This document shows positions 1-64,000 of a stretch of 64,000 bases of DNA, in pieces. Positions within the stretch are counted from its first letter, which is position 1, and each line of letters starts with the position of its first letter. The translations under genes were made by a program, and so were the position numbers. The DNA is from Roseibium sediminis (lineage in GTDB: Bacteria > Pseudomonadota > Alphaproteobacteria > Rhizobiales > Stappiaceae): assembly GCF_008711325.1 (NCBI RefSeq), contig NZ_VXDB01000008.1:1-64000 (forward strand), given 5' to 3'. The notes under the pieces were generated by a model, which did no database searches, was not told the DNA's origin, and saw only the letters and a list, made by a program, of their open reading frames with translations.

Positions 1-423
1 CCGGAAACACCTTCTTCAAATGATCGGCCAGCAATCGCCGGGCCGTGCCAACACAATTACAATCCCCGTGCCAAACGGCTCACGCAGGGTCAGAAAAATA
101 ACAAGACATTGAAATATATGTCTTTGTCGGATCGAGCTGACGCAAAGGCAGCCAAAACTGACAGCCGACACACGACCATCCCCTTGGCAAAACTGGCCAT
201 AAACGGCCAGCCCATCCAGAAAAAGGCACCAAAAAATCGACTAACGTATTGATCTAATGAACAGAACACCCTCTGGCCAAATTTGGCCAGGGCTGGCCAT
301 TTTTGGCCAGCGGCGGAAATACGCGGAGAATCGGCGTAGGTGAAGCGCGCAGAACGCCGATAGAATGCAAAGCGCACACTACAAGTGATCGCAAAACACG
401 TTCGAATTTTTCAGGAAGAAGAG
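1..423. other. Left-edge region, no gene assigned
   Basis: No convincing gene was found in this 423-base stretch before tRNA-Phe. Short open frames touch the left edge on both strands, but none has a recognisable protein signature or a well-placed ribosome binding site. A gene end or start outside the window cannot be excluded. The main structure here is a set of regularly spaced TGGCCA hexamers (entered separately), which suggests regulatory DNA for tRNA-Phe or for a gene lying to the left. Confidence 0.4.
194..309. repeat. Helically phased TGGCCA palindrome array
   Basis: The palindromic hexamer TGGCCA (CGGCCA once) starts at 194, 204, 274, 284, 294 and 304. Within each cluster the step is exactly 10 bases, and the clusters are 70 bases apart, so all six copies lie on the same face of the helix. 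A weaker TTGGCA lies at 184. Spacers differ in sequence, so this is not a simple tandem duplication. Phased short palindromes usually mean cooperative binding of a protein. No known regulator is recognised. Confidence 0.6.
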
Positions 424-499
424 TGGTGCCCAGAGCCGGAATCGAACCAGCGACACGCGGATTTTCAATCCGCTGCTCTACCAACTGAGCTATCTGGGC
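424..499 (-). tRNA. tRNA-Phe (GAA)
   Basis: The reverse strand folds as a canonical 76-nt tRNA with encoded CCA. The acceptor arms are GCCCAGA and TCTGGGC, the D-arm contains AGCTCAGTTGG, the anticodon loop carries GAA, and the T-arm contains GGTTCGATTCC. The discriminator base is A and CCA occupies 424-426. GAA decodes UUC and UUU (phenylalanine). The gene stands alone, with the TGGCCA array downstream of its 3' end on this strand. Confidence 0.97.
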
Positions 500-857
500 A
501 TCTGGCGCTGAACCATGTTGTCCTCGCGCCGGAGTGACGCCCTTATAGTGGGTGGTTTCGGGCTTGTCCAGCACCCCGGCGAAGTTTTTCCAATGCCCCT
601 GCACTTTTTTCACAAGCTGGCGCAACTCTTCTGTAAGCCTCTGTTCCAAAAGGAAAAAGTTTCCCCTTTGCGACCGGGATAACCTGCGGGGCGGTCTGCA
701 ATATTTGGGGCAGCGAGCTGATCATTGCTCCGTACAGACGGAGCATTCAGGAGCATGGTTCAGCGGCTTTGTTCAGGGGCTCAGTTCAGGGTCCCGTTCC
801 GCGGACGGTTCTGCCCGGCTGATGCGACGAAGCGGAACGCCATGCATCCCTGCAAAT
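500..857. other. Intergenic region, no gene seen
   Basis: This stretch lies between the 5' side of tRNA-Phe and the terminator of the nucleotidase gene. Open frames in it overlap neighbours, lack ribosome binding sites and show no domain signatures. The part nearest 500 should hold the tRNA-Phe promoter, but no clear -35/-10 pair could be fixed by eye. Confidence 0.4.
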
Positions 858-886
858 GAAAAACGCGCCGGAGAGACTCCGGCGCG
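858..886 (-). terminator. Rho-independent terminator after the 5'-nucleotidase gene
   Basis: Read on the minus strand, a 10-bp GC stem (864-873 with 877-886, 3-nt loop) is followed by TTTTTC. It begins 28 bases past the stop codon of the nucleotidase gene. Confidence 0.85.
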
Positions 887-913
887 TCGGTATTTCTGCG
901 GTTTTGACCCGGC

Positions 914-2524
914 TTATTGCTCGACGATACGACCGTCGGTGAACGGGGCGTAGCCGGTGTTTTCGGCAAGGTAGTCGGCCACAACGGTTTCAAGACCCGG
1001 ACCGAAGTCATAGGCGTTCATGCCGTTGGTTGCGAAGACCTTGTAGCCGTCGCCGCCGGAGCGCATGTAGTTGTTGGTTGCGACCGTGTAGACCTTTTCC
1101 TGATCGATCGGCACCCACTGGTCGCCTTCCTTGACTTCAACAACAAGGATACGGCCTTGCCCAGCCGGCTTCTTACGGGTCCAGGAGTATTTCATGCCGG
1201 CGACCTGCGGGAAGCGGCCTGCGCCTTCCTCAACTTCAGAGACCCCGTTTTCCAGAGCCGCGACCACGTCGGCGCCCTTCAGCTGGAACGTGGCCAGCGT
1301 GTTCTGGAACGGAAGAACGGTCAGGACTTCGCCCATGGTGATCTCGCCTTCATCGATGGACGCGCGAAGGCCGCCACCGTTCTGGATCACGATCTGGACG
1401 CCCTGCTCCCTGGCGCGAGCGAGCATGGCTTCGGCAACAAGGTTGCCCATGGCGCATTCGCCAGCGCGGCAGGTGTCACGGCTGCCGTCGATCATGCCAG
1501 CCGCAGAGGAAACGACCTGTGCCTTGAGAGCCTCGATCGGCGCACCCAGCTCGGCAACGCGGGCCAGAACCTTTTCGTTCGGCGTGACGGAGTTGTCGAG
1601 CAGGATCGGGTCACCGGCGACCTTGGTCACGTTGCCCGCATCATCAAAGGTGACTTCCACTTCACCCAGATACTTGCCGTAGGCATAGGCCTGCACGATC
1701 GGCACGTCCTTGCCTTCCGGGTTCTTCACCAGAACCGGATACGGGCCCTTGGCCTTCTCGTCGATGTTGGACAGAAGCGTGTGGGAGTGGCCACCAACGA
1801 TCAGGTCGATACCCGGAACAGCTGCAGCGATTTCCATGTCGCGCGGCAGGCCCATGTGGGTCACGGCGATGATCTTGTTGACGCCTGCAGCTTCCAGGCC
1901 TTCAACGGCGCCCTTCAGGTAGTCTTCGCCCTGAATGAAACGCACGCCAGCGCCCGGAGACGAGGTTTCGCCGGTGTCTTCAGCCAGTGCGGACACGATG
2001 CCGACCTTCTGGCCGCCCTTTTCAAGGATGATCACGCCCGGAACCTTGCCCTTCAGGAGCGGCTCGCCGGACACGTCGATATTGCCGGAAATGACCGGGA
2101 AATTCACTTTGCCGAGGAAGTTGGCAAGACCTGCCGGACCGTCGTCAAACTCGTGATTGCCGACTGCCATCACGTCAAAGCCCATGCCGTTCATGAACTC
2201 GGCTGCCGCGTCCCCCTTGTAGGTGGTGTAGAACAGCGAACCCTGGAACTGGTCGCCGGCATCCAGCAGGAGGACGTTCTTGCCTTCGCCTTCCAATGCG
2301 GCGCGGCGCTCGTCAATCTTGGACTGGATACGGGCAACGCCGCCGAAGCACTTGCCTTCGGTCTCGGACTCTGCGTCGCAGGTGGAATCGTACTTGTTGA
2401 TCGATTCAATGCGCGAATGAAGGTCGTTGATGTGCAGCACAGTCAACGAAAAGTCGGCAAATGCCGCGGTGCTCATTGAAGTTGTTAGGGCCAGCGCAGC
2501 TGCGCCGAACAGTGTCTTTTTCAT
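914..2524 (-). CDS. Periplasmic 5'-nucleotidase / UshA-type metallophosphoesterase
   Basis: The 536-residue product is a secreted metallophosphatase that should hydrolyse 5'-nucleotides or nucleotide sugars in the periplasm, releasing phosphate and nucleoside. It opens with a Sec signal peptide (MKKTLFG..., cleaved near residue 23). The N-terminal calcineurin-like domain shows the metal ligands in order: HINDLH (31-36), AGDQF (89-93), GNHEFD (122-127), H223 and GGHSHT (244-249). The C-terminal half is a 5'-nucleotidase substrate domain containing NGGGLRAS. Length fits UshA/NT5E proteins. The start was chosen at the signal-peptide methionine; an upstream in-frame start at 2659 would add 45 residues with no export logic. 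It is monocistronic with its own terminator. Substrate range is not resolved. Confidence 0.9.
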   Translation of the reverse strand: MKKTLFGAAALALTTSMSTAAFADFSLTVLHINDLHSRIESINKYDSTCDAESETEGKCFGGVARIQSKIDERRAALEGEGKNVLLLDAGDQFQGSLFYTTYKGDAAAEFMNGMGFDVMAVGNHEFDDGPAGLANFLGKVNFPVISGNIDVSGEPLLKGKVPGVIILEKGGQKVGIVSALAEDTGETSSPGAGVRFIQGEDYLKGAVEGLEAAGVNKIIAVTHMGLPRDMEIAAAVPGIDLIVGGHSHTLLSNIDEKAKGPYPVLVKNPEGKDVPIVQAYAYGKYLGEVEVTFDDAGNVTKVAGDPILLDNSVTPNEKVLARVAELGAPIEALKAQVVSSAAGMIDGSRDTCRAGECAMGNLVAEAMLARAREQGVQIVIQNGGGLRASIDEGEITMGEVLTVLPFQNTLATFQLKGADVVAALENGVSEVEEGAGRFPQVAGMKYSWTRKKPAGQGRILVVEVKEGDQWVPIDQEKVYTVATNNYMRSGGDGYKVFATNGMNAYDFGPGLETVVADYLAENTGYAPFTDGRIVEQ

Positions 2525-2787
2525 AAAAGCCTCGCCAGTCAAGACGGGGTTCGAGGGGCCGGTTTCCGGCTTCGCTCCCTGATATATCCTCTGGAAGAGT
2601 GTCATCCCAAATGTGGTTGCAACCATGCGCCCGGCAGAGTGGCAATCTCTCCCCGGCACCTCGTAGCATACAAATCGGATCAGCTCCCCATGGAACCGTC
2701 TAGTGCGGTTCCAAGACGCTATTATGACCGTGAAAATTTTTTCACGACAAGCAAAATAATTTAAAAAATTGCCGACGAAGCGTCTGC

Positions 2788-3006
2788 CTAGCCAGCGGAC
2801 GGGTCTTCGTCTTCCACGTCATCGGTTTCAACGGCGGGAATGGAGTAGCCCTCGGAAAACCAGCGGTGCAGATCGACCTGATTGCAGCGCTCGGAGCAGA
2901 ACGGGTAGTCTTCCGGACTGGACAGCTTTGAGCATATCGGACACGGCCGCATGCGCCGCCCGGGGCTGCTGCCCGCGTCCTTTCCGGATGTGCTGTCTTC
3001 GGTCAT
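2788..3006 (-). CDS. yacG: DNA gyrase inhibitor YacG, zinc-binding
   Basis: This is a 72-residue protein of the YacG family, which binds GyrB and inhibits gyrase in Escherichia coli. The single zinc site is visible as CPIC near the start of the domain and FCSERC about 15 residues later, followed by the family's DLxRW stretch. The tail is acidic. The start at 3006 is preferred over 3027 because GGAGGT sits five bases upstream of it. It is the last gene of the maf-yacG end of the housekeeping block and probably shares its transcript. Confidence 0.88.
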   Translation of the reverse strand: MTEDSTSGKDAGSSPGRRMRPCPICSKLSSPEDYPFCSERCNQVDLHRWFSEGYSIPAVETDDVEDEDPSAG

Positions 3007-3056
3007 GTCGACCTCCGTATTCTGCATGAAAACCGGTGATTGGGGACAATGGCGCG

Positions 3057-3683
3057 TCAGCTGACCGCGTCGGCCCAGCCCTTGCGCACGGGATAGCCGG
3101 CACCGGCCAGCAATGTGGCGGTTTCAGCCAGGGGCAACCCGACAACCGCGGGATAGGACCCGACCAGCTTCACGACAAAGCTTCCGGCCAGTCCCTGAAT
3201 GGCGTAGCCACCCGCCTTGCCGCGCCACTCGCCCGACTGCAGGTAGTCATCCATTTCCTGACGCGACAACCGCTTGAAGCGCACCCGTGCCTCGACCAGC
3301 TTGGTCCGCAGCTTTCCATCCGGCGCGGAAACGGCAACACCGGTGTAGACGCGGTGGCCGCGCCCGGACAGAAGCGACAGGCACGAAATAGCCTGATCGG
3401 TGAGTTCTGCCTTCGGCAGAACACGCCGCCCAACTGCGACCACCGTATCAGCCGCAAGGATGATGCCGGATTTCAGCTCGTCACTCTGGTTGGCAAGGGC
3501 ACGAACGGATTCGGCCTTTTCCCGCGCAAGGCGCACCGCTAGCGCGCGCGGCGACTCATGCTTTTTCGGCGTCTCGTCGAGATCGGCCGGCATCAGGTGA
3601 TCCGGATCAAGACCGATCTGCTGCAGCAAGGCCAGACGGCGGGGCGAAGCAGAGGCCAGAATAAGGGGCGGAGCCGATGCCAT
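3057..3683 (-). CDS. maf: Maf-family nucleotide pyrophosphatase
   Basis: The 208-residue protein belongs to the Maf/YhdE family, which hydrolyses non-canonical or excess nucleoside triphosphates (dTTP/UTP or 7-methyl-GTP, depending on subfamily) to monophosphates. The N-terminal substrate loop ASASPRR (residues 11-17), DETP near 36 and the ADTVV strand near 79 are present, and a YAIQGLAG segment lies near residue 160. Length is typical. It lies between infA and yacG on the minus strand, a conserved order in Rhizobiales. Which nucleotide it prefers cannot be read from the sequence. Confidence 0.9.
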
Positions 3684-3727
3684 TTCAGAACAAACCCTCT
3701 GCGTCCGCGATAAGTGCGGTCACGAAC

Positions 3728-3946
3728 CTACTTGAAACGATAGGTGATTCGACCCTTGGTGAGGTCGTAAGGGGTCATTTCAACCAGAACCTTGTCGCCT
3801 GCAAGCACGCGAATGCGGTTCTTGCGCATGCGTCCTGCGGTGTGAGCGATGATTTCGTGGTCATTTTCCAGTTTGACCCGGAATGTTGCATTCGGAAGCA
3901 ATTCCGTCACAACGCCCGGAAACTCCAGTGCTTCTTCTTTAGCCAT
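3728..3946 (-). CDS. infA: Translation initiation factor IF-1
   Basis: This 72-residue protein is IF-1, the OB-fold factor that occupies the ribosomal A site during initiation. It begins [11 protein letters not shown] and ends [13 protein letters not shown], which is nearly invariant in bacteria. The middle holds the RNA-binding [14 protein letters not shown] strand. It sits between the low-molecular-weight phosphatase gene and maf, as in many Rhizobiales. Confidence 0.98.
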
Positions 3947-4060
3947 ATGTATCCCTGAGATAAGGCTTCTAAACGAGCCGGGAACCTAACGGATCACGTG
4001 ATGAAAGGGAACCGCTGATTTTCGCTGTTTTGGCGAATTATGCGTCCTGCACCACAGAAT

Positions 4061-4513
4061 TCAGCCGCTCGGGGCAGAAGACCATGCCAAACGCTTCTTG
4101 ATCTTCATCATCAGCTGGTCGCGCACGGTCCGATAGCTGTCCATGATCTGCTCCCGGCTGCCGGTCGCCAGGGTCGGATCGAAGGTCGGCCAATACTCCA
4201 CATCAACCGAATCCACGCGAGACATGTCCAGCGCCTTGTGGTGCGCTTCGGGGGCAAGTGTGATGATCAGGTCAAAGCCGGATTCGTCCAGCTGCTCGAA
4301 CGTCTTGGGCCGATGGCTGGCCATGTCGATGCCGATTTCGGCCATGACCGCATCCACGAACGGGTCCAGCTCACCCTGCCGCACACCGGCGGAGCGGACA
4401 TAGATCTGGCGCGGGAACAGCGTCCGCGTGATGGCAGAGGCCATCGGCGAGCGGACGGAGTTCATGCCGCACGCAAACAGGATTGCGGATGGACGCTCGG
4501 CCGGCCCGTCCAC
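4061..4513 (-). CDS. Low-molecular-weight protein-tyrosine phosphatase family protein
   Basis: The 150-residue product has the LMW phosphatase fold. The P-loop CGMNSVRS (C-x5-R-S) begins at residue 15 and the general-acid Asp is visible in WPTFDP near residue 110. Such proteins dephosphorylate phosphotyrosine or act as arsenate reductases. The position directly after the UPF0262 gene (six bases apart) and before infA is conserved in Rhizobiales and gives no arsenic-related context, so a protein phosphatase role is more likely. It is co-transcribed with hisD and the UPF0262 gene. Confidence 0.88.
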   Translation of the reverse strand: MDGPAERPSAILFACGMNSVRSPMASAITRTLFPRQIYVRSAGVRQGELDPFVDAVMAEIGIDMASHRPKTFEQLDESGFDLIITLAPEAHHKALDMSRVDSVDVEYWPTFDPTLATGSREQIMDSYRTVRDQLMMKIKKRLAWSSAPSG

Positions 4514-4519
4514 TCTTCG

Positions 4520-5023
4520 TCAGCCCTTCCAGTGCAGGGCGTAAACGAGGGTGAACAGCCGCCGGGCTGTTTGCATATCGACCGTGATCTTACCCTCCAG
4601 ACGTTCCATGAGGATCGAGGATCCTTCGTTGTGAACACCGCGCCGCCCCATGTCGATCGCCTCGATCTGGCTTGGGGTCGCGCGCCGAATGGCTTCATAG
4701 TAGCTCTGGCAGATCAGGTCGTAGTCCTTCACGACCTTGCGCAGCGGCGTAAGCGACAAAACATGGGTGACCACCTGTTCGCCGCCGTCGGTCTTGATAT
4801 CGAAGACCAGCTTTTTCTCGACAACCGAGAGGTTCAGGACAAACCTGCCCTCCGGCTGACCGGCTGGCTGAAAGACATTCTCGTCGATGAGATCGTAGAT
4901 CGCGACGGCCCGATCATGCTCGACATCGGGGGTCGAACGGCTGATCGACGCCTCATCCAATACCACTTCGACAAGCTTTCCGCCTGCCGCCTGTGTGGAC
5001 TCCTGATCTTCGATCTCAGCCAT
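4520..5023 (-). CDS. UPF0262 family protein
   Basis: This 167-residue protein matches the UPF0262 family, found almost only in Alphaproteobacteria and of unknown biochemical function. The characteristic core [12 protein letters not shown] is near residue 38, the strands FVLNLSV and LVFDI follow, and the C-terminal half has the SYYEAIRRA and RRGVHNEG segments. It starts 13 bases after the hisD stop and ends six bases before the phosphatase gene, so it is part of the same operon. No signal peptide or membrane segment is seen. Confidence 0.85.
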
Positions 5024-5036
5024 GCGTCATGTCCGT

Positions 5037-6332
5037 CTAGAGATTCAGCCTGATGGAAACAGACCGTGCGTGCGCCGACAAACCTTCGGCCTCCCCCAAA
5101 GTAATGGCGGCGGGCCCGAGTTCGCGCAAGGCTTCCGGCGTACATTTCAGGATGGAGGTGCGTTTTACGAAATCCAGCACCGAAAGACCGGAGGAAAACC
5201 GTGCCGAACGGGCAGTTGGCAGGACGTGGTTGCAGCCACCCACATAATCCCCGATGGCTTCCGGCGTGTGCCGTCCAAGAAACACAGAGCCGGCATTGCG
5301 CACCTTTTCAAGCATCGCATCGGGATCTTCAACGGCGAGTTCCAGATGCTCGGCGGCAATCCGGTTGATGAGCGGCAGCGCGCCCTCAAGGCTGTTCACG
5401 AGGATCACGGCACCGAAATCTGTCCAGCTGGCGCGCGCCACCTCTTCCTTCGGCAATGTTGTCAGCTGGCGTTCCACCGCCTTTTCGACGTCCGCAGCCA
5501 GGCTTGGCGTGTCGGTGATCAGGATCGACTGGGCGACAGGATCATGCTCGGCCTGCGCCAGAAGGTCGGCAGCAAGCCAGTCGGGATTGTTCTCGCCATC
5601 GGCCACCACCAGCACTTCGGACGGACCGGCGATCATGTCGATGCCAACCGTGCCGAAAACGCGGCGCTTGGCAGCGGCCACAAAGGCATTTCCGGGTCCG
5701 ACAATCTTGGCAACAGGGGCAATCGTCTCGGTGCCATAGGCAAGTGCGGCAACAGCCTGCGCCCCGCCGATGCGATAGATTTCGGTGATACCGGCAATCT
5801 TTGCAGCGGCCAGAACCTGCGGGTTCAGCACCCCGTCCGGGCTCGGAACGACCATCGCGATGCGCTCAACCCCTGCCACCTTGGCCGGGACGGCGTTCAT
5901 CAGAACCGAACTTGGATAACTGGCCAGTCCGCCGGGCACATAAAGACCGACCGATTCAACAGCTGTCCACTTTGACCCGAGCTCAACCCCGACAGCATCC
6001 ACATAGCGGTCGTCTTTGGGGAGCTGGCGCTTGTGATGGGAGGCAATGCGATCATGCGCAAGCTGAAGCGCGTCCAGAACGTCCTGCGGCACCTGCCCGA
6101 CAGCCGCCTCGATCTCCGCTTGCGAAACCTTCAGCTCGGACATCTTTTCAACTGTCAGCCGGTCGAACCGCGCCGTGTATTCAACGACTGCCGTGTCCCC
6201 GCGATGTCGGACATCTTCCAGAATGGTGCGGACCACCTGATCCACATCTTCAGACACTTCCCGCTTGCTTGCCAGCAGTTCGGCAAAGCGGGCTTCAAAA
6301 TCAGCATCATTCTGGTTGAGGCGGGTGACCAA
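5037..6332 (-). CDS. hisD: Histidinol dehydrogenase
   Basis: HisD catalyses the last two steps of histidine synthesis, oxidising L-histidinol to L-histidine with two NAD+ and a catalytic zinc. The product shows the family hallmarks YVPGGLASYPSS, the IAGPSEVLV strand, an AEHDP motif and the C-terminal GLSVLDFVK stretch. A TTG start at 6332 (431 residues) is chosen because AAGGAG lies six bases upstream and the protein then begins MVTRLNQ, as in relatives. An ATG at 6347 is the alternative, and a longer frame to 6395 is unlikely. It leads the UPF0262-phosphatase-infA series. Confidence 0.95.
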   Translation of the reverse strand: MVTRLNQNDADFEARFAELLASKREVSEDVDQVVRTILEDVRHRGDTAVVEYTARFDRLTVEKMSELKVSQAEIEAAVGQVPQDVLDALQLAHDRIASHHKRQLPKDDRYVDAVGVELGSKWTAVESVGLYVPGGLASYPSSVLMNAVPAKVAGVERIAMVVPSPDGVLNPQVLAAAKIAGITEIYRIGGAQAVAALAYGTETIAPVAKIVGPGNAFVAAAKRRVFGTVGIDMIAGPSEVLVVADGENNPDWLAADLLAQAEHDPVAQSILITDTPSLAADVEKAVERQLTTLPKEEVARASWTDFGAVILVNSLEGALPLINRIAAEHLELAVEDPDAMLEKVRNAGSVFLGRHTPEAIGDYVGGCNHVLPTARSARFSSGLSVLDFVKRTSILKCTPEALRELGPAAITLGEAEGLSAHARSVSIRLNL

Positions 6333-6409
6333 GTTCGGCTCCTTCATGAGCGATTTGTGCGTTTTCGATTGAAGCGGATAACCTGATATACTCATTTAAC
6401 AGAGACTGG

Positions 6410-6784
6410 CTAGTTTTTGAGCAAATCACGCATTTCTGCTTCGTGTCTGATCCAGTGAAAAGCCATCCCAAGTGCCCCATGTATTCGTGCTGGCAATTCG
6501 CCTGAAAGGCCATATTGGGGTTCAGCGCTTTCATATTTGTGCGCCCACAAGAACACCTTTGAATCTACGTATTTCACCAATCTGTCACTCAAAACTCCAC
6601 AATCTGAAACCAATCTGGCTACATGTTTATTATGATCAGCAAGTGAGCCGGGCGTGTACCCGATCACAGCGATTTCGATCAAACATCTAACCTGCCTAGT
6701 CTCACTCTCGGAAAGTTCAGAAACGTCGCCAAAAATCGCTTGAATGAGACCACCAATGCGGTCGTGACCTTCCGGAAACATCAT
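6410..6784 (-). CDS. Hypothetical protein, orphan insert
   Basis: The 124-residue product is not recognised. It is predicted to be soluble and largely helical, with several Trp and His residues near the C-terminus (AFHWIRHEAEM) and no signal peptide, membrane segment or metal motif. Base composition is visibly more AT-rich than the adjacent hisD and DUF2948 genes. It interrupts a gene order (DUF2948 then hisD) that is normally contiguous in Rhizobiales, which suggests a recent insertion. No good Shine-Dalgarno sequence is seen before the double ATG start. It could be a translated gene of foreign origin or a decaying one. Confidence 0.55.
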   Translation of the reverse strand: MMFPEGHDRIGGLIQAIFGDVSELSESETRQVRCLIEIAVIGYTPGSLADHNKHVARLVSDCGVLSDRLVKYVDSKVFLWAHKYESAEPQYGLSGELPARIHGALGMAFHWIRHEAEMRDLLKN

Positions 6785-6875
6785 TTCATTTGCTCATCAA
6801 ACTTGGGTGCCAGCTGACTCGGATAATTATCCACGCTTCCCCCTGCGAGTTCCTGCATTTTTAACGGTGTGCCGG

Positions 6876-7313
6876 TCAGGCGAGATCGTGGCTTGGCTTG
6901 TTCGGGGTCGACCAGGCCGCGCCGAGATCGGCAAGCTGAGCCTCGATGCACTCGACCTCCAGAAGAATGGAGGGGCCACCTGCAAAATCAAGACGGACAC
7001 TGCCAGACGGCTCTTCCCCGGCCTCAAAGGTGATTGCAAGAAGTTCCAGCACCGCGTCCTTGGCATTCTGCCGCAGCTGGTTGGCCTTCATCGAACGAAC
7101 CTGCGAGAAGGACAGCGCTGAACGGCGGCGTTCATGCGCCTTGGTCCGGCGATCTGCTTCCTTGTCCCAGACAAAACGGTTCATCACGAAGACGGCCCGG
7201 TTCTCCTTTGGCAGATAACGAATATCGCCCACGAGGAGAACGGCATCCTGAACATGCGCCGAAAGCACCTGAAGGTCTTCGGCATCAAGGGCGGCAAGCT
7301 TCAATTGGTCCAT
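6876..7313 (-). CDS. DUF2948 family protein
   Basis: The 145-residue protein belongs to DUF2948, an alphaproteobacterial family of unknown function whose gene regularly lies between murA and hisD. The N-terminal LKLAALDAEDLQVLSAHVQD signature and the later strand RFVWDKEAD are characteristic. No catalytic or export motif is seen. The ATG at 7313 is preferred to the TTG at 7322. Conservation of the neighbourhood rather than any motif is the main clue to an essential-process link (cell wall or histidine), and that link is inference. Confidence 0.85.
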   Translation of the reverse strand: MDQLKLAALDAEDLQVLSAHVQDAVLLVGDIRYLPKENRAVFVMNRFVWDKEADRRTKAHERRRSALSFSQVRSMKANQLRQNAKDAVLELLAITFEAGEEPSGSVRLDFAGGPSILLEVECIEAQLADLGAAWSTPNKPSHDLA

Positions 7314-7475
7314 GCTGGTCAAGTCAAACCCGGTTCATTGACGGGGCGCGGAAATCCGCTGCCCCTATGCTCTATCCAAGCCGTTGACCTAACGGGGATT
7401 GGCCGATTTGGCAATGCGCAATTCGGCAGAGCTGTCATGCCTTCGGCTGCCGGCGCACTCCTGCGCCCGGCTGGA

Positions 7476-8765
7476 TCAGCCCGAGATGCGCTCGATCTTC
7501 GCGCCGCAGCGGTTCAGCTTGTCTTCCAGCCGCTCAAAGCCGCGATCCAGATGATAGACGCGGTTGACCGTGGTCTCGCCTTCGGCCACCAGACCGGCAA
7601 TGACGAGCGACACGGATGCGCGCAGGTCCGTTGCCATCACCGGCGCACCACGAAGGGTGGAGACGCCGTCAATGGTTGCCGTGCGCCCATCGATATGGAT
7701 CTGAGCCCCGAGACGAGCCAGCTCCTGAACGTGCATGAAGCGGTTCTCAAAGATCGTCTCGGTAATCCGGCTGGTCCCACCGGCCTTGGTCATCAGCGCC
7801 ATGAACTGCGCCTGAAGGTCCGTCGGGAAGCCCGGGAACGGCTCGGTGGTGATGTCCACCGGCTGAATGCCGTTGCCATTGCGATAGACGCGGATACCTT
7901 CCGACGTTTCGGTGATTTCCGCACCAGCCTGGCGCAATGTCTCCAGCGCATTTTCCAGAAGGTCGGCGCGCGCACCCTTCAGCAGCACTTCGCCGCCGGT
8001 CATTGCGACCGCCATGGCGTAGGTGCCCGTTTCAATCCGGTCCGGCAGAACGGCGTGATGGGCGCCATGCAGGCGCTTGACGCCCTGAATGCGAATGGTG
8101 GATGTGCCCTCGCCCTCGATCTTCGCACCCATGGCCTTCAGGCACTTGGCAAGATCGGTGACTTCCGGCTCGCGGGCCGCATTGACGATTTCGGTCTCGC
8201 CTTCGGCCAGCGTTGCCGCCATCATGATCGTGTGGGTCGCACCGACGGAGACCTTCGGGAACTCGACACGAGCACCCTTCAGGCCGCCCGGAGCCTTCAC
8301 GACCACATAGCCGCCCTGAATGTCGATCTCGGCACCCAGTGCTTCCAGACCGTCGATAAAGAAATCGACGGGACGCGTGCCAATGGCGCAGCCACCGGGA
8401 AGCGATACGCGCGCCTCATGCATGCGGGCAACCAGCGGGCCAATGACCCAGAAGCTGGCGCGCATCTTCGACACCAGCTCATACGGCGCGGTGGTATCCA
8501 CGATTTCGCGGGCGGTCAGGGCAACGGTCTGGCCTTCCAGATCATCCTGACCGTTGCGCTTGCCGTTGACGGCATAATCAACGCCGTGGTTCGACAGGAT
8601 CTGGGTCAACTGGGCCACGTCGCGCAGGCGCGGAACATTGGTCAGCGTCAGGGTTTCATCGGTCAGCAGGGAGGCAATCATCAGCGGCAAGGTCGCGTTT
8701 TTCGCGCCCGAGATCGGAATGACGCCATTCAGTTGTGCGCCGCCGGTTACCTTGATGCTGTCCAT
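7476..8765 (-). CDS. murA: UDP-N-acetylglucosamine 1-carboxyvinyltransferase
   Basis: MurA transfers enolpyruvate from phosphoenolpyruvate to UDP-GlcNAc, the first committed step of peptidoglycan synthesis in the cytoplasm. The 429-residue protein begins [14 protein letters not shown] and carries the substrate-binding GAKNA motif at residues 20-24. The catalytic Cys is at 126 in [11 protein letters not shown] (equivalent to Cys115 of E. coli, the fosfomycin target), so the enzyme should be fosfomycin-sensitive by this criterion. The start at 8765 fits the family; a longer frame to 8801 adds a non-homologous tail. Confidence 0.97.
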
Positions 8766-8977
8766 TGTTTTCCAACCCACCCGATGTGTGTGTCCGCCCA
8801 TCCCGGCAGACTGTCATTTCTTGCAGAACCTAAAGCAGTTGACGGGGTCTACACGCAAGTTTGGGCGCACGCAAGACGAGGCCTTGGCAAGAATGGGGCA
8901 ATTCGCGGCCTTTTTCTGCCGTTTTGGCTAACGCGGGACCTGTTCTGCGCGCGCAGCATCATCAAGCCCCCGGTTGC

Positions 8978-9214
8978 TCAAGCTTTTTTGGCAGCCGCCT
9001 TCCGCCGACGAAGATTTGCCCGCAAGGCCTCAGCCAGTCTTTCTTCGCGGGACTTCGGGGCTTCCTTGTCACCCTTCGCGCCGGAGCCCTTATCTGAAGC
9101 CTCAACCTGCGTCGCCGGCTTTTCCCTGTCGCTCACCCTTGCTCGTCCCCTTGAAGATTTCGCGTCTTCTCCTTCATACTCCTTACCTGTAAGGACCGGA
9201 AGCCTCCTTCCCAT
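8978..9214 (-). CDS. Small basic conserved hypothetical protein
   Basis: This 78-residue, highly charged protein ends in an Arg/Lys-rich helix, LAEALRANLRRRKAAAKKA. That tail is a recurring feature of small proteins in Rhizobiales, often near murA. The start at 9214 is supported by GGAGGTGATACC immediately upstream; a GTG at 9247 would read through that site. The first 60 residues look disordered. It has no known function; nucleic-acid or ribosome contact through the basic tail is only a guess. Confidence 0.7.
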   Translation of the reverse strand: MGRRLPVLTGKEYEGEDAKSSRGRARVSDREKPATQVEASDKGSGAKGDKEAPKSREERLAEALRANLRRRKAAAKKA

Positions 9215-9528
9215 GGTATCACCTCCCTCACCTCCCCCTTTTTCCACAAGCGGACCTGCAGGCGTCTGCGCCGTCGATGGCGTCAGGATTCCTGCTGTTC
9301 AGGCGCAAAATGCCGGGGAACCATACGTCCGCCTGTCCTTGCTCGGGACAGTATCAAGAGCGCCGGGAGCCAGATTGCCGCCTCCAATCAACGCATTCAC
9401 AAAAAAACCGGAAAACGCCGCTTGCACCCCGGGGCCAGTTGTGGCAAAAGCCGCGTCATTCCGGACGACGGCGTCGGACGGAGACCCCGGTTTGTTGCCA
9501 ATCACCGCGCAACCCAACCACCGGCTCA

Positions 9529-9603
<75 letters not shown>

Positions 9604-9856
9604 TATTAAATGCTCCCCAAGCACTTGATTTAAATAGAATATGCAGCCAATCGCGCAATTTGTCATTTTGCGTATTGCGCCTGCCCCTTGCAGTTTCATG
9701 CAGGAACATGCAGAGAACAAACAAGGAAGTGCTGCAACATTTCTGCAAAACCCCGACAATTTCGTTCTTGAGCCCTTCATCATGCCCGCAGATAAGGACA
9801 CATCATTCAAACCCGTCACAATCGTCCGGGCGAAAGATCACTGCACCTGAACCGAG

Positions 9857-10021
9857 ATGCACTGCATGAAATGCGCCTACATGGAGATTGTGGGATATGA
9901 TGTTTATAGGGACAGCGAAACGATCTCCGATCTGCCGAAGAGCTGGACTTACCGCTGTCCGCGTTGCACATCAACTGAGATCCAGACACACCCGCGCTAT
10001 CCGCAGGCGCTGGGGACTTGA
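9857..10021 (+). CDS. Small zinc-ribbon-like protein
   Basis: A 54-residue frame reads MHCMKCAYMEIVGYDVYRD and ends HPRYPQALGT. It has two Cys pairs, CMKC at 3-6 and CPRC at about 34-37, the layout of a compact zinc ribbon. The 28-residue spacing and an intervening Trp/Tyr strand (SWTYRCP) support a folded domain. The Shine-Dalgarno sequence is weak (CCGAG). It stands alone between tRNA-Thr and the accessory gene pair. Function is unknown; similar tiny zinc ribbons occur in phage and island DNA. It could be a fragment of a larger protein. Confidence 0.5.
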   Translation: MHCMKCAYMEIVGYDVYRDSETISDLPKSWTYRCPRCTSTEIQTHPRYPQALGT

Positions 10022-10169
10022 AGTTGTTCCTATTTGATCATGTTGCTGTAGCCAGGATCATCATTGCGACGATTAGAAATCCAAGACGCATAATCGACCA
10101 CTGCAACCACTTACAATTGACGCCTTGAAGCCGCCACACATCATAAGGTAAATACTCGCAATTCCTTGC

Positions 10170-11423
10170 TCAGATTTCAGAAGCTGGATATTTTAACAAC
10201 TCTTTGCGCTCGACAATATGATTAAGTACATTAAGTATCCACTCTAGATTTCGCATAACCTTTAACTTATCCGCATCGCGCATACGCCGAATTGCTTCTT
10301 GGGTACTTTTCACTTCAAAATGGAAGTCGTCTATTAATATACATATTTCATCCAGATGACTTTCAAGCTCGAATATCTCGCAAAAATTCCATAAGGCTAG
10401 ATTTTGGCGCTCGCCGTTTGCAGCAAGGCGAGTGTAATTCCGAAGAGTATTTGGGGCTGCATCCTTCCCCCCCCCGATCACGCTCGAGTAACACACAAGT
10501 ATCCCAGAACAGATGTGATTAAAACACTCGTTTGCCAATCGCCAAAATTGAAGATCAGTCTGCTGAGAAGGCATCAAATTTTGCAAATGCTCGACTGCCC
10601 GATCAAGATCATGCTTTAACGTCGCCAGCTGGTTGCTTGGATTTACGAACCAAGGATGCGGCAATTGAAGAGCCAAATCTTCTGATATTGCGCATAACGT
10701 TTCGTATCGGATCTCATAAATACCCATTCTTCTAACAGAAGAGAGTACCTCCCTTGACATATGGTCGATGTTGCCTCGGGAGAATGCTACATCCCCCCCG
10801 CGGTTGCTCACAACCGCCCCACGATACCCTGTCAGCCTCTCTGCAAGGTCTGGAATGAATGTTTTTTCCAAAAACTCATAATTCAGAGGCGTAACGTCGC
10901 CACCCTTAAATGCTACCATGATCGCATGGGATGGATTTCCGTAATTTCGAGCATATTTATTCGCTAGATCTCTCCTCTCTTGACGACTAATTTTCAAGGC
11001 GTCTGAATGCAATATTGCATTTGACACGCTCCGCCTAATATGTGCTGTCGAGAATGAATTGGTCTCTAACTTCATTTCCTCCGAAATATACTCGCCAATA
11101 TTGAAAACAAGCCTGTAAGCATACTCTGCACTAATTCCAATATGCACGAGAGACGAAAATAATTTTGCTGATGAGTAAACTACACTCTTTCCACCGGCCG
11201 TTGGAGACACTGGATCTCCAACGGCCATTCTAATCTGATTATCTATTTGGGAAAATACTTCTGAAAGATCAATATTCGCTGGGAGAGTTCCGTAATTATG
11301 GACGATGTCACGACCTGCTTGTTTGTTATTGCTCCCGACTACCGATTGTGACTTTGGAAGAAGGCTAGGAAGCTTGGTAAAACGCAAAAAAAACCGAAGG
11401 ATCCGTTTCCGCCTACTAACCAT
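10170..11423 (-). CDS. Hypothetical 417-aa protein with N-terminal QAGRDI motif
   Basis: The protein is not recognised. It starts with a very basic stretch (residues 2-16, Arg/Lys-rich) that may touch membrane or nucleic acid. The motif VVGSNNKQAGRDI follows at 28-40, then a mostly helical body with no transmembrane segment or obvious catalytic motif, and a C-terminus predicted as long helices. The start codon overlaps the end of the upstream 55-aa gene by eight bases, so translation is probably coupled. That small protein ends in the same motif. Base composition is far more AT-rich than the flanks, pointing to transfer. The body could be a sensor or effector, but nothing in the sequence decides this. 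Confidence 0.75.
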   Translation of the reverse strand: MVSRRKRILRFFLRFTKLPSLLPKSQSVVGSNNKQAGRDIVHNYGTLPANIDLSEVFSQIDNQIRMAVGDPVSPTAGGKSVVYSSAKLFSSLVHIGISAEYAYRLVFNIGEYISEEMKLETNSFSTAHIRRSVSNAILHSDALKISRQERRDLANKYARNYGNPSHAIMVAFKGGDVTPLNYEFLEKTFIPDLAERLTGYRGAVVSNRGGDVAFSRGNIDHMSREVLSSVRRMGIYEIRYETLCAISEDLALQLPHPWFVNPSNQLATLKHDLDRAVEHLQNLMPSQQTDLQFWRLANECFNHICSGILVCYSSVIGGGKDAAPNTLRNYTRLAANGERQNLALWNFCEIFELESHLDEICILIDDFHFEVKSTQEAIRRMRDADKLKVMRNLEWILNVLNHIVERKELLKYPASEI

Positions 11424-11583
11424 TAATATCGCGCCCTGCTTGTGCGTTGTCTCTCCCGGTTGTGTTTTGGGTGATATTATCTCGCATATTCACGTTGATC
11501 TTCATAACCAGCCCAAGCGTAAGCAACGAAATCAGAAGTGAAATGATTGAACAGATGGTTCCAATCGCAGTCAAGTCGATCAA
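11416..11583 (-). CDS. Small single-pass membrane protein with C-terminal QAGRDI motif
   Basis: A 55-residue frame starts at TTG (11583), preceded by AGGGAGGGG at good spacing. Residues 6-27 form one hydrophobic helix (AIGTICSIISLLISLLTLGLV), followed by an Asn/Asp-rich tail and the motif TTGRDNAQAGRDI at 41-53, then NG and stop. The last eight bases overlap the start of the 417-aa gene. The motif aligns residue for residue with residues 28-40 of that protein. The codons for G, R, D and I in the QAGRDI core all differ at the third position, so protein-level constraint rather than recent DNA duplication keeps them alike. It is probably anchored in the inner membrane. Confidence 0.65.
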   Translation of the reverse strand: MIDLTAIGTICSIISLLISLLTLGLVMKINVNMRDNITQNTTGRDNAQAGRDING

Positions 11584-11821
11584 CTTCCCCTCCCTTTCCC
11601 CGTACCAAAGAACTAGAATCCATCCAAGAGATCGAAATTGTCTTTGTCAACTCGGATTGCACACTAAATTGGAGCCTACTAAGAATGCTCGAAGTGTCCC
11701 AATAACTGCACAAGTAGTGTTACCAGACTTTCAGTCTTTGCGCACAAGCCAGATCACCCCGCCCAACCCGTGATCGACTTCAAGTCCGGCAACGGCCGCC
11801 TAAGCAAAAAAGGGCAAGTTT

Positions 11822-12424
11822 TCACCGACCGGCATTGGCGGAGAACAAGTTTATGTCCTCCTCGATCCCGTCCAGTTCGAACCTCAGGCGGTCAATATCG
11901 CGCCTGTAATCGCCAATGCGCCGCTCGTTGCTGCGGATGTCGTTGTAGATCTGTTCGAGCCGAAGGCGGTCGCTTTCCTTGCGGGCGTCTTTTTCAAGGC
12001 GGGAAATCTCGTATTCGAGGGACCGGATCGAGCTTTCGATCCGCCGGATCTCGTCTTCCTTGGCATAGGCGGACTTGCCAAGATTATAGCCGCGCAGAAA
12101 GCCTTCGGAGCTGTTGCCCGGACAGACATTCGCATAGCTCTTTCCGGCGCGGCCAGCTGCCAGACCATTCATCGGTGTGCAATAGTTCCGCAGCCCCTGA
12201 TCAAACCCGCGTTGCCACAAGGTCTGATCCGGCGCAACGCCAATGCGCGAACAGGCCTTCACATGCCCTGCAAACCGGTCCTGAGGGTTGTAGCCGGCAG
12301 CACCGTCATTGCGCCCGATCACTTCCCAATCCGCGATCTGGCATTCTTCCTTGGAAAGGGTCTGGCAGGATGCCACAGCGCCCGTCATGAGGAGGAGCAG
12401 GCCAAGGCGGGCAAATCGGGTCAT
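11822..12424 (-). CDS. DUF2799 lipoprotein
   Basis: The 200-residue product starts with a lipoprotein signal peptide ending in the lipobox VASC, so it should be lipid-anchored in the envelope. The DUF2799 domain follows with its usual landmarks: DWEVIGRNDGAAG, an acidic-aromatic run, the GVAPDQTLWQRGFDQGL stretch and YCTPMNGLAAGR then NVCPG. The last 80 residues form a charged coiled coil. The start at 12424 places the signal peptide at the N-terminus; a longer frame to 12484 would bury it. Function is unknown in the whole family. Confidence 0.85.
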   Translation of the reverse strand: MTRFARLGLLLLMTGAVASCQTLSKEECQIADWEVIGRNDGAAGYNPQDRFAGHVKACSRIGVAPDQTLWQRGFDQGLRNYCTPMNGLAAGRAGKSYANVCPGNSSEGFLRGYNLGKSAYAKEDEIRRIESSIRSLEYEISRLEKDARKESDRLRLEQIYNDIRSNERRIGDYRRDIDRLRFELDGIEEDINLFSANAGR

Positions 12425-12591
12425 AAAGGTCAGTCCGTTTCGTGCGCAAGTTGTCCATCCAACTTGCGGCAGCGAGGCCGACAAGCAGAATGAGCCGAGA
12501 TTATCGGCAGGGTGCCGACAAAAAAATGTATGAATCCATACCCCTTCGCGGATCTAGGAACCAGAGTGAAAACCCTGAACTGAAACAAAAT

Positions 12592-12622
12592 TAAAAAACC
12601 CGCGCACTGGCCTGTGCGCGGG
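12592..12622 (-). terminator. Rho-independent terminator after cuyA
   Basis: On the minus strand a 9-bp stem (CCCGCGCAC with GTGCGCGGG, 12599-12622, 6-nt loop) runs into TTTTTT. It lies 30 bases beyond the cuyA stop. Confidence 0.88.
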
Positions 12623-12651
12623 TCGAATTCTTTCAAGTTGGTCAGAACCGA

Positions 12652-13671
12652 TCAGACGGTCTGCCAGCTTCCGGTGAAGTCGAAGGCCTTGTCGTAACCA
12701 AACAGGGCTGCGGAGCCGCCGGTATGCAGGAAGACAACGCGCTCGCCCTTCTTGAAGTGCCCCTTGCGGATCAGGTCAATGAAGCCTGCCGCGCCCTTTG
12801 CCGAATAGACCGGGTCCAGCAGGATGCTCTCCAGTGAGGCAAACATCTGAATGGCTTCCATGCCGCTTTCGGTCGGAATGCCATAACCTTCGCCAACATA
12901 GTCGGTGTTTGCAACAACGTCTTCGCGTGCAACGACATCGGCGCAGCCGAGCTTTTCAGCCGTGGCGCGCGCCAGTTTGAAGACGTTCTCTTCCTGCGTC
13001 GGCTTGGGAGCGCGAACGCCGATGCCCAGGAGCGGGATCTGCGCGTTCATGGCCTTGAGGCCGACAATGAGGCCTGCCTGCGTGCCAGCGCTGCCTGTTG
13101 CGTGAACGATGTGATCGATCTTCAGGCCGCGGTCGTTGGCCTGTCCGACCAGTTCGAACGCGCAATTGACATAGCCCAGCGCGCCGGTCGGGTTCGAACC
13201 GCCACCCGGGATCGTGTAGACCTTCTTGCCCGTGGCGCGCAGACGATCAGCCGCCTGTTCCAGTTCGGCATTCATATCGCCGCCGCCCGGACGGATTTCG
13301 GTGGTCGCCCCATGCAGGTGATCAAGCAGAACGTTGCCGTTGTTGATGTAGTTCTTGTCCTGCGAGCCGGTCCGGTTTTCCAGAAGGATGTGGCAGCCCA
13401 TGCCGAGCTTGGCAGCGAAGGCTGCCGTCTGGCGGGCATGGTTGGACTGGATGGCGCCCTGCGTCATGACGATGTCCGCCTTCTGCAGCTCGGCTTCCGC
13501 CATCAGGAATTCCAGCTTGCGGGTCTTGTTGCCACCGGTGGAAAGGCCGGTGCAGTCGTCGCGCTTGATCCAGATTTCCGGACCACCGAGCTCGGCGGAC
13601 AGGCGGTCAAGCCGCTCCAGCGGGGTCGGCAGGTGGGCGATGAAACGGCGGGGGAAGCGGGCAAGATGCAT
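12652..13671 (-). CDS. cuyA: L-cysteate sulfo-lyase (D-cysteine desulfhydrase family)
   Basis: The PLP enzyme should split L-cysteate to pyruvate, ammonia and sulfite, allowing use of this marine sulfonate. It is 339 residues long and resembles CuyA of roseobacters over its whole length, beginning [10 protein letters not shown]. The ACC-deaminase-fold PLP lysine is K49 in [12 protein letters not shown], the nucleophile region is [14 protein letters not shown] and the phosphate loop is [10 protein letters not shown]-cysteine desulfhydrase is the close alternative; overall resemblance favours CuyA. The ATG at 13671 is preferred to a TTG at 13683. It is transcribed divergently from a LysR gene, its likely regulator, and has its own terminator. 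Confidence 0.8.
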
Positions 13672-13749
13672 GGCACTCTCCAAATTTTGCTTTGCGACAA
13701 GTTACGCTGCGAAAATTCACCGCGCCAATTCGAATTTCTTCGCCTAATA

Positions 13750-13762
13750 TGCATTCTCTGCA
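13750..13762. promoter_or_regulatory. LysR-type T-N11-A dyad in the cuyA/lysR divergent promoter
   Basis: TGCATTCTCTGCA is an interrupted palindrome of the T-N11-A type bound by LysR regulators. It sits 27 bases before the LysR start codon and 78 bases before cuyA. Confidence 0.5.
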
Positions 13763-13789
13763 TTTTATAAACCCAAGCTGACGGCGCAT

Positions 13790-14689
13790 ATGCGACTGGA
13801 ATGGATCGAGGATATTCTGGCAGTTCTGGACAGCGGCTCTCTTGTGAGGGCCGCCGAACAACGGTTTGTCACCCAATCTGCCTTCACCCGGCGCGTGCGG
13901 ATGATCGAGGAAAGTCTTGGTGTCGAGCTGTTTGACCGACGCCGCAAGCCGATCACCCTGCTGCCGGGCATTGCCACTCTTGAGCCGGAACTCCGGGACC
14001 TCGGTGCCCGACTGCGCAAGCTGCGTCAGGAACTGCGCATGTCGGCAGGCATGAGTGGCAGACCGGTCACCTTCGTGTGCCAACACGCCATTACGGCAAC
14101 CGTCTCGCCCGCGATTGTTCGCCTGCTGGCAGATATCAATGAAGACGGCGTGCGCGTCCGCTCTGCCAATCTGGATGAATGCCTCATGCAGTTGCTGGCC
14201 AACGAGGTGGACTTTGCCGTCAGCTACGAGGCAGCGGGCACGCCGGTCATCACACCGCCGGAGAGTTTTGACACGGTGACCCTTGCAAGTGACCGGCTGA
14301 TCCCGGTCTGCACGCCCCGCATTCAGCCATTGGCCTCAGGGTCGGATGTTCCCGTCATTGGTTATCCCTCTGACGTCTTCCTCGGCCGCGTCTTTGACCA
14401 GATGATTTCCCCGCAACTTCCCTCTGGCCTGCATCTCGTCACCAAGGCGGAAACGGCCCTGACGCTCGCCATGCAGCAACTCGTCATGAGCGATATCGGG
14501 GTCGCCTGGCTGCCCGAGACGCTCGTCTCCTCCCACCTGAAAACCGGGCACCTCGTATCGGTGGAGACAATGCTCCCGAGCCAGAAGCTGGACGTCAAGA
14601 TGATGCGCGTGAAAGACCGCTCGACCGCCAGAAGCGAAGCCATCTGGGCCCATGTCGTGGACCGGTTCGAGCCACAGTCACTGGCCTGA
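13790..14689 (+). CDS. LysR family transcriptional regulator (probable cuyA regulator)
   Basis: The 299-residue protein has an N-terminal winged helix-turn-helix (residues 1-60, SLVRAAEQRFVTQSAFTRRV) and a periplasmic-binding-like effector domain from about 90. It is divergent from cuyA across a 118-base gap containing a T-N11-A dyad, the classical LysR arrangement, so it probably controls cuyA in response to cysteate or a related sulfonate. It is convergent with a second LysR gene 12 bases downstream. The effector has not been identified from sequence. Confidence 0.85.
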   Translation: MRLEWIEDILAVLDSGSLVRAAEQRFVTQSAFTRRVRMIEESLGVELFDRRRKPITLLPGIATLEPELRDLGARLRKLRQELRMSAGMSGRPVTFVCQHAITATVSPAIVRLLADINEDGVRVRSANLDECLMQLLANEVDFAVSYEAAGTPVITPPESFDTVTLASDRLIPVCTPRIQPLASGSDVPVIGYPSDVFLGRVFDQMISPQLPSGLHLVTKAETALTLAMQQLVMSDIGVAWLPETLVSSHLKTGHLVSVETMLPSQKLDVKMMRVKDRSTARSEAIWAHVVDRFEPQSLA

Positions 14690-14700
14690 GGGTTTCGCCT

Positions 14701-15585
14701 CTACAGGATTTCCCAGACCTTGCGGCCGGTCTCGTCCAACCGGTCCAGCGAACAGAACAGCGAGAGGGTCATTTGCGCGTGCCATTCCTTGCCGCCGGCA
14801 AGGGCCAGATCACCGGCAGCGATCTCCTTTGCGACCGAGCTTTCCGGCAACCAGGCAACACCGCTTCCCGCCAGAGTCCGGCGCTTGATGGCTTCTGTCA
14901 GCGCATCCATGTAGCGCAAGTTCAAAGGCGGCTTGCGATTGCCGATGGTCTGGTCCACCACGGTTCCAAGAAAACTGGTCGGGTCATAGCCGAGATAGGG
15001 AATATCCCGTGCTGCCGTGTCCGACAGGTTCCAGCCATGGTTCTGCACCTTGTCTGCAGCCGCGACCGGGATCAGCCAGTCGATGCCGATGTCCTTTCTC
15101 GCGAACTGGGCCTCGTTGAACACCGGTTCGACCTGCTGATGGCGGTAATAGAGCAGGAAATCGCATGTGCCTTCCGACAGAAGCTGACAACAGATGCGCA
15201 GGTTGTCGGAATAGACCCGGACCCTGAGATTGGGGATCGATTGCTCGAAAGAGGCGATGCGTTCGGACAGGTAGTTGACCGAAATCGTGTGCAGCACTGC
15301 AAAGCGCTGAAAGGCCGTACTGCCCCTCTCCTCCTCACGGATCACCTGCCGGATATCCAGAAGGTTCACGACTGCCTCTTGCGCCACAGGCAGGAACTGC
15401 ACCCCGGCATCAGACAATTGAACCGGATAGGTGGTTCTCTTGATCAGGGGAACACCTATCCAGAGCTCCAGAGACCTTATCCTGCGACTGAACGCTGGCT
15501 GGGATATATTTCGCTCCTCTGCGGCACGTGTGAAGTTCAGCGTTCGCCCCAGACACACGAAATCTTGCAGCCAGTTCAGGTCCAA
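14701..15585 (-). CDS. LysR family transcriptional regulator (probable TRAP operon regulator)
   Basis: This 294-residue LysR protein has the HTH NFTRAAEERNISQPAFSRRI at residues 17-36 and a substrate-binding domain after residue 90. It is divergent from dctP across 243 bases containing a TGCA-N5-TGCA dyad, so control of the transporter operon is likely. It is not a recent duplicate of the neighbouring LysR protein, since the two differ throughout outside the HTH. Its end is convergent with that gene. Confidence 0.85.
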   Translation of the reverse strand: MDLNWLQDFVCLGRTLNFTRAAEERNISQPAFSRRIRSLELWIGVPLIKRTTYPVQLSDAGVQFLPVAQEAVVNLLDIRQVIREEERGSTAFQRFAVLHTISVNYLSERIASFEQSIPNLRVRVYSDNLRICCQLLSEGTCDFLLYYRHQQVEPVFNEAQFARKDIGIDWLIPVAAADKVQNHGWNLSDTAARDIPYLGYDPTSFLGTVVDQTIGNRKPPLNLRYMDALTEAIKRRTLAGSGVAWLPESSVAKEIAAGDLALAGGKEWHAQMTLSLFCSLDRLDETGRKVWEIL

Positions 15586-15628
15586 GCGCCCCTCCCGTTA
15601 CGATCAACTTATTGATATTTATACGTCA

Positions 15629-15641
15629 TGCAAATCTTGCA
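15629..15641. promoter_or_regulatory. LysR-type T-N11-A dyad before dctP
   Basis: TGCAAATCTTGCA is a near-perfect palindrome of T-N11-A form, 44 bases upstream of the minus-strand LysR start and about 190 bases upstream of dctP. It shares the TGCA-N5-TGCA arms with the dyad beside cuyA. Confidence 0.5.
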
Positions 15642-15828
15642 TATATTTATGATATGTTTCGATTGGCATGATCGCAAGTAGTTCGCCTAGCGTAACTTCG
15701 CAGATTGGGAGGTCGACGGGATCCGAAACTGATCGAGTTTTCCCGAAAGCCAGCGGCGATGCCGCACACCGAACGCCGGCGAGGAGGAGTTTGTCGGAGC
15801 CCGTTCGGTCAGCACTGGGAGGTGAATT

Positions 15829-16812
15829 ATGAAGAATACCTGGAAAGCAACGGCAAGCGCACTGGCGCTGATTGCATCCTTTGGCGTCGCACAGGCAGAA
15901 ACGACACTGCGCCTGTCGACCTATGTCAACGAAGCCGATATCCGTTATGAAGGCTTCAAGCATTTTGCGGATCTGGTCGCAGAGAAGACCAAGGGCAGCG
16001 TAAACGTTCAGCTGTTCCCGTCCTCGACGATCCACGGCTGGTCCGAAGGCGTCGATTCCGTGCAGGGCGGCGTGTCCGACATCAGCTGGATCAATGCAGA
16101 CAACCGCCTGCCTTGCTATGCAGTCACGTCTCTCTATCCGGCAATGGTCAGCCTCGACAACCAGCCAGCGCTGGACGCAGCCTATGCGGATTTGATCCGC
16201 GAAGAAGCTGCCAACGTCAATCTCGTTCCGCTGATCAACTCCAACTACTCCTATGATCAGGAGTGGTGGTTCCACGATGCCAATATCGATCTTGGCAAGC
16301 TGGACGGCAAACTGGTCCGCTCCATCGGCCCGCTCGTCAGCGCAATGATTGAAACCTGGGGCGGCGAGCCGGTTTTCGTTGCACCGAAGGAAGTGTTCCA
16401 GGCCAGCGAGCGCGGCGTGGTCGACGGCATCAACATGGGCGTCGCCACCTACAGCTCCTGGAAGCTGTGGGACGTGATGCCTCACATGATCAATGCCAAC
16501 CTGTTCTACGGCAACATCATCTACATGATGAACAAGTCGAAGTTCGATGGACTGACGCCGGAAGAACAGACTGCCCTGCAGCAGGCTGCCCAGGAAACCG
16601 AAATCTGGTTGCAGCCGCGCTACGAAGGCTGGGTTGACGAGCAGGTTGCTGCTGCTGTTGCCGCAGGTGGCACGGAAGTGAACATGCCGAAGGAAAAGAG
16701 CCTCGAGCTGATTTCCAGCGTGAAGGGCAAGTGGGACGAAACGGTTGACGCAGCTTGCGGCGCCGATCTTGCTGGCAAGATCCGCTCCCTGCTGGACAGC
16801 CACGCCCAGTAA
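15829..16812 (+). CDS. dctP: TRAP transporter substrate-binding protein DctP
   Basis: The 327-residue periplasmic protein has a Sec signal peptide (cleaved after AQA near residue 22) and the DctP fold. The LFPSSTIHG and EGVDSVQGGVSDISW segments mark the ligand-contact region, and GVVDGINMG lies near residue 200. It captures a solute, usually a small carboxylate, sulfonate or ectoine-type compound, and passes it to DctQM. A strong GGGAGGTGA ribosome site precedes the ATG. The canonical Arg that binds ligand carboxylates is not obvious by eye (SIGPLVSAM occurs near that position), so the ligand may not be a simple carboxylate. Gene order is dctP-dctQ-dctM-hydrolase. Confidence 0.93.
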   Translation: MKNTWKATASALALIASFGVAQAETTLRLSTYVNEADIRYEGFKHFADLVAEKTKGSVNVQLFPSSTIHGWSEGVDSVQGGVSDISWINADNRLPCYAVTSLYPAMVSLDNQPALDAAYADLIREEAANVNLVPLINSNYSYDQEWWFHDANIDLGKLDGKLVRSIGPLVSAMIETWGGEPVFVAPKEVFQASERGVVDGINMGVATYSSWKLWDVMPHMINANLFYGNIIYMMNKSKFDGLTPEEQTALQQAAQETEIWLQPRYEGWVDEQVAAAVAAGGTEVNMPKEKSLELISSVKGKWDETVDAACGADLAGKIRSLLDSHAQ

Positions 16813-16828
16813 GCCGGACGAACAGACG

Positions 16829-16860
16829 TTCAGCCTGAAACGAAAAACTTTCAGGCTGAA
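16829..16860 (+). promoter_or_regulatory. Perfect 12-bp hairpin between dctP and dctQ
   Basis: TTCAGCCTGAAA (16829-16840) pairs perfectly with TTTCAGGCTGAA (16849-16860) across an 8-nt loop. No T-run follows, so it is probably an mRNA 3'-stabilising or partial attenuation element that keeps the binding protein more abundant than the permease. Confidence 0.6.
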
Positions 16861-16893
16861 CCATCGCTGGCACCATTTCTTTCGGGGTTTGTC

Positions 16894-17400
16894 ATGGACG
16901 AGTTTCTCGACCGGTCCATTCGTCACGTTGAGCGCGCCGTGGTGTGGGCTGCAGGTGTCGGTGGCATCATTGTTCTGATCCAGATGGTCTGGATCTCCTA
17001 CGGGGTATTTGCCCGCTACGGTTTGGGTCGTCCCGACCGGATGGTGACAGAAGCGACCGCGCTTCTTCTGTTTCCGGTGGCCTTTTTCGGCCTCGCTTTC
17101 GCGCTTCGCGAAGACGCCTATCCGAAGGTCACAATGGTGATCGACCATTTCGGCGCCGGCGCACGAAAAATCGTCGACATCATCAATCTCGGCCTAATGC
17201 TCACCATCGGCCTCTTCTTTTCCTATGCAGGCATCAGCGCGACCATCCGGTCCTTCAACTCCGGGGTTTCCTCGGAAATCCTGCACTGGCCCCGGTATCT
17301 GTTCTGGGCGCCGGGAGCGTTGGCCCTCGCCCTTTTTACAATTTATGCAGCGCTGCGTCTGATCCGTGAGATCCGCACGCCTGCCGGACAAGGACGCTGA
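16894..17400 (+). CDS. dctQ: TRAP transporter small permease DctQ
   Basis: This 168-residue inner-membrane protein has four predicted helices (about residues 16-40, 50-70, 90-112 and 130-155), the DctQ topology. It pairs with DctM to form the sodium-driven TRAP permease. The stop is two bases before dctM, so the two are translationally linked. The segment RYGLGRPDRMVTEATALLLFP is typical of the family. Confidence 0.92.
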   Translation: MDEFLDRSIRHVERAVVWAAGVGGIIVLIQMVWISYGVFARYGLGRPDRMVTEATALLLFPVAFFGLAFALREDAYPKVTMVIDHFGAGARKIVDIINLGLMLTIGLFFSYAGISATIRSFNSGVSSEILHWPRYLFWAPGALALALFTIYAALRLIREIRTPAGQGR

Positions 17401-17402
17401 TC

Positions 17403-18704
17403 ATGGAGTGGTACGTCGTTGGCCTCGGCCTTCTGGGACTCCTGATGTTCTTCATTGTCATCGGTCTTCCCATTCCTTTCGCCCTGGCGGCTGCTTCCTT
17501 GCCGTTTCTTTTTCAGATCCAGGGCTTTGATACGTCCATTGTCTCTGCCGAACTGAAGCTCTGGGGCGTGTGGATCGACTATATCCTGCTCGCCGTTCCA
17601 TTGTTCGTCTTCCTCGGCGAGCTGATCGGAAAGTCGAATATAGGGCCCAATCTCTATCAGTTCCTGCATCAGGGCGTGCGCATCAAGGGTTCCGCTGCTT
17701 ATGGCTCGATCGGCGCCAGCGCCGGGTTCGGCGCGGTGTGTGGCTCGTCCATGGTCGGTGCGCTGACCATTGGCGGCGTGGCCCTGCCGGAAATGCTGCG
17801 CCTTGGTTATGGCAAGCGTCTGTCCAGCGGCGTTCTGGCTGCAGGTGGCACGCTGTCCGTTCTCATTCCGCCGAGCCTGATCCTTCTGTTCTACGGGATC
17901 GTGACCGACCAGAGCATTGGCGACCTGTTCATTGCAGGCGTAATCCCCGGTCTTATCCTTGTCTCCAGCTTTGTCGTCGTGGTGCTGGTGTGGGGCATGC
18001 TGAAGCCGGAGGATATTCCAGGCAGTGAAGATGCCGAAAAGATGCCCCTTGCCATGATCGCAAGCACGCTTGGTCCCATTTTCCTGATCGGCCTCGTCAT
18101 CACGGTTGCCATCTATGCCGGCATTGCAACACCGACAGAAGCTGCCGCCGTTGCCTCGTTGCTCACCGTCATTCTGGCCTTCACCGTGGGCGGGCTGACA
18201 TGGCGCGGGTTCTGGGACTCCCTTTACGCGACCATGCGGACCATGGGCTATCTTGGTCTTCTCCTGTCCGCCGGTGTGCTGTTCGGCTTCGTGCTGACCT
18301 ATTACCGCGTGCCGCAGCAGTTCACCGAACTATTCCTGTCCTTCGATCTGTCGCCGACGATGGTGCTGATGATCGTGCTGCTGTTCTACATCATCCTCGG
18401 CATGTTCCTTGAGCCGGTGTCGATGACCTTCATCACCCTGCCGACCATCTATCCGCTGATGAGCGCTGCCGGGTTCGACCTGATCTGGTTCGGCGTCGTC
18501 TACACGATCACCATGGAAATCGCGGTTCTCACCCCGCCTGTTGGTCTCAATCTCTACGTGATACAGGCTATCAGCCGGGAACAAGTGACCATCGGTGACG
18601 TGATCATCGGGTGTCTTCCCTTCATCGCTGCAATGGTCCTGCTGATCGCACTTTTGATCGGCTTGCCGGAGATTGCGCTGTGGCTGCCGGAGCAGATGGG
18701 CTGA
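17403..18704 (+). CDS. dctM: TRAP transporter large permease DctM
   Basis: The 433-residue, highly hydrophobic protein is the transporting subunit of the TRAP system, with about 12 helices. Recognisable DctM segments include SAAYGSIGASAGFGAVCGSS near residue 100 and GTLSVLIPPSLILLFYG near 150. The C-terminal VLTPPVGLNLYV signature lies near 380. Its stop overlaps the start of the hydrolase gene (TGATG), which ties that enzyme to the transported substrate. Confidence 0.95.
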   Translation: MEWYVVGLGLLGLLMFFIVIGLPIPFALAAASLPFLFQIQGFDTSIVSAELKLWGVWIDYILLAVPLFVFLGELIGKSNIGPNLYQFLHQGVRIKGSAAYGSIGASAGFGAVCGSSMVGALTIGGVALPEMLRLGYGKRLSSGVLAAGGTLSVLIPPSLILLFYGIVTDQSIGDLFIAGVIPGLILVSSFVVVVLVWGMLKPEDIPGSEDAEKMPLAMIASTLGPIFLIGLVITVAIYAGIATPTEAAAVASLLTVILAFTVGGLTWRGFWDSLYATMRTMGYLGLLLSAGVLFGFVLTYYRVPQQFTELFLSFDLSPTMVLMIVLLFYIILGMFLEPVSMTFITLPTIYPLMSAAGFDLIWFGVVYTITMEIAVLTPPVGLNLYVIQAISREQVTIGDVIIGCLPFIAAMVLLIALLIGLPEIALWLPEQMG

Positions 18705-19492
18705 TGACTGACGCTCCCCTTCCCTTCCGCAGAGCCGGACAAGGCACGCCGCTTGTCTTTGTGCATGGCTATCTGGGCGGCTCCGCCCAGTGGCAGGCTG
18801 AAATCGATCACTTCAGCGACCGCTTCGACGTGATCGCACCGGATCTTCCCGGCTTTGGCGACGCAACACATCTTGAAAGCTGCAACACCATCCACTGCAT
18901 GGCGACACGTATCATCGCCTTGCTGGACCATCTGGGTGTTGGAACCTTCATCCTGCTCGGCCATTCCATGGGCGGCATGATCGCCCAGGAAATCGCTGCC
19001 ATCGTTGGAGACCGGATCGACCGGCTGGTGCTCTATGGCACAGGCCCGCTGGGCATCATGCCGGACCGCTTCGAGCCGATCAAACTCTCCCGCGAACGGC
19101 TGGAGAGCGATGGAGTTGCCCGGACCATTTCAAGGATCGGCGCCACATGGTTCTATCACGGGGCAGCCGCCCCCGGTTTTGCCCTCGTCGAGAAAATCGG
19201 CACGGGCGCAAACCCGAATGCGGCGCTCAATGCCCTTGATGCAATGGAAAGCTGGGACGGACGGGCAGCCCTTCCGACCTTGACCATGCCGACGCTGGTT
19301 CTGTGGGGCCACGAAGACCGGTCCTACCGCTGGCCGCAGGTGGAAACCCTCTGGAAGACCCTGCCCAACGCCACGCTCTCTGTCGTGCCGGGCACCTCCC
19401 ACGCTGCGCATCTGGAAAAACCGAAGCTCTTCCACGCCATTCTGGACGACTTTTTGGGAGACTGCGCCGTCAGCACGGCTCAGGCATCATGA
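18704..19492 (+). CDS. Alpha/beta-fold hydrolase
   Basis: The 262-residue cytoplasmic enzyme has the alpha/beta-hydrolase layout: oxyanion segment VFVHGYLGG (18-26), nucleophile elbow GHSMGG (S88), the acid region LWGHEDRSY near 205 and the catalytic His in SHAAHLE near 230. It overlaps dctM by one base (TGATG), so it is co-translated with the TRAP permease and probably acts on the imported compound or a derivative, such as an ester, lactone or C-C bond substrate. Many annotations for this fold are possible (3-oxoadipate enol-lactonase-like, haloperoxidase-like), and the sequence alone does not choose. Confidence 0.85.
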   Translation: MTDAPLPFRRAGQGTPLVFVHGYLGGSAQWQAEIDHFSDRFDVIAPDLPGFGDATHLESCNTIHCMATRIIALLDHLGVGTFILLGHSMGGMIAQEIAAIVGDRIDRLVLYGTGPLGIMPDRFEPIKLSRERLESDGVARTISRIGATWFYHGAAAPGFALVEKIGTGANPNAALNALDAMESWDGRAALPTLTMPTLVLWGHEDRSYRWPQVETLWKTLPNATLSVVPGTSHAAHLEKPKLFHAILDDFLGDCAVSTAQAS

Positions 19493-19622
19493 CCCTTGTC
19501 GGCATTTTCCCTGCAGATCATTGACTGCAGGGCTTTCGTCTGTAGTCCAACTCTGGCATGGGAAGGCATGAGATCGGTTCAACCGGAACCGCCTGCACCC
19601 TGATCCAGTCTGGGGAGACGAC

Positions 19623-20720
19623 ATGAAGGTCAATGGTCAGCACTATCGCTCGCTGTGGTGGGACGAAGGGGCAAAGGCCCTGCAAATCATCGACCAGCGG
19701 TGGTTGCCACATGACTTCAGGGTCCAGCAGGTTGACAGCTTGCAGGACTTTGCCGATGCCATCGTGGAAATGCGGGTACGTGGTGCGCCGCTGATCGGGG
19801 CGACAGCCGCTTATGGCATGGCGCTGGCAGCCCGGCTTGATCCGTCCGATGCCCATCTCAACTCGGCGTGGGAGCAGTTCAACAAGACGCGCCCCACGGC
19901 CATCAACCTGCGCTGGGCGCTCAACCGCTGCCGCGATTACCTTCTGCCACTGCCAGAAGCGGCGCGGGCGGATGCGGCATTGAAACTGGCGCATGAAATT
20001 GCTGACGAGGATGTCGAGATCAACCGCAATATCGGTTTGAACGGGCTGAAGCTGATCCGGGAAATTTCGGCCCGCAAACCGGCCGGTGAGCCGGTGCGCA
20101 TCTTGACCCATTGCAACGCAGGCTGGATTGCCACCGTGGACTGGGGCACGGCAACCAGCCCGATGTACCATGCCCATGACGAAGGCATTGCGATCCACAT
20201 CTGGGTGGACGAGACCCGCCCGCGCAATCAGGGCGCGCTGACCGCGTGGGAGCTTGGCAGCCACGGCATTCCGCACACCTACATCACCGACAATGCCGGT
20301 GGGCACTTGATGCAGCACAGCCTCGTGGATCTGGTGATAACCGGCACCGACCGAACCACCCGGCGCGGCGATGTGTGCAACAAGATCGGCACTTATCTGA
20401 AGGCGCTTGCGGCGAAGGACAATGGCGTGCCGTTCTACGTGGCCTTGCCCTCCCCCACGATTGACTGGACCGTGGATGACGGCGTTGCCGAAATCCCGAT
20501 CGAGGAACGCAGCACGAGCGAAGTCACGCACATCATGGGCCGGGATCAGGCTGGCGCAATCGGCACGGTTCAGGTGACCCCGGATGGAAGCTCAGGCGGC
20601 AATCCGGCCTTTGACGTGACTCCGAACCGGCTCGTCACCGGCCTTATCACCGAGCGCGGCATCTGCGACGCCTCGCCGGAAGGACTGGCTGGTCTTTTCC
20701 CGGAATTTGCAAAAGCCTAA
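19623..20720 (+). CDS. mtnA: S-methyl-5-thioribose-1-phosphate isomerase
   Basis: MtnA isomerises 5-methylthioribose-1-phosphate to the ribulose form in methionine or methylthioadenosine salvage; some bacteria use it in the DHAP shunt. The 365-residue protein shows [13 protein letters not shown] (53-65), the catalytic Cys164 in [10 protein letters not shown], the catalytic Asp243 in [11 protein letters not shown] and the C-terminal VTGLITERG. Length and motifs match the family, not the related eIF2B group. A good GGGGAGACG ribosome site precedes the ATG. No other salvage gene is adjacent, and the 130-base gap to the hydrolase leaves operon membership open. Confidence 0.9.
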
Positions 20721-20731
20721 ACAGGCCGCGC

Positions 20732-21975
20732 TCATTTCAAGGTTTCGGCTGCGGTCAGACCCGACAGAAACGCCCCATGTGCGGTGCCGGGATATGCATC
20801 ATGGCAGGCCTCGCCTGCAAAGACGAGCCGCCCGTTCCAGTCTGCGCCGGAAAGCTCGAACCGAACATGGCTTTCAACGCACCATCGGCTCGTGCCATGA
20901 TCTCCTTGTCGGACAGAGCTTCGATGTGCCTGGCTTCATCGCCGCCATGAAAGGCCAGCAACACAGGAACCTGCTTTATTCTCGCAAGGCTCAGCCATTG
21001 CGACCAGTAACCGGGCTGCGGGCCGACCCATTCGATCCAGTCAACGTCATCTGGCCAGGCGATTTCATCAAAGAAAAACCAGACCTTCGATAGAAGGCCC
21101 ATTCCAATTGCCTCAATGGCCTTTTGCCGGGCAATTGACAGTGGTTCAGCAAAAAGCAGTCCGCCTGCCTTGAGCACGCCAAGCGGAACTGTCACCACCG
21201 CATGATCAGCGCTTAGCACCTCGCCCCCGGCAAGCGTTGTTGCGACACCCTCGCCATCAGGAGAGAGCGCTGTTACCGGCGCATTGGTACGTATGTCCAG
21301 ACCTTTTGCCAGATAGGAGATGATCTGGTCATACCCGCCGGGAAACACTGCATCATTGCCGCCGAAAACATCCCCTTCATCATAATGCCAGGCCGAGGTT
21401 TCAGCCCAGCTGCTGCCAAATTCGGTCGTGATCTCGCCATCGATCACATGCCGAACCAGCCGACGTTGTGCCTCGTTTGCAGAAGACCAGCCTCTGCTTG
21501 CCTCAATCGCAGCCTGAAGTGACAAATCGTGGTTCTGTCTCTCGGACGTCCTGCGGGCCGACTCCATGATTTTCTCGGCCAGGTCATAAGCTTCATCGAG
21601 ATCGATGGCCGAGCCGGAGGCATCCAGCGCCATGTCTGCGTCGAAGCTTGTTTCGACATAGTCGGCCCCGGCTTGACGCGCCAATTCGGTTATCGGGTTG
21701 CCGTTCAGACCATGTATCCAGCTCGCCCCCATATCCATGGGCAAACCGGTCCATGCACGCGAGGTCCAGACACGCCCGCCAATCCGCTCACGTCCTTCAA
21801 GCACTGTCACGCTGGCGCCTGCAGACGCAAGAGCCCGGGCGGCAGCAAGTCCTGCAAGCCCGGCTCCGACAACCACGATCTTCCGCCCGCCGGAGTTGGC
21901 ATGCACCGGCTGCGCGATCAATGTTGATAGACTGGCCATCAGGGCGGCCAATGTGCTGCGGCGTGTGATCTTCAT
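20732..21975 (-). pseudogene. Flavin amine oxidase, deleted and frameshifted near the C-terminus
   Basis: The gene encodes an FAD-dependent monoamine oxidase with an N-terminal twin-arginine-like leader (KITRRSTLAAL), the Rossmann motif VVVGAGLAGLAAARAL and GGRVWTSR. The frame is intact to about plus 20855 (GSSFP), then reads a junk tail and stops at 20755. The lost end is present in another frame on the same strand: LSGADWNGRLVFAGEA then CHDAYPGTAHGAFLSG and a stop at 20732. This is the C-terminal FAD-binding signature of the family. About 35 residues usually found between these pieces are absent, so an internal deletion caused the frameshift. Activity is doubtful, because the flavin-contacting C-terminal motif is not translated. 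Confidence 0.75.
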
Positions 21976-22114
21976 AATGCCAACCTGTTCGGGCACACCT
22001 TCAGATCATGGTGTCAGGCAGATCATGGTGTCAGGATCGCAACAAGCCGGGATCATGAAGCAATACGGGCGCTTCAGTTTCCTAACGCCCGACTGCTCCA
22101 CATTTGAAGCTTCG

Positions 22115-22777
22115 TTACCCCAGAACGATGACCTTCGTGCCGACCGGGACCCGGTCATAGAGGTCGATAATGTCCTGATGCCACATGCGGATACAGCCGC
22201 TGGACGCGTTCGTGCCGATGCTGCTTGGCGCGTTGGTACTGTGAATGCGGTAGAGCGTGTCCTTGTTGCCCTGCCACAGATAAAGACCGCGTGCGCCGAT
22301 CGGATTGGACGGACCGCCGGGCTGGCCGTCCTTCCACTTGGCGAGTTTCGGGTCACGCTCGATCATTTCCGCAGGCGGGAACCATTTCGGCCACTCCTGC
22401 TTGACCTTGATGACCGCCTCGCCATTCCAGGCAAAGCCGGCGCGACCAACGCCAATGCCATAGCGGATGGCGCGACCACCGGGTTGGATCAGGTAGAGGA
22501 ACTTCTTCTTCGGATCGACGACAATCGTCCCAGACGGATAGCGCGAGGGATAGAACACGGTCTGACGCAAGTATTTCGGATCGAAATTCTGGTACTTGAT
22601 GGCTGGCAGTGAGAACCCGCCGTCCCGAACCGGCGCATAGGCGGTTGCATAATCCGGCGTACCGTCTTCAAGCGGTTTCAGTCCCGCCTGCAAAGTCGCT
22701 CCGGACTGGCTCTGGCAGGCTGCCAGAAACAGGGGCATTCCCAACAAGAAACCGCGTCGGCTCAGATTTCCGGCCAT
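22115..22777 (-). CDS. L,D-transpeptidase (YkuD) lipoprotein
   Basis: This 220-residue envelope enzyme forms 3-3 peptidoglycan cross-links or anchors proteins to the wall. The leader has a twin-arginine-like SRRGFLLG and ends in the lipobox LAAC at about residue 21, so it is a lipid-anchored protein. The YkuD domain (about 85-220) carries the catalytic HSTN...SSIGTNASSGCIRM block, with His near 178, Ser and the nucleophilic Cys near 195. The overall layout is that of the ErfK/YbiS/YcfS/YnhG group. It is monocistronic, between the decayed oxidase and dld. Confidence 0.92.
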   Translation of the reverse strand: MAGNLSRRGFLLGMPLFLAACQSQSGATLQAGLKPLEDGTPDYATAYAPVRDGGFSLPAIKYQNFDPKYLRQTVFYPSRYPSGTIVVDPKKKFLYLIQPGGRAIRYGIGVGRAGFAWNGEAVIKVKQEWPKWFPPAEMIERDPKLAKWKDGQPGGPSNPIGARGLYLWQGNKDTLYRIHSTNAPSSIGTNASSGCIRMWHQDIIDLYDRVPVGTKVIVLG

Positions 22778-22985
22778 TCGTACCTTCTCCCCAATGACGA
22801 CTTTGCGTCGCCCCTCCCGGCTATCTGCCCCAGAGGATCAAAACCAATAAACAATTCCCATTCGGGTTGTCGGCACTAAACACGCCGAATCTGATCGATG
22901 GCAACTCATTTTATGGCAAATATTCGCCCAAGTGAGCAGGCAGTTTCACTCTGAGGCGAAAAGAACACACACGCCCCGAACGGGC

Positions 22986-24692
22986 TCAGGCATAGTCCTT
23001 CCGCTTCGACATCTTCCCGATGCCCGGATTGAAGGAGTTGGTCGGATCGCAGCAGCGGTAGTGCTCGGCAAGAGCCGGTTTTGCCGGATAAAGGTGACCG
23101 ACATTGTGTTCAGCCGGATATTCCGCGCCGCGCTGATCCAGGATCTTCAGCATGTCTGCCTTCAGAGCCTTCGGGTCATTGCCCTTTTTCACGATATAGT
23201 CCTGATGCAGGACATGGCACATGAAATGGCCGTAGTAGAGTTTGGAGACGAGCTTGTCCTCGATCTCCTTCGGCAGGCGCTCGTACCATTCCCGATCATT
23301 GCGGCGCAAAGCGATATCGAGGGCCAGAATGTCCTCCACCTCGTTTCTGTGGATCGCCATGTAGCGCACGGCGGCCCCGGCTGCCGCAAAGCGGTGAAGA
23401 CCAGCGATCTTGGCCTCCCGGTCCGTGCATTCAAAGAAGTCACCGTCCCGGCCCTCGAAGTGGGTTTTCAGATAGCTGGACGCTTCCTCGATGCCGCCAT
23501 CCCGCATCTTCAGGATCAGATGATGCCGGTATCTACCGCGAAAGTCGCGCATGCGTCTGGGCAGGATGTTTGGCGTGATCCGCGAGACCAGCTGCATCAC
23601 CCGGTCTGTCAGGTTCGACAGACCCGGCACATTGCGCAGATAGGCATCGACAGCCCCTTTCAGCGCAAAGAACATCGGCAGGCGGTCCGTTCCCAGCCAG
23701 TCGATCATCATCACCGTGTCCTTGCCATAGCGCTCGGTGATGTCGAACACCTCACGTTCCATGTATTCTGCCGAAACGGGAAGGGTTTCGAAGTTGGCGA
23801 GGATATCGCGGCGAAGCTCTGTCAGGTCCGCTTCGCTGTTGGTTCCGATGTAAAAGGTCTTTTGCGCGGCAGGTTTTTTGTAGGTGTCCAGCCGGACTGC
23901 AAACACACCGAGTTTGCCCGCACAGCCCGATGCCTCATACAAACGTTTCTTGTCGGCATTGAACCGCGCTGGTGTCTGCGCATCGACATTGCGAACTTCA
24001 CCGGCATAGTCGGTCGCGGAAGCCTTGCGGTTCGTGTCGGGGGCTGCTCGTTCGAATGTACCCTTTTCCAGATTGGAGAGGATTTCTTCCGGCGTTTCTC
24101 CAAGCTCCAGCCCAAGATGATTGACGAGCTTCAGGCTGCCGTCTGCCTGCTTTTGGGCAAAGAGCGCCAGCTCCGTATAAGACGGGCCGCGTTCCACCAG
24201 AGAGCCGCCGGAGTTGTTGCAAACACCACCGATGATCGAAGCCCCGATGCAGGACGAGCCGATGACCGAGTGAGGTTCGCGGCCAAGCGGGGCAAGCAAC
24301 TTTTCGAGCCCGAACAGAGTCGCACCCGGAAAGGCCAGCACCTGCGCTCCGTCATTCAGCGGCACGATCTTGTCCATCCTGCGCGTGTTGATCAGCACGA
24401 CATCGCGGTCATAGGTTCCCGACGGCGTAGAGCCCTCGGTGAGCCCGGTATTGGCTGCCTGCATGATGACGATCTTGTCTGCTGCAACACAGGCTTCAAG
24501 CACCTTCCACTGCTCCAGCAAGGTGCCGGGCTGGATGACACATAACGCCTCCCCCTCACCGGACCTGAAACCGCGGCGAAAGCGCTCCGTGGCGCGGGCG
24601 CCGGTCAGGACATGGCCTTTGCCAACAATGTCGCGAAAGCGGTCGATCAGATCGGCATCAGACAGGGGAACCGGGTGTGCGGAGGATGACAT
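22986..24692 (-). CDS. dld: Quinone-dependent D-lactate dehydrogenase
   Basis: Dld is a peripheral membrane flavoprotein that oxidises D-lactate to pyruvate and feeds electrons to quinone. The 568-residue length, the FAD-binding segment (MQAANTGLTEGSTPSG), the GSSCIGASIIGGVCNNSGGS loop and the C-terminal lactate-dehydrogenase membrane-binding domain with FRGRYRHHLILK all match E. coli Dld. The end has a Cys/His-rich AEHYRCCDPTNSFNPGIGK. The ATG at 24692 is preferred to a TTG at 24716. A 12-bp palindrome about 65 bases upstream is a possible GntR/LldR-type operator. Confidence 0.93.
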   Translation of the reverse strand: MSSSAHPVPLSDADLIDRFRDIVGKGHVLTGARATERFRRGFRSGEGEALCVIQPGTLLEQWKVLEACVAADKIVIMQAANTGLTEGSTPSGTYDRDVVLINTRRMDKIVPLNDGAQVLAFPGATLFGLEKLLAPLGREPHSVIGSSCIGASIIGGVCNNSGGSLVERGPSYTELALFAQKQADGSLKLVNHLGLELGETPEEILSNLEKGTFERAAPDTNRKASATDYAGEVRNVDAQTPARFNADKKRLYEASGCAGKLGVFAVRLDTYKKPAAQKTFYIGTNSEADLTELRRDILANFETLPVSAEYMEREVFDITERYGKDTVMMIDWLGTDRLPMFFALKGAVDAYLRNVPGLSNLTDRVMQLVSRITPNILPRRMRDFRGRYRHHLILKMRDGGIEEASSYLKTHFEGRDGDFFECTDREAKIAGLHRFAAAGAAVRYMAIHRNEVEDILALDIALRRNDREWYERLPKEIEDKLVSKLYYGHFMCHVLHQDYIVKKGNDPKALKADMLKILDQRGAEYPAEHNVGHLYPAKPALAEHYRCCDPTNSFNPGIGKMSKRKDYA

Positions 24693-24755
24693 GAGGATAT
24701 CCGGGATCTCTTCCAAAATCGCTGCCTTTTAGCCAATTTGCAGGCCCCTGTACCC

Positions 24756-24767
24756 GGTAGTACTACC
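24756..24767. promoter_or_regulatory. Perfect palindrome GGTAGTACTACC ahead of dld
   Basis: This 12-base perfect palindrome lies 64 bases upstream of the dld start. Its outer GGT...ACC arms resemble operators of FadR-subfamily GntR regulators such as LldR and PdhR, which often control lactate genes. The assignment is inference from the dyad and its position. Confidence 0.45.
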
Positions 24768-25051
24768 TAATTAGACGAAAAGACCAAGCGTTACCCTCTG
24801 TGCATGCTCTATTCGTCGGACACCTGTGCTGTGCTGTTTTTTTCACCGCCAGCACAAATTTTCAAATACCCTATCAAAGGCTGCATTTTCAGTGGTTGCA
24901 TGAACGCAAGAGATGGATGTGACCATTTCCTGATCAAAAAATTTTTCCAATTGTTCAAAATTTTAGCCGTAACGTGGGCTGACCAACTTGTGAGCACGTT
25001 GGAACTGTGATCCTCTTGAAGGTGTAAAAAATCACACTCCAGGGGATTCCA
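24768..25051 (+). promoter_or_regulatory. Upstream region of the BMP/ABC operon
   Basis: This AT-rich leader between dld and the BMP gene has no gene. It contains an interrupted dyad CCAAC...GTTGG (24982-25003 region) and a short GTGAT...ATCAC arm pair just before the ribosome site GGGGATTCCA. No purine-riboswitch core could be recognised by eye. Local AT-tracts (AAAAAATTTTTCC) suggest a bent promoter region. Confidence 0.35.
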
Positions 25052-26059
25052 ATGGCGCATATCAAACAGGGTTCCTGGCACCGCCGGGCCTTTCTGACGG
25101 CGGCCGTGGCCGCGACCACCGCATTTGGACTTTCACTCCAGCCCAGCTTCGCAGCGGACCCTATCAAGGTCGCAGCGATCTACACGGTGCCTGTTGAGCA
25201 GCAATGGGTCAGCCGCATCGACAAGGCGCTGAAAGCTGCCGAGGCACGGGGCGAGATCACCTACACGTTCTCCGAAAACGTTGCCAACACCGACTATGAG
25301 CGTGTCATGCGCGAATATGCCGAACAGGGCATGAACCTGGTTGTCGGTGAAGCCTTTGCCGTGGAGCGGGCGGCGCGCAAGGTGGCTGCGGAATATCCTG
25401 ACACCGCATTTTTGATGGGGTCGTCCTTCGGGGCTGCCAAGCCGAACTTCTCTGTCTTCGACAACTGGATCCACGAGCCGAGCTATCTCTCTGGCATGAT
25501 CGCGGGCAGCACCACCAAGTCCAACGTGATCGGCATGGTTGGCGGCTACGCCATTCCGGAAGTGAACCGCTTGATGCATGCCTTCATGGACGGGGCACGC
25601 GAGGTCAATCCGGATGTGAAGTTCCTCGTGACCTTCATCAACTCCTGGTATGACCCGCCCAAGGCCAAGGAATCCGCCTTTGCAATGATCGACAAGGGTG
25701 CGGACATTCTCTACGCCGAGCGTTTCGGCGTGTCTGACGCGGCCAAGGAAAAGGGCATTCTGGCCATCGGCAACGTGATCGACACGGCCGGTGACTATCC
25801 GGGCACCATCCTGTCTTCCGCCCTGTGGCACATGGAACCGACAATCGACAAGGCAATTGCAGCCGTCAAGGCCGGGAACTTCGAGCCTGCCGATTACGGC
25901 CCCTACAGCTTCATGGGCTATGGCGGCGGCAGCTTCGTCGTCGACGAAAGCCTTGCATCCGCTGAAGCTGTTGCTGCGGCCAAGGCCAAGGAGCAGGACA
26001 TTCTTGGCGGCCTCTTCCGGGTGAACGTGAACGACACGGAACCCAAGTCGACCATGTAA
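25052..26059 (+). CDS. BMP-family ABC transporter substrate-binding protein
   Basis: The 335-residue periplasmic protein belongs to the BMP/Med (PnrA-like) family that binds nucleosides or nucleobases. The leader HRRAFLTAAVAATTAFGLSL ends near FAADP (residue 35) and has a twin-arginine look. No lipobox Cys follows, so it is probably soluble. The fold landmarks VAAIYTVPVEQQW, NTDYERVMREYAEQGMNLVV and HEPSYLSGMIAG are present. It starts an operon with a two-domain ATPase, two permeases and cytosine deaminase, which makes cytosine or a related pyrimidine/purine the best ligand guess. Confidence 0.92.
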   Translation: MAHIKQGSWHRRAFLTAAVAATTAFGLSLQPSFAADPIKVAAIYTVPVEQQWVSRIDKALKAAEARGEITYTFSENVANTDYERVMREYAEQGMNLVVGEAFAVERAARKVAAEYPDTAFLMGSSFGAAKPNFSVFDNWIHEPSYLSGMIAGSTTKSNVIGMVGGYAIPEVNRLMHAFMDGAREVNPDVKFLVTFINSWYDPPKAKESAFAMIDKGADILYAERFGVSDAAKEKGILAIGNVIDTAGDYPGTILSSALWHMEPTIDKAIAAVKAGNFEPADYGPYSFMGYGGGSFVVDESLASAEAVAAAKAKEQDILGGLFRVNVNDTEPKSTM

Positions 26060-26139
26060 CGACTGCAAGAGACCCTGTGATCGGCGGCCTGTGCTGCCGA
26101 TCCACCTCTCCTGATATTTCCGACATTGCGGAGACCCTG

Positions 26140-27687
26140 ATGGCTTCCGACGCCTCTACTCGTCCTGTTGTCCTGCAACTGACCGGCATTACAAAACGCT
26201 TCGGCTCACTCACCGCGAATGAAGACGTCTGCCTCGACCTTCGCCAGGGCGAAATCCTTGCGCTGCTGGGCGAAAACGGTGCCGGTAAGACAACGCTCAT
26301 GAACATTCTCTTCGGGCACTACGTGGCAGACGAGGGAACGGTTCAAGTTGGAGACGGAAACGGCGGGCTTGTTGCGCTGGAACCCGGCTCTCCCCATGCG
26401 GCGCTGGAAGCCGGCATTGGCATGGTGCACCAGCATTTTACGCTGGCCGAGAACCTGTCGGCCTTTGACAACATCATTCTGGGCACCGAGCCCTTGTTCG
26501 CCGCCCGTGTTAGCCGCAGGCAAGCCCGCTCAAAGCTTGAGAGCCTGATGGAGCGCTCAGGCCTCACCGTCAATCTCGATATCCGCATATCGAGCCTCTC
26601 GGTGGGTGAAAAACAGCGCGTGGAAATCCTGAAGGCGCTTTACCGGGATGCACGCGTTCTGGTGCTCGATGAACCCACGGCAGTTCTGACGCCGCAGGAA
26701 TCCGATACACTATTCCAGACCTTGAAGAAGCTCTCCGACAGCGGCCTCGGCATCATCTTCATATCGCACAAGCTGGCAGAGGTTTTGGCCTCTTCCCACC
26801 GGATTGCCGTGCTGCGTTTGGGCAAAAAGGTCGCCGATCTGCCCACAGGCGGTTGCGACCAGCGCCAGCTTGCCGAACTGATGGTTGGTGCCAAGGTCAG
26901 CGAGACAATCCGCCCCCCTCAAGAGCCGGGCGCGCCGTTGTTTGTCCTCAACGGCATTTGGGCAGGCCAGGGCCGTAATGCCATTGAAGGCGTCTCCCTG
27001 ACGCTCAAGAGCGGCGAAATTCTCGGTATCGCCGGTGTCTCCGGCAACGGCCAGACGATGCTGGCGAAGGTGATTTCCGGTGTGGAACGTCCCGAGCGAG
27101 GAACCATCAAACTTGGTTCCGTTGATCTCAGCCATGCCAATGCACGGGTGATGATCGATAACGGCATCGCCCGCATCCCTGAGGACCGGCATCATGATGG
27201 CATTGTCGGCACCATGACCGTCTGGGAAAATCTGGCATCAGAAAGCGTTCGAAAGCCGGAGAACCAGCGGTTCGGGCTGCTGCGCTTTGCTGCCATGAAG
27301 GAGCGGGCACGAGCGGCGATCAAAGCCTACGACATTCGCTGCCAAAGCGAGGAAAGCCCTGCCCGGCTCCTGTCAGGCGGAAACATTCAAAAGATCGTGC
27401 TTGCCCGAACCCTCGACGGCGCACCTCAAGTGGTGCTCGCTGCCCAGCCCTCGCGTGGCCTTGATGTCGGTGCGACAGCCGACGTTCACCGCCGCCTTCT
27501 GGAAGCGCGCGCACGCGGCGCGGGTGTCATCCTGATTTCTGAAGACCTTGATGAACTGATGCGACTTTCCGACCGGATTGCGGTGATCCATCGCGGCCAT
27601 CTGTCGGAAGCTGATCCCACTGAAACCCTCGATCGCAGCACATTGGGCCTTCGCATGGCCGGACACAGCGGGGCAGATGCAGCATGA
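26140..27687 (+). CDS. Nucleoside/nucleobase ABC transporter ATP-binding protein (two NBDs)
   Basis: A 515-residue ATPase with two nucleotide-binding domains, as in RbsA/NupA-type importers. NBD1 has Walker A GENGAGKTTL near residue 46, a SVGEKQRVEI signature and Walker B VLVLDEPTAVLT. NBD2 has the degenerate P-loop GVSGNGQTML and signature LSGGNIQKIVLAR with a Walker B-like VVLAAQPSRGLD in which the usual Glu is replaced. One degenerate site is usual in this subfamily. The start at 26140 was chosen over 26077 on family length. The stop overlaps the first permease (ATGA). Confidence 0.93.
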   Translation: MASDASTRPVVLQLTGITKRFGSLTANEDVCLDLRQGEILALLGENGAGKTTLMNILFGHYVADEGTVQVGDGNGGLVALEPGSPHAALEAGIGMVHQHFTLAENLSAFDNIILGTEPLFAARVSRRQARSKLESLMERSGLTVNLDIRISSLSVGEKQRVEILKALYRDARVLVLDEPTAVLTPQESDTLFQTLKKLSDSGLGIIFISHKLAEVLASSHRIAVLRLGKKVADLPTGGCDQRQLAELMVGAKVSETIRPPQEPGAPLFVLNGIWAGQGRNAIEGVSLTLKSGEILGIAGVSGNGQTMLAKVISGVERPERGTIKLGSVDLSHANARVMIDNGIARIPEDRHHDGIVGTMTVWENLASESVRKPENQRFGLLRFAAMKERARAAIKAYDIRCQSEESPARLLSGGNIQKIVLARTLDGAPQVVLAAQPSRGLDVGATADVHRRLLEARARGAGVILISEDLDELMRLSDRIAVIHRGHLSEADPTETLDRSTLGLRMAGHSGADAA

Positions 27688-28766
27688 TCCGTTTTGAACC
27701 CAGAGAACCGGCCTCCCTTGGTCGCCTTGTCCTGTTGCCGGTTATCGCTGCCGTTGCCGCGCTTCTGCTGGCCGCTATTCCCATGGCCTTTGCGGGCCTC
27801 AACGTCTTTTCCGCCTATGGATTGATGATCAAGGGCGCCTTCGGTTCGCCCTTTGCCTTTACCGAGATGCTGACCCGGGCCACGCCGCTCATCCTCACCG
27901 GTCTGGCGGCAGCGGTGGCCTTCAAGGCCAAGCTGTGGAACATCGGCGCGGAAGGTCAGCTTTATGCGGGCGCTCTGGCGGCGGTCGCAGTTGGCACCGG
28001 CCTTATCGGTGGCCCCGCTTTCATTCAGATCCCGGCTGTGGTCCTTGCCGGGGCGCTGGCGGGTGGTCTTGTCATGCTCGGACCGACCCTTTTGAAGACA
28101 CGGCTTGGTGTCGATGAAGTGGTAACGACGCTGCTCTTGAATTTTGTCATCATCCTGTTTGTCCAGATGATGCTGGAAGGCCCGATGAAGGATCCGATGG
28201 GCATGGGCTGGCCGCAGTCCGAACCCATTACGGATGAAGCTGCGTTGCCAAAGCTCATGGCGCGCATGCGCATCCATGCCGGTCTCATCATTGCGCTGGT
28301 GGCCGCACTTGGCGTCTATTTCCTGATGAAACGCACCGTCTGGGGATTTGAAATCCGGGCGGTTGGCGAAAACGCGGCCGCTGCCCGGCACGCAGGTATG
28401 CCGGTCACCGCCACCTTCATCCGTGTCGGCCTGCTTTCAGGCGCACTGGCGGGTCTTGCCGGCGTTGGCGAAGTTGCAGGTCTGAAAGGCTATCTCACCG
28501 CCGATATTTCTCCCGGGTTTGGCTACACGGGCATCGTCGTTGCCATGCTTGCCGGTCTCTCGCCGATTGGCGTGATCTTCGCAGCGCTTTTCATCGCCAG
28601 CATTTTTGTCGGTGCGGATTCCATGTCGCGGGCGACCGGCGTTTCGAACTATCTGGCGGATCTGATCGTGGCCATGGCGCTGTTATGTGTGTTGGTTTCC
28701 GGTCTCTTTCTCAGGTTCAAGGTGCGCTTTGTCGGCGTGAAAACAGTGCAGGAGGCCGCCGAATGA
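27684..28766 (+). CDS. ABC transporter permease (BMP family), first subunit
   Basis: The 360-residue membrane protein has about 10 helices and belongs to the BPD_transp_2 permease family paired with BMP binding proteins. Typical segments are ATPLILTGLAAAVAFKAKLWNIGAEGQ near 75 and the coupling region TRLGVDEVVTTLLLNF near 145. Both stop and start overlap neighbours (ATGA at each end), indicating tight translational coupling with the ATPase and the second permease. Confidence 0.93.
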   Translation: MIRFEPREPASLGRLVLLPVIAAVAALLLAAIPMAFAGLNVFSAYGLMIKGAFGSPFAFTEMLTRATPLILTGLAAAVAFKAKLWNIGAEGQLYAGALAAVAVGTGLIGGPAFIQIPAVVLAGALAGGLVMLGPTLLKTRLGVDEVVTTLLLNFVIILFVQMMLEGPMKDPMGMGWPQSEPITDEAALPKLMARMRIHAGLIIALVAALGVYFLMKRTVWGFEIRAVGENAAAARHAGMPVTATFIRVGLLSGALAGLAGVGEVAGLKGYLTADISPGFGYTGIVVAMLAGLSPIGVIFAALFIASIFVGADSMSRATGVSNYLADLIVAMALLCVLVSGLFLRFKVRFVGVKTVQEAAE

Positions 28767-29707
28767 GCGACATTCTCGACATCCTCCTGGCAGCCAATTT
28801 CTGGGCTGCAGCGCTTCGCATCGCGACCCCGCTCATCTTCGGCGTGATCGGTGCCCTGATCTGCGAACGCGCCGGGGTCTTGAACCTTGGCATTGAGGGC
28901 ATCTTCACCGCAGGTGCCATGGCGGGCTGGATGGCCGTCTGGCTTGGTGCCGGGCTCTGGGGCGGCGTGATGGTCGCTGCACTTGCCGGAGCCTTTTTCG
29001 GGCTCATCCATGCCATCCTGACCGTCCCCCTCGGCCTGTCGCAGCATGTGTCGGGGGTCGGCGTCACCCTCTTTGCGACGTCGCTGAGTTATTTCATCTA
29101 CCGGACAGCGCTGCCGGAAGTGTCCTCCCCTCCCCGGATCGAGGCGTTTCAGCCGCTGAATATTCCAGGGCTCTCAGATCTTCCGTTCATCGGCACCGTC
29201 CTGTTTCAGCAGACCGCGCTGACGATCCTTGCGCTCCTGTTGGTCGGCGTGACCGGCTATGTGCTCTACCGCACGCCCCTCGGCCTTGCGATCCGCGCCG
29301 TGGGCGACAATCCGTCTGCGGTCGAATCGCAGGGGCTTTCGGTCTACGGCCTTCGCATTGGCGCAGTTGTTGTCGGCTCGGCCATCATGGCGCTGGGCGG
29401 AGCGTTTTTGACCATGTCCGCCTTTGACGCTTTCTTCTTCGGCATGGTCAACGGACGCGGCTGGATCTGCATTGCGCTGACCGTGTTCGCCTCCTGGCGA
29501 CCGGGCAAGGCGCTGATCGGCGCGCTTCTGTTTGGGGCGTTCGACGCCTTTCAAGTGCGCCTGCAAACGGAAGTTGGCAGTTTCATTCCGGGGCAAGTGT
29601 TCCTGATGATGCCGTATATCCTCTCCATCCTCGCGTTGATCATCGTGGCCCGAAAGGCCGACTATCCGCGCGCCATGCTTGTTCCCTATTTCCGCGGCCA
29701 GCGATAA
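28763..29707 (+). CDS. ABC transporter permease (BMP family), second subunit
   Basis: A 314-residue membrane protein of the same family as the preceding permease, forming the heterodimeric channel. The segment ICERAGVLNLGIEGIFTAGA near residue 35 and LGLAIRAVGDNPSAVESQG near 190 are diagnostic. The start overlaps the preceding stop (ATGA), and codA begins 15 bases after its stop. Confidence 0.93.
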   Translation: MSDILDILLAANFWAAALRIATPLIFGVIGALICERAGVLNLGIEGIFTAGAMAGWMAVWLGAGLWGGVMVAALAGAFFGLIHAILTVPLGLSQHVSGVGVTLFATSLSYFIYRTALPEVSSPPRIEAFQPLNIPGLSDLPFIGTVLFQQTALTILALLLVGVTGYVLYRTPLGLAIRAVGDNPSAVESQGLSVYGLRIGAVVVGSAIMALGGAFLTMSAFDAFFFGMVNGRGWICIALTVFASWRPGKALIGALLFGAFDAFQVRLQTEVGSFIPGQVFLMMPYILSILALIIVARKADYPRAMLVPYFRGQR

Positions 29708-29722
29708 CCCCGTGAGGCACTC

Positions 29723-31015
29723 ATGAGTTTTGATCTGATCGTCAAGAACGCAAACCTGCCGGATGGGCGCACAGGGATTGATATCGCCTGCCTGAACGGG
29801 CGGATCGAGGCTGTGGAGGCCGGGATCACGGCTGAGGCTGGCAAGGTGATTGATGCCGCCGGGCAACTTGTGTCGCCCCCCTTTGTCGACAGCCACTTCC
29901 ATATGGATGCAACTCTCTCGCTTGGCCTGCCGCGCATGAACAAGAGCGGCACCCTGCTGGAAGGCATCGCGCTGTGGGGTGAGCTGAAGGAGATCCTCAC
30001 CGTTGAGGCCGTTGTCGAACGGGCGCTGAGATATTGCGATCTGGCCGTTTCACAGGGACTGCTCGCCATCCGCACCCATGTGGATGTCTGTGATGATCGT
30101 CTCACGGGCGTGAAGGGCCTTCTGGAAGTGCGCGAGAAGGTGAAGGACTACATTGACCTTCAGTTGGTCGCCTTTCCGCAGGACGGCCTCTATCGCTCAC
30201 CCAATGCGGAGAAGAACCTTCTCACCGCGCTCGACATGGGCGTCGATATTGTCGGCGGGATTCCGCATTTCGAGCGCAGCATGGAAGACGGGGCACGCTC
30301 TGTCAAAAGACTGTGCGAGATTGCTGCCGAACGCGGCCTGATGGTCGACATGCATTGCGATGAGACCGACGATCCAATGTCCCGGCATATCGAGACGCTG
30401 GCCTATGAAACACAACGCCTTGGACTGCATGGCCGTGTGGCTGGCTCGCATCTCACTTCCATGCACTCCATGGACAATTATTATGTCTCCAAGCTCCTGC
30501 CACTGATTGCCGAAGCCGAGGTGCATGCGATTGCCAACCCCTTGATCAACATCACCTTGCAGGGGCGGCACGACACTTACCCCAAGCGCCGGGGACAGAC
30601 ACGGGTTCCTGAACTCAGATCCTATGGGGTCAACGTTGCCTTCGGCCATGACTGCGTGATGGACCCTTGGTACTCGATGGGCTCCGGCGACATGCTGGAG
30701 GTCGCCAGCATGGGGCTGCATGTGGCGCAAATGACCAGCCGCGATGACATCCGCTATTGTTTCGAGTGCGTGACTTCGCATCCGGCAAAAGCCATGAGGC
30801 TGGACGGATACGGGGTGAAAAAGGGCGGCAAGGCGGACTTCGTTCTGCTGCAGGCCCGCGACAGCATCGAGGCCATCCGCCTGAAGGCAACACGGCTTAG
30901 CGTTGTGAAAGGCGGCAAGGTGATCTCGGAAATCGCCCCTCGCAAGGCAAGGCTCTCCCTCACCGGTCGGCCAGAAATGGTCGATCCGGCGAGCTATGCC
31001 CCAAACGAGGGATAA
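29723..31015 (+). CDS. codA: Cytosine deaminase
   Basis: CodA hydrolyses cytosine to uracil and ammonia; relatives also act on isoguanine, creatinine-like or triazine compounds. The 430-residue protein is close in length and layout to E. coli CodA. The metal ligands are HFH (58-60), HCDE near 211 and the Asp of FGHDCVMDPW near 311. QGRHDTYPKRRG near 280 is a CodA signature. It is the last gene of the importer operon, so uptake and deamination are coupled. It is convergent with an amidase gene six bases downstream. Confidence 0.9.
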   Translation: MSFDLIVKNANLPDGRTGIDIACLNGRIEAVEAGITAEAGKVIDAAGQLVSPPFVDSHFHMDATLSLGLPRMNKSGTLLEGIALWGELKEILTVEAVVERALRYCDLAVSQGLLAIRTHVDVCDDRLTGVKGLLEVREKVKDYIDLQLVAFPQDGLYRSPNAEKNLLTALDMGVDIVGGIPHFERSMEDGARSVKRLCEIAAERGLMVDMHCDETDDPMSRHIETLAYETQRLGLHGRVAGSHLTSMHSMDNYYVSKLLPLIAEAEVHAIANPLINITLQGRHDTYPKRRGQTRVPELRSYGVNVAFGHDCVMDPWYSMGSGDMLEVASMGLHVAQMTSRDDIRYCFECVTSHPAKAMRLDGYGVKKGGKADFVLLQARDSIEAIRLKATRLSVVKGGKVISEIAPRKARLSLTGRPEMVDPASYAPNEG

Positions 31016-31021
31016 GAAGCG

Positions 31022-32311
31022 TCACTCAGCCTGAGGGAGCGCTGCTTCAACGGTTTTGGCAACGGCCAGAAGCTTCTGGTCCGAACCACCCTTGGCGACC
31101 AGCATCACGCTGAGCGTGTGGCCATCGTTCTTGTAGGGCATGGCAATCGAACAGGCGTCGGTCACGTTTGCGAGCGAAGGATTGCGCAGGGCCAGAAGGT
31201 TGAGGCGGTTGAAATCCGCATCGTCCGTCACCGCCTCCAGTCTTGGTGGCAGGATCGGCGTTGTGGGCAGGATCAGGAGATCATCCCCCAGCTCCTCACG
31301 GAATGCTGCAATCAATTTCTGGCGACGATTGATCGTCTGGCGATATTCGACGGCCGAGATTTCATTTGCTCGCGCCATTCTGGAATGGACACGGCGATCC
31401 ATCTGGTCGGCTGCGGTCTGAAAGAGGGCCTCATAATGCGCCCGTGATTCTACGGATGTCATGTGCCAGGGCGGCACCTGCTCATAGAGCGAAATGCACT
31501 CAAGATCGCGCTCCACGATCTCAAAGCCGACATCGCGCAGCTGAACCAGCAGATCCTCAAAGCCATCGGCGATGACCTCATCCATCTCGGAGAAGCCGAA
31601 ATTGCGCGGGACAACAAGACGGGCCTTGGCAGGTTCTGAAGGTACGACAGGTTGACCTGCCATCATCTGCCAGACGAGTTCACACTCGGCAACAGTCCTC
31701 GCCATCGGACCGAAACTGTCCAGACTGTCGGACAAGGGCTTGCCGCCTTCCCTCGAAACCGAGGCTTGCGTTGGCTTGAACCCGGTAATCCCGCAAAAGG
31801 CCGCCGGAATGCGCAAGGATCCGCCGGTGTCGCTGCCAATGGCGATATCGACAAGCCCCTGAGCTACGGACGCTGCTCCGCCACTTGTCGATCCGCCGGG
31901 CACGCATCCAGGATAGGTCGGATTGTGCGGCGTCCCGTAATGGGGATTGAGGCCGAGGCCAGAATAGGCAAATTCAGACATGTTGGTGATGCCAACAAAA
32001 ACGCCTCCGGCATCATCCAAACGGGCAATGGCAGGCGCATCCGCACTGGCCGGTGCTTCGTTCTGCAGCACCTTGGCCGCGGCTGTCGTCGTTTCCCCCT
32101 TCACGTCAAACAACGCCTTCACGCTGATCAGGGCGCCAGACAAGGGTGAGGCCTTGGCAGCTGCTGCCTTGGCTTGCGTGCGGGCACGATCCGGCAGGGC
32201 TTTCGTGAAGACCGCAGACGCGGTTGCTTCTGCCTCCAGACGGGCAAGGCTCGCCTCAAGGCGAGTTTCGCTGTTCTGGCCTGACCATGGGAAGCGGGGA
32301 GCGTGCGACAT
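31022..32311 (-). CDS. Amidase signature family hydrolase
   Basis: The 429-residue enzyme has the amidase-signature triad: K65 in ALISVKALFDVKG, the cis-Ser in GGSTSGGAAS (S143) and the nucleophile S165 in SDTGGSLRIP. It hydrolyses an amide or ureido compound; the exact substrate is unknown. The convergent position next to codA suggests, but does not prove, a role in nitrogen recovery from nucleobase or allophanate-type products. The start at 32311 has GAGGT eight bases upstream; an in-frame start at 32371 lacks support. Confidence 0.9.
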   Translation of the reverse strand: MSHAPRFPWSGQNSETRLEASLARLEAEATASAVFTKALPDRARTQAKAAAAKASPLSGALISVKALFDVKGETTTAAAKVLQNEAPASADAPAIARLDDAGGVFVGITNMSEFAYSGLGLNPHYGTPHNPTYPGCVPGGSTSGGAASVAQGLVDIAIGSDTGGSLRIPAAFCGITGFKPTQASVSREGGKPLSDSLDSFGPMARTVAECELVWQMMAGQPVVPSEPAKARLVVPRNFGFSEMDEVIADGFEDLLVQLRDVGFEIVERDLECISLYEQVPPWHMTSVESRAHYEALFQTAADQMDRRVHSRMARANEISAVEYRQTINRRQKLIAAFREELGDDLLILPTTPILPPRLEAVTDDADFNRLNLLALRNPSLANVTDACSIAMPYKNDGHTLSVMLVAKGGSDQKLLAVAKTVEAALPQAE

Positions 32312-32536
32312 GCTGACCTCGGGAAGAATGCAATATGCGTCAGTTCTGCCAAGTGCCTTTCGGTTTTGCAAGCCGCGTTCCCGCCGCCCCCGGAGCCTCT
32401 CGCAACCCTTTGTCCTGACCGTAACATCGCCTTGAGGTGGTGCGCGTCATTTGCCTGTGTTATGGGCACGGCATGAAGTGAGTGAGGTGAGTCCGTTTTT
32501 CCGTTGGCTCGCCATCAGGAATTGGGATTTGAATCC

Positions 32537-33844
32537 ATGCGCGTTGCAATGATTGGCACCGGATATGTCGGCCTTGTTTCAGGAGCCTGCTTTGCCGATT
32601 TCGGCCATACTGTCACCTGTATCGACAAGGCAGTCGACAAGATCGACGCTCTCAATGCCGGAGATATCCCGATCTACGAGCCGGGCCTCCAGCAGCTGGT
32701 TGCCAAGAACGTTGCCGAAGAACGCCTGTTCTTCACCACAGACCCGACCGAGGCAGTGAAAAACGCCGATGCGGTTTTCATCGCCGTCGGCACACCGACA
32801 CGGCGCGGTGATGGCCATGCGGACCTCACTTATGTCTATGCGGCTGCCGAGGAAATTGCGGGCCTGATCGAGGGCTTCACGGTCATCGTCAACAAGTCCA
32901 CCGTTCCGGTCGGCACGGGGGATGAAGTCGAAGCCATCATTGCCCGGACGAACCCGGACGCGAAGTTCGCGGTTGTCTCCAATCCGGAGTTCCTGCGCGA
33001 AGGCGCTGCCATCAACGACTTCAAACGCCCGGATCGCGTTGTCGTCGGCACGGACAGCGATGCCGCCGTCAAGGTGATGCGAGAGCTTTACCGCCCGCTT
33101 TATCTCAACGAAACGCCGATCATCGTCACCAAGCGCCGCACGTCCGAGCTGATCAAATACGCGGCCAACGCCTTCCTTGCCGTGAAGATCACCTTCATAA
33201 ATGAAATCGCCGACCTTTGCGAAAAGGTGGGCGCCAATGTGCAGGAAGTCTCGCGCGGGATCGGCCTCGACAACCGGATCGGCGCAAAGTTCCTGCATGC
33301 CGGACCGGGCTATGGCGGCTCGTGTTTCCCGAAAGACACGCTGGCGCTTGCCAGGATCGGTGCGGACGCAAATGTCGATCTGGATATCGTCAATTCGGTG
33401 ATTGAGGTCAACAACCGGCGCAAGGGCCGCATGGCTGACAAGGTGATCGAGTTCCTCGGTGGCGATGTCTCCGGCAAGACGATTGCCCTTCTTGGTCTGG
33501 CATTCAAGCCAAACACGGACGACATGCGCGAGGCCCCTTCCATCGAGATCGTTTCAAGGCTGCAGAAGGCTGGTGCCAGGATCCGCGCCTATGATCCGGC
33601 AAGCATGAAAGAAGCCGAACAAGTGATGTCGGACGTCCTCTTCTGTGATGGTCCTTACCACGCAATCGAGAACTCCGATGCGGTTGTGATCGTGACCGAA
33701 TGGGATCAGTTCCGCGCTCTCGACCTTGACCGGATGAAGTCGTCGCTCAAGCAGCCGAACGTCATTGATCTCCGCAATATCTATGAACCGGACTACATGA
33801 TCGAGCGCGGCTTCAACTACACCAGCATCGGGCGCGCATACTGA
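32537..33844 (+). CDS. ugd: UDP-glucose 6-dehydrogenase
   Basis: Ugd oxidises UDP-glucose to UDP-glucuronate with two NAD+, supplying exopolysaccharide or capsule synthesis. The 435-residue product begins with the Rossmann motif MIGTGYVGLVSGACFADFGH. It has the catalytic Cys in GYGGSCFPKDTLAL near residue 262, the KYAANAFLAVKITFINE helix near 206 and GLAFKPNTDDMREAPS near 325. The start at 32537 matches the family; the in-frame start at 32504 adds 11 residues before the fold. A rho-independent terminator follows, and a sugar transferase gene comes next, consistent with polysaccharide assembly. Confidence 0.96.
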   Translation: MRVAMIGTGYVGLVSGACFADFGHTVTCIDKAVDKIDALNAGDIPIYEPGLQQLVAKNVAEERLFFTTDPTEAVKNADAVFIAVGTPTRRGDGHADLTYVYAAAEEIAGLIEGFTVIVNKSTVPVGTGDEVEAIIARTNPDAKFAVVSNPEFLREGAAINDFKRPDRVVVGTDSDAAVKVMRELYRPLYLNETPIIVTKRRTSELIKYAANAFLAVKITFINEIADLCEKVGANVQEVSRGIGLDNRIGAKFLHAGPGYGGSCFPKDTLALARIGADANVDLDIVNSVIEVNNRRKGRMADKVIEFLGGDVSGKTIALLGLAFKPNTDDMREAPSIEIVSRLQKAGARIRAYDPASMKEAEQVMSDVLFCDGPYHAIENSDAVVIVTEWDQFRALDLDRMKSSLKQPNVIDLRNIYEPDYMIERGFNYTSIGRAY

Positions 33845-33909
33845 CGTTTCTGACTTGCGCATATTTACGCAACGTCATCCCTGTTCTTCAAACTTACTAT
33901 ACAAACTTC

Positions 33910-33943
33910 TCCCCGGCGCAGCTGCTTGCGTTGGGGAATTTTT
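33910..33943 (+). terminator. Rho-independent terminator after ugd
   Basis: An 11-bp stem with two G-U pairs (TCCCCGGCGCA, 33910-33920, with TGCGTTGGGGA, 33927-33937) and a 6-nt loop is followed by ATTTTT. Confidence 0.8.
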
Positions 33944-34069
33944 CAATCATTTGTATACATATCGTCAAACCTCCCCTATTAACCCTTTGTAAACTAATCC
34001 TTGGCGTCGACCACCCAGTCCGGTGTATAGAGGTTGCAGGGACGAGTGAGGCTCTGACGAGACCAGTAA

Positions 34070-34819
34070 ATGTCGGACGAGTATTTGACATATGAAAAGA
34101 AGACACCTGGCATTTCTGCCAGTGGGCATCTTTTGAAATTGTGGGACTCGTCACCGACCCCCCTCGGCTATCGGGACTTTCAGGTGCAGCGGGCTGGCAG
34201 CCTTGGTCGCAGAAGCCAGCGCAGACCTTTCAAGCGGACTTTCGATCTCGTTCTGGCCCTGTTCGGCACGGCACTCTTGATGCCACTGCTGCTGGGCATT
34301 GCCATTGCCATCAAGCTGACAAGCAAGGGCCCTGTTCTCTTTCACCAGCATCGCTACGGCCTGTTCGGACGCACCTTCCGGACCTACAAGTTCCGGACAA
34401 TGTATCTGGATGCCTGCGATGAAAGCGGGCGCCAGCAGACAACGAAGGATGATCCCCGCGTCACCCCCGTTGGACGGTTCCTGAGACGAACGAATTTTGA
34501 CGAACTGCCGCAGCTCCTGAACGTCATACGAGGCGACATGTCGCTCGTCGGGCCACGCCCGCACGTCCCAGGAATGCTGGCCGCAGGTGTTCCCTATGAG
34601 GAATTTGACCAGCGCTACATGGCCCGCCATCGGGTTCTGCCGGGCATTACAGGCCTGGCTCAGGTCAAGGGTTGGCGCGGTGAGACAACAGACCCGCATG
34701 CCGCCAAGATGCGTCTCGAATATGACCTGGAGTATATCGAGAACCAGTCCATGCTTCTGGACGTGAAGATACTGGCGAAGACGGTGGTTAGCGAATTTGT
34801 TCGCGGCTCTGGATACTGA
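34070..34819 (+). CDS. Polyprenyl-phosphate sugar-1-phosphate transferase (ExoY-type)
   Basis: The 249-residue protein is a bacterial sugar transferase that loads the first sugar phosphate onto undecaprenyl phosphate for exopolysaccharide. A short N-terminal tail precedes one hydrophobic segment (about 60-80, LVLALFGTALLMPLLLGIAI), followed by the cytoplasmic catalytic domain with TYKFRTM, DELPQLLNVIRGDMSLVGPR and the C-terminal GITGLAQVKGW. This is the short ExoY/RfbP form without the N-terminal membrane module of WcaJ. No other polysaccharide genes follow in the window, so it acts with genes elsewhere. The first sugar is not predictable. Confidence 0.9.
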   Translation: MSDEYLTYEKKTPGISASGHLLKLWDSSPTPLGYRDFQVQRAGSLGRRSQRRPFKRTFDLVLALFGTALLMPLLLGIAIAIKLTSKGPVLFHQHRYGLFGRTFRTYKFRTMYLDACDESGRQQTTKDDPRVTPVGRFLRRTNFDELPQLLNVIRGDMSLVGPRPHVPGMLAAGVPYEEFDQRYMARHRVLPGITGLAQVKGWRGETTDPHAAKMRLEYDLEYIENQSMLLDVKILAKTVVSEFVRGSGY

Positions 34820-34873
34820 TCCCAACCTCAAAAGATCATCGTGACCAGCGCATTATTTGGCGCTGGCCACCTG

Positions 34874-34924
34874 GAGCATTTCCAAACGGCGAACCGGTAT
34901 CCCCTTTGTCGGGAAATAGCCTAA
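34874..34924. repeat. Dispersed palindromic repeat, copy A
   Basis: The sequence contains CGGCGAACCGGTATCC followed by CTTTGTCGGGAAATAGC, with partly complementary ends. A second copy lies at 41399-41449. Elements with an AACCGGTATCCACTT core are scattered between genes in many Rhizobiales. It lies between the convergent sugar transferase and aroQ genes. Confidence 0.7.
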
Positions 34925-34946
34925 TCGGTGAACAGGAGCCCTTGGT

Positions 34947-35396
34947 TCAGGCCCCGGACCTGTTCAGCAGTCGGGCAAGCCGCAACAAGGCCAGTTCATA
35001 TCCTTGCGTGCCGAAGCCTGCAATGACGCCTTCTGCACGCGCAGACACGAAAGAATGATGACGGAACGCTTCGCGGGCATGGATGTTGGAGATATGAACC
35101 TCCAGAACAATGCCATCAAAGGTGTTCAACGCATCAAAGATCGCAACAGATGTGTGAGAATAGGCTGCAGGGTTGATCACAATGGCCGCAGCTTCATGGC
35201 GGGCCTTGTGGATCAGGTCGATGATCTCATGCTCCGCGTTGCTCTGGAAGAATTTGGGCGCCAACCCAAGATCTTTTGAAAGCTTAACGCAACGCTCTTC
35301 CACATCAGCCAGCGTTTCCGAACCATAGATTTCGGGTTGCCGCAGGCCAAGCAGGTTCAAATTCGGTCCGTTTATGACAAAAACAGTCTGACTCAT
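34947..35396 (-). CDS. aroQ: Type II 3-dehydroquinate dehydratase
   Basis: AroQ dehydrates 3-dehydroquinate to 3-dehydroshikimate in the shikimate pathway. The 149-residue length is typical of the type II enzyme. It shows [17 protein letters not shown] with the catalytic Tyr near residue 24, NPAAYSHTS near 76 and [14 protein letters not shown] with the catalytic His near 103. It stands alone here, between the repeat copy and a small plus-strand gene. Confidence 0.96.
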
Positions 35397-35599
35397 GGCC
35401 TCTCTACACGCCTTCGCTCATTCTTGAAGCTTCCATCGGCTTCGACTCGTATCGTGAATACGAGCGGCAAACAATAAACACTGAATAATGTGGATTTCAA
35501 CTTGCGTTCCGCCGCAGGTGAAGGGAAAACTCATTTAGTTAAAATTAACCATAATCCGTGATGTTTCGGCATAGCCAAAACAGTTCGGAAGGATGGCGT

Positions 35600-35815
35600 G
35601 TGGAAATGGTCAAGGTTCGTAAATCACTCACAAGTCTGGACGAATTTCTTGCGGCCATTGAAGGGTACGAGCATCTGGACAGTAACCTGCTGATCCAGTT
35701 CCTGATCGACAATTATACCCTGGACCTCGATCTTGTTCCCGAATTCGTATCCGCTCTGGCCGGAATGGCTAGCCAGATGCAGGACACGCGTCATCAGGAC
35801 ACTCTCGCCGCCTGA
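35600..35815 (+). CDS. Small hypothetical protein
   Basis: The 71-residue product (GTG start, GGAAGGA seven bases upstream) is predicted to be helical, with a basic start (VKVRKSLTSLDEF) and an acidic hydrophobic middle (LIQFLIDNYTLDLDLVPEFV). An ATG two codons later is the alternative, and an ATG at 35558 lacks a ribosome site. There is no recognised family, signal peptide or metal motif. It is convergent with the response regulator gene 37 bases away. Confidence 0.55.
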   Translation: MEMVKVRKSLTSLDEFLAAIEGYEHLDSNLLIQFLIDNYTLDLDLVPEFVSALAGMASQMQDTRHQDTLAA

Positions 35816-35852
35816 TGTGGCTGGGTCGGTCAATCGGTGAATTGGCAGGTGC

Positions 35853-36371
35853 CTAGCCTGCCGAGGCTTCCGAATTCTCTTCCTTGCCCTTTTGCCCGGG
35901 CGCTCCCTGCCAGATCTTCTGACGGTTGCGGATTTCACGCGGAGCCGGACCAAAATAAGAGCCGGTCTTGATGAAGTCCCGCGGCTGCAGGATCACGCTG
36001 GAAACACGCTGATAAAGCGCCTTTGCCGAGATAGGTTTGGACAGAAGCTCGTGAACACCCAGTCGGCGGGCTTCCACGATGCGGCTGCGCTCTGTATGCG
36101 CAGTCACCATGATGATCGGGATATAGGCGAACGGATTGTTGGGTGAGCGTATCATGCGCACCATATCCGCGCCGTCCAGAATGGGCATAACCCAGTCGAG
36201 GATTAGAATATCGGGATTTGCGCGATCCATGGCCTCAAGACCGGACGCACCATCTTCTGCCTCAACAATCCGGCGTGCGCCGAACCCCTGAAGCATCGTA
36301 CGAATGATCGTACGCATGTATGCGCTGTCTTCCACCAACAAAAATGTCAGTGAGGCCAAGTCCAAACTCAC
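35853..36371 (-). CDS. CheY-like response regulator
   Basis: The protein has one receiver domain (about residues 6-125) with the acidic pocket LLVEDSAY, the phosphoryl Asp in ILILDWVMP near 57 and the Lys in LLSKPIS near 110. A 45-residue basic tail ends KGKEENSEASAG and carries no DNA-binding motif. The GTG start at 36371 follows AAGGAGGGATTT; an ATG at 36404 lies upstream of that site and lacks support. It probably acts by protein contact, as in chemotaxis or Caulobacter-type regulators. Its kinase is not adjacent. Confidence 0.85.
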   Translation of the reverse strand: MSLDLASLTFLLVEDSAYMRTIIRTMLQGFGARRIVEAEDGASGLEAMDRANPDILILDWVMPILDGADMVRMIRSPNNPFAYIPIIMVTAHTERSRIVEARRLGVHELLSKPISAKALYQRVSSVILQPRDFIKTGSYFGPAPREIRNRQKIWQGAPGQKGKEENSEASAG

Positions 36372-36694
36372 AAATCCCTCCTTGTTTCGTCTTATTAGTG
36401 TCATGAACTTCTAAAAAGAGGGTTAGTGTTTCCACGGTATTTAATTGTAACTTCTACCAAATAACCGTCTTCTTCTTCCCTTTCTAAATAAAACAAAATG
36501 ACCCACAAAGCGTGCTGTCTCAGCTATTTAATCCGAAAACGTAAAAGAAACAGTAAATCGTCACTACGGTAATTTTACCGAACGAAATTGCCCGCATTTC
36601 GGCGAGAAACTCGGAAATAATCACGAAAAGATTGGATTTCTGAAATATGCACTTTTTGATTGAAATCGATATCTAACGTATCATCGCCCAGACG
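36372..36694. other. Intergenic region, no gene seen
   Basis: This AT-rich spacer holds no supported frame. The part nearest 36372 should be the promoter of the minus-strand response regulator. A short dyad, GGTAATTTTACC (36569-36580), is present and unexplained. The right end runs into the cco terminator. Confidence 0.4.
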
Positions 36695-36719
36695 AAAAAG
36701 GGGCACTCGACATGCCCCT
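36695..36719 (-). terminator. Rho-independent terminator of the cco operon
   Basis: On the minus strand the stem AGGGGCA/TGCCCCT (36699-36705 with 36713-36719, 7-nt loop) is followed by TTTTT. It ends the ccoGHIS transcript 52 bases after ccoS. Confidence 0.85.
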
Positions 36720-36770
36720 CACTTCATCTTCAATCATCCGGCAGGTCCCTTTGTCAGAACCCTTGCCTGT

Positions 36771-36914
36771 CTAGAGATCGTCATCCTGCAGGATACGCCA
36801 CTTCGCGCCCTCCAGATCATCATACTGACCTGTCTTGAGCGACCAGAGGAAGGCCACGAGACCGAGGAGCCCCAGCAGCAATGCGATCGGGATGAGGTAG
36901 AGCAGTACGTCCAT
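36771..36914 (-). CDS. ccoS: cbb3-type oxidase maturation protein CcoS
   Basis: A 47-residue single-pass protein starting MDVLLYLIPIALLLGLLG and ending QYDDLEGAKWRILQDDDL. The helix followed by FLWSLKTGQYDDLEG is diagnostic of CcoS/FixS, required for haem and copper insertion into CcoN. It follows ccoI by 40 bases at the end of the ccoGHIS set. Reading from any upstream start would add out-of-family residues. Confidence 0.93.
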   Translation of the reverse strand: MDVLLYLIPIALLLGLLGLVAFLWSLKTGQYDDLEGAKWRILQDDDL

Positions 36915-36954
36915 GTGCCAAGTTTCCAAACCTGGGCCAATTGCCCGTGAGGTC

Positions 36955-39159
36955 CTATATAACAGATTTCGAGGTATCACCCCAACGCAATCGCAGGGCA
37001 TTGGCTGTGACAGCGACCGACGACAGCGACATGGCCACCGCAGCAACAAGCGGCGTCACGAAGCCCGCGACGGCAATCGGCACGGCGATGACATTGTAGA
37101 TCGCCGAAATCCAGAGGTTCTGTTCAATCGCATTGCGCGCCCGGATCGAAATCCGCAAGGCATCGGCCACAGGTGACAACTTGTTTCCGAGGAAGACGGC
37201 ATCTGCGGCGGCCTGACTGAGATGCACAGCGGTGACCGGTGACAGCGACACATAGGCACCAGCAAGCGCCGGTGCGTCGTTGAGGCCATCGCCGACCATC
37301 AGGACCTTGCGCCCTTCGGCTTTCAGCTCCTCAAGGCGGGCGATCTTGTCGGCAGGCTTGACCCCGGCTGTCCAAGCATCAATTCCAAGCTCGCGCGCGA
37401 CACTCTCGACCGCGCCGGTCTGGTCGCCGGAGAGGATTTCAATCCCGTAGCCACGCGCCTTCAGATCCGCGACCACATTCTTGGCATCCGGGCGGATTTG
37501 CTGGCGCAAGGGCAAGAGGCGCAGATCCTCACCATAGCGGACCCCGAGCAAGGACGCGCCCGGGTGAGCCGCCAGCGCTGTCTCAAGCATCTTGTCATCC
37601 GCGCCGCAAAAGGCAGGGCTGCCAAGACGCAGGACCTTGCCATCAACTTCGGCCTCGATCCCTGCCCCACTGACTTCCTGGACCATATCGAATGGCACCA
37701 TTGCATGGGTGGCCTTCACCATGGCCTGCGACAGCGGATGGCGGCTTGAGAGCGCCAGACGACCGGCGAGAGCCACTGCCGGATCCTTGAGGTCCAACGC
37801 CTCGCAGAACTCGGCTTCCGCCGATGTCAGGGTTCCTGTCTTGTCGAACACGATCATGTCCGCATCCGAAAGACGCTCGATGGCATCGCCCGAGTTGAGC
37901 AGGATGCCTGCCCGGAACAATTGACCGGAGGCGACCACCTGAACAGCAGGAACAGCAAGGCCAAGCGCGCAGGGACAGGTGATGATGAGAACGGAAATGG
38001 CGATGACAAGCGATGGCTGCCAACCAAGGCCCCAAAGTGTCCAGCCAAGGAACGTAAGTGCTGCGGCCGTGTGGACCAGCGGCGCATACATTTGCGCGGC
38101 CCGATCAGCCAGCCGGACATAAAGCGACTTTGCCTGAGCAGCGGTCTCCAGCAGACGGTTGACCTCGTCCAGAAGGGTTGCGCCGGTTTCTGCCGAGACC
38201 CGAACCTTCAGCGGCCCGTCACCATTGACGGTCCCTGCATAGACCCGTTCACCGGCGGTTACCGGAACAAGTACGCTTTCACCGGTGACAAGGCTCTGGT
38301 CGATCTCGGATCGACCATCCTCGACCACGCCATCGACAGGAACGCGCTCGCCCGCGGCGACCAGAACGAGATCGCCGGTGACGATCTTGGACAAGGGCAC
38401 TTCCCGAACAAGGCCATCATCGCCAATTCGGGCGGCTACTTCCGCCTTCAATGCGGCGATATTCTCCGCAAAGGAACGGGTCTTGCCGCGCATGTTGTGA
38501 TCAAGGTAGCGCCCGACAAGAAGGAAGAACAGCAGCATCACTGCCGATTCAAAATAGGCATGGCTGTGGTGCTGGATCGTCTGGACCAGCGACAGGATAA
38601 CCGCCAGAGAAACGCCGATGGTGATCGGCACATCCATGTTCAGGCGGCCAGACCGGATGGCCTTGAACGCGCTATAGGCGAAGGGACGGCCGGCATAGAC
38701 GACGGTGGGAAGCGCAATGAGCGCAGATACCCAGTGAAACAGATCCCGGGTCTCGGGTGTGATGTCGGTGACATTGCCAGACCAGACCGAAATGGACAGG
38801 AGCATGATGTTCATACTGGCAAAGCCGGAAACGGCCATGGCCCGCAGCAACATCTGGCCGGTCTTGTCCTTGCGCTCGCGGGCGCTGGCCGGGTCAAAGG
38901 GATGCGCGGTATAACCGAGGCGCGATAATTCGCTGACAATGTCATCGGCGGCCGTTGCAGACTGATCCCAGTCGACTGCAAGCCGGTGCGAGGTCAGATT
39001 GACACGGGCCTTGGCGATTCCCGGCAAGCGGGACAGGCCGCGTTCGATCTCACCCATGCAGGCAGCACAGGTAATCCCCTCCACGGCCAGATCCATATGG
39101 GCGTTGCCATCCTTGCCGGGAGTGATAAAGGCATCCCAATCGCGCATATGCACGGTCAT
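36955..39159 (-). CDS. ccoI: Copper-translocating P-type ATPase CcoI/FixI
   Basis: CcoI exports Cu(I) across the inner membrane for assembly of the cbb3 oxidase. The 734-residue protein has an N-terminal heavy-metal domain with GITCAACMGE (metal CxxC near 33), eight predicted helices and the CPC metal site in ITCPCALGLAVP. The phosphorylation loop is DKTGTLTSAE and the hinge is GDGLNDAPAL. The gene lies between ccoH and ccoS, which fixes the FixI rather than CopA assignment. It starts eight bases after the ccoH stop. Confidence 0.95.
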   Translation of the reverse strand: MTVHMRDWDAFITPGKDGNAHMDLAVEGITCAACMGEIERGLSRLPGIAKARVNLTSHRLAVDWDQSATAADDIVSELSRLGYTAHPFDPASARERKDKTGQMLLRAMAVSGFASMNIMLLSISVWSGNVTDITPETRDLFHWVSALIALPTVVYAGRPFAYSAFKAIRSGRLNMDVPITIGVSLAVILSLVQTIQHHSHAYFESAVMLLFFLLVGRYLDHNMRGKTRSFAENIAALKAEVAARIGDDGLVREVPLSKIVTGDLVLVAAGERVPVDGVVEDGRSEIDQSLVTGESVLVPVTAGERVYAGTVNGDGPLKVRVSAETGATLLDEVNRLLETAAQAKSLYVRLADRAAQMYAPLVHTAAALTFLGWTLWGLGWQPSLVIAISVLIITCPCALGLAVPAVQVVASGQLFRAGILLNSGDAIERLSDADMIVFDKTGTLTSAEAEFCEALDLKDPAVALAGRLALSSRHPLSQAMVKATHAMVPFDMVQEVSGAGIEAEVDGKVLRLGSPAFCGADDKMLETALAAHPGASLLGVRYGEDLRLLPLRQQIRPDAKNVVADLKARGYGIEILSGDQTGAVESVARELGIDAWTAGVKPADKIARLEELKAEGRKVLMVGDGLNDAPALAGAYVSLSPVTAVHLSQAAADAVFLGNKLSPVADALRISIRARNAIEQNLWISAIYNVIAVPIAVAGFVTPLVAAVAMSLSSVAVTANALRLRWGDTSKSVI

Positions 39160-39167
39160 AACACACC

Positions 39168-39680
39168 CTATTGCGCGAGATAAACGCGGTTTTGCGAGCG
39201 GAACACCCGTTCCGATCCGGAATTGGCCTCAAGGCTCAGCGTCCAGTTTCCCGCATCAATGCCGGAAATAAGCCCGCTGTACTTGCCTGCCTCGCCTTCC
39301 AGAAGACGAACGGTCTTGTCGAGGTTTTCGGTGGCCGGACGCTCAAGGGTCGCGGCGAAATCGAGCCCGGAAATCGGCCGCCCGGTCTTGTCGAGCGCAT
39401 TGACGGAGATCTCGGCACTGCCATCTGCGAGACGTTCAACATGTGTTGCCACATCCCACGCACGGGCGCCTTGGGCCTTGGCTGCCGCAATATCCTCGTT
39501 ATAGGCCTGCCCCGCCTTGTAGGAGCTTTCGACAGCCACACCGGGGAACGTGCCGAGCGCGAAATAGAGGAACACGCCATTTGCCGCAAAGATGACAGCA
39601 AAGAAAGACACGAGGTAAAGCAGCACCCTCTTGCCGGTGAGGGGTTTGGGGCTGTGCATGTCCGGATGGGTCATGGCCAT
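39168..39680 (-). CDS. ccoH: cbb3 oxidase assembly protein CcoH/FixH
   Basis: The 170-residue protein has one N-terminal membrane helix (about 20-42, VLLYLVSFFAVIFAANGVFLYFA) and a periplasmic FixH domain with SSYKAGQAYNEDIAAAKAQ near residue 65. It is needed to stabilise the oxidase during assembly. A GGAGCTCAAG ribosome site precedes the ATG. Position between ccoG and ccoI supports the call. Confidence 0.92.
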   Translation of the reverse strand: MAMTHPDMHSPKPLTGKRVLLYLVSFFAVIFAANGVFLYFALGTFPGVAVESSYKAGQAYNEDIAAAKAQGARAWDVATHVERLADGSAEISVNALDKTGRPISGLDFAATLERPATENLDKTVRLLEGEAGKYSGLISGIDAGNWTLSLEANSGSERVFRSQNRVYLAQ

Positions 39681-39790
39681 CTTGAGCTCCTAGCGGAATT
39701 GGTGTCAGGGTTCGGTCCATCCGGGACCTGTCCCCGCTGTTGTTCTGGACGGGGGCGGACTTGGGGCCCGCCCTCCGGTTATCAGCTCCC

Positions 39791-41245
39791 TCAGGGAGCC
39801 TTGAAGAAGTCCTTGGTCGTGACGACCTCCCCCATCACGGAATCGGTGATGCGGAAGATCACCGGCGTGCTGGGGTCCATCTTCGCCCCGACAGGGGATG
39901 TCACCAGAACCCGGACTTCCCGGGTTGTGTCCGGTCCGACCGGAATGATCGGGCGACCGGCTATGACCATCTCGACACCAACGACCTCTACCTTTGCATT
40001 CGGCGGCATGCCTTCGACATGCAGGATGAAATTGCGAAGGTGATGGCGCTTGTTGGACAGGCGCACGGCATAGCCGTTACGCACCGTGCCATCGCTCTGG
40101 GTGACAAAGATCGGATTGCGATCATGCACCACGCTGATATTCGCGAAGCTCCGTGTCAGCAGGGCATAGAGCATGATGGCACCGACAATCGCGATCACCG
40201 CCGCGTAGATCACCGTTCTCGGGCGAACGATGCTGTAGATCGGCTCCTTGCCCTCAACCCTACGCTGGATATTCTCGTCCGTGTCATATCCGATCAGGCC
40301 CGTCGGTTTTCCAACCTTGGTCATGATGTTGTCGCAGGCATCGATGCAAAGGCCGCACTGGATGCAGTCTAGCTGCAGGCCATTTCGGATATCGACCCCG
40401 GTCGGGCAGACCTGAAAGCACTGATAACAGTCTACACAATCGCCAGCTGGCATCCCCTTCGCTTCCAGCGCCTTGTTCTGCTTCAGCGAACCACGCGGCT
40501 CCCCCCGATCCCAGCGATAGGTGACGTTGAGGGCCTTTTCATCGGTCAAGGCGGCCTGAATGCGCGGCCACGGGCACATGTATATGCACAGCTGCTCGCG
40601 CATGAAACCGGCAAGCAGATAGGTGGTCGCTGTCAGAATGCCGATCCAGATATAGGCAATCATCGGCGCCTGAAACGTTGCCAACTGATAGACCAGCGTC
40701 GGGGCGTCGTTGAAATAGAGCACCCAGGCGCCGCCGGTCCACCAGGCGATCATGATCCAGAGGAAGTGCTTTGTGGCGCGTTTGGCGACCTTGCCCGCCG
40801 TCCAGGGCTGCTTGTCCAGGGCAATACGCTCGCGGCGGTCACCTTCGACCTTGCGCTCGACCCACAGATAAAGGTCCGTCCAGACGGTTTGAGGGCACAG
40901 ATAACCGCACCACAAGCGCCCGGCGATGGCGTTCATCAGGAACAGCGCCAGTGCAGCAATGATCAAAAGACCGGTGAGGTAATAAACTTCCTGCGGCCAG
41001 ATTTCGATGAAGAAGAAATAGGCACGCCGACCTTCCAGATCGACGAGCACAGCCTGTCCGGGCGCGTCCGGGCCCCGGTCATAGCGAATGAATGGCAGGA
41101 AATAGTAGATACCCAGAGTGAAGAACAGCAGTCCCCACTTGATCCTGCGAAACAGCCCATGGGTTGCCATGGGATAGATCTTCTTGGCAGACTGGAACCA
41201 CTCTTCCGGGTGTTCACCTGATCCGGCTTCGGTTTGCGAACCCAT
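39791..41245 (-). CDS. ccoG: cbb3 oxidase accessory protein CcoG/FixG
   Basis: CcoG is a membrane polyferredoxin that reduces Cu(II) for CcoN assembly. The 484-residue product has several N-terminal helices and the GRLWCGYLCPQTVWTDLY motif. The two 4Fe-4S clusters follow in CVDCYQCFQVCPTGVD and CIQCGLCIDACDN, then a C-terminal FixG-type periplasmic domain. The ATG at 41245 is chosen because AAGGACGG precedes it; a TTG at 41281 reads through that site. It leads ccoG-H-I-S. A 284-base spacer with a dispersed repeat separates it from ccoP, so a separate promoter is possible. Confidence 0.95.
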   Translation of the reverse strand: MGSQTEAGSGEHPEEWFQSAKKIYPMATHGLFRRIKWGLLFFTLGIYYFLPFIRYDRGPDAPGQAVLVDLEGRRAYFFFIEIWPQEVYYLTGLLIIAALALFLMNAIAGRLWCGYLCPQTVWTDLYLWVERKVEGDRRERIALDKQPWTAGKVAKRATKHFLWIMIAWWTGGAWVLYFNDAPTLVYQLATFQAPMIAYIWIGILTATTYLLAGFMREQLCIYMCPWPRIQAALTDEKALNVTYRWDRGEPRGSLKQNKALEAKGMPAGDCVDCYQCFQVCPTGVDIRNGLQLDCIQCGLCIDACDNIMTKVGKPTGLIGYDTDENIQRRVEGKEPIYSIVRPRTVIYAAVIAIVGAIMLYALLTRSFANISVVHDRNPIFVTQSDGTVRNGYAVRLSNKRHHLRNFILHVEGMPPNAKVEVVGVEMVIAGRPIIPVGPDTTREVRVLVTSPVGAKMDPSTPVIFRITDSVMGEVVTTKDFFKAP

Positions 41246-41398
41246 GCCGTCCGTCCTTATCTCTGGCGGACCCTGCCCCAATAGGATCCTGAAACATCTC
41301 AGGGCCGGTCTCCTTCCCCGGTCCTGTCGAATTCTCTTGTTTAGAGCACGTCTCGTTTTTACTGAATTGCTCGACGCGCCCTAATTATTTGATGTGCC

Positions 41399-41449
41399 GC
41401 GTTTCCTGACGGCGAACCGGTATCCACTTCGCCTGGATACGCTTCTAGC
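41399..41449. repeat. Dispersed palindromic repeat, copy B
   Basis: Begins GCGTTTCC and ends GGATACGC, with CGGCGAACCGGTATCCACTTC between, so the ends form an imperfect hairpin. It matches copy A at 34874-34924. It lies in the ccoP-ccoG gap and could affect transcript processing there. Confidence 0.7.
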
Positions 41450-41529
41450 GATACCGGCCTTAAAGCCATAAGGCATTGCGCCGCATCAAATCGGCGCCGG
41501 GAAATTGCTTCCCCGACGCCGGTTGTCAG

Positions 41530-42408
41530 TTACTGACCGCCACCGAACGAATGGACGTAGACAGTCAGGGACTTGATGGTTGCCGGATCAAGACGCGCTT
41601 CCCAGGCAGGCATGACGCCGTTGCGCGGGTTGCGGATCTGGGCCGTGATGGCATCCAGCGTCTTGCCATAGAGATAGTTGGCAGAGACAAGGCTCGGCGC
41701 ACCAACATCCTGAATGCCCTTCAGGTCATCGCCATGGCAGGCCGCGCAGTTGTCCGCATAGAGCGTTTCACCTGCAGCAAGGTCAATGCCTTCCTTGGGC
41801 TCAAGACCAGCCTTTTGAGCCACGAAGCTTGCAACCTGATCAATCTCTTCGCGAGACAGAAGTTCGTCCCGACCGAAGGCCGGCATGTCACCGACATGGG
41901 CTTCGTCATGACCAGAGCGGATACCATACAGGATCGATGTCTGGATCTTGTCCAGCGAACCACCCCAGATCCAGGTGTCATCCTGAAGGTTCGGGTAGCC
42001 TTCGAACCCGGTGGCACCCGTGCCATGGCACGGGGCACAGTTGTCACCGAAGGCCGCTGCGCCGTTGGCCGATGCGAACTCAAGGAGGCTCTGGTCCGCC
42101 TTGATTTCCTCCAGCGAGGCCGCAACGATCTTGTCGGCAAACTCCGAGCGGGCCTCGATGCCGGCTTCATAGGCGGCAATTGCATCCGCGCGCTGGCTGT
42201 TGCCCAGTACACCGCTGGTGTAGCCGCTGATCATCGGCCAGGACGGGTAGAGAACCCAATAGCCGATTGCCCACACGATGCAGATATAGAAGCTGTACAA
42301 CCACCATTTCGGCAGCGGATTGTTCAGTTCTTTCAGCCCGTCCCATTCATGACCGGTGGTTTCCACCCCGGACAGCTTGTCGACTTCCTTGTTGTGAATG
42401 TCAGCCAT
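41530..42408 (-). CDS. ccoP: cbb3 oxidase dihaem subunit III CcoP
   Basis: The 292-residue membrane-anchored cytochrome c passes electrons to CcoO/CcoN. After an N-terminal cytoplasmic tail (DGLKELNNPLPKWW) comes one helix (about 36-55) and two cytochrome c domains with CAPCH near 120 and CAACH near 213, each followed by a Met ligand. It follows ccoQ by three bases in the ccoNOQP operon. Confidence 0.96.
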   Translation of the reverse strand: MADIHNKEVDKLSGVETTGHEWDGLKELNNPLPKWWLYSFYICIVWAIGYWVLYPSWPMISGYTSGVLGNSQRADAIAAYEAGIEARSEFADKIVAASLEEIKADQSLLEFASANGAAAFGDNCAPCHGTGATGFEGYPNLQDDTWIWGGSLDKIQTSILYGIRSGHDEAHVGDMPAFGRDELLSREEIDQVASFVAQKAGLEPKEGIDLAAGETLYADNCAACHGDDLKGIQDVGAPSLVSANYLYGKTLDAITAQIRNPRNGVMPAWEARLDPATIKSLTVYVHSFGGGQ

Positions 42409-42411
42409 TGA

Positions 42412-42567
42412 TCATTCCTCCCGAAACGGGATCTGTGCGGCATCGTCGAACTTCTCGCCGTTTTTCGGCCAGAGAGCATACGCAAGGACAATGCCAAAGA
42501 GAGTCATGAAGTAGAGAAGACCCCAGGTCTGCGCGAAACCTGCCACGGCCATATATGTCTCGTTCAT
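42412..42567 (-). CDS. ccoQ: cbb3 oxidase subunit CcoQ
   Basis: A 51-residue protein, MNETYMAVAGFAQTWGLLYF..., with one helix spanning about residues 13-34 and the family tail LWPKNGEKFDDAA. CcoQ stabilises the CcoNOP complex. It sits six bases after ccoO and three bases before ccoP. Confidence 0.92.
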   Translation of the reverse strand: MNETYMAVAGFAQTWGLLYFMTLFGIVLAYALWPKNGEKFDDAAQIPFREE

Positions 42568-42573
42568 CGCCGC

Positions 42574-43308
42574 CTACCTCAAGTTTGCCTTGTTGTCGTA
42601 GATCGAGAAGTCCACGAGAGTGCCGAGCATCTGCAGATAGGCGACGAGTGCGTCCATCTCGGTGACGGCTTTCGGGTTCCCGTCGAAGTCGCGGATCGCG
42701 ATCTCCGGCCAACGCTCTTCAAAGCCGTCGGCTGCATCGGTATCCGGCGAGGCCTGACCCATAATGTCTTTGGCCGCTTCTGCGATCTGCTCTTCCGTGT
42801 AAGGCACACCCACGATGGAGTTGGCCTTCAGCAGGGACGAGATCTCACGCGTGTCCAGCTTGGTCTCCGCAAGGAACGGATAGCCGGGCATGATCGAGGT
42901 CGGAACAACCGAGCGCGGATCTACAAGGTGAGCCACGTGCCAGTCGTCGGAGTATTTTCCGCCGACACGAGCCAGATCCGGACCGGTCCGCTTGGACCCC
43001 CACTGGAACGGGTGGTCGTACATGGATTCAGCCGCCAGCGAGAAGTGACCGTAGCGCTCCAGTTCGTCGCGCATCGGACGCACCATCTGGGAGTGACAGG
43101 TGTAGCACCCTTCCCGGATGTAGATCTCGCGGCCGGCCAGCTCCAGCGGAGTGTACGGACGCATGCCTTCGGTCTTTTCGATCGTGCTCTTGAGGTAATA
43201 GAGCGGAGCGATCTCCACCAGGCCGCCGATGGCGACCATCACGAGGATGCCGACGAGAAGAACAAGCGAGTTCTTCTCGAAGACTTCATGTTTTGCCCAA
43301 AGTGACAT
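42574..43308 (-). CDS. ccoO: cbb3 oxidase monohaem subunit II CcoO
   Basis: The 244-residue cytochrome c has an N-terminal membrane anchor (about 13-33) and one haem site CYTCH near residue 68, with [14 protein letters not shown] just after it, typical of CcoO/FixO. It carries electrons from CcoP to CcoN. A GGGAGACTAAGA ribosome site precedes the ATG, 12 bases after ccoN. Confidence 0.96.
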
Positions 43309-43320
43309 TCTTAGTCTCCC

Positions 43321-44976
43321 TTATTCGGCAGCGGCCAGGGAGCCGGCAGGCACAGTGTCAGCTTCTTCAGCTTCGCCATGACGAACCGTCATCCAGAGGT
43401 TGTAAGCCATGATCAGAGCGCCAACGACGAACAGTGCGCCACCCAATGCCCGGATCACATAGAACGGGTACATCGCATCTACGGATTCGATGAACGAGTA
43501 CTCAAGGAAGCCAAGAGCGTCATAGGCACGCCACATCAGGCCCTGCATGATACCGGACACCCACATCGCGGTGATGTAGAGAACGATACCGATCGTGGAC
43601 AGCCAGAAGTGCCAGTCGACCAGCTTCAGCGAGTACAGGCTCTTCTTGTTCCACAGCCACGGGATCAGGCAGTACAGAGCTCCGAAGGAGATGTAGCCAA
43701 CCCAGCCCAGGGCACCGGAGTGAACGTGACCGATGGTCCAGTCCGTGTAGTGTGACAGCGAGTTCACGGCGCGAAGGCTCATCAAGGGACCTTCGAAGGT
43801 GGACATGCCGTAGAAGGCAACGGACACCACCATCATGCGCAGAACCGGATCGGTCCGCAGCTTGTCCCATGCACCCGAGAGGGTCATCAGGCCGTTGATC
43901 ATGCCACCCCAGGACGGCATCCACAGGATGATCGAGAAGGTCGCACCCAGCGTTGACGCCCACTGCGGCAGAGCCGTGTAGTGCAGGTGGTGAGGACCAG
44001 CCCAGATGTAGATGAAGATCAGCGCCCAGAAGTGCACGATGGACAGGCGGTAGGAGTAAACCGGCCGGTCAGCGCGCTTGGGAACGAAGTAGTACATGAT
44101 GGCAAGGAAGCCGGCGGTCAGGAAGAAGCCCACCGCGTTGTGGCCGTACCACCACTGCACCATTGCGTCCTGAACACCGGACCAGACAATGACCGATTGG
44201 GTCGAGAAGATCGACACCGGAATGGTCAGGTTGTTGGTGATGTGCAGCATTGCCACGGTGACGATGAACGCAAGATAGAACCAGTTCGCCACATAGATAT
44301 GCGGCTCCTTGCGCTTCCAGAGCGTGCCGAGGAACAGGAGAAGGTAAGCGACCCATACAATCGTCAGCCAAAGGTCAGCATACCATTCCGGCTCGGCATA
44401 TTCCTTGCCCTGCGTCGCGCCCAGCAGGTAACCGGTACCTGCGATCACGATGAAGGCGTTGTAGCCCAGCACCACGAACCACGGCAGAACACCACCCGGC
44501 ATCCGCGCACGGCAGGTACGCTGGACGACATACATGGACGTTGCCAGAAGGACGTTACCGCCAAACGCAAAAATCACCGCGGAGGTGTGCAGCGGGCGCA
44601 TACGGCCGAAATTGGTCCAGGGAAGGTCGAAGTTCAATGCAGGCCATGCCAGCTGGCTTGCAATGATCAGTCCGACCAGGAAGCCTGCGACACCCCAGAA
44701 CATCGCCGCCACGGAGGCGAACTTGATCGGTCCCAGGTTGTAATTCGGCTTTCCGTCGATCTCCTGCGGAACCGCTTGCTGGTCCCCCTCGAAATAGTTC
44801 TTGAAGATGTAAAACACGCCGGCAGCCGCGAAAAGCGCCCCAATCCCGGTGTGAAATGCCATCACTTGGTCAAATGTTTTGCCTGCAATGATCAGGCAGA
44901 CGAATGCAATTACGGTCAGGAACAGGGCAAAGAACCCCTCCTCGATCGTAATCATTCTGGCATGTGATTTTGCCAT
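43321..44976 (-). CDS. ccoN: cbb3-type cytochrome c oxidase catalytic subunit I CcoN
   Basis: CcoN is the proton-pumping haem-copper subunit that reduces oxygen at low concentration. The 551-residue protein has 12 to 14 helices. It shows the haem b ligand region [36 protein letters not shown] with the Cu-B His-Tyr pair region, and the late [16 protein letters not shown] segment containing the paired haem ligands. It leads ccoNOQP. A perfect FixK/FNR box lies about 80 bases upstream, so expression should rise when oxygen is scarce. Confidence 0.97.
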
Positions 44977-45056
44977 TTTCAGCGCCCCAGTTCTTTCAAT
45001 CGTTACAAGGTGCCAACGATATGAGAGACCATGTGCACGCCCCCCGGCGCGGTGCG

Positions 45057-45070
45057 TTGATTCAAATCAA
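45057..45070 (-). promoter_or_regulatory. FixK/FNR box upstream of ccoN
   Basis: TTGATTCAAATCAA is a perfect TTGAT-N4-ATCAA site, the consensus of FixK, FnrL and FNR. Its centre lies about 87 bases before the ccoN start. The fixK gene in this window is the obvious source of the regulator. Confidence 0.88.
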
Positions 45071-45169
45071 GAATCGACCAAAGGCCGGGGAGGAACAGGG
45101 CAAAAGCGGCCTGTGATTTGTGATTTTGGCATTATTGTCGCAGGCATCGCCCGAAATGCGGCTGACAAA

Positions 45170-46234
45170 TCAGAGGATGGGGTCAGACTGCTTGCGTCCA
45201 AGCACGATGATCGTGACCCAGGGCAGCAAAAGGATCATGGTGACGAATCGGAAGATCTGGTGAACGGCGACATAAACCGGGTCCAGTTCCAGCATGAAGG
45301 ACAGGAGCGTCATGACCTCAAGTCCGCCGGGCGCATAGGCCAGAAGTGCCTGACCAAAGGGGACGTCGAGCCAGTAAGTCGTGATCGACGCTCCGGCCAC
45401 AGCCACGGTCGTCCCGGCCAGAAAGGCAGCCAGCGAGATCTTTGACAGCTGAACGAGATCGCGAAGCGTGATGTTCTCGAACCGGCTGCCGATCATTGCG
45501 CCAAGGAGGACAAAGGCCGGAATTTGTGCGTTTCCGGACAGGCTCAGCGGCAGGTATCCGCTTGCATTGCCAACCAGACTGACCAGAAAACTGCCGACCA
45601 TCCAGCCAGCCGGAATCCCGGCACGGTTGGCCAGATATCCGCCAAGCGCACACAGGACCAGCCCCAGCATCAGATGCTCGGGTGACGAGGTGGGTACGGC
45701 AAGCCCTGCCTCAGCGGAAAGTTCTGTTGTTCCGGCCACCAATGTTGGCAGGACCGCCACGAGAATGAGAAGGCGTATTGTCTGGGTGGTCGCAATGCGC
45801 GCCAGATCGACGCCGCGTTCGGATGCAAGGGCCAGCACAAAGGACAAGGCGCCGGGGATCGCGCCGTAAAACGCGCTGTCCTTGCTCCACCCCCCGAGAT
45901 ATCTCAGGACAGCAAAACTGGCTGCGGTAATCCCGACGACGGTGATGGCCAAAATGGCGATCGATAGCGGCCAGTGCATGACCTGCTGCAGGAAGTCCGG
46001 CTGGACACCCGCCCCCATTGTCAGGCCTAGAAGAACAAAGATGCCGTTTCTTACCGAGTTGGGGATGCCGGTGGGAACTCCGCCGAGCGTCGCAAGAGCC
46101 ACAAACACCATCGCGCCCGACAGCCAGCCAGCCGGAAGCCCGAGGGCCGTGAATACGCCGCCACCAAGTGTTCCAATCGCTGCCGAGACCGCAATCTTGC
46201 GAACGGCGTCCCAATGTCCGTGCATCATCGCCAT
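45170..46234 (-). CDS. AbrB-family membrane protein
   Basis: The 354-residue protein has about ten helices in two related halves, each with an AGxPAGWLxGAM / AGIPAGWMVGS motif (near residues 34 and 220). This is the AbrB (PF05145) family, long misnamed as ammonia monooxygenase. The family is of unknown or proposed transport function. The YAPGGLEVMTLLSF motif near residue 300 is diagnostic. It sits between the cco operon and a GST gene, with a TTGAT...ATCAA-type dyad upstream. No respiratory role is implied by sequence. Confidence 0.85.
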   Translation of the reverse strand: MAMMHGHWDAVRKIAVSAAIGTLGGGVFTALGLPAGWLSGAMVFVALATLGGVPTGIPNSVRNGIFVLLGLTMGAGVQPDFLQQVMHWPLSIAILAITVVGITAASFAVLRYLGGWSKDSAFYGAIPGALSFVLALASERGVDLARIATTQTIRLLILVAVLPTLVAGTTELSAEAGLAVPTSSPEHLMLGLVLCALGGYLANRAGIPAGWMVGSFLVSLVGNASGYLPLSLSGNAQIPAFVLLGAMIGSRFENITLRDLVQLSKISLAAFLAGTTVAVAGASITTYWLDVPFGQALLAYAPGGLEVMTLLSFMLELDPVYVAVHQIFRFVTMILLLPWVTIIVLGRKQSDPIL

Positions 46235-46371
46235 GGACCGTTTCCTGCTGACCAGTGCCTGCAGCCAGCCTGCAGGGCGCGATCAACTGCTATGTCATGT
46301 TGAAAGCAAAGGCATGATTGATTGATGCAATCAACATGTCATGCCGTTTTGGACATGAGAAAGGGCAGTTG

Positions 46372-47082
46372 TCAGTCGGTAATTCCCGGCAAGTCCGGCC
46401 TTGAAGGGTGAGTAAACGGCTCCGGCCCAAGCCCTTCCAGCGCGGTTGCCCGAAGGACTTCCGGCATTGCTTGGAGCCTTTCGCACAAGGCCTTGATGCC
46501 GGGAAGGACACCAATATTCATGGTTCCTCCGCGCATATAGAGCTGTGCCCAGCGGGCGCAGGATGCAAGATAGGGATCAAGGACCGTGATCTTCGAACCA
46601 AGGAGGAACGGACCACCGCTGCGCGCGATCTCCTGCTCCAGAAGCTCGAAGTGGCGCTGCACGCGGGCGGCGACCACCAGACCGACTTCATCAGAAGCAC
46701 TGGCAGTGTGCGTATAACGTTCAGGGCGGAAGGAAATACGTAGATCCGATTGGACCGTGTTTGAGAGAAACAACAGCCATTTCAGGAACCTGCCGCGAGC
46801 AGGAGCGGCAACATCCGGCGCAAGCCCTCCATGTTTGTCGGCCAGATGAAGCAGGATCGCAGCCGTCTCGAACAAGGGAGCGTCCTGATCCGGATCGACA
46901 AGAACAGGCAACAGGCCTTGCGGGTTCATGGCCAGGTAGGCCTTCGACTTGTGTGCCTGTGTGCTGCGGTCGACCGCCACGTACTCATAAGGCACATGCA
47001 GGATTTCCAGCACAAGGCGGATGACAAGGTTCGCGCTGTCCGGAGACCCGTACAGCTGATACGTCATATTCACCTGTGTCAT
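46372..47082 (-). CDS. Glutathione S-transferase family protein
   Basis: The 236-residue protein has the GST N-terminal thioredoxin-like domain (YQLYGSPDSANLVIRLVLE, then NPQGLLPVLVD and an ETAAILLHL helix) and a helical C-terminal domain from about residue 95. The N-terminal Ser/Asn-type active site suggests a beta- or theta-like bacterial GST. Substrate is unknown. It starts at 47082 (a second ATG lies at 47067), 40 bases from the FixK box that serves the divergent hemN, so the promoters may overlap. Confidence 0.88.
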   Translation of the reverse strand: MTQVNMTYQLYGSPDSANLVIRLVLEILHVPYEYVAVDRSTQAHKSKAYLAMNPQGLLPVLVDPDQDAPLFETAAILLHLADKHGGLAPDVAAPARGRFLKWLLFLSNTVQSDLRISFRPERYTHTASASDEVGLVVAARVQRHFELLEQEIARSGGPFLLGSKITVLDPYLASCARWAQLYMRGGTMNIGVLPGIKALCERLQAMPEVLRATALEGLGPEPFTHPSRPDLPGITD

Positions 47083-47121
47083 GCCTTCTGCCTCCCCTTT
47101 CCTTCCTGCATGAAAGGCGGA

Positions 47122-47135
47122 TTGAGAAAAATCAA
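47122..47135 (+). promoter_or_regulatory. FixK/FNR box upstream of hemN
   Basis: TTGAGAAAAATCAA fits TTGA-N6-TCAA. It ends 34 bases before the hemN start codon and lies within the GST-hemN divergent gap. Confidence 0.8.
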
Positions 47136-47169
47136 GGCGCGTCAGACCGGAAATGACGATTGTTCGGGC

Positions 47170-48546
47170 ATGAGCAAGATCGATCTTTCCTATGCGATGC
47201 GGACCGTCCCACGATACACCAGCTATCCGACGGCCCCGCATTTTCATGATGGCCTGACCGCCGACACCTATGCGCAGTGGCTTGAAAGCCTTGGCGCCGA
47301 TGACAGCCTGTCGCTTTATCTTCACGTGCCTTATTGCCGGGAGATCTGTCATTATTGCGGCTGCCACACGAAGGCGACGCGCAAAGACGCTCCGCTTGTT
47401 GCCTATGCAAAGACCTTGCGCGAAGAGATCGATCTGGTTGCCGGGCATCTGTCGAAGGCAGGACCGGTCAGGCACATTCATTGGGGAGGCGGCACTCCGA
47501 GCCTGCTTCCGGCATCAGAGCTGCGCGCGATCGCCGAAGAGCTGAAGTCCCGGTTCCGGTTCAGCGACGCCATAGAGCACGCCATTGAACTTGATCCGCG
47601 CAATGTCACGGCGGAACTGGCGCGAACCCTGGCCGAGATCGGCATCAACCGTGCCAGCCTTGGCGTGCAGGATTTCGATCTGACCGTGCAGAAGGCCATT
47701 GGCCGTGTGCAGCCTTTCGAGCTGGTTGCCAAGGCCGTCGCGGACCTGCGCACAGCCGGGCTGACGGAACTCAATTTTGATCTGATGTACGGACTTCCCG
47801 AACAGACATCACAGACCATTCTCGACACGATTTCCAAGACGCTTGAGCTGAATCCCGGGCGTATTGCCCTCTTCGGCTATGCCCATGTTCCCTGGATGCG
47901 CAAGCACCAGACCCTGATGGACGAAAGCCGACTGCCGAATGCAGCCGAGCGGCTGGAAATGGCCGATCTTGCGCGCACAACGCTGCAGCAGGCGGGCTAT
48001 ATTCCGATTGGCCTCGATCACTTCGCAAGGCCCGATGACAGCATGGCAATCCATCTTGCCAACGGAACCCTGCGCCGGAATTTTCAAGGCTACACCACCG
48101 ATCAGGGCGAACAGCTTATCGGGTTTGGCGTTTCCTCAATTGGCCGTCTGACTCAGGGCTATGTTCAGAACCTGCCGGATGTCGGCAACTGGAAACGGCA
48201 GATAGAAGCCGGAAACCTGCCAGTCAGCAAGGGATTGGCCTTGTCGACAGACGATCTGGTCAGGGGCCGGATCATTGAGCAGTTGATGACCGAATACCGG
48301 TGCGACGTGGCTGCCGCTTGCGCTGCCCATGACGTTTGCACATCCACCCTCTCCGGCAGTTTTGACACCTTGAGCGAGCTTGTCGAGAACGGACTGGTTG
48401 AGCTATCGCCCTCCGGAAGCGGCGATTTTCTGGTGACCATAACCGAGGCAGGCACACCCTATGTTCGCCTCGCGGCTGCGGCCTTTGACGCCTATCTGCA
48501 AGACAGCCTGTCGTCCGGCAAGGCGCGGCATTCAACAGCGGTTTGA
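47170..48546 (+). CDS. hemN: Oxygen-independent coproporphyrinogen III oxidase
   Basis: HemN is a radical-SAM enzyme that decarboxylates coproporphyrinogen III when oxygen is lacking. The 458-residue protein begins MSKIDLSYAMRTVPRYTSYPT and has the radical-SAM cluster CREICHYCGC (C56, C60, C63 plus C65), the usual HemN quartet. GGGTPSLL near 107 contacts SAM. The start at 47170 is fixed by homology to this N-terminus. A FixK/FNR box lies just upstream, matching its anaerobic role and its place beside fixK. It ends in a terminator. Confidence 0.96.
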   Translation: MSKIDLSYAMRTVPRYTSYPTAPHFHDGLTADTYAQWLESLGADDSLSLYLHVPYCREICHYCGCHTKATRKDAPLVAYAKTLREEIDLVAGHLSKAGPVRHIHWGGGTPSLLPASELRAIAEELKSRFRFSDAIEHAIELDPRNVTAELARTLAEIGINRASLGVQDFDLTVQKAIGRVQPFELVAKAVADLRTAGLTELNFDLMYGLPEQTSQTILDTISKTLELNPGRIALFGYAHVPWMRKHQTLMDESRLPNAAERLEMADLARTTLQQAGYIPIGLDHFARPDDSMAIHLANGTLRRNFQGYTTDQGEQLIGFGVSSIGRLTQGYVQNLPDVGNWKRQIEAGNLPVSKGLALSTDDLVRGRIIEQLMTEYRCDVAAACAAHDVCTSTLSGSFDTLSELVENGLVELSPSGSGDFLVTITEAGTPYVRLAAAAFDAYLQDSLSSGKARHSTAV

Positions 48547-48568
48547 TCGATCGCCAAAAACCAAAAAA

Positions 48569-48592
48569 GCCGACAGATCCTGTCGGCTTTTT
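48569..48592 (+). terminator. Rho-independent terminator after hemN (bidirectional with fixK)
   Basis: GCCGACAG/CTGTCGGC (3-nt loop) is followed by TTTTT on the plus strand and preceded by AAAAAA, so it can also stop the convergent fixK transcript. Confidence 0.9.
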
Positions 48593-48630
48593 CGGCTTGG
48601 GAGGAGCATCGCCAAGGGCGAAATGAGCTG

Positions 48631-49344
48631 TCAGTGCATGCCTGTCATCTGGCAGAGACTGCAAACCTTGCGCAGGTGGATCTGGTCCGACCGATCGACC
48701 CGGATGACCCCGCGGCGCTTGAGATCGGAAACAACCCGGCTGACGGTTTCGATGGTCAAGCCGAGATAGTCCGCGATTTCCTGCCGGGTCATGTGCAGCT
48801 TGAGGTCATAACCATCGTCGTCTTCATTTTCCGGACCCAGACAGCCAACGCCACCTCTGTTCGGAATGAGATACATGAGGAAGCTGGCAACCCGCTCAAC
48901 GGCAGACTTACGGCCCAGAAGGACAGCATGTTCGTGCAGAATGCGCATCTGGTTCGCAAGGCACTTGGCCAGCTTGCGCTGGACATCCAGATTGGAGTCC
49001 ACAAGGCGAAGGTCGAGTTCGTGGATCGATGCATCGGTCAAGGTTTCTGCCGTGCACTCGTATTCATTGCTTCCGGCCAGACCGAAAATCTCGCCCGGAC
49101 GAAGAACTTCAACAACCTGACGACGTCCGTCGGGAAGCAGCTTGAAGAGCATTACAGTGCCCGACGCGACTTCAAACAGGCGCTGGGCTGCATCACCTTC
49201 ATAATAGATCACATTATGGGCAGAATACGCGGAAGTCTTCGCGCCAAAATCGGCGAACGTGTCGCCGGTATCTTGAACGCCCGGACGAACCGGACGCACC
49301 CGACGTGCAAACCTGATGCTTTCTTGAGTATCAAGATAAGCCAT
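48631..49344 (-). CDS. fixK: Crp/Fnr family regulator, FixK-like
   Basis: The 237-residue activator has a cyclic-nucleotide-binding-like domain (about 40-130) and a C-terminal helix-turn-helix TRQEIADYLGLTIETVSRVV. E199, S202 and R203 (the E-x-x-S-R pattern) recognise TTGA. The N-terminal Fe-S cysteines of FNR are missing, so it is probably a FixK-type protein controlled by FixLJ rather than an oxygen sensor itself. It ends with an unusual pair, C228 and C231 (KVCSLCQMTG). The start at 49344 has AGGAGGG three bases upstream; an in-frame start at 49377 reads through that site. FnrL cannot be fully excluded. Confidence 0.87.
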   Translation of the reverse strand: MAYLDTQESIRFARRVRPVRPGVQDTGDTFADFGAKTSAYSAHNVIYYEGDAAQRLFEVASGTVMLFKLLPDGRRQVVEVLRPGEIFGLAGSNEYECTAETLTDASIHELDLRLVDSNLDVQRKLAKCLANQMRILHEHAVLLGRKSAVERVASFLMYLIPNRGGVGCLGPENEDDDGYDLKLHMTRQEIADYLGLTIETVSRVVSDLKRRGVIRVDRSDQIHLRKVCSLCQMTGMH

Positions 49345-49550
49345 ATTCCCTCCTTGGCCCAAACGGACCGCGCCCAACGGGCAACATGTTTAAAAGCAGG
49401 GCATTCAAGACACTGAGGGAGAGAATTTCAGACGCGTAACAAGCGGAAAGCCAACAAACCCCGTCGTGTGAGCAGCTGTCCCGTCCGACAGCTACGCCCT
49501 TCAACACAACCAAGGTAACCGCATGACTTAAATCAATAAATTCGTTCGAA

Positions 49551-49572
49551 TGCGTAAGTCGTACTACTTAGC
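49551..49572 (-). promoter_or_regulatory. Possible FixJ-binding region upstream of fixK
   Basis: The minus strand reads GCTAAGTAGTACGACTTACGCA. AAGTAGT and CTTACG resemble half-sites reported for FixJ at fixK promoters. It lies about 210 bases before the fixK start. The match is short and read by eye. Confidence 0.3.
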
Positions 49573-49617
49573 GGCGTATTGTCTCATGCGTCACTAATGC
49601 CATTAGCCCATTTGGCC

Positions 49618-49959
49618 TTACGAAAAATGCTCAGCCAGAGCGGTGAAGGAAATGGGTTTGCGCAGAACTGTAAGTTCTGAAAATCCTTCAATGATTTTCT
49701 TCAGCTGGTTTTTCGGCTTGCCGGAAATGACAATAACCTTTGGCGGCGTGACCATGGCCACCATCTGACTGATAACCGAGGTCCCTGCCTGTCCGGGCAA
49801 TCCAAGATCGACAACAACGGTGTCGTTTGGCTGTGGCAAGGCGGTTTCAAAGAAGATTTCGGCTGTGGAATACGCAGCAACCTCGTGACCCAGTTCACTC
49901 AAGAGCATGGTCAACGCATCGCAGACAGCGTAGTCATCCTCTACGATATGAACGGTCAA
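49618..49959 (-). CDS. Stand-alone receiver-domain protein
   Basis: The 113-residue protein is a single receiver domain: acidic pocket VEDDYAVCDAL (7-17), phosphoryl Asp51 in VVVDLGLPG, Ser79 in VISGKP and Lys101 in LRKPIS. All phosphotransfer residues are present, but there is no output domain. It lies between fixK and fixJ on the same strand, 230 bases from fixJ. It may compete with FixJ for phosphate from FixL or serve as a phosphate sink; this is inference from position. It could also answer to another kinase. Confidence 0.85.
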   Translation of the reverse strand: MTVHIVEDDYAVCDALTMLLSELGHEVAAYSTAEIFFETALPQPNDTVVVDLGLPGQAGTSVISQMVAMVTPPKVIVISGKPKNQLKKIIEGFSELTVLRKPISFTALAEHFS

Positions 49960-50192
49960 ACGGGTTTACTCCGGCTGCGGACAGTTTTGGTGGTGTAATA
50001 AATACCGAAAAAACAGATGCAGACCAGTACGCAAAAACCCTACTTCTCAGGCAGATTTTAACCGATTCTTGGCCGCAGAAGCAGAACTTCTGCTGTCGAT
50101 AAATCTTTAAGTTGAATCTATTCACAAAACACGCAATCCGATCGTCAGTTTGAACGCCACGGCAAGCCCAATCCGACACCGGGAAATTGCGA

Positions 50193-50786
50193 TTAATGCC
50201 CCAGCACGATCCTCACGAGATCAGCGGCATTTCGCGCACCCAACTTTTCCATGATGCGCGCACGGTGGACTTCTACAGTCCGCGGGCTGATGCCCAATTT
50301 GCGCCCGGCTTCCTTGTTGGAAGCACCGCCCGTGATTTCGGTCAGGACTTCGCGCTCGCGCCGTGTCAGATGCTCTGCGCCCTGGAAGGTTCCGGAAACA
50401 TCGAGTGTTGTGCGATTGCTTGCGGATATGCCCTCTTCCACCCGCTGCACAACAGCGTCGGCCGTGAAGGGCTTCTCGATGAAATCATAGGCGCCGTTAC
50501 GGATCGCCTCCACGGCCATGGGAATATCCCCTTGACCGGAAATGATGAAAATCGGCGCCGGATAGTCTTCCGCATTCAGCGCCTTGAGGATCTCGATGCC
50601 GGATCGTCCGGGCATGTGAACGTCCAGAAGAACGCAGGCAGGATGTTTGCGGCTGGCAGATTCGATGAACTTGTCGCCGTCCGAAAATGACTCGACAGTG
50701 AAACCTTCGGCCTCGAACACAACGGACAGGGCATCCCGTACTGCGGGGTCGTCATCGACAATGTAGAGTGTCTTGTCCTGTGCCAT
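50193..50786 (-). CDS. fixJ: Response regulator FixJ
   Basis: FixJ is the DNA-binding partner of FixL that activates fixK under low oxygen. The 197-residue protein has a receiver domain (VDDDPAVRDAL, Asp55 in LLDVHMPG, Lys near 105 in EKPF) and a LuxR-type HTH (about 135-190, LTRREREVLTEITGGASNKE). Length and linker match FixJ. It follows fixL by 50 bases on the same strand, presumably as an operon. Confidence 0.94.
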   Translation of the reverse strand: MAQDKTLYIVDDDPAVRDALSVVFEAEGFTVESFSDGDKFIESASRKHPACVLLDVHMPGRSGIEILKALNAEDYPAPIFIISGQGDIPMAVEAIRNGAYDFIEKPFTADAVVQRVEEGISASNRTTLDVSGTFQGAEHLTRREREVLTEITGGASNKEAGRKLGISPRTVEVHRARIMEKLGARNAADLVRIVLGH

Positions 50787-50836
50787 CTTACTGCTCGATC
50801 CTCATACCCATTCCAATAATTACCTGATCGCAAAGA

Positions 50837-51991
50837 TCAATCGTTTTCCGCGTTTTTCGGTCGATTTATGGGGAGTTTCAGCACGAATGTCGCTCCCGCG
50901 CCTTCGTTGTCCTGATCAAGGTAAAGGTCTCCACCGTGGTTCTGGGCAATCGAGCGGGATATTGCCAAGCCAAGGCCAAGCCCCTTTTTCTTGCCGCCAC
51001 TAAAGGCGCGGAAGAGTTCCGACCGCAAGTGGTCGGGCACACCGGGCCCTGTGTCATGTATCCGGTACAGGGTCACCTCGTTGTCCTGGACAAGGTCCAC
51101 CGTCACCAGCTTCTCGTCCGACTTTCCGACCGCCTCGCGAGCGTTGCGCAGAAGGTTCACCAGAACCTGCCGTATCTGAACCGGATCGACATGCAGGCTT
51201 GCAAGGTCAGCTCCTGTGTTCAGGGCGAAGGTAACCCGATCTTCCGATGCACCAAGTTTCACAAGCTCAATGCACTCCCGGCACAATTCGGCGGCATCGA
51301 CCTCTTCGCGCTCGGGCTCCTTCTTCTCCACGAAGTATCGCATCCGCTGGATGATGTCGCCTGCGCGCTCCACTTCACCGATTGCCTTGTCGATGATCGT
51401 AACGACGGGCGCATCCGTGTCGCTGGCGCGAATCTTTTTCGAGATCGTTTGCAGGTACAGCATCATTGCCGTCAGTGGCTGGTTCAGCTCATGCGCAATT
51501 GCCGCCCCCATCTCGTCGAGGGCGCTGATGCGGGTCATGTTGACGAGCTGTGCCTGAGCTTCGGCGAGCTTTGTTTCTACCGCCTTCTTGGCACGCAGAT
51601 CCCGCAGGATACCAATGAACTGGCGCCCTTCGGCTGTCGCGGCCTCGCCGACTGACAGTTCGATCGGAAACTCGGTGCCGTCCTTGTGCCTGCCTTCAAC
51701 CTCGCGCCCGATCCCGATGATCCTGCGCTCGCCGGTTTCCCGGTAGTTGTTGATGTAGCCATCATGGGCAGTGGCATATCTCTGCGGCATAATCTTGTTG
51801 ACGTTGCGCCCGAGCAGCTCGGCAGCCTTGTAGCCAAACAGGGTCTCGCAGGCCTGATTGAAGGCCAGCACCTGTCCCTTTTCGTTGATGACAATGATGC
51901 CATCCACGGCCGTTCCGAAGACGCTCGCCAATCGCGCTTCGGAAACGGTTGAGGCGACCTCGTGAAGATCGGCATGATCGTTTTGATCCAT
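50837..51991 (-). CDS. fixL: Oxygen-sensing histidine kinase FixL
   Basis: FixL autophosphorylates when its haem loses oxygen. The 384-residue protein is soluble, with one PAS domain and no membrane anchor, unlike Sinorhizobium FixL. The haem pocket is visible: H76 in TAHDGYINNYRETGE is the proximal ligand, and R96 in RIIGIGREVEG is the oxygen-contacting arginine. The kinase part has H167 in AAIAHELNQPLTAM and the N, G1 and G2 boxes. The start at 51991 follows AGAGGAC; a longer frame to 52087 is not supported. It is an operon with fixJ. Confidence 0.95.
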   Translation of the reverse strand: MDQNDHADLHEVASTVSEARLASVFGTAVDGIIVINEKGQVLAFNQACETLFGYKAAELLGRNVNKIMPQRYATAHDGYINNYRETGERRIIGIGREVEGRHKDGTEFPIELSVGEAATAEGRQFIGILRDLRAKKAVETKLAEAQAQLVNMTRISALDEMGAAIAHELNQPLTAMMLYLQTISKKIRASDTDAPVVTIIDKAIGEVERAGDIIQRMRYFVEKKEPEREEVDAAELCRECIELVKLGASEDRVTFALNTGADLASLHVDPVQIRQVLVNLLRNAREAVGKSDEKLVTVDLVQDNEVTLYRIHDTGPGVPDHLRSELFRAFSGGKKKGLGLGLAISRSIAQNHGGDLYLDQDNEGAGATFVLKLPINRPKNAEND

Positions 51992-52166
51992 GTCCTCTCC
52001 CTGACTGCCCCCGCCTTCACTTGAACGGGAACAGGATGTTCCGGCGCTTCGGTATCGATCAGACTTGAGATCGTCGATCGGTTCCAAATGATGATCCGAT
52101 GATGCAGATCCCTAGTTTTCCCAACCTTTAAGGGTATTTACTTAGGACAGCAAGCCTAACGATCCA

Positions 52167-53342
52167 CTATCCACGCTTGAGGAATTCACGGATCCGATCA
52201 ACCGCCATTTCAAGGTGGTCGTGCCGCCGCGCAAAACACAGCCGAACGAAATTGCTCCCCGCATCGCCAAATGCGGTGCCCGGTGCCAGGCCCACTCCCG
52301 TCTGCTCAAGCAGGTCGAGCGCGAACCGGCGTGTGTCCGTCACCCCGTCAACGGAGAAGAAATAATAGAATGCGCCAGCAGGGGCCGATGCCTGGATACT
52401 GTCGGCAGATGCAAACCCGTTCAGCAGAATCTCGCGACCCTTCGCCGCCTTGGCGATCTGTTCCTCCAGAAAGTCCTGTCCGTTCTGGAGCGCGGCGACT
52501 GCAGCACGCTGGTTGAAGGCCGGAACTCCGGACGTCGAATATTGCACGAGGTTCTCCAGCACCTGCCCCAGCTGGGCGGGCGCTGCAATCCACCCCAGAC
52601 GCCAACCCGTCATGGCCCAGTTCTTGGACATCGTGTTCACGTAAATGACCGGGTCATCCGGCGTGCTGATTGTCAGGAAGGACGGCGCGGTTTTGGCATT
52701 GCCATAGTGAAACTGACCGTAGATTTCGTCCGCGATGATCCAGACGCCGCGCTCGCGGGCAATCTGAAGAACATCCTTCAGGAACTCTTCGCTCGCAACC
52801 CAACCTGTCGGATTGCAGGGCGAATTGAGGAAGATCGCGCGGGTGCGCGGCGTTATCGCCGCTTCCAGCCGAGCCTTGTCCAGCTGCCACCCGGTCGCTT
52901 CGAAGGACATCGGCACAGTGACGGCCTTTGCTCCCCGCAACTCGACAGCTGCGGCCATGTTGGGCCAGGCAGGGGTCGGGACAATGACTTCATCTCCCGC
53001 ACTGGTGACAGCGGCAACCGCCAGCTGGATCGCCTGCATTCCCGATCCGGTCACGCAGATACGGTCCACTCCGACCGGCACATTGTAGGTCTGTGAATAG
53101 TAGTCTGAAATCGCCTGCCGCAGTTCGGGGATGCCCCGCTGCCAGGTGTAGAAGGTCTCGCCCTCTTTCAGGGATTTGATGGCGGCCTCGCAGATGAAGT
53201 CCGGCGTCGGAAGGTCTGCCTCTCCGGCCCAGAGCGGGATCAGATCCTTGCGCAACCGTCCTGCATTCACGATCTCGATAATTCCGCTCAGCGGCGCATT
53301 GCGGGCTTCATGGCTCAATGCATTGATCAAATCAGTACTCAC
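52167..53342 (-). CDS. Class I/II pyridoxal-phosphate aminotransferase
   Basis: The 391-residue enzyme is an aspartate-aminotransferase-family protein. It shows the N-terminal PLWAGEADLPTPDF substrate segment, SPCNPTGW near residue 185, the cofactor DEIYGQFHYG and the PLP-Lys in TMSKNWAMTGWRLGWI near 250. Specific substrate amino acid is not readable. The GTG start at 53342 is chosen because GAGGA lies five bases upstream; ATG at 53411 would add an unrelated 23-residue leader. It is divergent from the large hybrid kinase gene, with about 175 bases between. Confidence 0.88.
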   Translation of the reverse strand: MSTDLINALSHEARNAPLSGIIEIVNAGRLRKDLIPLWAGEADLPTPDFICEAAIKSLKEGETFYTWQRGIPELRQAISDYYSQTYNVPVGVDRICVTGSGMQAIQLAVAAVTSAGDEVIVPTPAWPNMAAAVELRGAKAVTVPMSFEATGWQLDKARLEAAITPRTRAIFLNSPCNPTGWVASEEFLKDVLQIARERGVWIIADEIYGQFHYGNAKTAPSFLTISTPDDPVIYVNTMSKNWAMTGWRLGWIAAPAQLGQVLENLVQYSTSGVPAFNQRAAVAALQNGQDFLEEQIAKAAKGREILLNGFASADSIQASAPAGAFYYFFSVDGVTDTRRFALDLLEQTGVGLAPGTAFGDAGSNFVRLCFARRHDHLEMAVDRIREFLKRG

Positions 53343-53516
53343 CAGCGTCCTCGTGATCAGCGTGTCGGAGAATGCGTGGCAGACCAGCACACGCGGCTTA
53401 TCTGATGGCATGAATGGACAAGGCTTGCCAACTATGATCCGATTGCAGCGAAGAAAAACGGCAATATAACCGGTAGTCGCAATCGGACAGACCGGTGGGG
53501 GCTTCAGCGCGATCAC

Positions 53517-56500
53517 ATGATGTATGAGTGGCTATTCGTTTTCGCGGCAATTGCCTACATCCTGCTTCTGTTCGCCATCGCAAGTTATGGCGACCGCATG
53601 TCGGGCAATGCCTTGCGGCGCGGCCACAGCAGACCGCTCATCTATGCCCTTTCGCTGTCAGTCTATTGCACCTCGTGGACCTTCTTCGGCTCGGTCGGCA
53701 ATGCCAGTCGAACCGGCTTTGAATTCCTGACGATCTATATCGGGCCATTTCTGGTCTTCGCGCTCGGATATCCCCTGCTTCGCCGGGTTGTCCGGCTGGC
53801 CAAGGCCGAGCGCATCACCTCGATCGCCGACTTCATCGGTGCGCGTTACGGAAAGAGCCAGTCCGTTGCCGCGGTCGCAACGATGATCGCCGTGATCGGC
53901 ATCATTCCCTATATTGCCCTGCAGCTCAAAGCCGTTTCCCAGTCGATCACTGCCCTTGTCGGTCCGCCGGACCTGCCCGCCGTCCTGTCGCTTGTCGGAT
54001 TTGATGACATTGCCTTTGTCATTGCCCTGAGCATGGCGGTATTTGCATGGGCCTTCGGCACCCGCCACGTGGACACGACCGAACATCAGGACGGGCTCAT
54101 GCTGGCGGTTGCCGCCGAAGCCGTGATCAAACTCGTTGCGTTCATGGCAGTGGGGATCTGGGTCTGTTTCGAGCTCTATGACGGACCGGTTGATCTGGTG
54201 CGGGCCATCGTCGCAGCCCCGGAAGTGTCCCGCGTCTTCGAGCAACCGATCAATACCGGCAACTGGATGATCATGATCATCCTGTCCACCTTCGCGGTTC
54301 TGCTTCTGCCTCGCCAGTTCCATGTCACTGTCACCGAGAACAACACGGAATCGGAGCTGAAACGCGCGGTCTGGCTGTTCCCGCTCTATCTGGTCCTGAT
54401 CAACCTGTTTGTCGTGCCGATTGCGGCAGCAGGCCTGCTGCGGTTCGGACAGGACGTCAATCCGGACACGTTCGTTCTCGCTCTGCCGGTTGATGCGGGC
54501 CAATACTGGCTGGCCCTCTTTGCCTTTATCGGCGGCCTGTCGGCAGCAACGGCGATGGTGATCGTGGCAACGGTCGCCCTGTCGGTGATGATCTCCAATG
54601 ACATCGTGATCCCGCTCATCCTGCGGCGGCGCAAGGATGGCGAAATCCTTGCTGCCAGCCAGCAGGACATGAGCCGCCACCTGCTCACGATCCGGCGACT
54701 TTCGATCTTCGGCATCCTGCTGCTGGCCTATGCCTATTACCGGGCAGCGGGCGACACCGCCGCGCTGGTCTCCATTGGGCTTTTGTCCTTTGCCGCAATC
54801 GCCCAGTTCGCCCCCTCGTTCATTGGCGCCCTTGTCTGGCGGCGGGCAACCGCACGCGGCGCGATCTGGGGGATGGTCGCCGGGTTTGGCTGCTGGTTCT
54901 ACACCCTCCTGCTGCCGACATTTGCGGAATCCGGCATCATCTCCGGCGCCATTTTGGAGGTCGGCCCCTTCGGCATTGCCATGCTGAAGCCGCAGGCCCT
55001 TTTCGGGCTTGAATTGGACCCTTTCATTCAGGGCAACATGTGGAGCCTTGTCGCCAACGTTGCGTTCTTCATTCTCGGGTCCCTGTCCCGCCAGCCGCAT
55101 GCTGCTGAAACGCTTCAGGCCAACATCTTCGTACCGGCTGCGTTCAAAGCGACGCCCAGCCTGCGCCTGTGGCGGACCTCGGCGACGGTTGGCGACCTGC
55201 AGACAACCGTTGCCCGCTATCTGGGTGAAGCCCGAACCGAGCGGTCCTTCCAGCGCTATGCCCGCGAACGCGGTGTGGAGTTGTCGCAAACGGACTCCGC
55301 GGATGCCGGGCTGCTCCGCTTCTCCGAACAGCTTCTGGCGAGCGCCATCGGCGCGGCCTCCTCGAGGCTGGTTCTGTCGCTGATGCTCAAGCGGCATACC
55401 CTGTCCACCAAAGGCGCGGTGAAACTGCTCGACGATGCATCGGCTGCCTTGCAATATAACCGCGACCTGCTGCAAACCGCGCTTGATCAGGTGCGTCAGG
55501 GCATTGGCGTGTTTGATCGGGACTTGCGCTTGATCTGCTGGAACCGCCAGTTCCGCGAGCTTTTGGGCCTTCCCCCCGAATTCGGACAGGTCGGCATTGC
55601 ACTCGACAATATCATCCGCTTTTCCGCCGAACAGGGCGAATACGGGGGCGGTAATATCGACGAGATAGTCGAAAGCCGTATCGATCTCATGGCCAATCGC
55701 TATGAGACCTTTCAGGAGCGGTTGGCATCAACCGGCACGGTTCTGGAAGTTCGCGTGAGCCCGATGCCTGCCGGTGGCATCGTGACGACCTATACCGACA
55801 TCACGGAGCGGGTGATGGCGGAAGAGGCTCTGGCGCGGGCCAATGAGACGCTGGAACGCAGGGTTCGCGAGAGAACCGAAGAGCTGACCGAGGTCAACAA
55901 GCAGCTTCGCGAAGCCACCAGAGCGGCCGAAGACGCAAATATCGGCAAGACACGCTTTGTTGCCGCTGCCGGCCATGACATTCTCCAGCCCCTCAATGCC
56001 GCACGGCTTTATTCCTCCATTCTCGTTGGCAAGCTGAATGAGGGCGAAAACGGCGAACTCGTTCGCAATGTCGAGGCGGCGCTTGAATCGGTCGAGGACA
56101 TTATCGGCGCGGTTCTCGATATCTCGCGCCTCGACACAGGGGCCCTGAAGCCGGAAATCAGCGAGTTTGCCCTTGATGACATTCTCTCGCCGCTGATCCG
56201 CGAATTCGAACCGATTGCAAAGGAAAAAGGCCTGAAGCTGCGGATGGTGCCGACCAGCCTGACCGTGCGTTCAGATCGCCGCCTGCTGCGCCGCCTCATT
56301 CAAAACCTTGTCTCCAATGCGCTGAAATACACCGCAAAAGGCAAGGTTCTGGTTGGCGTGCGCCGCAAGGGCAACGTACTGCATCTGGAAACCTACGACA
56401 CCGGCATGGGCATCCCGCCGCGCCAGCAGAAACTGATCTTTCACGAGTTCCAGAGACTGGAAGAAGGCATGCGGGCGGCCAAGGGTCTTGGTCTGGGCCT

Positions 56501-57041
56501 TTCCATCGTGGATCGCATCAGCCACGTTCTGGATCATCCGGTCACCTTGCGCTCACGCGTGCAAAAGGGGTCTTGTTTTTCCGTCTCCATTCCAACGGCA
56601 AAACGTGTCGAGAAGGCAGCCCCTGCGCCGGTCATCAGCGCCCCGCTTGGCCAGCTGCAGGGCTTGTGCGTCGTTGCAATCGACAACGAACCGGACATCC
56701 TCAATGCGATGCGGCATCTGCTGCAGGGATGGCAATGCACCGTCATCACCGCACCCGACGATATCACTGCGCGCGAACTGCTGGACGATGCTGGGCTGCT
56801 CCCGGACATCTTCCTTGCGGACTACCATCTGGACGATGGAACGGGGATTGAAGCGATCGGACGCCTGAGAACCACTTATGGTGACGGCATCCCGGCCATT
56901 CTGATCACTGCAGACAGAAGCCGCCCGGTTCGGGCCGACGCAGAATCAAGGTCGATACATGTCCTGAACAAGCCTCTGAAACCGGCGGCTCTCAGAGCTC
57001 ATCTTACCCGCTGCAAGGCAGAGCAAACCGCCGCGGAGTAA
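53517..57041 (+). CDS. Symporter-linked hybrid histidine kinase (CrbS-like)
   Basis: The 1174-residue protein joins a sodium:solute symporter module (about residues 1-530, roughly 13 helices), a cytoplasmic linker (about 540-640), a PAS domain (about 655-765), a coiled coil, a HisKA/HATPase core and a C-terminal receiver. The phospho-His is in AAGHDILQPLN near 820, the N-box is LIQNLVSNALKYT, and the receiver Asp is in LADYHLDDG near 1100. This is the architecture of CrbS, which controls the acetate switch (acs) in Vibrio and Pseudomonas. The NarL-type regulator just downstream on the opposite strand is the likely partner. Ligand and target genes here are unverified. Confidence 0.88.
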   Translation: MMYEWLFVFAAIAYILLLFAIASYGDRMSGNALRRGHSRPLIYALSLSVYCTSWTFFGSVGNASRTGFEFLTIYIGPFLVFALGYPLLRRVVRLAKAERITSIADFIGARYGKSQSVAAVATMIAVIGIIPYIALQLKAVSQSITALVGPPDLPAVLSLVGFDDIAFVIALSMAVFAWAFGTRHVDTTEHQDGLMLAVAAEAVIKLVAFMAVGIWVCFELYDGPVDLVRAIVAAPEVSRVFEQPINTGNWMIMIILSTFAVLLLPRQFHVTVTENNTESELKRAVWLFPLYLVLINLFVVPIAAAGLLRFGQDVNPDTFVLALPVDAGQYWLALFAFIGGLSAATAMVIVATVALSVMISNDIVIPLILRRRKDGEILAASQQDMSRHLLTIRRLSIFGILLLAYAYYRAAGDTAALVSIGLLSFAAIAQFAPSFIGALVWRRATARGAIWGMVAGFGCWFYTLLLPTFAESGIISGAILEVGPFGIAMLKPQALFGLELDPFIQGNMWSLVANVAFFILGSLSRQPHAAETLQANIFVPAAFKATPSLRLWRTSATVGDLQTTVARYLGEARTERSFQRYARERGVELSQTDSADAGLLRFSEQLLASAIGAASSRLVLSLMLKRHTLSTKGAVKLLDDASAALQYNRDLLQTALDQVRQGIGVFDRDLRLICWNRQFRELLGLPPEFGQVGIALDNIIRFSAEQGEYGGGNIDEIVESRIDLMANRYETFQERLASTGTVLEVRVSPMPAGGIVTTYTDITERVMAEEALARANETLERRVRERTEELTEVNKQLREATRAAEDANIGKTRFVAAAGHDILQPLNAARLYSSILVGKLNEGENGELVRNVEAALESVEDIIGAVLDISRLDTGALKPEISEFALDDILSPLIREFEPIAKEKGLKLRMVPTSLTVRSDRRLLRRLIQNLVSNALKYTAKGKVLVGVRRKGNVLHLETYDTGMGIPPRQQKLIFHEFQRLEEGMRAAKGLGLGLSIVDRISHVLDHPVTLRSRVQKGSCFSVSIPTAKRVEKAAPAPVISAPLGQLQGLCVVAIDNEPDILNAMRHLLQGWQCTVITAPDDITARELLDDAGLLPDIFLADYHLDDGTGIEAIGRLRTTYGDGIPAILITADRSRPVRADAESRSIHVLNKPLKPAALRAHLTRCKAEQTAAE

Positions 57042-57062
57042 CACCAACCTCAAAAAGACAAT

Positions 57063-57080
57063 CGGCGCCTGACGGCGCCG
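57063..57080 (-). terminator. Hairpin terminator of the NarL-type regulator
   Basis: CGGCGCC (57063-57069) pairs with GGCGCCG (57074-57080). Read on the minus strand it is followed, after a few bases, by TCTTTTTG. The T-run is offset, so efficiency is uncertain. Confidence 0.6.
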
Positions 57081-57114
57081 AAAAACAATGGATGGTAAGC
57101 TCAGCGCACCTGGT

Positions 57115-57789
57115 TTAGGCGGACGCCTGATCTTCTTCACTGAGCTGCCACTGCCCAATCTCGATCTTGGAGGCGGCAATGACCGCCTGGGTTCGGCTTT
57201 CGACGCCAAGCTTTTGCAGGATCGCAGACACGTGCGCCTTGACGGTAGCCTCCGAGACAGACAGCTCATAGGCGATCTGCTTGTTCAGCAAGCCTTCGGA
57301 CAGCATCATCAGCACCCGCACCTGCTGCGGGGTCAGAGTGGACAGGCGTTGCACAAGATCGCCAATGCCGTCGTCCGCTGTCAGCTCGATTTCCGGCGGG
57401 GTCCACAGATCCCCGGCCATGACGGCGGAGATTGCATCGCGGATCACGTCGATGCCGTGAGACTTCGGTATGAAGCCCGAAGCACCAAACTCGATGCAGC
57501 GACGAATGACCTGCGGCTCCTCGTTGGCCGAGACGATGACCACCGGAACACTAGCGTGCTGAGCACGCAAATACATCAAGCCGGAAAAACCGCGCATGCC
57601 GGGCATCGTCAGATCAAGAAGCACGAGGTCCGCCTCGCCGCTTTCGTCCAGCCGTGCAGTTACATCTTCAAGCGCACCTGCCTCGAGGATTTCTGCACCG
57701 GGATAGAGCGCTTCAAGTGTCTGCCGCAGCGCCCCGCGAAACAAAGGATGATCATCCGCAATTACAAACCGGTAGTTTGTTTCAGCCAC
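57115..57789 (-). CDS. NarL/LuxR-family response regulator (CrbR-like)
   Basis: The 224-residue regulator has a receiver domain (acidic pair in IADDHPLFRGAL, phosphoryl Asp in LVLLDLTMPG near 57, Lys in IPKSHG near 107) and a C-terminal LuxR HTH (about 150-205, LTPQQVRVLMMLSEGLLNKQ). It is convergent with the CrbS-like kinase gene, its probable partner, and such pairs regulate acetyl-CoA synthetase. A GTG at 57789 with GGGAGG nine bases upstream is preferred to the TTG at 57795. A 450-base AT-rich gap separates its start from the next gene. Confidence 0.88.
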   Translation of the reverse strand: MAETNYRFVIADDHPLFRGALRQTLEALYPGAEILEAGALEDVTARLDESGEADLVLLDLTMPGMRGFSGLMYLRAQHASVPVVIVSANEEPQVIRRCIEFGASGFIPKSHGIDVIRDAISAVMAGDLWTPPEIELTADDGIGDLVQRLSTLTPQQVRVLMMLSEGLLNKQIAYELSVSEATVKAHVSAILQKLGVESRTQAVIAASKIEIGQWQLSEEDQASA

Positions 57790-58245
57790 GCCCAATAACC
57801 TCCCTCACCCGTATTACCAGTTCGGCACTCGTGACGATCTGTGCGCAGACAAAAGGCAGCTCCGCCCGCCGACAGGGTGTTTTACTTTTCACGAAAGTAT
57901 GTTCGCTGAACCTAAAAAGCGCAAGCGCGAGTGCAGATAAAACCCAATTGCAATCACAGGGGAGACAATGTATGCATTATTTCACATCAGTAATACTGAC
58001 GTGAAAATGAATGGCGACTACCTATAATTAGAGAAGCAAGCAATTAACGCCCGATTTTGAACAGAAAAAAGCCACATTCCAGAAAAACACAGAAAATAAA
58101 ACCCGTATTTTCAACAATCTTTCAATACCACATATGAATATGTTATTGAATATTTTTCTAGACCTACTATTTCTTCGATCCAATCATTAATTCTTCCGTT
58201 ACGCCATTACAAATAAAACACGCGAATGAAGGCCAATACATTATA
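57790..58245. other. AT-rich intergenic region, no gene seen
   Basis: About 450 bases between two divergent genes with no supported frame. The middle (57990-58200) is strikingly AT-rich compared with the rest of the window, with A- and T-runs that may bend DNA. It should hold promoters for both the NarL-type regulator and the thioesterase. No recognised operator was found. Confidence 0.4.
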
Positions 58246-59118
58246 ATGCCGAAACCGATAGTCACACTATATTCTTTTGTAAACAGATGGGAATGCGATG
58301 AGAATGATCATCTCAACGTTCAGTTTTATTTTTCCAGATTCGAGGAAGCCGACCGCCAATTCCGCCTGACGACGGGCCTGAGTGAAACGCTCGTCGGCGC
58401 ACGCCGTGTCCGCCATGTCCGCTATCACAAGGAACTGCGCACCGGCGACCTGATCCACGTTACCTCTTATGTTGCCTTCGACGGCCCGCACATGCTGACC
58501 GTTGTTCATCAGATGCACAATGCGACAACCGACGTGCTGGCTGCGACGGCGATTGACGGATATGAGCCAAACAGCAGTTCGGTGAAGTCTCTTCGCACAC
58601 GGTTCAAGGACTTTCATCGCCCGATCCCGGATGAGGCAACCCCGCGCGGACTTCCGGCCTCCCCGACCCAGTTCCGCTCCACCATGGAAGCCCTGATCCA
58701 GTCCGGCGGGGATATCTGCTTCCGCGGCACCGTGCTTCCGCGTCATCTGGGCGCAGACCAGAAAGCGGACGACGGCTTTGCTCTTTCCTGCTTTACCGAC
58801 GGCGTTGCCCATATCTGGCAGCGCACGCCAATGACCCACGCCTACCTGACGAACAATCAGTTTGGCCGGGTCGCAGCTGAAATGAAGCTGACATGGTTCA
58901 GCCCGTTGAAAGTGGGCGATGCGGTTACCGTGGTTAGCGGCGTGACGAACATGGCGGAAAAGGTTTTCACGCTTCGCCATCACCTGTTCGAGACACGCAC
59001 TCAAAGGCTTGCGGCCATATGTGACGTCGTCGCCCTGATGATAGACTTGAAGGAACGCAGGGCTGTGCCGCTCCCGACCGATGCATTGAAGGAAACAGAA
59101 CGGCTGGTTGCCGACTGA
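58246..59118 (+). CDS. Double-hotdog acyl-CoA thioesterase family protein
   Basis: The 290-residue protein contains two hotdog domains in tandem (about residues 1-130 and 150-285). The first opens RWECDENDHLNVQFYFSRFEEA, where the Asp/Asn-His-x-N block is the thioesterase active-site pattern. The second contains TNNQFGRVAAEMKLTWFSPLKVGD. Similar fused thioesterases act on betainyl-CoA and other acyl-CoAs in carnitine and related pathways, but no such genes are nearby. The ribosome binding site is poor (GAAGG, 12 bases away). It ends at a strong terminator. Confidence 0.8.
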   Translation: MPKPIVTLYSFVNRWECDENDHLNVQFYFSRFEEADRQFRLTTGLSETLVGARRVRHVRYHKELRTGDLIHVTSYVAFDGPHMLTVVHQMHNATTDVLAATAIDGYEPNSSSVKSLRTRFKDFHRPIPDEATPRGLPASPTQFRSTMEALIQSGGDICFRGTVLPRHLGADQKADDGFALSCFTDGVAHIWQRTPMTHAYLTNNQFGRVAAEMKLTWFSPLKVGDAVTVVSGVTNMAEKVFTLRHHLFETRTQRLAAICDVVALMIDLKERRAVPLPTDALKETERLVAD

Positions 59119-59151
59119 ACAGTTAGAACATACCGGAAGCATAATTGATCA

Positions 59152-59188
59152 CAGTTGGGCCTGTACACGTACAGGCCCAACTGTTTTT
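59152..59188 (+). terminator. Rho-independent terminator after the thioesterase gene
   Basis: A 15-bp perfect stem (CAGTTGGGCCTGTAC with GTACAGGCCCAACTG, 59152-59183) is followed by TTTTT. Its T-run includes the stop codon of the convergent gene. Confidence 0.9.
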
Positions 59189-60053
59189 ACTTGTCGCCCT
59201 TGCCTTCAAGCTCGGATTTCAGATCCTGCATAAGGCCGAAGAAGCGGCGCATTGCGCTTTCACTGAACTGCAGCATTTCCTCCAGCTCTTTCTCTTCGGC
59301 AGCAAACTTGGAACCTGGAGCCTTGTCGGGAGCATCTGAAGGCGCTGAGGTTTGATCCTGCTCAGGCTCTTGCCTTTCCGGCTCGTCGGACTTGTCGTCC
59401 TTTCCGGATTGATCGGGTATTTCTGTTTCGCTTTGCTGCGGCTCGGCAGAAGTCTCAGGCACCGCTTGAGGTCCCGTCTGCGAAGGCGAACCGGCTGCCG
59501 CAGCTTCCAGCTCATCCACCCGCTCCTGCAAACGATCAATCTCGGCGGAAAGGTCCTCGATCTCCTGAAGATAGGCGTCTTCGGCCATAGGCGCCGGCAC
59601 ACATCTCCAGGCGCCGTTTGCAGTCTTGCAGAAATTGATTGTACCGCTTTCGCGGTCCACGCGCAGGATGTCCTCACCCGCTTTCAGCAGGACGTACCGG
59701 CCATCCATATTGTCCGGCAAGACGTCTGCCTTTTCAGCAACGGTTTCCGTTTCCGCTGCTTTTTCCGGGGGAGACGACGGCACAGCTTCGGCAGTCTTTT
59801 CAGCCACGAACTTGGCACGCGGTGTTTCGCTCACAACAAGAGGTCTGCGCGCAGGAACCTTGGCCACGGCGGCAACCACCTTGGCAGCAGCTCGCGGCTT
59901 CACCGCAACTGCCTTTTTCAGGTCAGCCATGTGAACGATACTCGACCACTGCACGACGTTCTGGCTGAACCCGGCAGCCTGTCCTGGCGCAGCGAGTGCG
60001 AGCATCCCGGACGCTGCGATCCCGATGGCGAGCGGGGCATGGCGAAATGTCAT
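59187..60053 (-). CDS. Secreted coiled-coil protein of unknown function
   Basis: The 288-residue protein has a Sec signal peptide (cleaved after GQA near 26) and a Lys/Ala-rich middle. A short folded segment follows at about 115-155 (GRYVLLKAGEDILRVDRESG then INFCKTANGAWRC). This segment looks like a small two-Cys beta domain seen in several Rhizobiales envelope proteins. Next comes a coiled coil (about 160-190), a Gln/Glu/Ser-rich acidic linker and a C-terminal helix. Tip-of-envelope or cell-wall contact is likely from export alone. The family has no known function. Confidence 0.75.
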   Translation of the reverse strand: MTFRHAPLAIGIAASGMLALAAPGQAAGFSQNVVQWSSIVHMADLKKAVAVKPRAAAKVVAAVAKVPARRPLVVSETPRAKFVAEKTAEAVPSSPPEKAAETETVAEKADVLPDNMDGRYVLLKAGEDILRVDRESGTINFCKTANGAWRCVPAPMAEDAYLQEIEDLSAEIDRLQERVDELEAAAAGSPSQTGPQAVPETSAEPQQSETEIPDQSGKDDKSDEPERQEPEQDQTSAPSDAPDKAPGSKFAAEEKELEEMLQFSESAMRRFFGLMQDLKSELEGKGDK

Positions 60054-60224
60054 GGCGGCCTATCTCCTTGGGAAGTTTCCGCACCAATCAAATTGCTTCA
60101 ATAAATTACGTGACACAGTTCCATGGCCAAAGCACGGCCAAGCGGAAAATAATCGCCCGTCATGCACAGGCGACCCGATTTCCGATGCCCGCAAGATTAC
60201 GTTACGTCATTTTTTTTCGATGTT

Positions 60225-61907
60225 TCAGGCTTTTCCAGAAGTCTTCTGAGAAGCAGTGTCAACGCCCTGAAGCAGGGATTCAAGAAGTTCAAGCTTGTCT
60301 GCATCGACCGGCTTCTTGTCCCATCTCAACCGCGAGATTCTTGGAAACCGCATGGCCACGCCTGACTTGTGCCGTGTGGACCGGTTCAGCCCTTCAAAGG
60401 CCACTTCCAGCACCAGTCCATTGTCAGGGGCATGGGCGACCTCACGAACCGGGCCGAATCGATTGATCGTGTTGGCCCTCACGAAGCGGTCAATTTCGCG
60501 CAGCTCGTCGTCGGTGAAACCGAAATAGGCCTTGCCGACAGGCACCAGCTCCTCTTCTGCCCCGGCCTGTTTCCAGACGCCAAATGTATAGTCCGAATAG
60601 AAGGACGAGCGCTTGCCATGGCCGCGCTGCGCATACATGAGCACCGCATCGACGATGAACGGCTCCCGCTTCCATTTGAACCATTCTCCCTTCGGCCTGC
60701 CCGGAAGATAGGGGCTCAAACGACGCTTGAGCATCAGGCCTTCAACGGCCCCGGCGTCCTTGGGCTCAAGCAATGTGTGCGGGTTCTTGCGGGCATCCGC
60801 CCACGCCGTCCATCCCGAGACGTCCAGCTGCGGCGACAAGTCGATGCGCGGGTCCTTGAGGTCAGTCACGAGACTCTCGAGTTTCTTTCGCCGCTCGACA
60901 AAAGGTTCGGCGCGCAGGTCCTCTCCCTTTATTGCCAGAACATCATAGGCGCGGATTACAGCCGGAAAGTCGCGCATCAGCTTTGGCCCTGCCTTCTTTC
61001 GGTTCAACCGCTTCTGCAGATCGGAAAAAGGCTGGATCGCGCCGTCGCGGCGGATCAGCAACTCTCCGTCGATGGCTGCATCAAAGGTGAGGCTTTCCAG
61101 CACATCGGGAAAGGCTGCGGAGATGTCTTCTCCGGTTCGGCTGAACAGCTTTCGTTGCTGCTGCCCGTTTTCATCAACCGCCCCGACAGCCTGCACGCGG
61201 ATGCCATCCCATTTCCATTCAGCGACGAAATCGGCGGCATCCAAGGAGGCTTGATCCTTCTGCTCATCCAGCGGATGGGCCAGCATGACGGGCCTGAACG
61301 GAACCGGGTCGCTAACCTCGGGTCGTCCCGATTTTCCCTCAACCCAGGCAAAGAGATCCGTGTAGGGAATATCCAACCCGTGCCAGATTTCTTCCAGATC
61401 GTTGGGCTCCACATCTCCCATACGGGCAATGGCCGTCTTGGCGAGACGGGCGGAAACGCCAACACGCAAGCCACCGGTCACGAGCTTCAACAATGCCCAT
61501 CGCCCCGTTTCATCAAGCCGGTCCAGCCAGTCGGACAAAGTTCCCGGAACATCCTGCTTGCCAAGTTTCTTCAGGGTTTCGACGACAGTGGCCAGTTCCG
61601 GGGCGGGTGTTTGCGTTCCCGCCGGGTCACAGCCCGCCTCAGGCCACATCAGGGCAATCGTCTCGGAGAGATCCCCGACAAAGTCATAGGACAACGCAAA
61701 GAGAACCGGATCTGCCTTTTCACTGATCAACCCGCGCAACAGGGCCGGTTTGGCATGGCGAAACGTCAGGCTTCCGGTCAGTGCCGCGAGGGCGTAACCG
61801 CGATCCGGGTCGGGCGTACGGCCGAAATAGTCCCGCAGCAGTGCTTCCTTTGCAGACCTGCGCGGCTCAAAGGACAATCTGTCGAGAAGGCAGGCAAAGG
61901 CATGCAT
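60225..61907 (-). CDS. ATP-dependent DNA ligase
   Basis: The 560-residue protein is a bacterial ATP-dependent ligase of the LigB/LigC-like group. It has an N-terminal DNA-binding domain (about 1-190) and the nucleotidyl-transferase motif I lysine in AEWKWDGIRVQ near residue 230, then motif III-type AAIDGELL. GLMLKRRLSPY and FKWKREP (motif V region) follow, with a C-terminal OB domain. It seals nicks using ATP, presumably in repair rather than replication. In many Alphaproteobacteria this type sits with an exonuclease and an Lhr-type helicase. Here it is alone and divergent from a DEAD-box RNA helicase gene. Confidence 0.92.
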   Translation of the reverse strand: MHAFACLLDRLSFEPRRSAKEALLRDYFGRTPDPDRGYALAALTGSLTFRHAKPALLRGLISEKADPVLFALSYDFVGDLSETIALMWPEAGCDPAGTQTPAPELATVVETLKKLGKQDVPGTLSDWLDRLDETGRWALLKLVTGGLRVGVSARLAKTAIARMGDVEPNDLEEIWHGLDIPYTDLFAWVEGKSGRPEVSDPVPFRPVMLAHPLDEQKDQASLDAADFVAEWKWDGIRVQAVGAVDENGQQQRKLFSRTGEDISAAFPDVLESLTFDAAIDGELLIRRDGAIQPFSDLQKRLNRKKAGPKLMRDFPAVIRAYDVLAIKGEDLRAEPFVERRKKLESLVTDLKDPRIDLSPQLDVSGWTAWADARKNPHTLLEPKDAGAVEGLMLKRRLSPYLPGRPKGEWFKWKREPFIVDAVLMYAQRGHGKRSSFYSDYTFGVWKQAGAEEELVPVGKAYFGFTDDELREIDRFVRANTINRFGPVREVAHAPDNGLVLEVAFEGLNRSTRHKSGVAMRFPRISRLRWDKKPVDADKLELLESLLQGVDTASQKTSGKA

Positions 61908-62131
61908 GGGCGGCGGTTTACATTGATGAAATTGCAGATCTTGACCAGTCTAACGCAACTTGATGCAGTGTGCCGGGATTTCAAGCCCTTCGAAAACCGG
62001 TGAACTGCCATGCGTGAATGCTCTGGACGCAATCCCAAAGGACGCCTATACAGGGCGCAACTTACACGCAAATCCTATCATTGGGCCAGACGTGCAGCCC
62101 GGATCTGCGTTTCCTTTCATGAAAGTAGACT

Positions 62132-64000
62132 ATGACAGACGTGAGCTCTCTCCCGCAGCCGCTTCAGGCCGCGTTGGAGAAACGGGGATATGAAACCCTT
62201 ACACCGGTTCAGGAAACCATCCTGAAGGACGCCCCTGCGGAGGCCGACCTTCTGGTTTCCGCACAAACAGGATCGGGAAAGACCGTTGCCTTTGGTCTGG
62301 CGCTTGCCCCAACCCTGATGGGTGACAGCGACAACCTGGGCCCTGCGGATGCACCGGTTGCACTGGCCATTGCGCCGACCCGAGAACTTGCCCTGCAGGT
62401 GAAGGAAGAACTGTCCTGGCTTTACAAGGAAGCCGGAGCAACACTGACTTCCTGTGTTGGCGGCATGGACCCGCGCACCGAACGCCGGGCCCTTGAACGC
62501 GGCGCTCATATTGTAGTGGGCACGCCCGGCCGTCTTCGCGACCACCTTGAGCGCGGCGCTCTTGATCTTTCCCGCATCAAGGCAATCGTTCTTGATGAAG
62601 CGGATGAAATGCTGGACATGGGCTTTAGGGAAGATCTGGAATTCATTCTGGATGCTGCCCCCGCCAGCCGGCGGACGCTGCTCTTCTCCGCCACGGTTCC
62701 CAAATCGATCGCCGAACTGGCGAAGCGCTATCAGCGGGATGCCCTGCGCCTTTCGACGATCTCCGCGCGCGAACAACATGGCGATATCGAATATATCGCC
62801 CATCCGGTTGTTCCTAATGAACGCGAGAACGCGATCATCAACGTGCTGCGTTGGTACGAAGCTGAAAAATCCATCATCTTCTGTTCGACACGCGAAGCCG
62901 TCAAACGTTTGACGGCGCGCCTCGGCAATCGTGGGTTTTCCATCGTTTCACTTTCCGGCGAACTGAGTCAGGAGCAGCGCTCTGCGGCGCTTGCGGCAAT
63001 GAAGAACGGCACAGCCCGCGTCTGTGTTGCAACCGACGTTGCTGCCCGTGGTATCGACCTGCCGAACCTTGATCTGGTGATCCATGCCGACCTGCCGACA
63101 GGCAAGGCCGCCCTTCTGCACCGCTCGGGCAGAACGGGCCGTGCGGGGCGCAAGGGCACCTGTGTGCTCATGGTCCCGTTCCCGCGCCGCCGGGCTGCCG
63201 AACGCACGATGCAGTTTGCCGGCGTCAGCGTGAAGTGGACCGGCGCTCCGACGGCCGATGACATTCGCGCGAAGGACAAGGAACGCCTGTTTCATGCGCC
63301 TGTCCTCACGGCGGAATACGAGCCGGAAGAACTGGCGATGGCCCGTGAGCTACTGGAAAAGCATGATCCGGAAAAGCTGGCAGCTGCATTCGTGAAGCTT
63401 CATCATGATCGCCTTCCGCCGCCGGAAGATGTCAGCGAAACAAACGACGATTATGTGCGTGGCCGCGATCCCGGCTCCCGCGGTGGCCGCGTTGCGGAAA
63501 TTCAGGGCAAGTTCGACGAGGGCGTCTGGTTCCGCCTGTCGCTCGGTCACAAGCATCGTGCGGACCCGCGCTGGCTGTTGCCGATGATCTGCCGCGCTGG
63601 TCATGTGACCAAGGGCGAAGTGGGTGCCATCAAGATCTTCCAGACCGAAACCCGGTTCGAGATCGCAGGTGATCACGCAGAACGCTACGCAGCCAAGCTG
63701 AAGCGCGACGGGTCGGGCGAGGAAAACGTCACCATCGAGCTTCTGGACGCACGCAAGGGCAAGATTCCGCCTCCCCCACGCTCGGAAGGCGGCGGATGGA
63801 AGAAACCCCGCCGGGGCCCAGGCACTCCTGACTATGAAAACCTTGGCCCGGAAGACCGGCTGGACGGCGACAAGCCTCGCCGGGGGCGGCCAAATGACCG
63901 TTTCAGTGACAAGAAGCCGCCGAAAGGGAAGAAGCGTGGCAAGTTCGGCGATGATGAGGCCGCTCCGCATCATCCGGCCTATGAACCGCTGGACATGAAG
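62132..64000 (+). CDS. DEAD-box RNA helicase, 3' end beyond window
   Basis: At least 623 residues are visible and the frame is still open at the right edge. The helicase core has SAQTGSGKT (motif I, near 43), PTRELALQ (Ia), VLDEADEMLD (II, near 146), FSATVPK (III), ARGIDLPNLDLVIHADLP and HRSGRTGRAGRKG (V/VI). The C-terminal part after residue 440 contains an RNA-binding DbpA-like domain (EVGAIKIFQTETRFEI) and a basic Gly/Arg/Lys/Pro-rich tail. The layout suits CsdA/DeaD or DbpA-type ribosome or cold-shock helicases. The start at 62132 (MTDVSSLPQPL) fits the family; the ribosome site is weak. Confidence 0.93.
   Translation, partial: MTDVSSLPQPLQAALEKRGYETLTPVQETILKDAPAEADLLVSAQTGSGKTVAFGLALAPTLMGDSDNLGPADAPVALAIAPTRELALQVKEELSWLYKEAGATLTSCVGGMDPRTERRALERGAHIVVGTPGRLRDHLERGALDLSRIKAIVLDEADEMLDMGFREDLEFILDAAPASRRTLLFSATVPKSIAELAKRYQRDALRLSTISAREQHGDIEYIAHPVVPNERENAIINVLRWYEAEKSIIFCSTREAVKRLTARLGNRGFSIVSLSGELSQEQRSAALAAMKNGTARVCVATDVAARGIDLPNLDLVIHADLPTGKAALLHRSGRTGRAGRKGTCVLMVPFPRRRAAERTMQFAGVSVKWTGAPTADDIRAKDKERLFHAPVLTAEYEPEELAMARELLEKHDPEKLAAAFVKLHHDRLPPPEDVSETNDDYVRGRDPGSRGGRVAEIQGKFDEGVWFRLSLGHKHRADPRWLLPMICRAGHVTKGEVGAIKIFQTETRFEIAGDHAERYAAKLKRDGSGEENVTIELLDARKGKIPPPPRSEGGGWKKPRRGPGTPDYENLGPEDRLDGDKPRRGRPNDRFSDKKPPKGKKRGKFGDDEAAPHHPAYEPLDMK

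Follow-up and report, generated by a model that had tools for sequence, protein, structure and literature searches.

Near the left end of contig C106, in an assembly of 4.99 Mb and 117 contigs, TGGCCA hexamers follow one another at steps of 10 bp close to a tRNA-Phe gene. Here, we ask what the repeating unit of this array is, where else it occurs, and which kind of protein, if any, would use it. The window is the whole stretch of DNA that was analysed, the first 64,000 nucleotides of the contig. An earlier note on this DNA had described six TGGCCA palindromes held on one face of the helix and had proposed a cooperative or polymerising DNA-binding protein, a nucleoid organiser or an unusual operator.

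Dyad structure and helical phase of the array

Exact TGGCCA starts at 194, 274, 284, 294, and 304. The six positions given in the earlier note are right and five of the hexamers are exact, whereas the one at 204 reads CGGCCA, one mismatch from TGGCCA. Every interval is a multiple of 10, as the note had it, and a degenerate TGGCAA at 184 falls into the same register. Across the 64-kb window, the TGGCCA count is only mildly elevated (32 observed versus 24.4 ± 4.75 expected; 7 of 100 shuffles reach 32). At the window's TGGCCA rate, the probability of five exact copies within a single 116-bp stretch is ~5e-9, or ~3e-6 when all 116-bp stretches of the window are considered. The cluster is real and far above chance.

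The spacers had been regarded as unrelated, which does not hold. All 12 positions of the spacers within the dyads (TAAA, AATT, TTTT) are A/T, and dyads 2 and 3 are separated by GGGC. Since A/T lies inside and GGGC between, the repeat unit is better taken as an 18-bp dyad, CTGGCCA-W4-YGGCCAG, occurring three times, than as a 10-bp repeat (Table 1). Each dyad carries its own 10-bp step, so the six hexamers yield just two independent spacings, 80 bp and 20 bp from centre to centre. At 10.5 bp per turn, these correspond to 7.62 and 1.90 turns; dyad 3 is almost in phase with dyad 2, and dyad 1 is out of phase with both. The proposed lock to the helical phase applies inside each cluster but is lost across the 80-bp gap. 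A handful of dyads is enough to produce hexamer phasing, so phased hexamers should not be tallied as many independent sites.

Table 1. Features at the left end of the window (window coordinates unless a contig is named).
Feature	Position	Strand	Details
Repeated segment	172..313	none	94% identity to own-contig end C47:1-142
Degenerate dyad	183..200	none	CTTGGCA-AAAC-TGGCCAT; overlaps dyad 1 in 10-bp register
Dyad 1	193..210	none	CTGGCCA-TAAA-CGGCCAG
Spacer between dyad clusters	227..272	none	8 differences/46 bp between copies, length unchanged
Dyad 2	273..290	none	CTGGCCA-AATT-TGGCCAG; perfect, identical in C47 copy
Dyad 3	293..310	none	CTGGCCA-TTTT-TGGCCAG; last G -> A in C47 copy
att-like 51-bp direct repeat	418..468	none	3' 45 bp of tRNA-Phe + 6 bp; exact at C50:2356-2406
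tRNA-Phe (gaa), intact	424..499	-	

The open frame at 1-252 was considered as a coding region and rejected. Its GC content by codon position (0.50/0.49/0.51) gives no coding signal, and 40% of simulations produce an open frame of this kind. Among 385 class genomes, it matched only its own two copies; neither a Pfam family (E ≤ 1) nor a plasmid matched it, and of 38 pattern stretches in viral contigs none was confirmed.

A second copy of the segment and its distribution

Besides the window, the segment 172-313 was found at one further place in the searchable genome, where it forms an end of contig C47; this contig carries no tRNA. There the array points outward, in the same orientation to the contig as in the window. 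In these searches, 55 of the 60 small contigs fetched (the genome's own contigs <3 kb) read as N, and a third copy or element genes may sit in them. Homology between the two copies ends at 313, just beyond dyad 3. The copies have unrelated flanks and a repeat boundary beside the site array, as at the end of a transposon or IS. The copies differ at 9 positions, 8 of them in 227-272 and 1 at 310, with none in 172-226 (55 bp) or 273-309 (37 bp). At the spacer's rate of change, an unchanged 273-309 would have a probability of (38/46)^37, ~9e-4 by hand arithmetic, so selection seems to act on the dyads. Alternatively, recent conversion may have made the two copies alike over this stretch. Contig C47 starts exactly 55 bp ahead of the first difference between the copies, which suggests that the assembler broke there on a longer repeated segment. 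Two other contigs of the genome begin alike (GGGTCAGTTCTCAGTGAAAATCAACAG, L164:1-55 and L165:1-60), with what resembles an insertion-sequence end.

Exact CTGGCCA-N4-TGGCCAG occurs at three places in the searchable genome, all within the two segment copies. Relaxing the pattern to YGGCCA-N4-YGGCCA adds 11 exact places in the rest of the genome, none of which (0/11) has a purely A/T spacer; at one mismatch, its count (121 + 133) is no higher than that of the reversed control (121 + 144). Only the source genome among 45 of the genus carries the segment, which is missing from the other 44. The three-hexamer pattern was found in 2 of 87 family genomes, the second being G069, where the array overlaps open frames near a contig end and was judged unrelated. 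A/T-centred dyads were present in 5 of 397 order genomes, the source genome included; the other four hold one dyad each, in a context read as coding or uncertain. The 385 class genomes contained no convincing relative of the segment, two 27-29 bp matches in others being judged chance. Plasmids gave two weak ~43-bp matches, and a longer query gave none. These matches (Cereibacter plasmids; 84%, E 0.04) lie at one place in each of 2 records, inside annotated coding genes, and were likewise attributed to chance. Phages gave no match to the segment. In the literature, at the level of titles and abstract openings, nothing recognisable was found on a TGGCCA dyad motif.

The array as a possible element end, and alternatives

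An end of a mobile segment would account for the two copies with their unrelated flanks, the boundary at the last dyad, the broken contigs, and the lack of the segment in relatives. The missing matches at the tRNA-Phe and sorC-type loci of relatives (below), the att-like duplicate of the neighbouring tRNA-Phe on C50, and the want of a coding signal in 1-252 also speak for it. With middling confidence, we read the array as three putative 18-bp protein-binding palindromes at the outer edge of a strain-specific repeat, which is most likely one end of an integrative or transposable element. A dimeric DNA-binding protein belonging to the element, whether a transposase or recombinase, an accessory factor, or a repressor, would occupy the dyads, a pair of adjacent dimers covering dyads 2 and 3 and a further dimer dyad 1. 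The mobility of the segment, the binding of a protein, and the affiliation of that protein with the element are all three inferred from the sequence. The cooperative protein of the earlier note survives in part: several dimers side by side are plausible and the dyads are conserved against a diverged spacer, but the argument from one face of the helix fails over 80 bp.

Some observations sit less easily with an element end. When the two copies are taken as the ends of one insertion, no target-site duplication is seen by eye. On the array side, the contig ends at base 1, and no element gene is in view beside the array. The segment has no convincing relative in the 385 class genomes, the plasmids, or the phages searched, which is odd for a mobile element, and we know of no named transposon family whose ends are TGGCCA dyads. 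Ends of the IS21, Tn7, and Mu types carry ~20-bp, directly repeated, asymmetric transposase-binding sites. The array resembles them in having several short sites at the very edge of a repeat, at contig ends; it differs in that its sites are palindromic and in that no transposase is seen. It is quite improbable that the dyads form an undescribed mobile-element end on which a recombinase or transposase complex uses palindromic dimer sites instead of asymmetric direct repeats. If the dyads are bound by a mobile-element protein, the array would locate one end of a strain-specific element not described so far and would offer a ready probe for its recombinase. A mere duplicated operator would be an ordinary finding.

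In PMC11963761, BldC on extended sites is described as taking up about one DNA turn per bound molecule; BldC sites are 9-bp direct repeats, and RdfS has no consensus. As in the operators of these oligomerising wHTH proteins, the site step of the array is about one turn; unlike in them, the sites are dyads, and no such gene is seen beside the array. The closest described analogue is the attachment region of ICEMlSymR7A, which has arm sites of 10 bp and works with the oligomeric protein RdfS. Its attP comprises 283 bp with five sites, TGKTGGTATC, and its use of a phe-tRNA gene is given by a title cited in the same source (PMC11963761). The window array is similarly non-coding, adjoins the 3' end of a tRNA-Phe gene that has a direct repeat, and has several sites of ~10 bp. 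The arm sites described there are asymmetric, in contrast to the palindromic dyads of the window, which also occur in the copy lacking a tRNA.

This analogue leads to the first alternative, in which the dyads would be arm-type or accessory sites in the attachment region of a tRNA-Phe island, bound by a tyrosine integrase or a recombination directionality factor. We consider it unlikely, if still worth weighing. In its favour, besides the several 10-bp arm sites of ICEMlSymR7A, the array is found 108-225 bp inward from the 51-bp att-like repeat. A direct repeat of a tRNA 3' end, of the kind that bounds an island, is indeed present here, and farther along C50 (L109) there are type I restriction-modification genes of the hsdR, hsdM, and hsdS families. 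The 51-bp duplicate and these C50 genes indicate a putative island at tRNA-Phe, its two contigs being unlinked in the assembly. The searchable genome has 12 PF00589 matches, 0 of them on the window's contig.

The neighbourhood of tRNA-Phe in relatives points to a different arm motif. Comparison of the orthologous region beside tRNA-Phe, as the earlier note had suggested, showed no counterpart of the array: in the tRNA-Phe flanks of 12 relatives, nothing matches the window left of 406 (1-405). In 3 of the 12 (L113, L114, and L115), TGTCAAAC occurs as a pair, at distances of exactly 86 and 64 bp from tRNA-Phe, and two more relatives have a single TGTCAAAC, at 64 and at 171 bp. The pair in L114 falls within the end of an integrase-like frame with 24% identity to an own-genome PF00589 protein (tblastn). 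Two TGTCAAAC also lie beside the C50 repeat (L109:2452 and 2493). No exact TGTCAAAC was found in window 1-500, and no TGGCCA was found by reading in C50:2407-2530; assuming that the C50 and window ends belong to one element, the two ends have no arm motif in common. Its placement in relatives and on C50 makes TGTCAAAC a stronger candidate than TGGCCA as the arm motif of the genus's tRNA-Phe integrases. This, the asymmetry of the ICEMlSymR7A sites, and the C47 copy on a contig without a tRNA weigh against arm sites in the array.

On the side of tRNA-Phe away from the array, between tRNA-Phe and a 5'-nucleotidase-like gene, we noted a 12-bp perfect inverted pair (506-517/754-765) and a terminator-like hairpin (862-888).

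The palindromes might instead work by forming hairpins in RNA or in single-stranded DNA, like REP/MITE-like elements or processing sites, which we regard as distinctly unlikely. Predicted RNA folding of 172-330 is strong on both strands (z -4.6 and -4.2); inverted arms of 21 nt lie at 193-213 and 290-310, and each dyad could form a stem of 6-7 bp with a short loop. However, such folding is expected of any cluster of dyads, and the homology between the copies extends beyond the arms, to at least 172. Just two copies exist in the searchable genome, where many would be expected of a REP or MITE, and the sole change within a dyad (310 G to A) is uncompensated. In window 1-3000, only the tRNA exceeds its Rfam gathering score; three matches are below threshold, including MIR169 over 191-310 (E 0.37).

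An ordinary host transcription factor might use the dyads as the operator of a gene left of base 1, duplicated together with that gene. Operators commonly take the form of 18-bp dyads centred on A/T, which speaks for this proposal. It is nevertheless improbable: the searchable genome holds no further exact dyad, the segment is missing from the other genus genomes (0/44), and the regulator gene near the C47 copy has a different inverted repeat. This gene, downstream of the C47 array, is of the sorC type and is followed, by reading, by sugar-transport genes. The inverted repeat near its start (C47:544-577, L004) is partly common to 4 of 8 relatives and is likely the gene's own operator. The TGGCCA dyads were also considered as a SorC operator on C47, which is unlikely in view of this different repeat. 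In 8 relatives with this sorC-type gene, C47:1-541 has no match save a 13-bp stretch in two (E 0.93); because nothing upstream of C47:541 aligns, an insertion against the sorC locus of the relatives is not demonstrable.

A nucleoid organiser, or a global protein that polymerises on DNA, along the lines of the earlier note, would suit short palindromes at 10-bp steps within each cluster but is extremely improbable, as exact dyads are confined to two copies of one segment missing from all 44 other genus genomes, looser dyads stay at control level, and the gap of 80 bp is no whole number of turns.

TGGCCA arrays in other genomes

The earlier note had also proposed searching for 10-bp TGGCCA arrays elsewhere. 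Such arrays do exist, the four-hexamer pattern occurring at 21 loci of the species-genome collection, but they are of another kind: 16 of the 21 have identical spacers and are perfect tandem 10-mers (judged on the first match of each locus), and none of the 21 has the A/T, mixed, A/T order of spacers seen in the window array. Viral TGGCCA arrays (21 loci) and viral loci with the dyad pattern (n = 4, by reading) were discarded as showing no sequence or context in common with the window.

Open frames beside the arrays were listed at 42 loci (21 genome and 21 viral, several of the latter near-duplicates). A tie between TGGCCA arrays and excisionase-type genes was considered and set aside, since one tested protein and a few readings are too few to generalise. 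By reading only, L142 and L040 resemble helix-turn-helix genes and L050 resembles an integrase. The one protein tested, from L130, belongs to HTH_17. At this Variovorax locus (L130:6000-6055), a tandem TGGCCAAGAC array lies 23 bp upstream of the small HTH_17-family gene.
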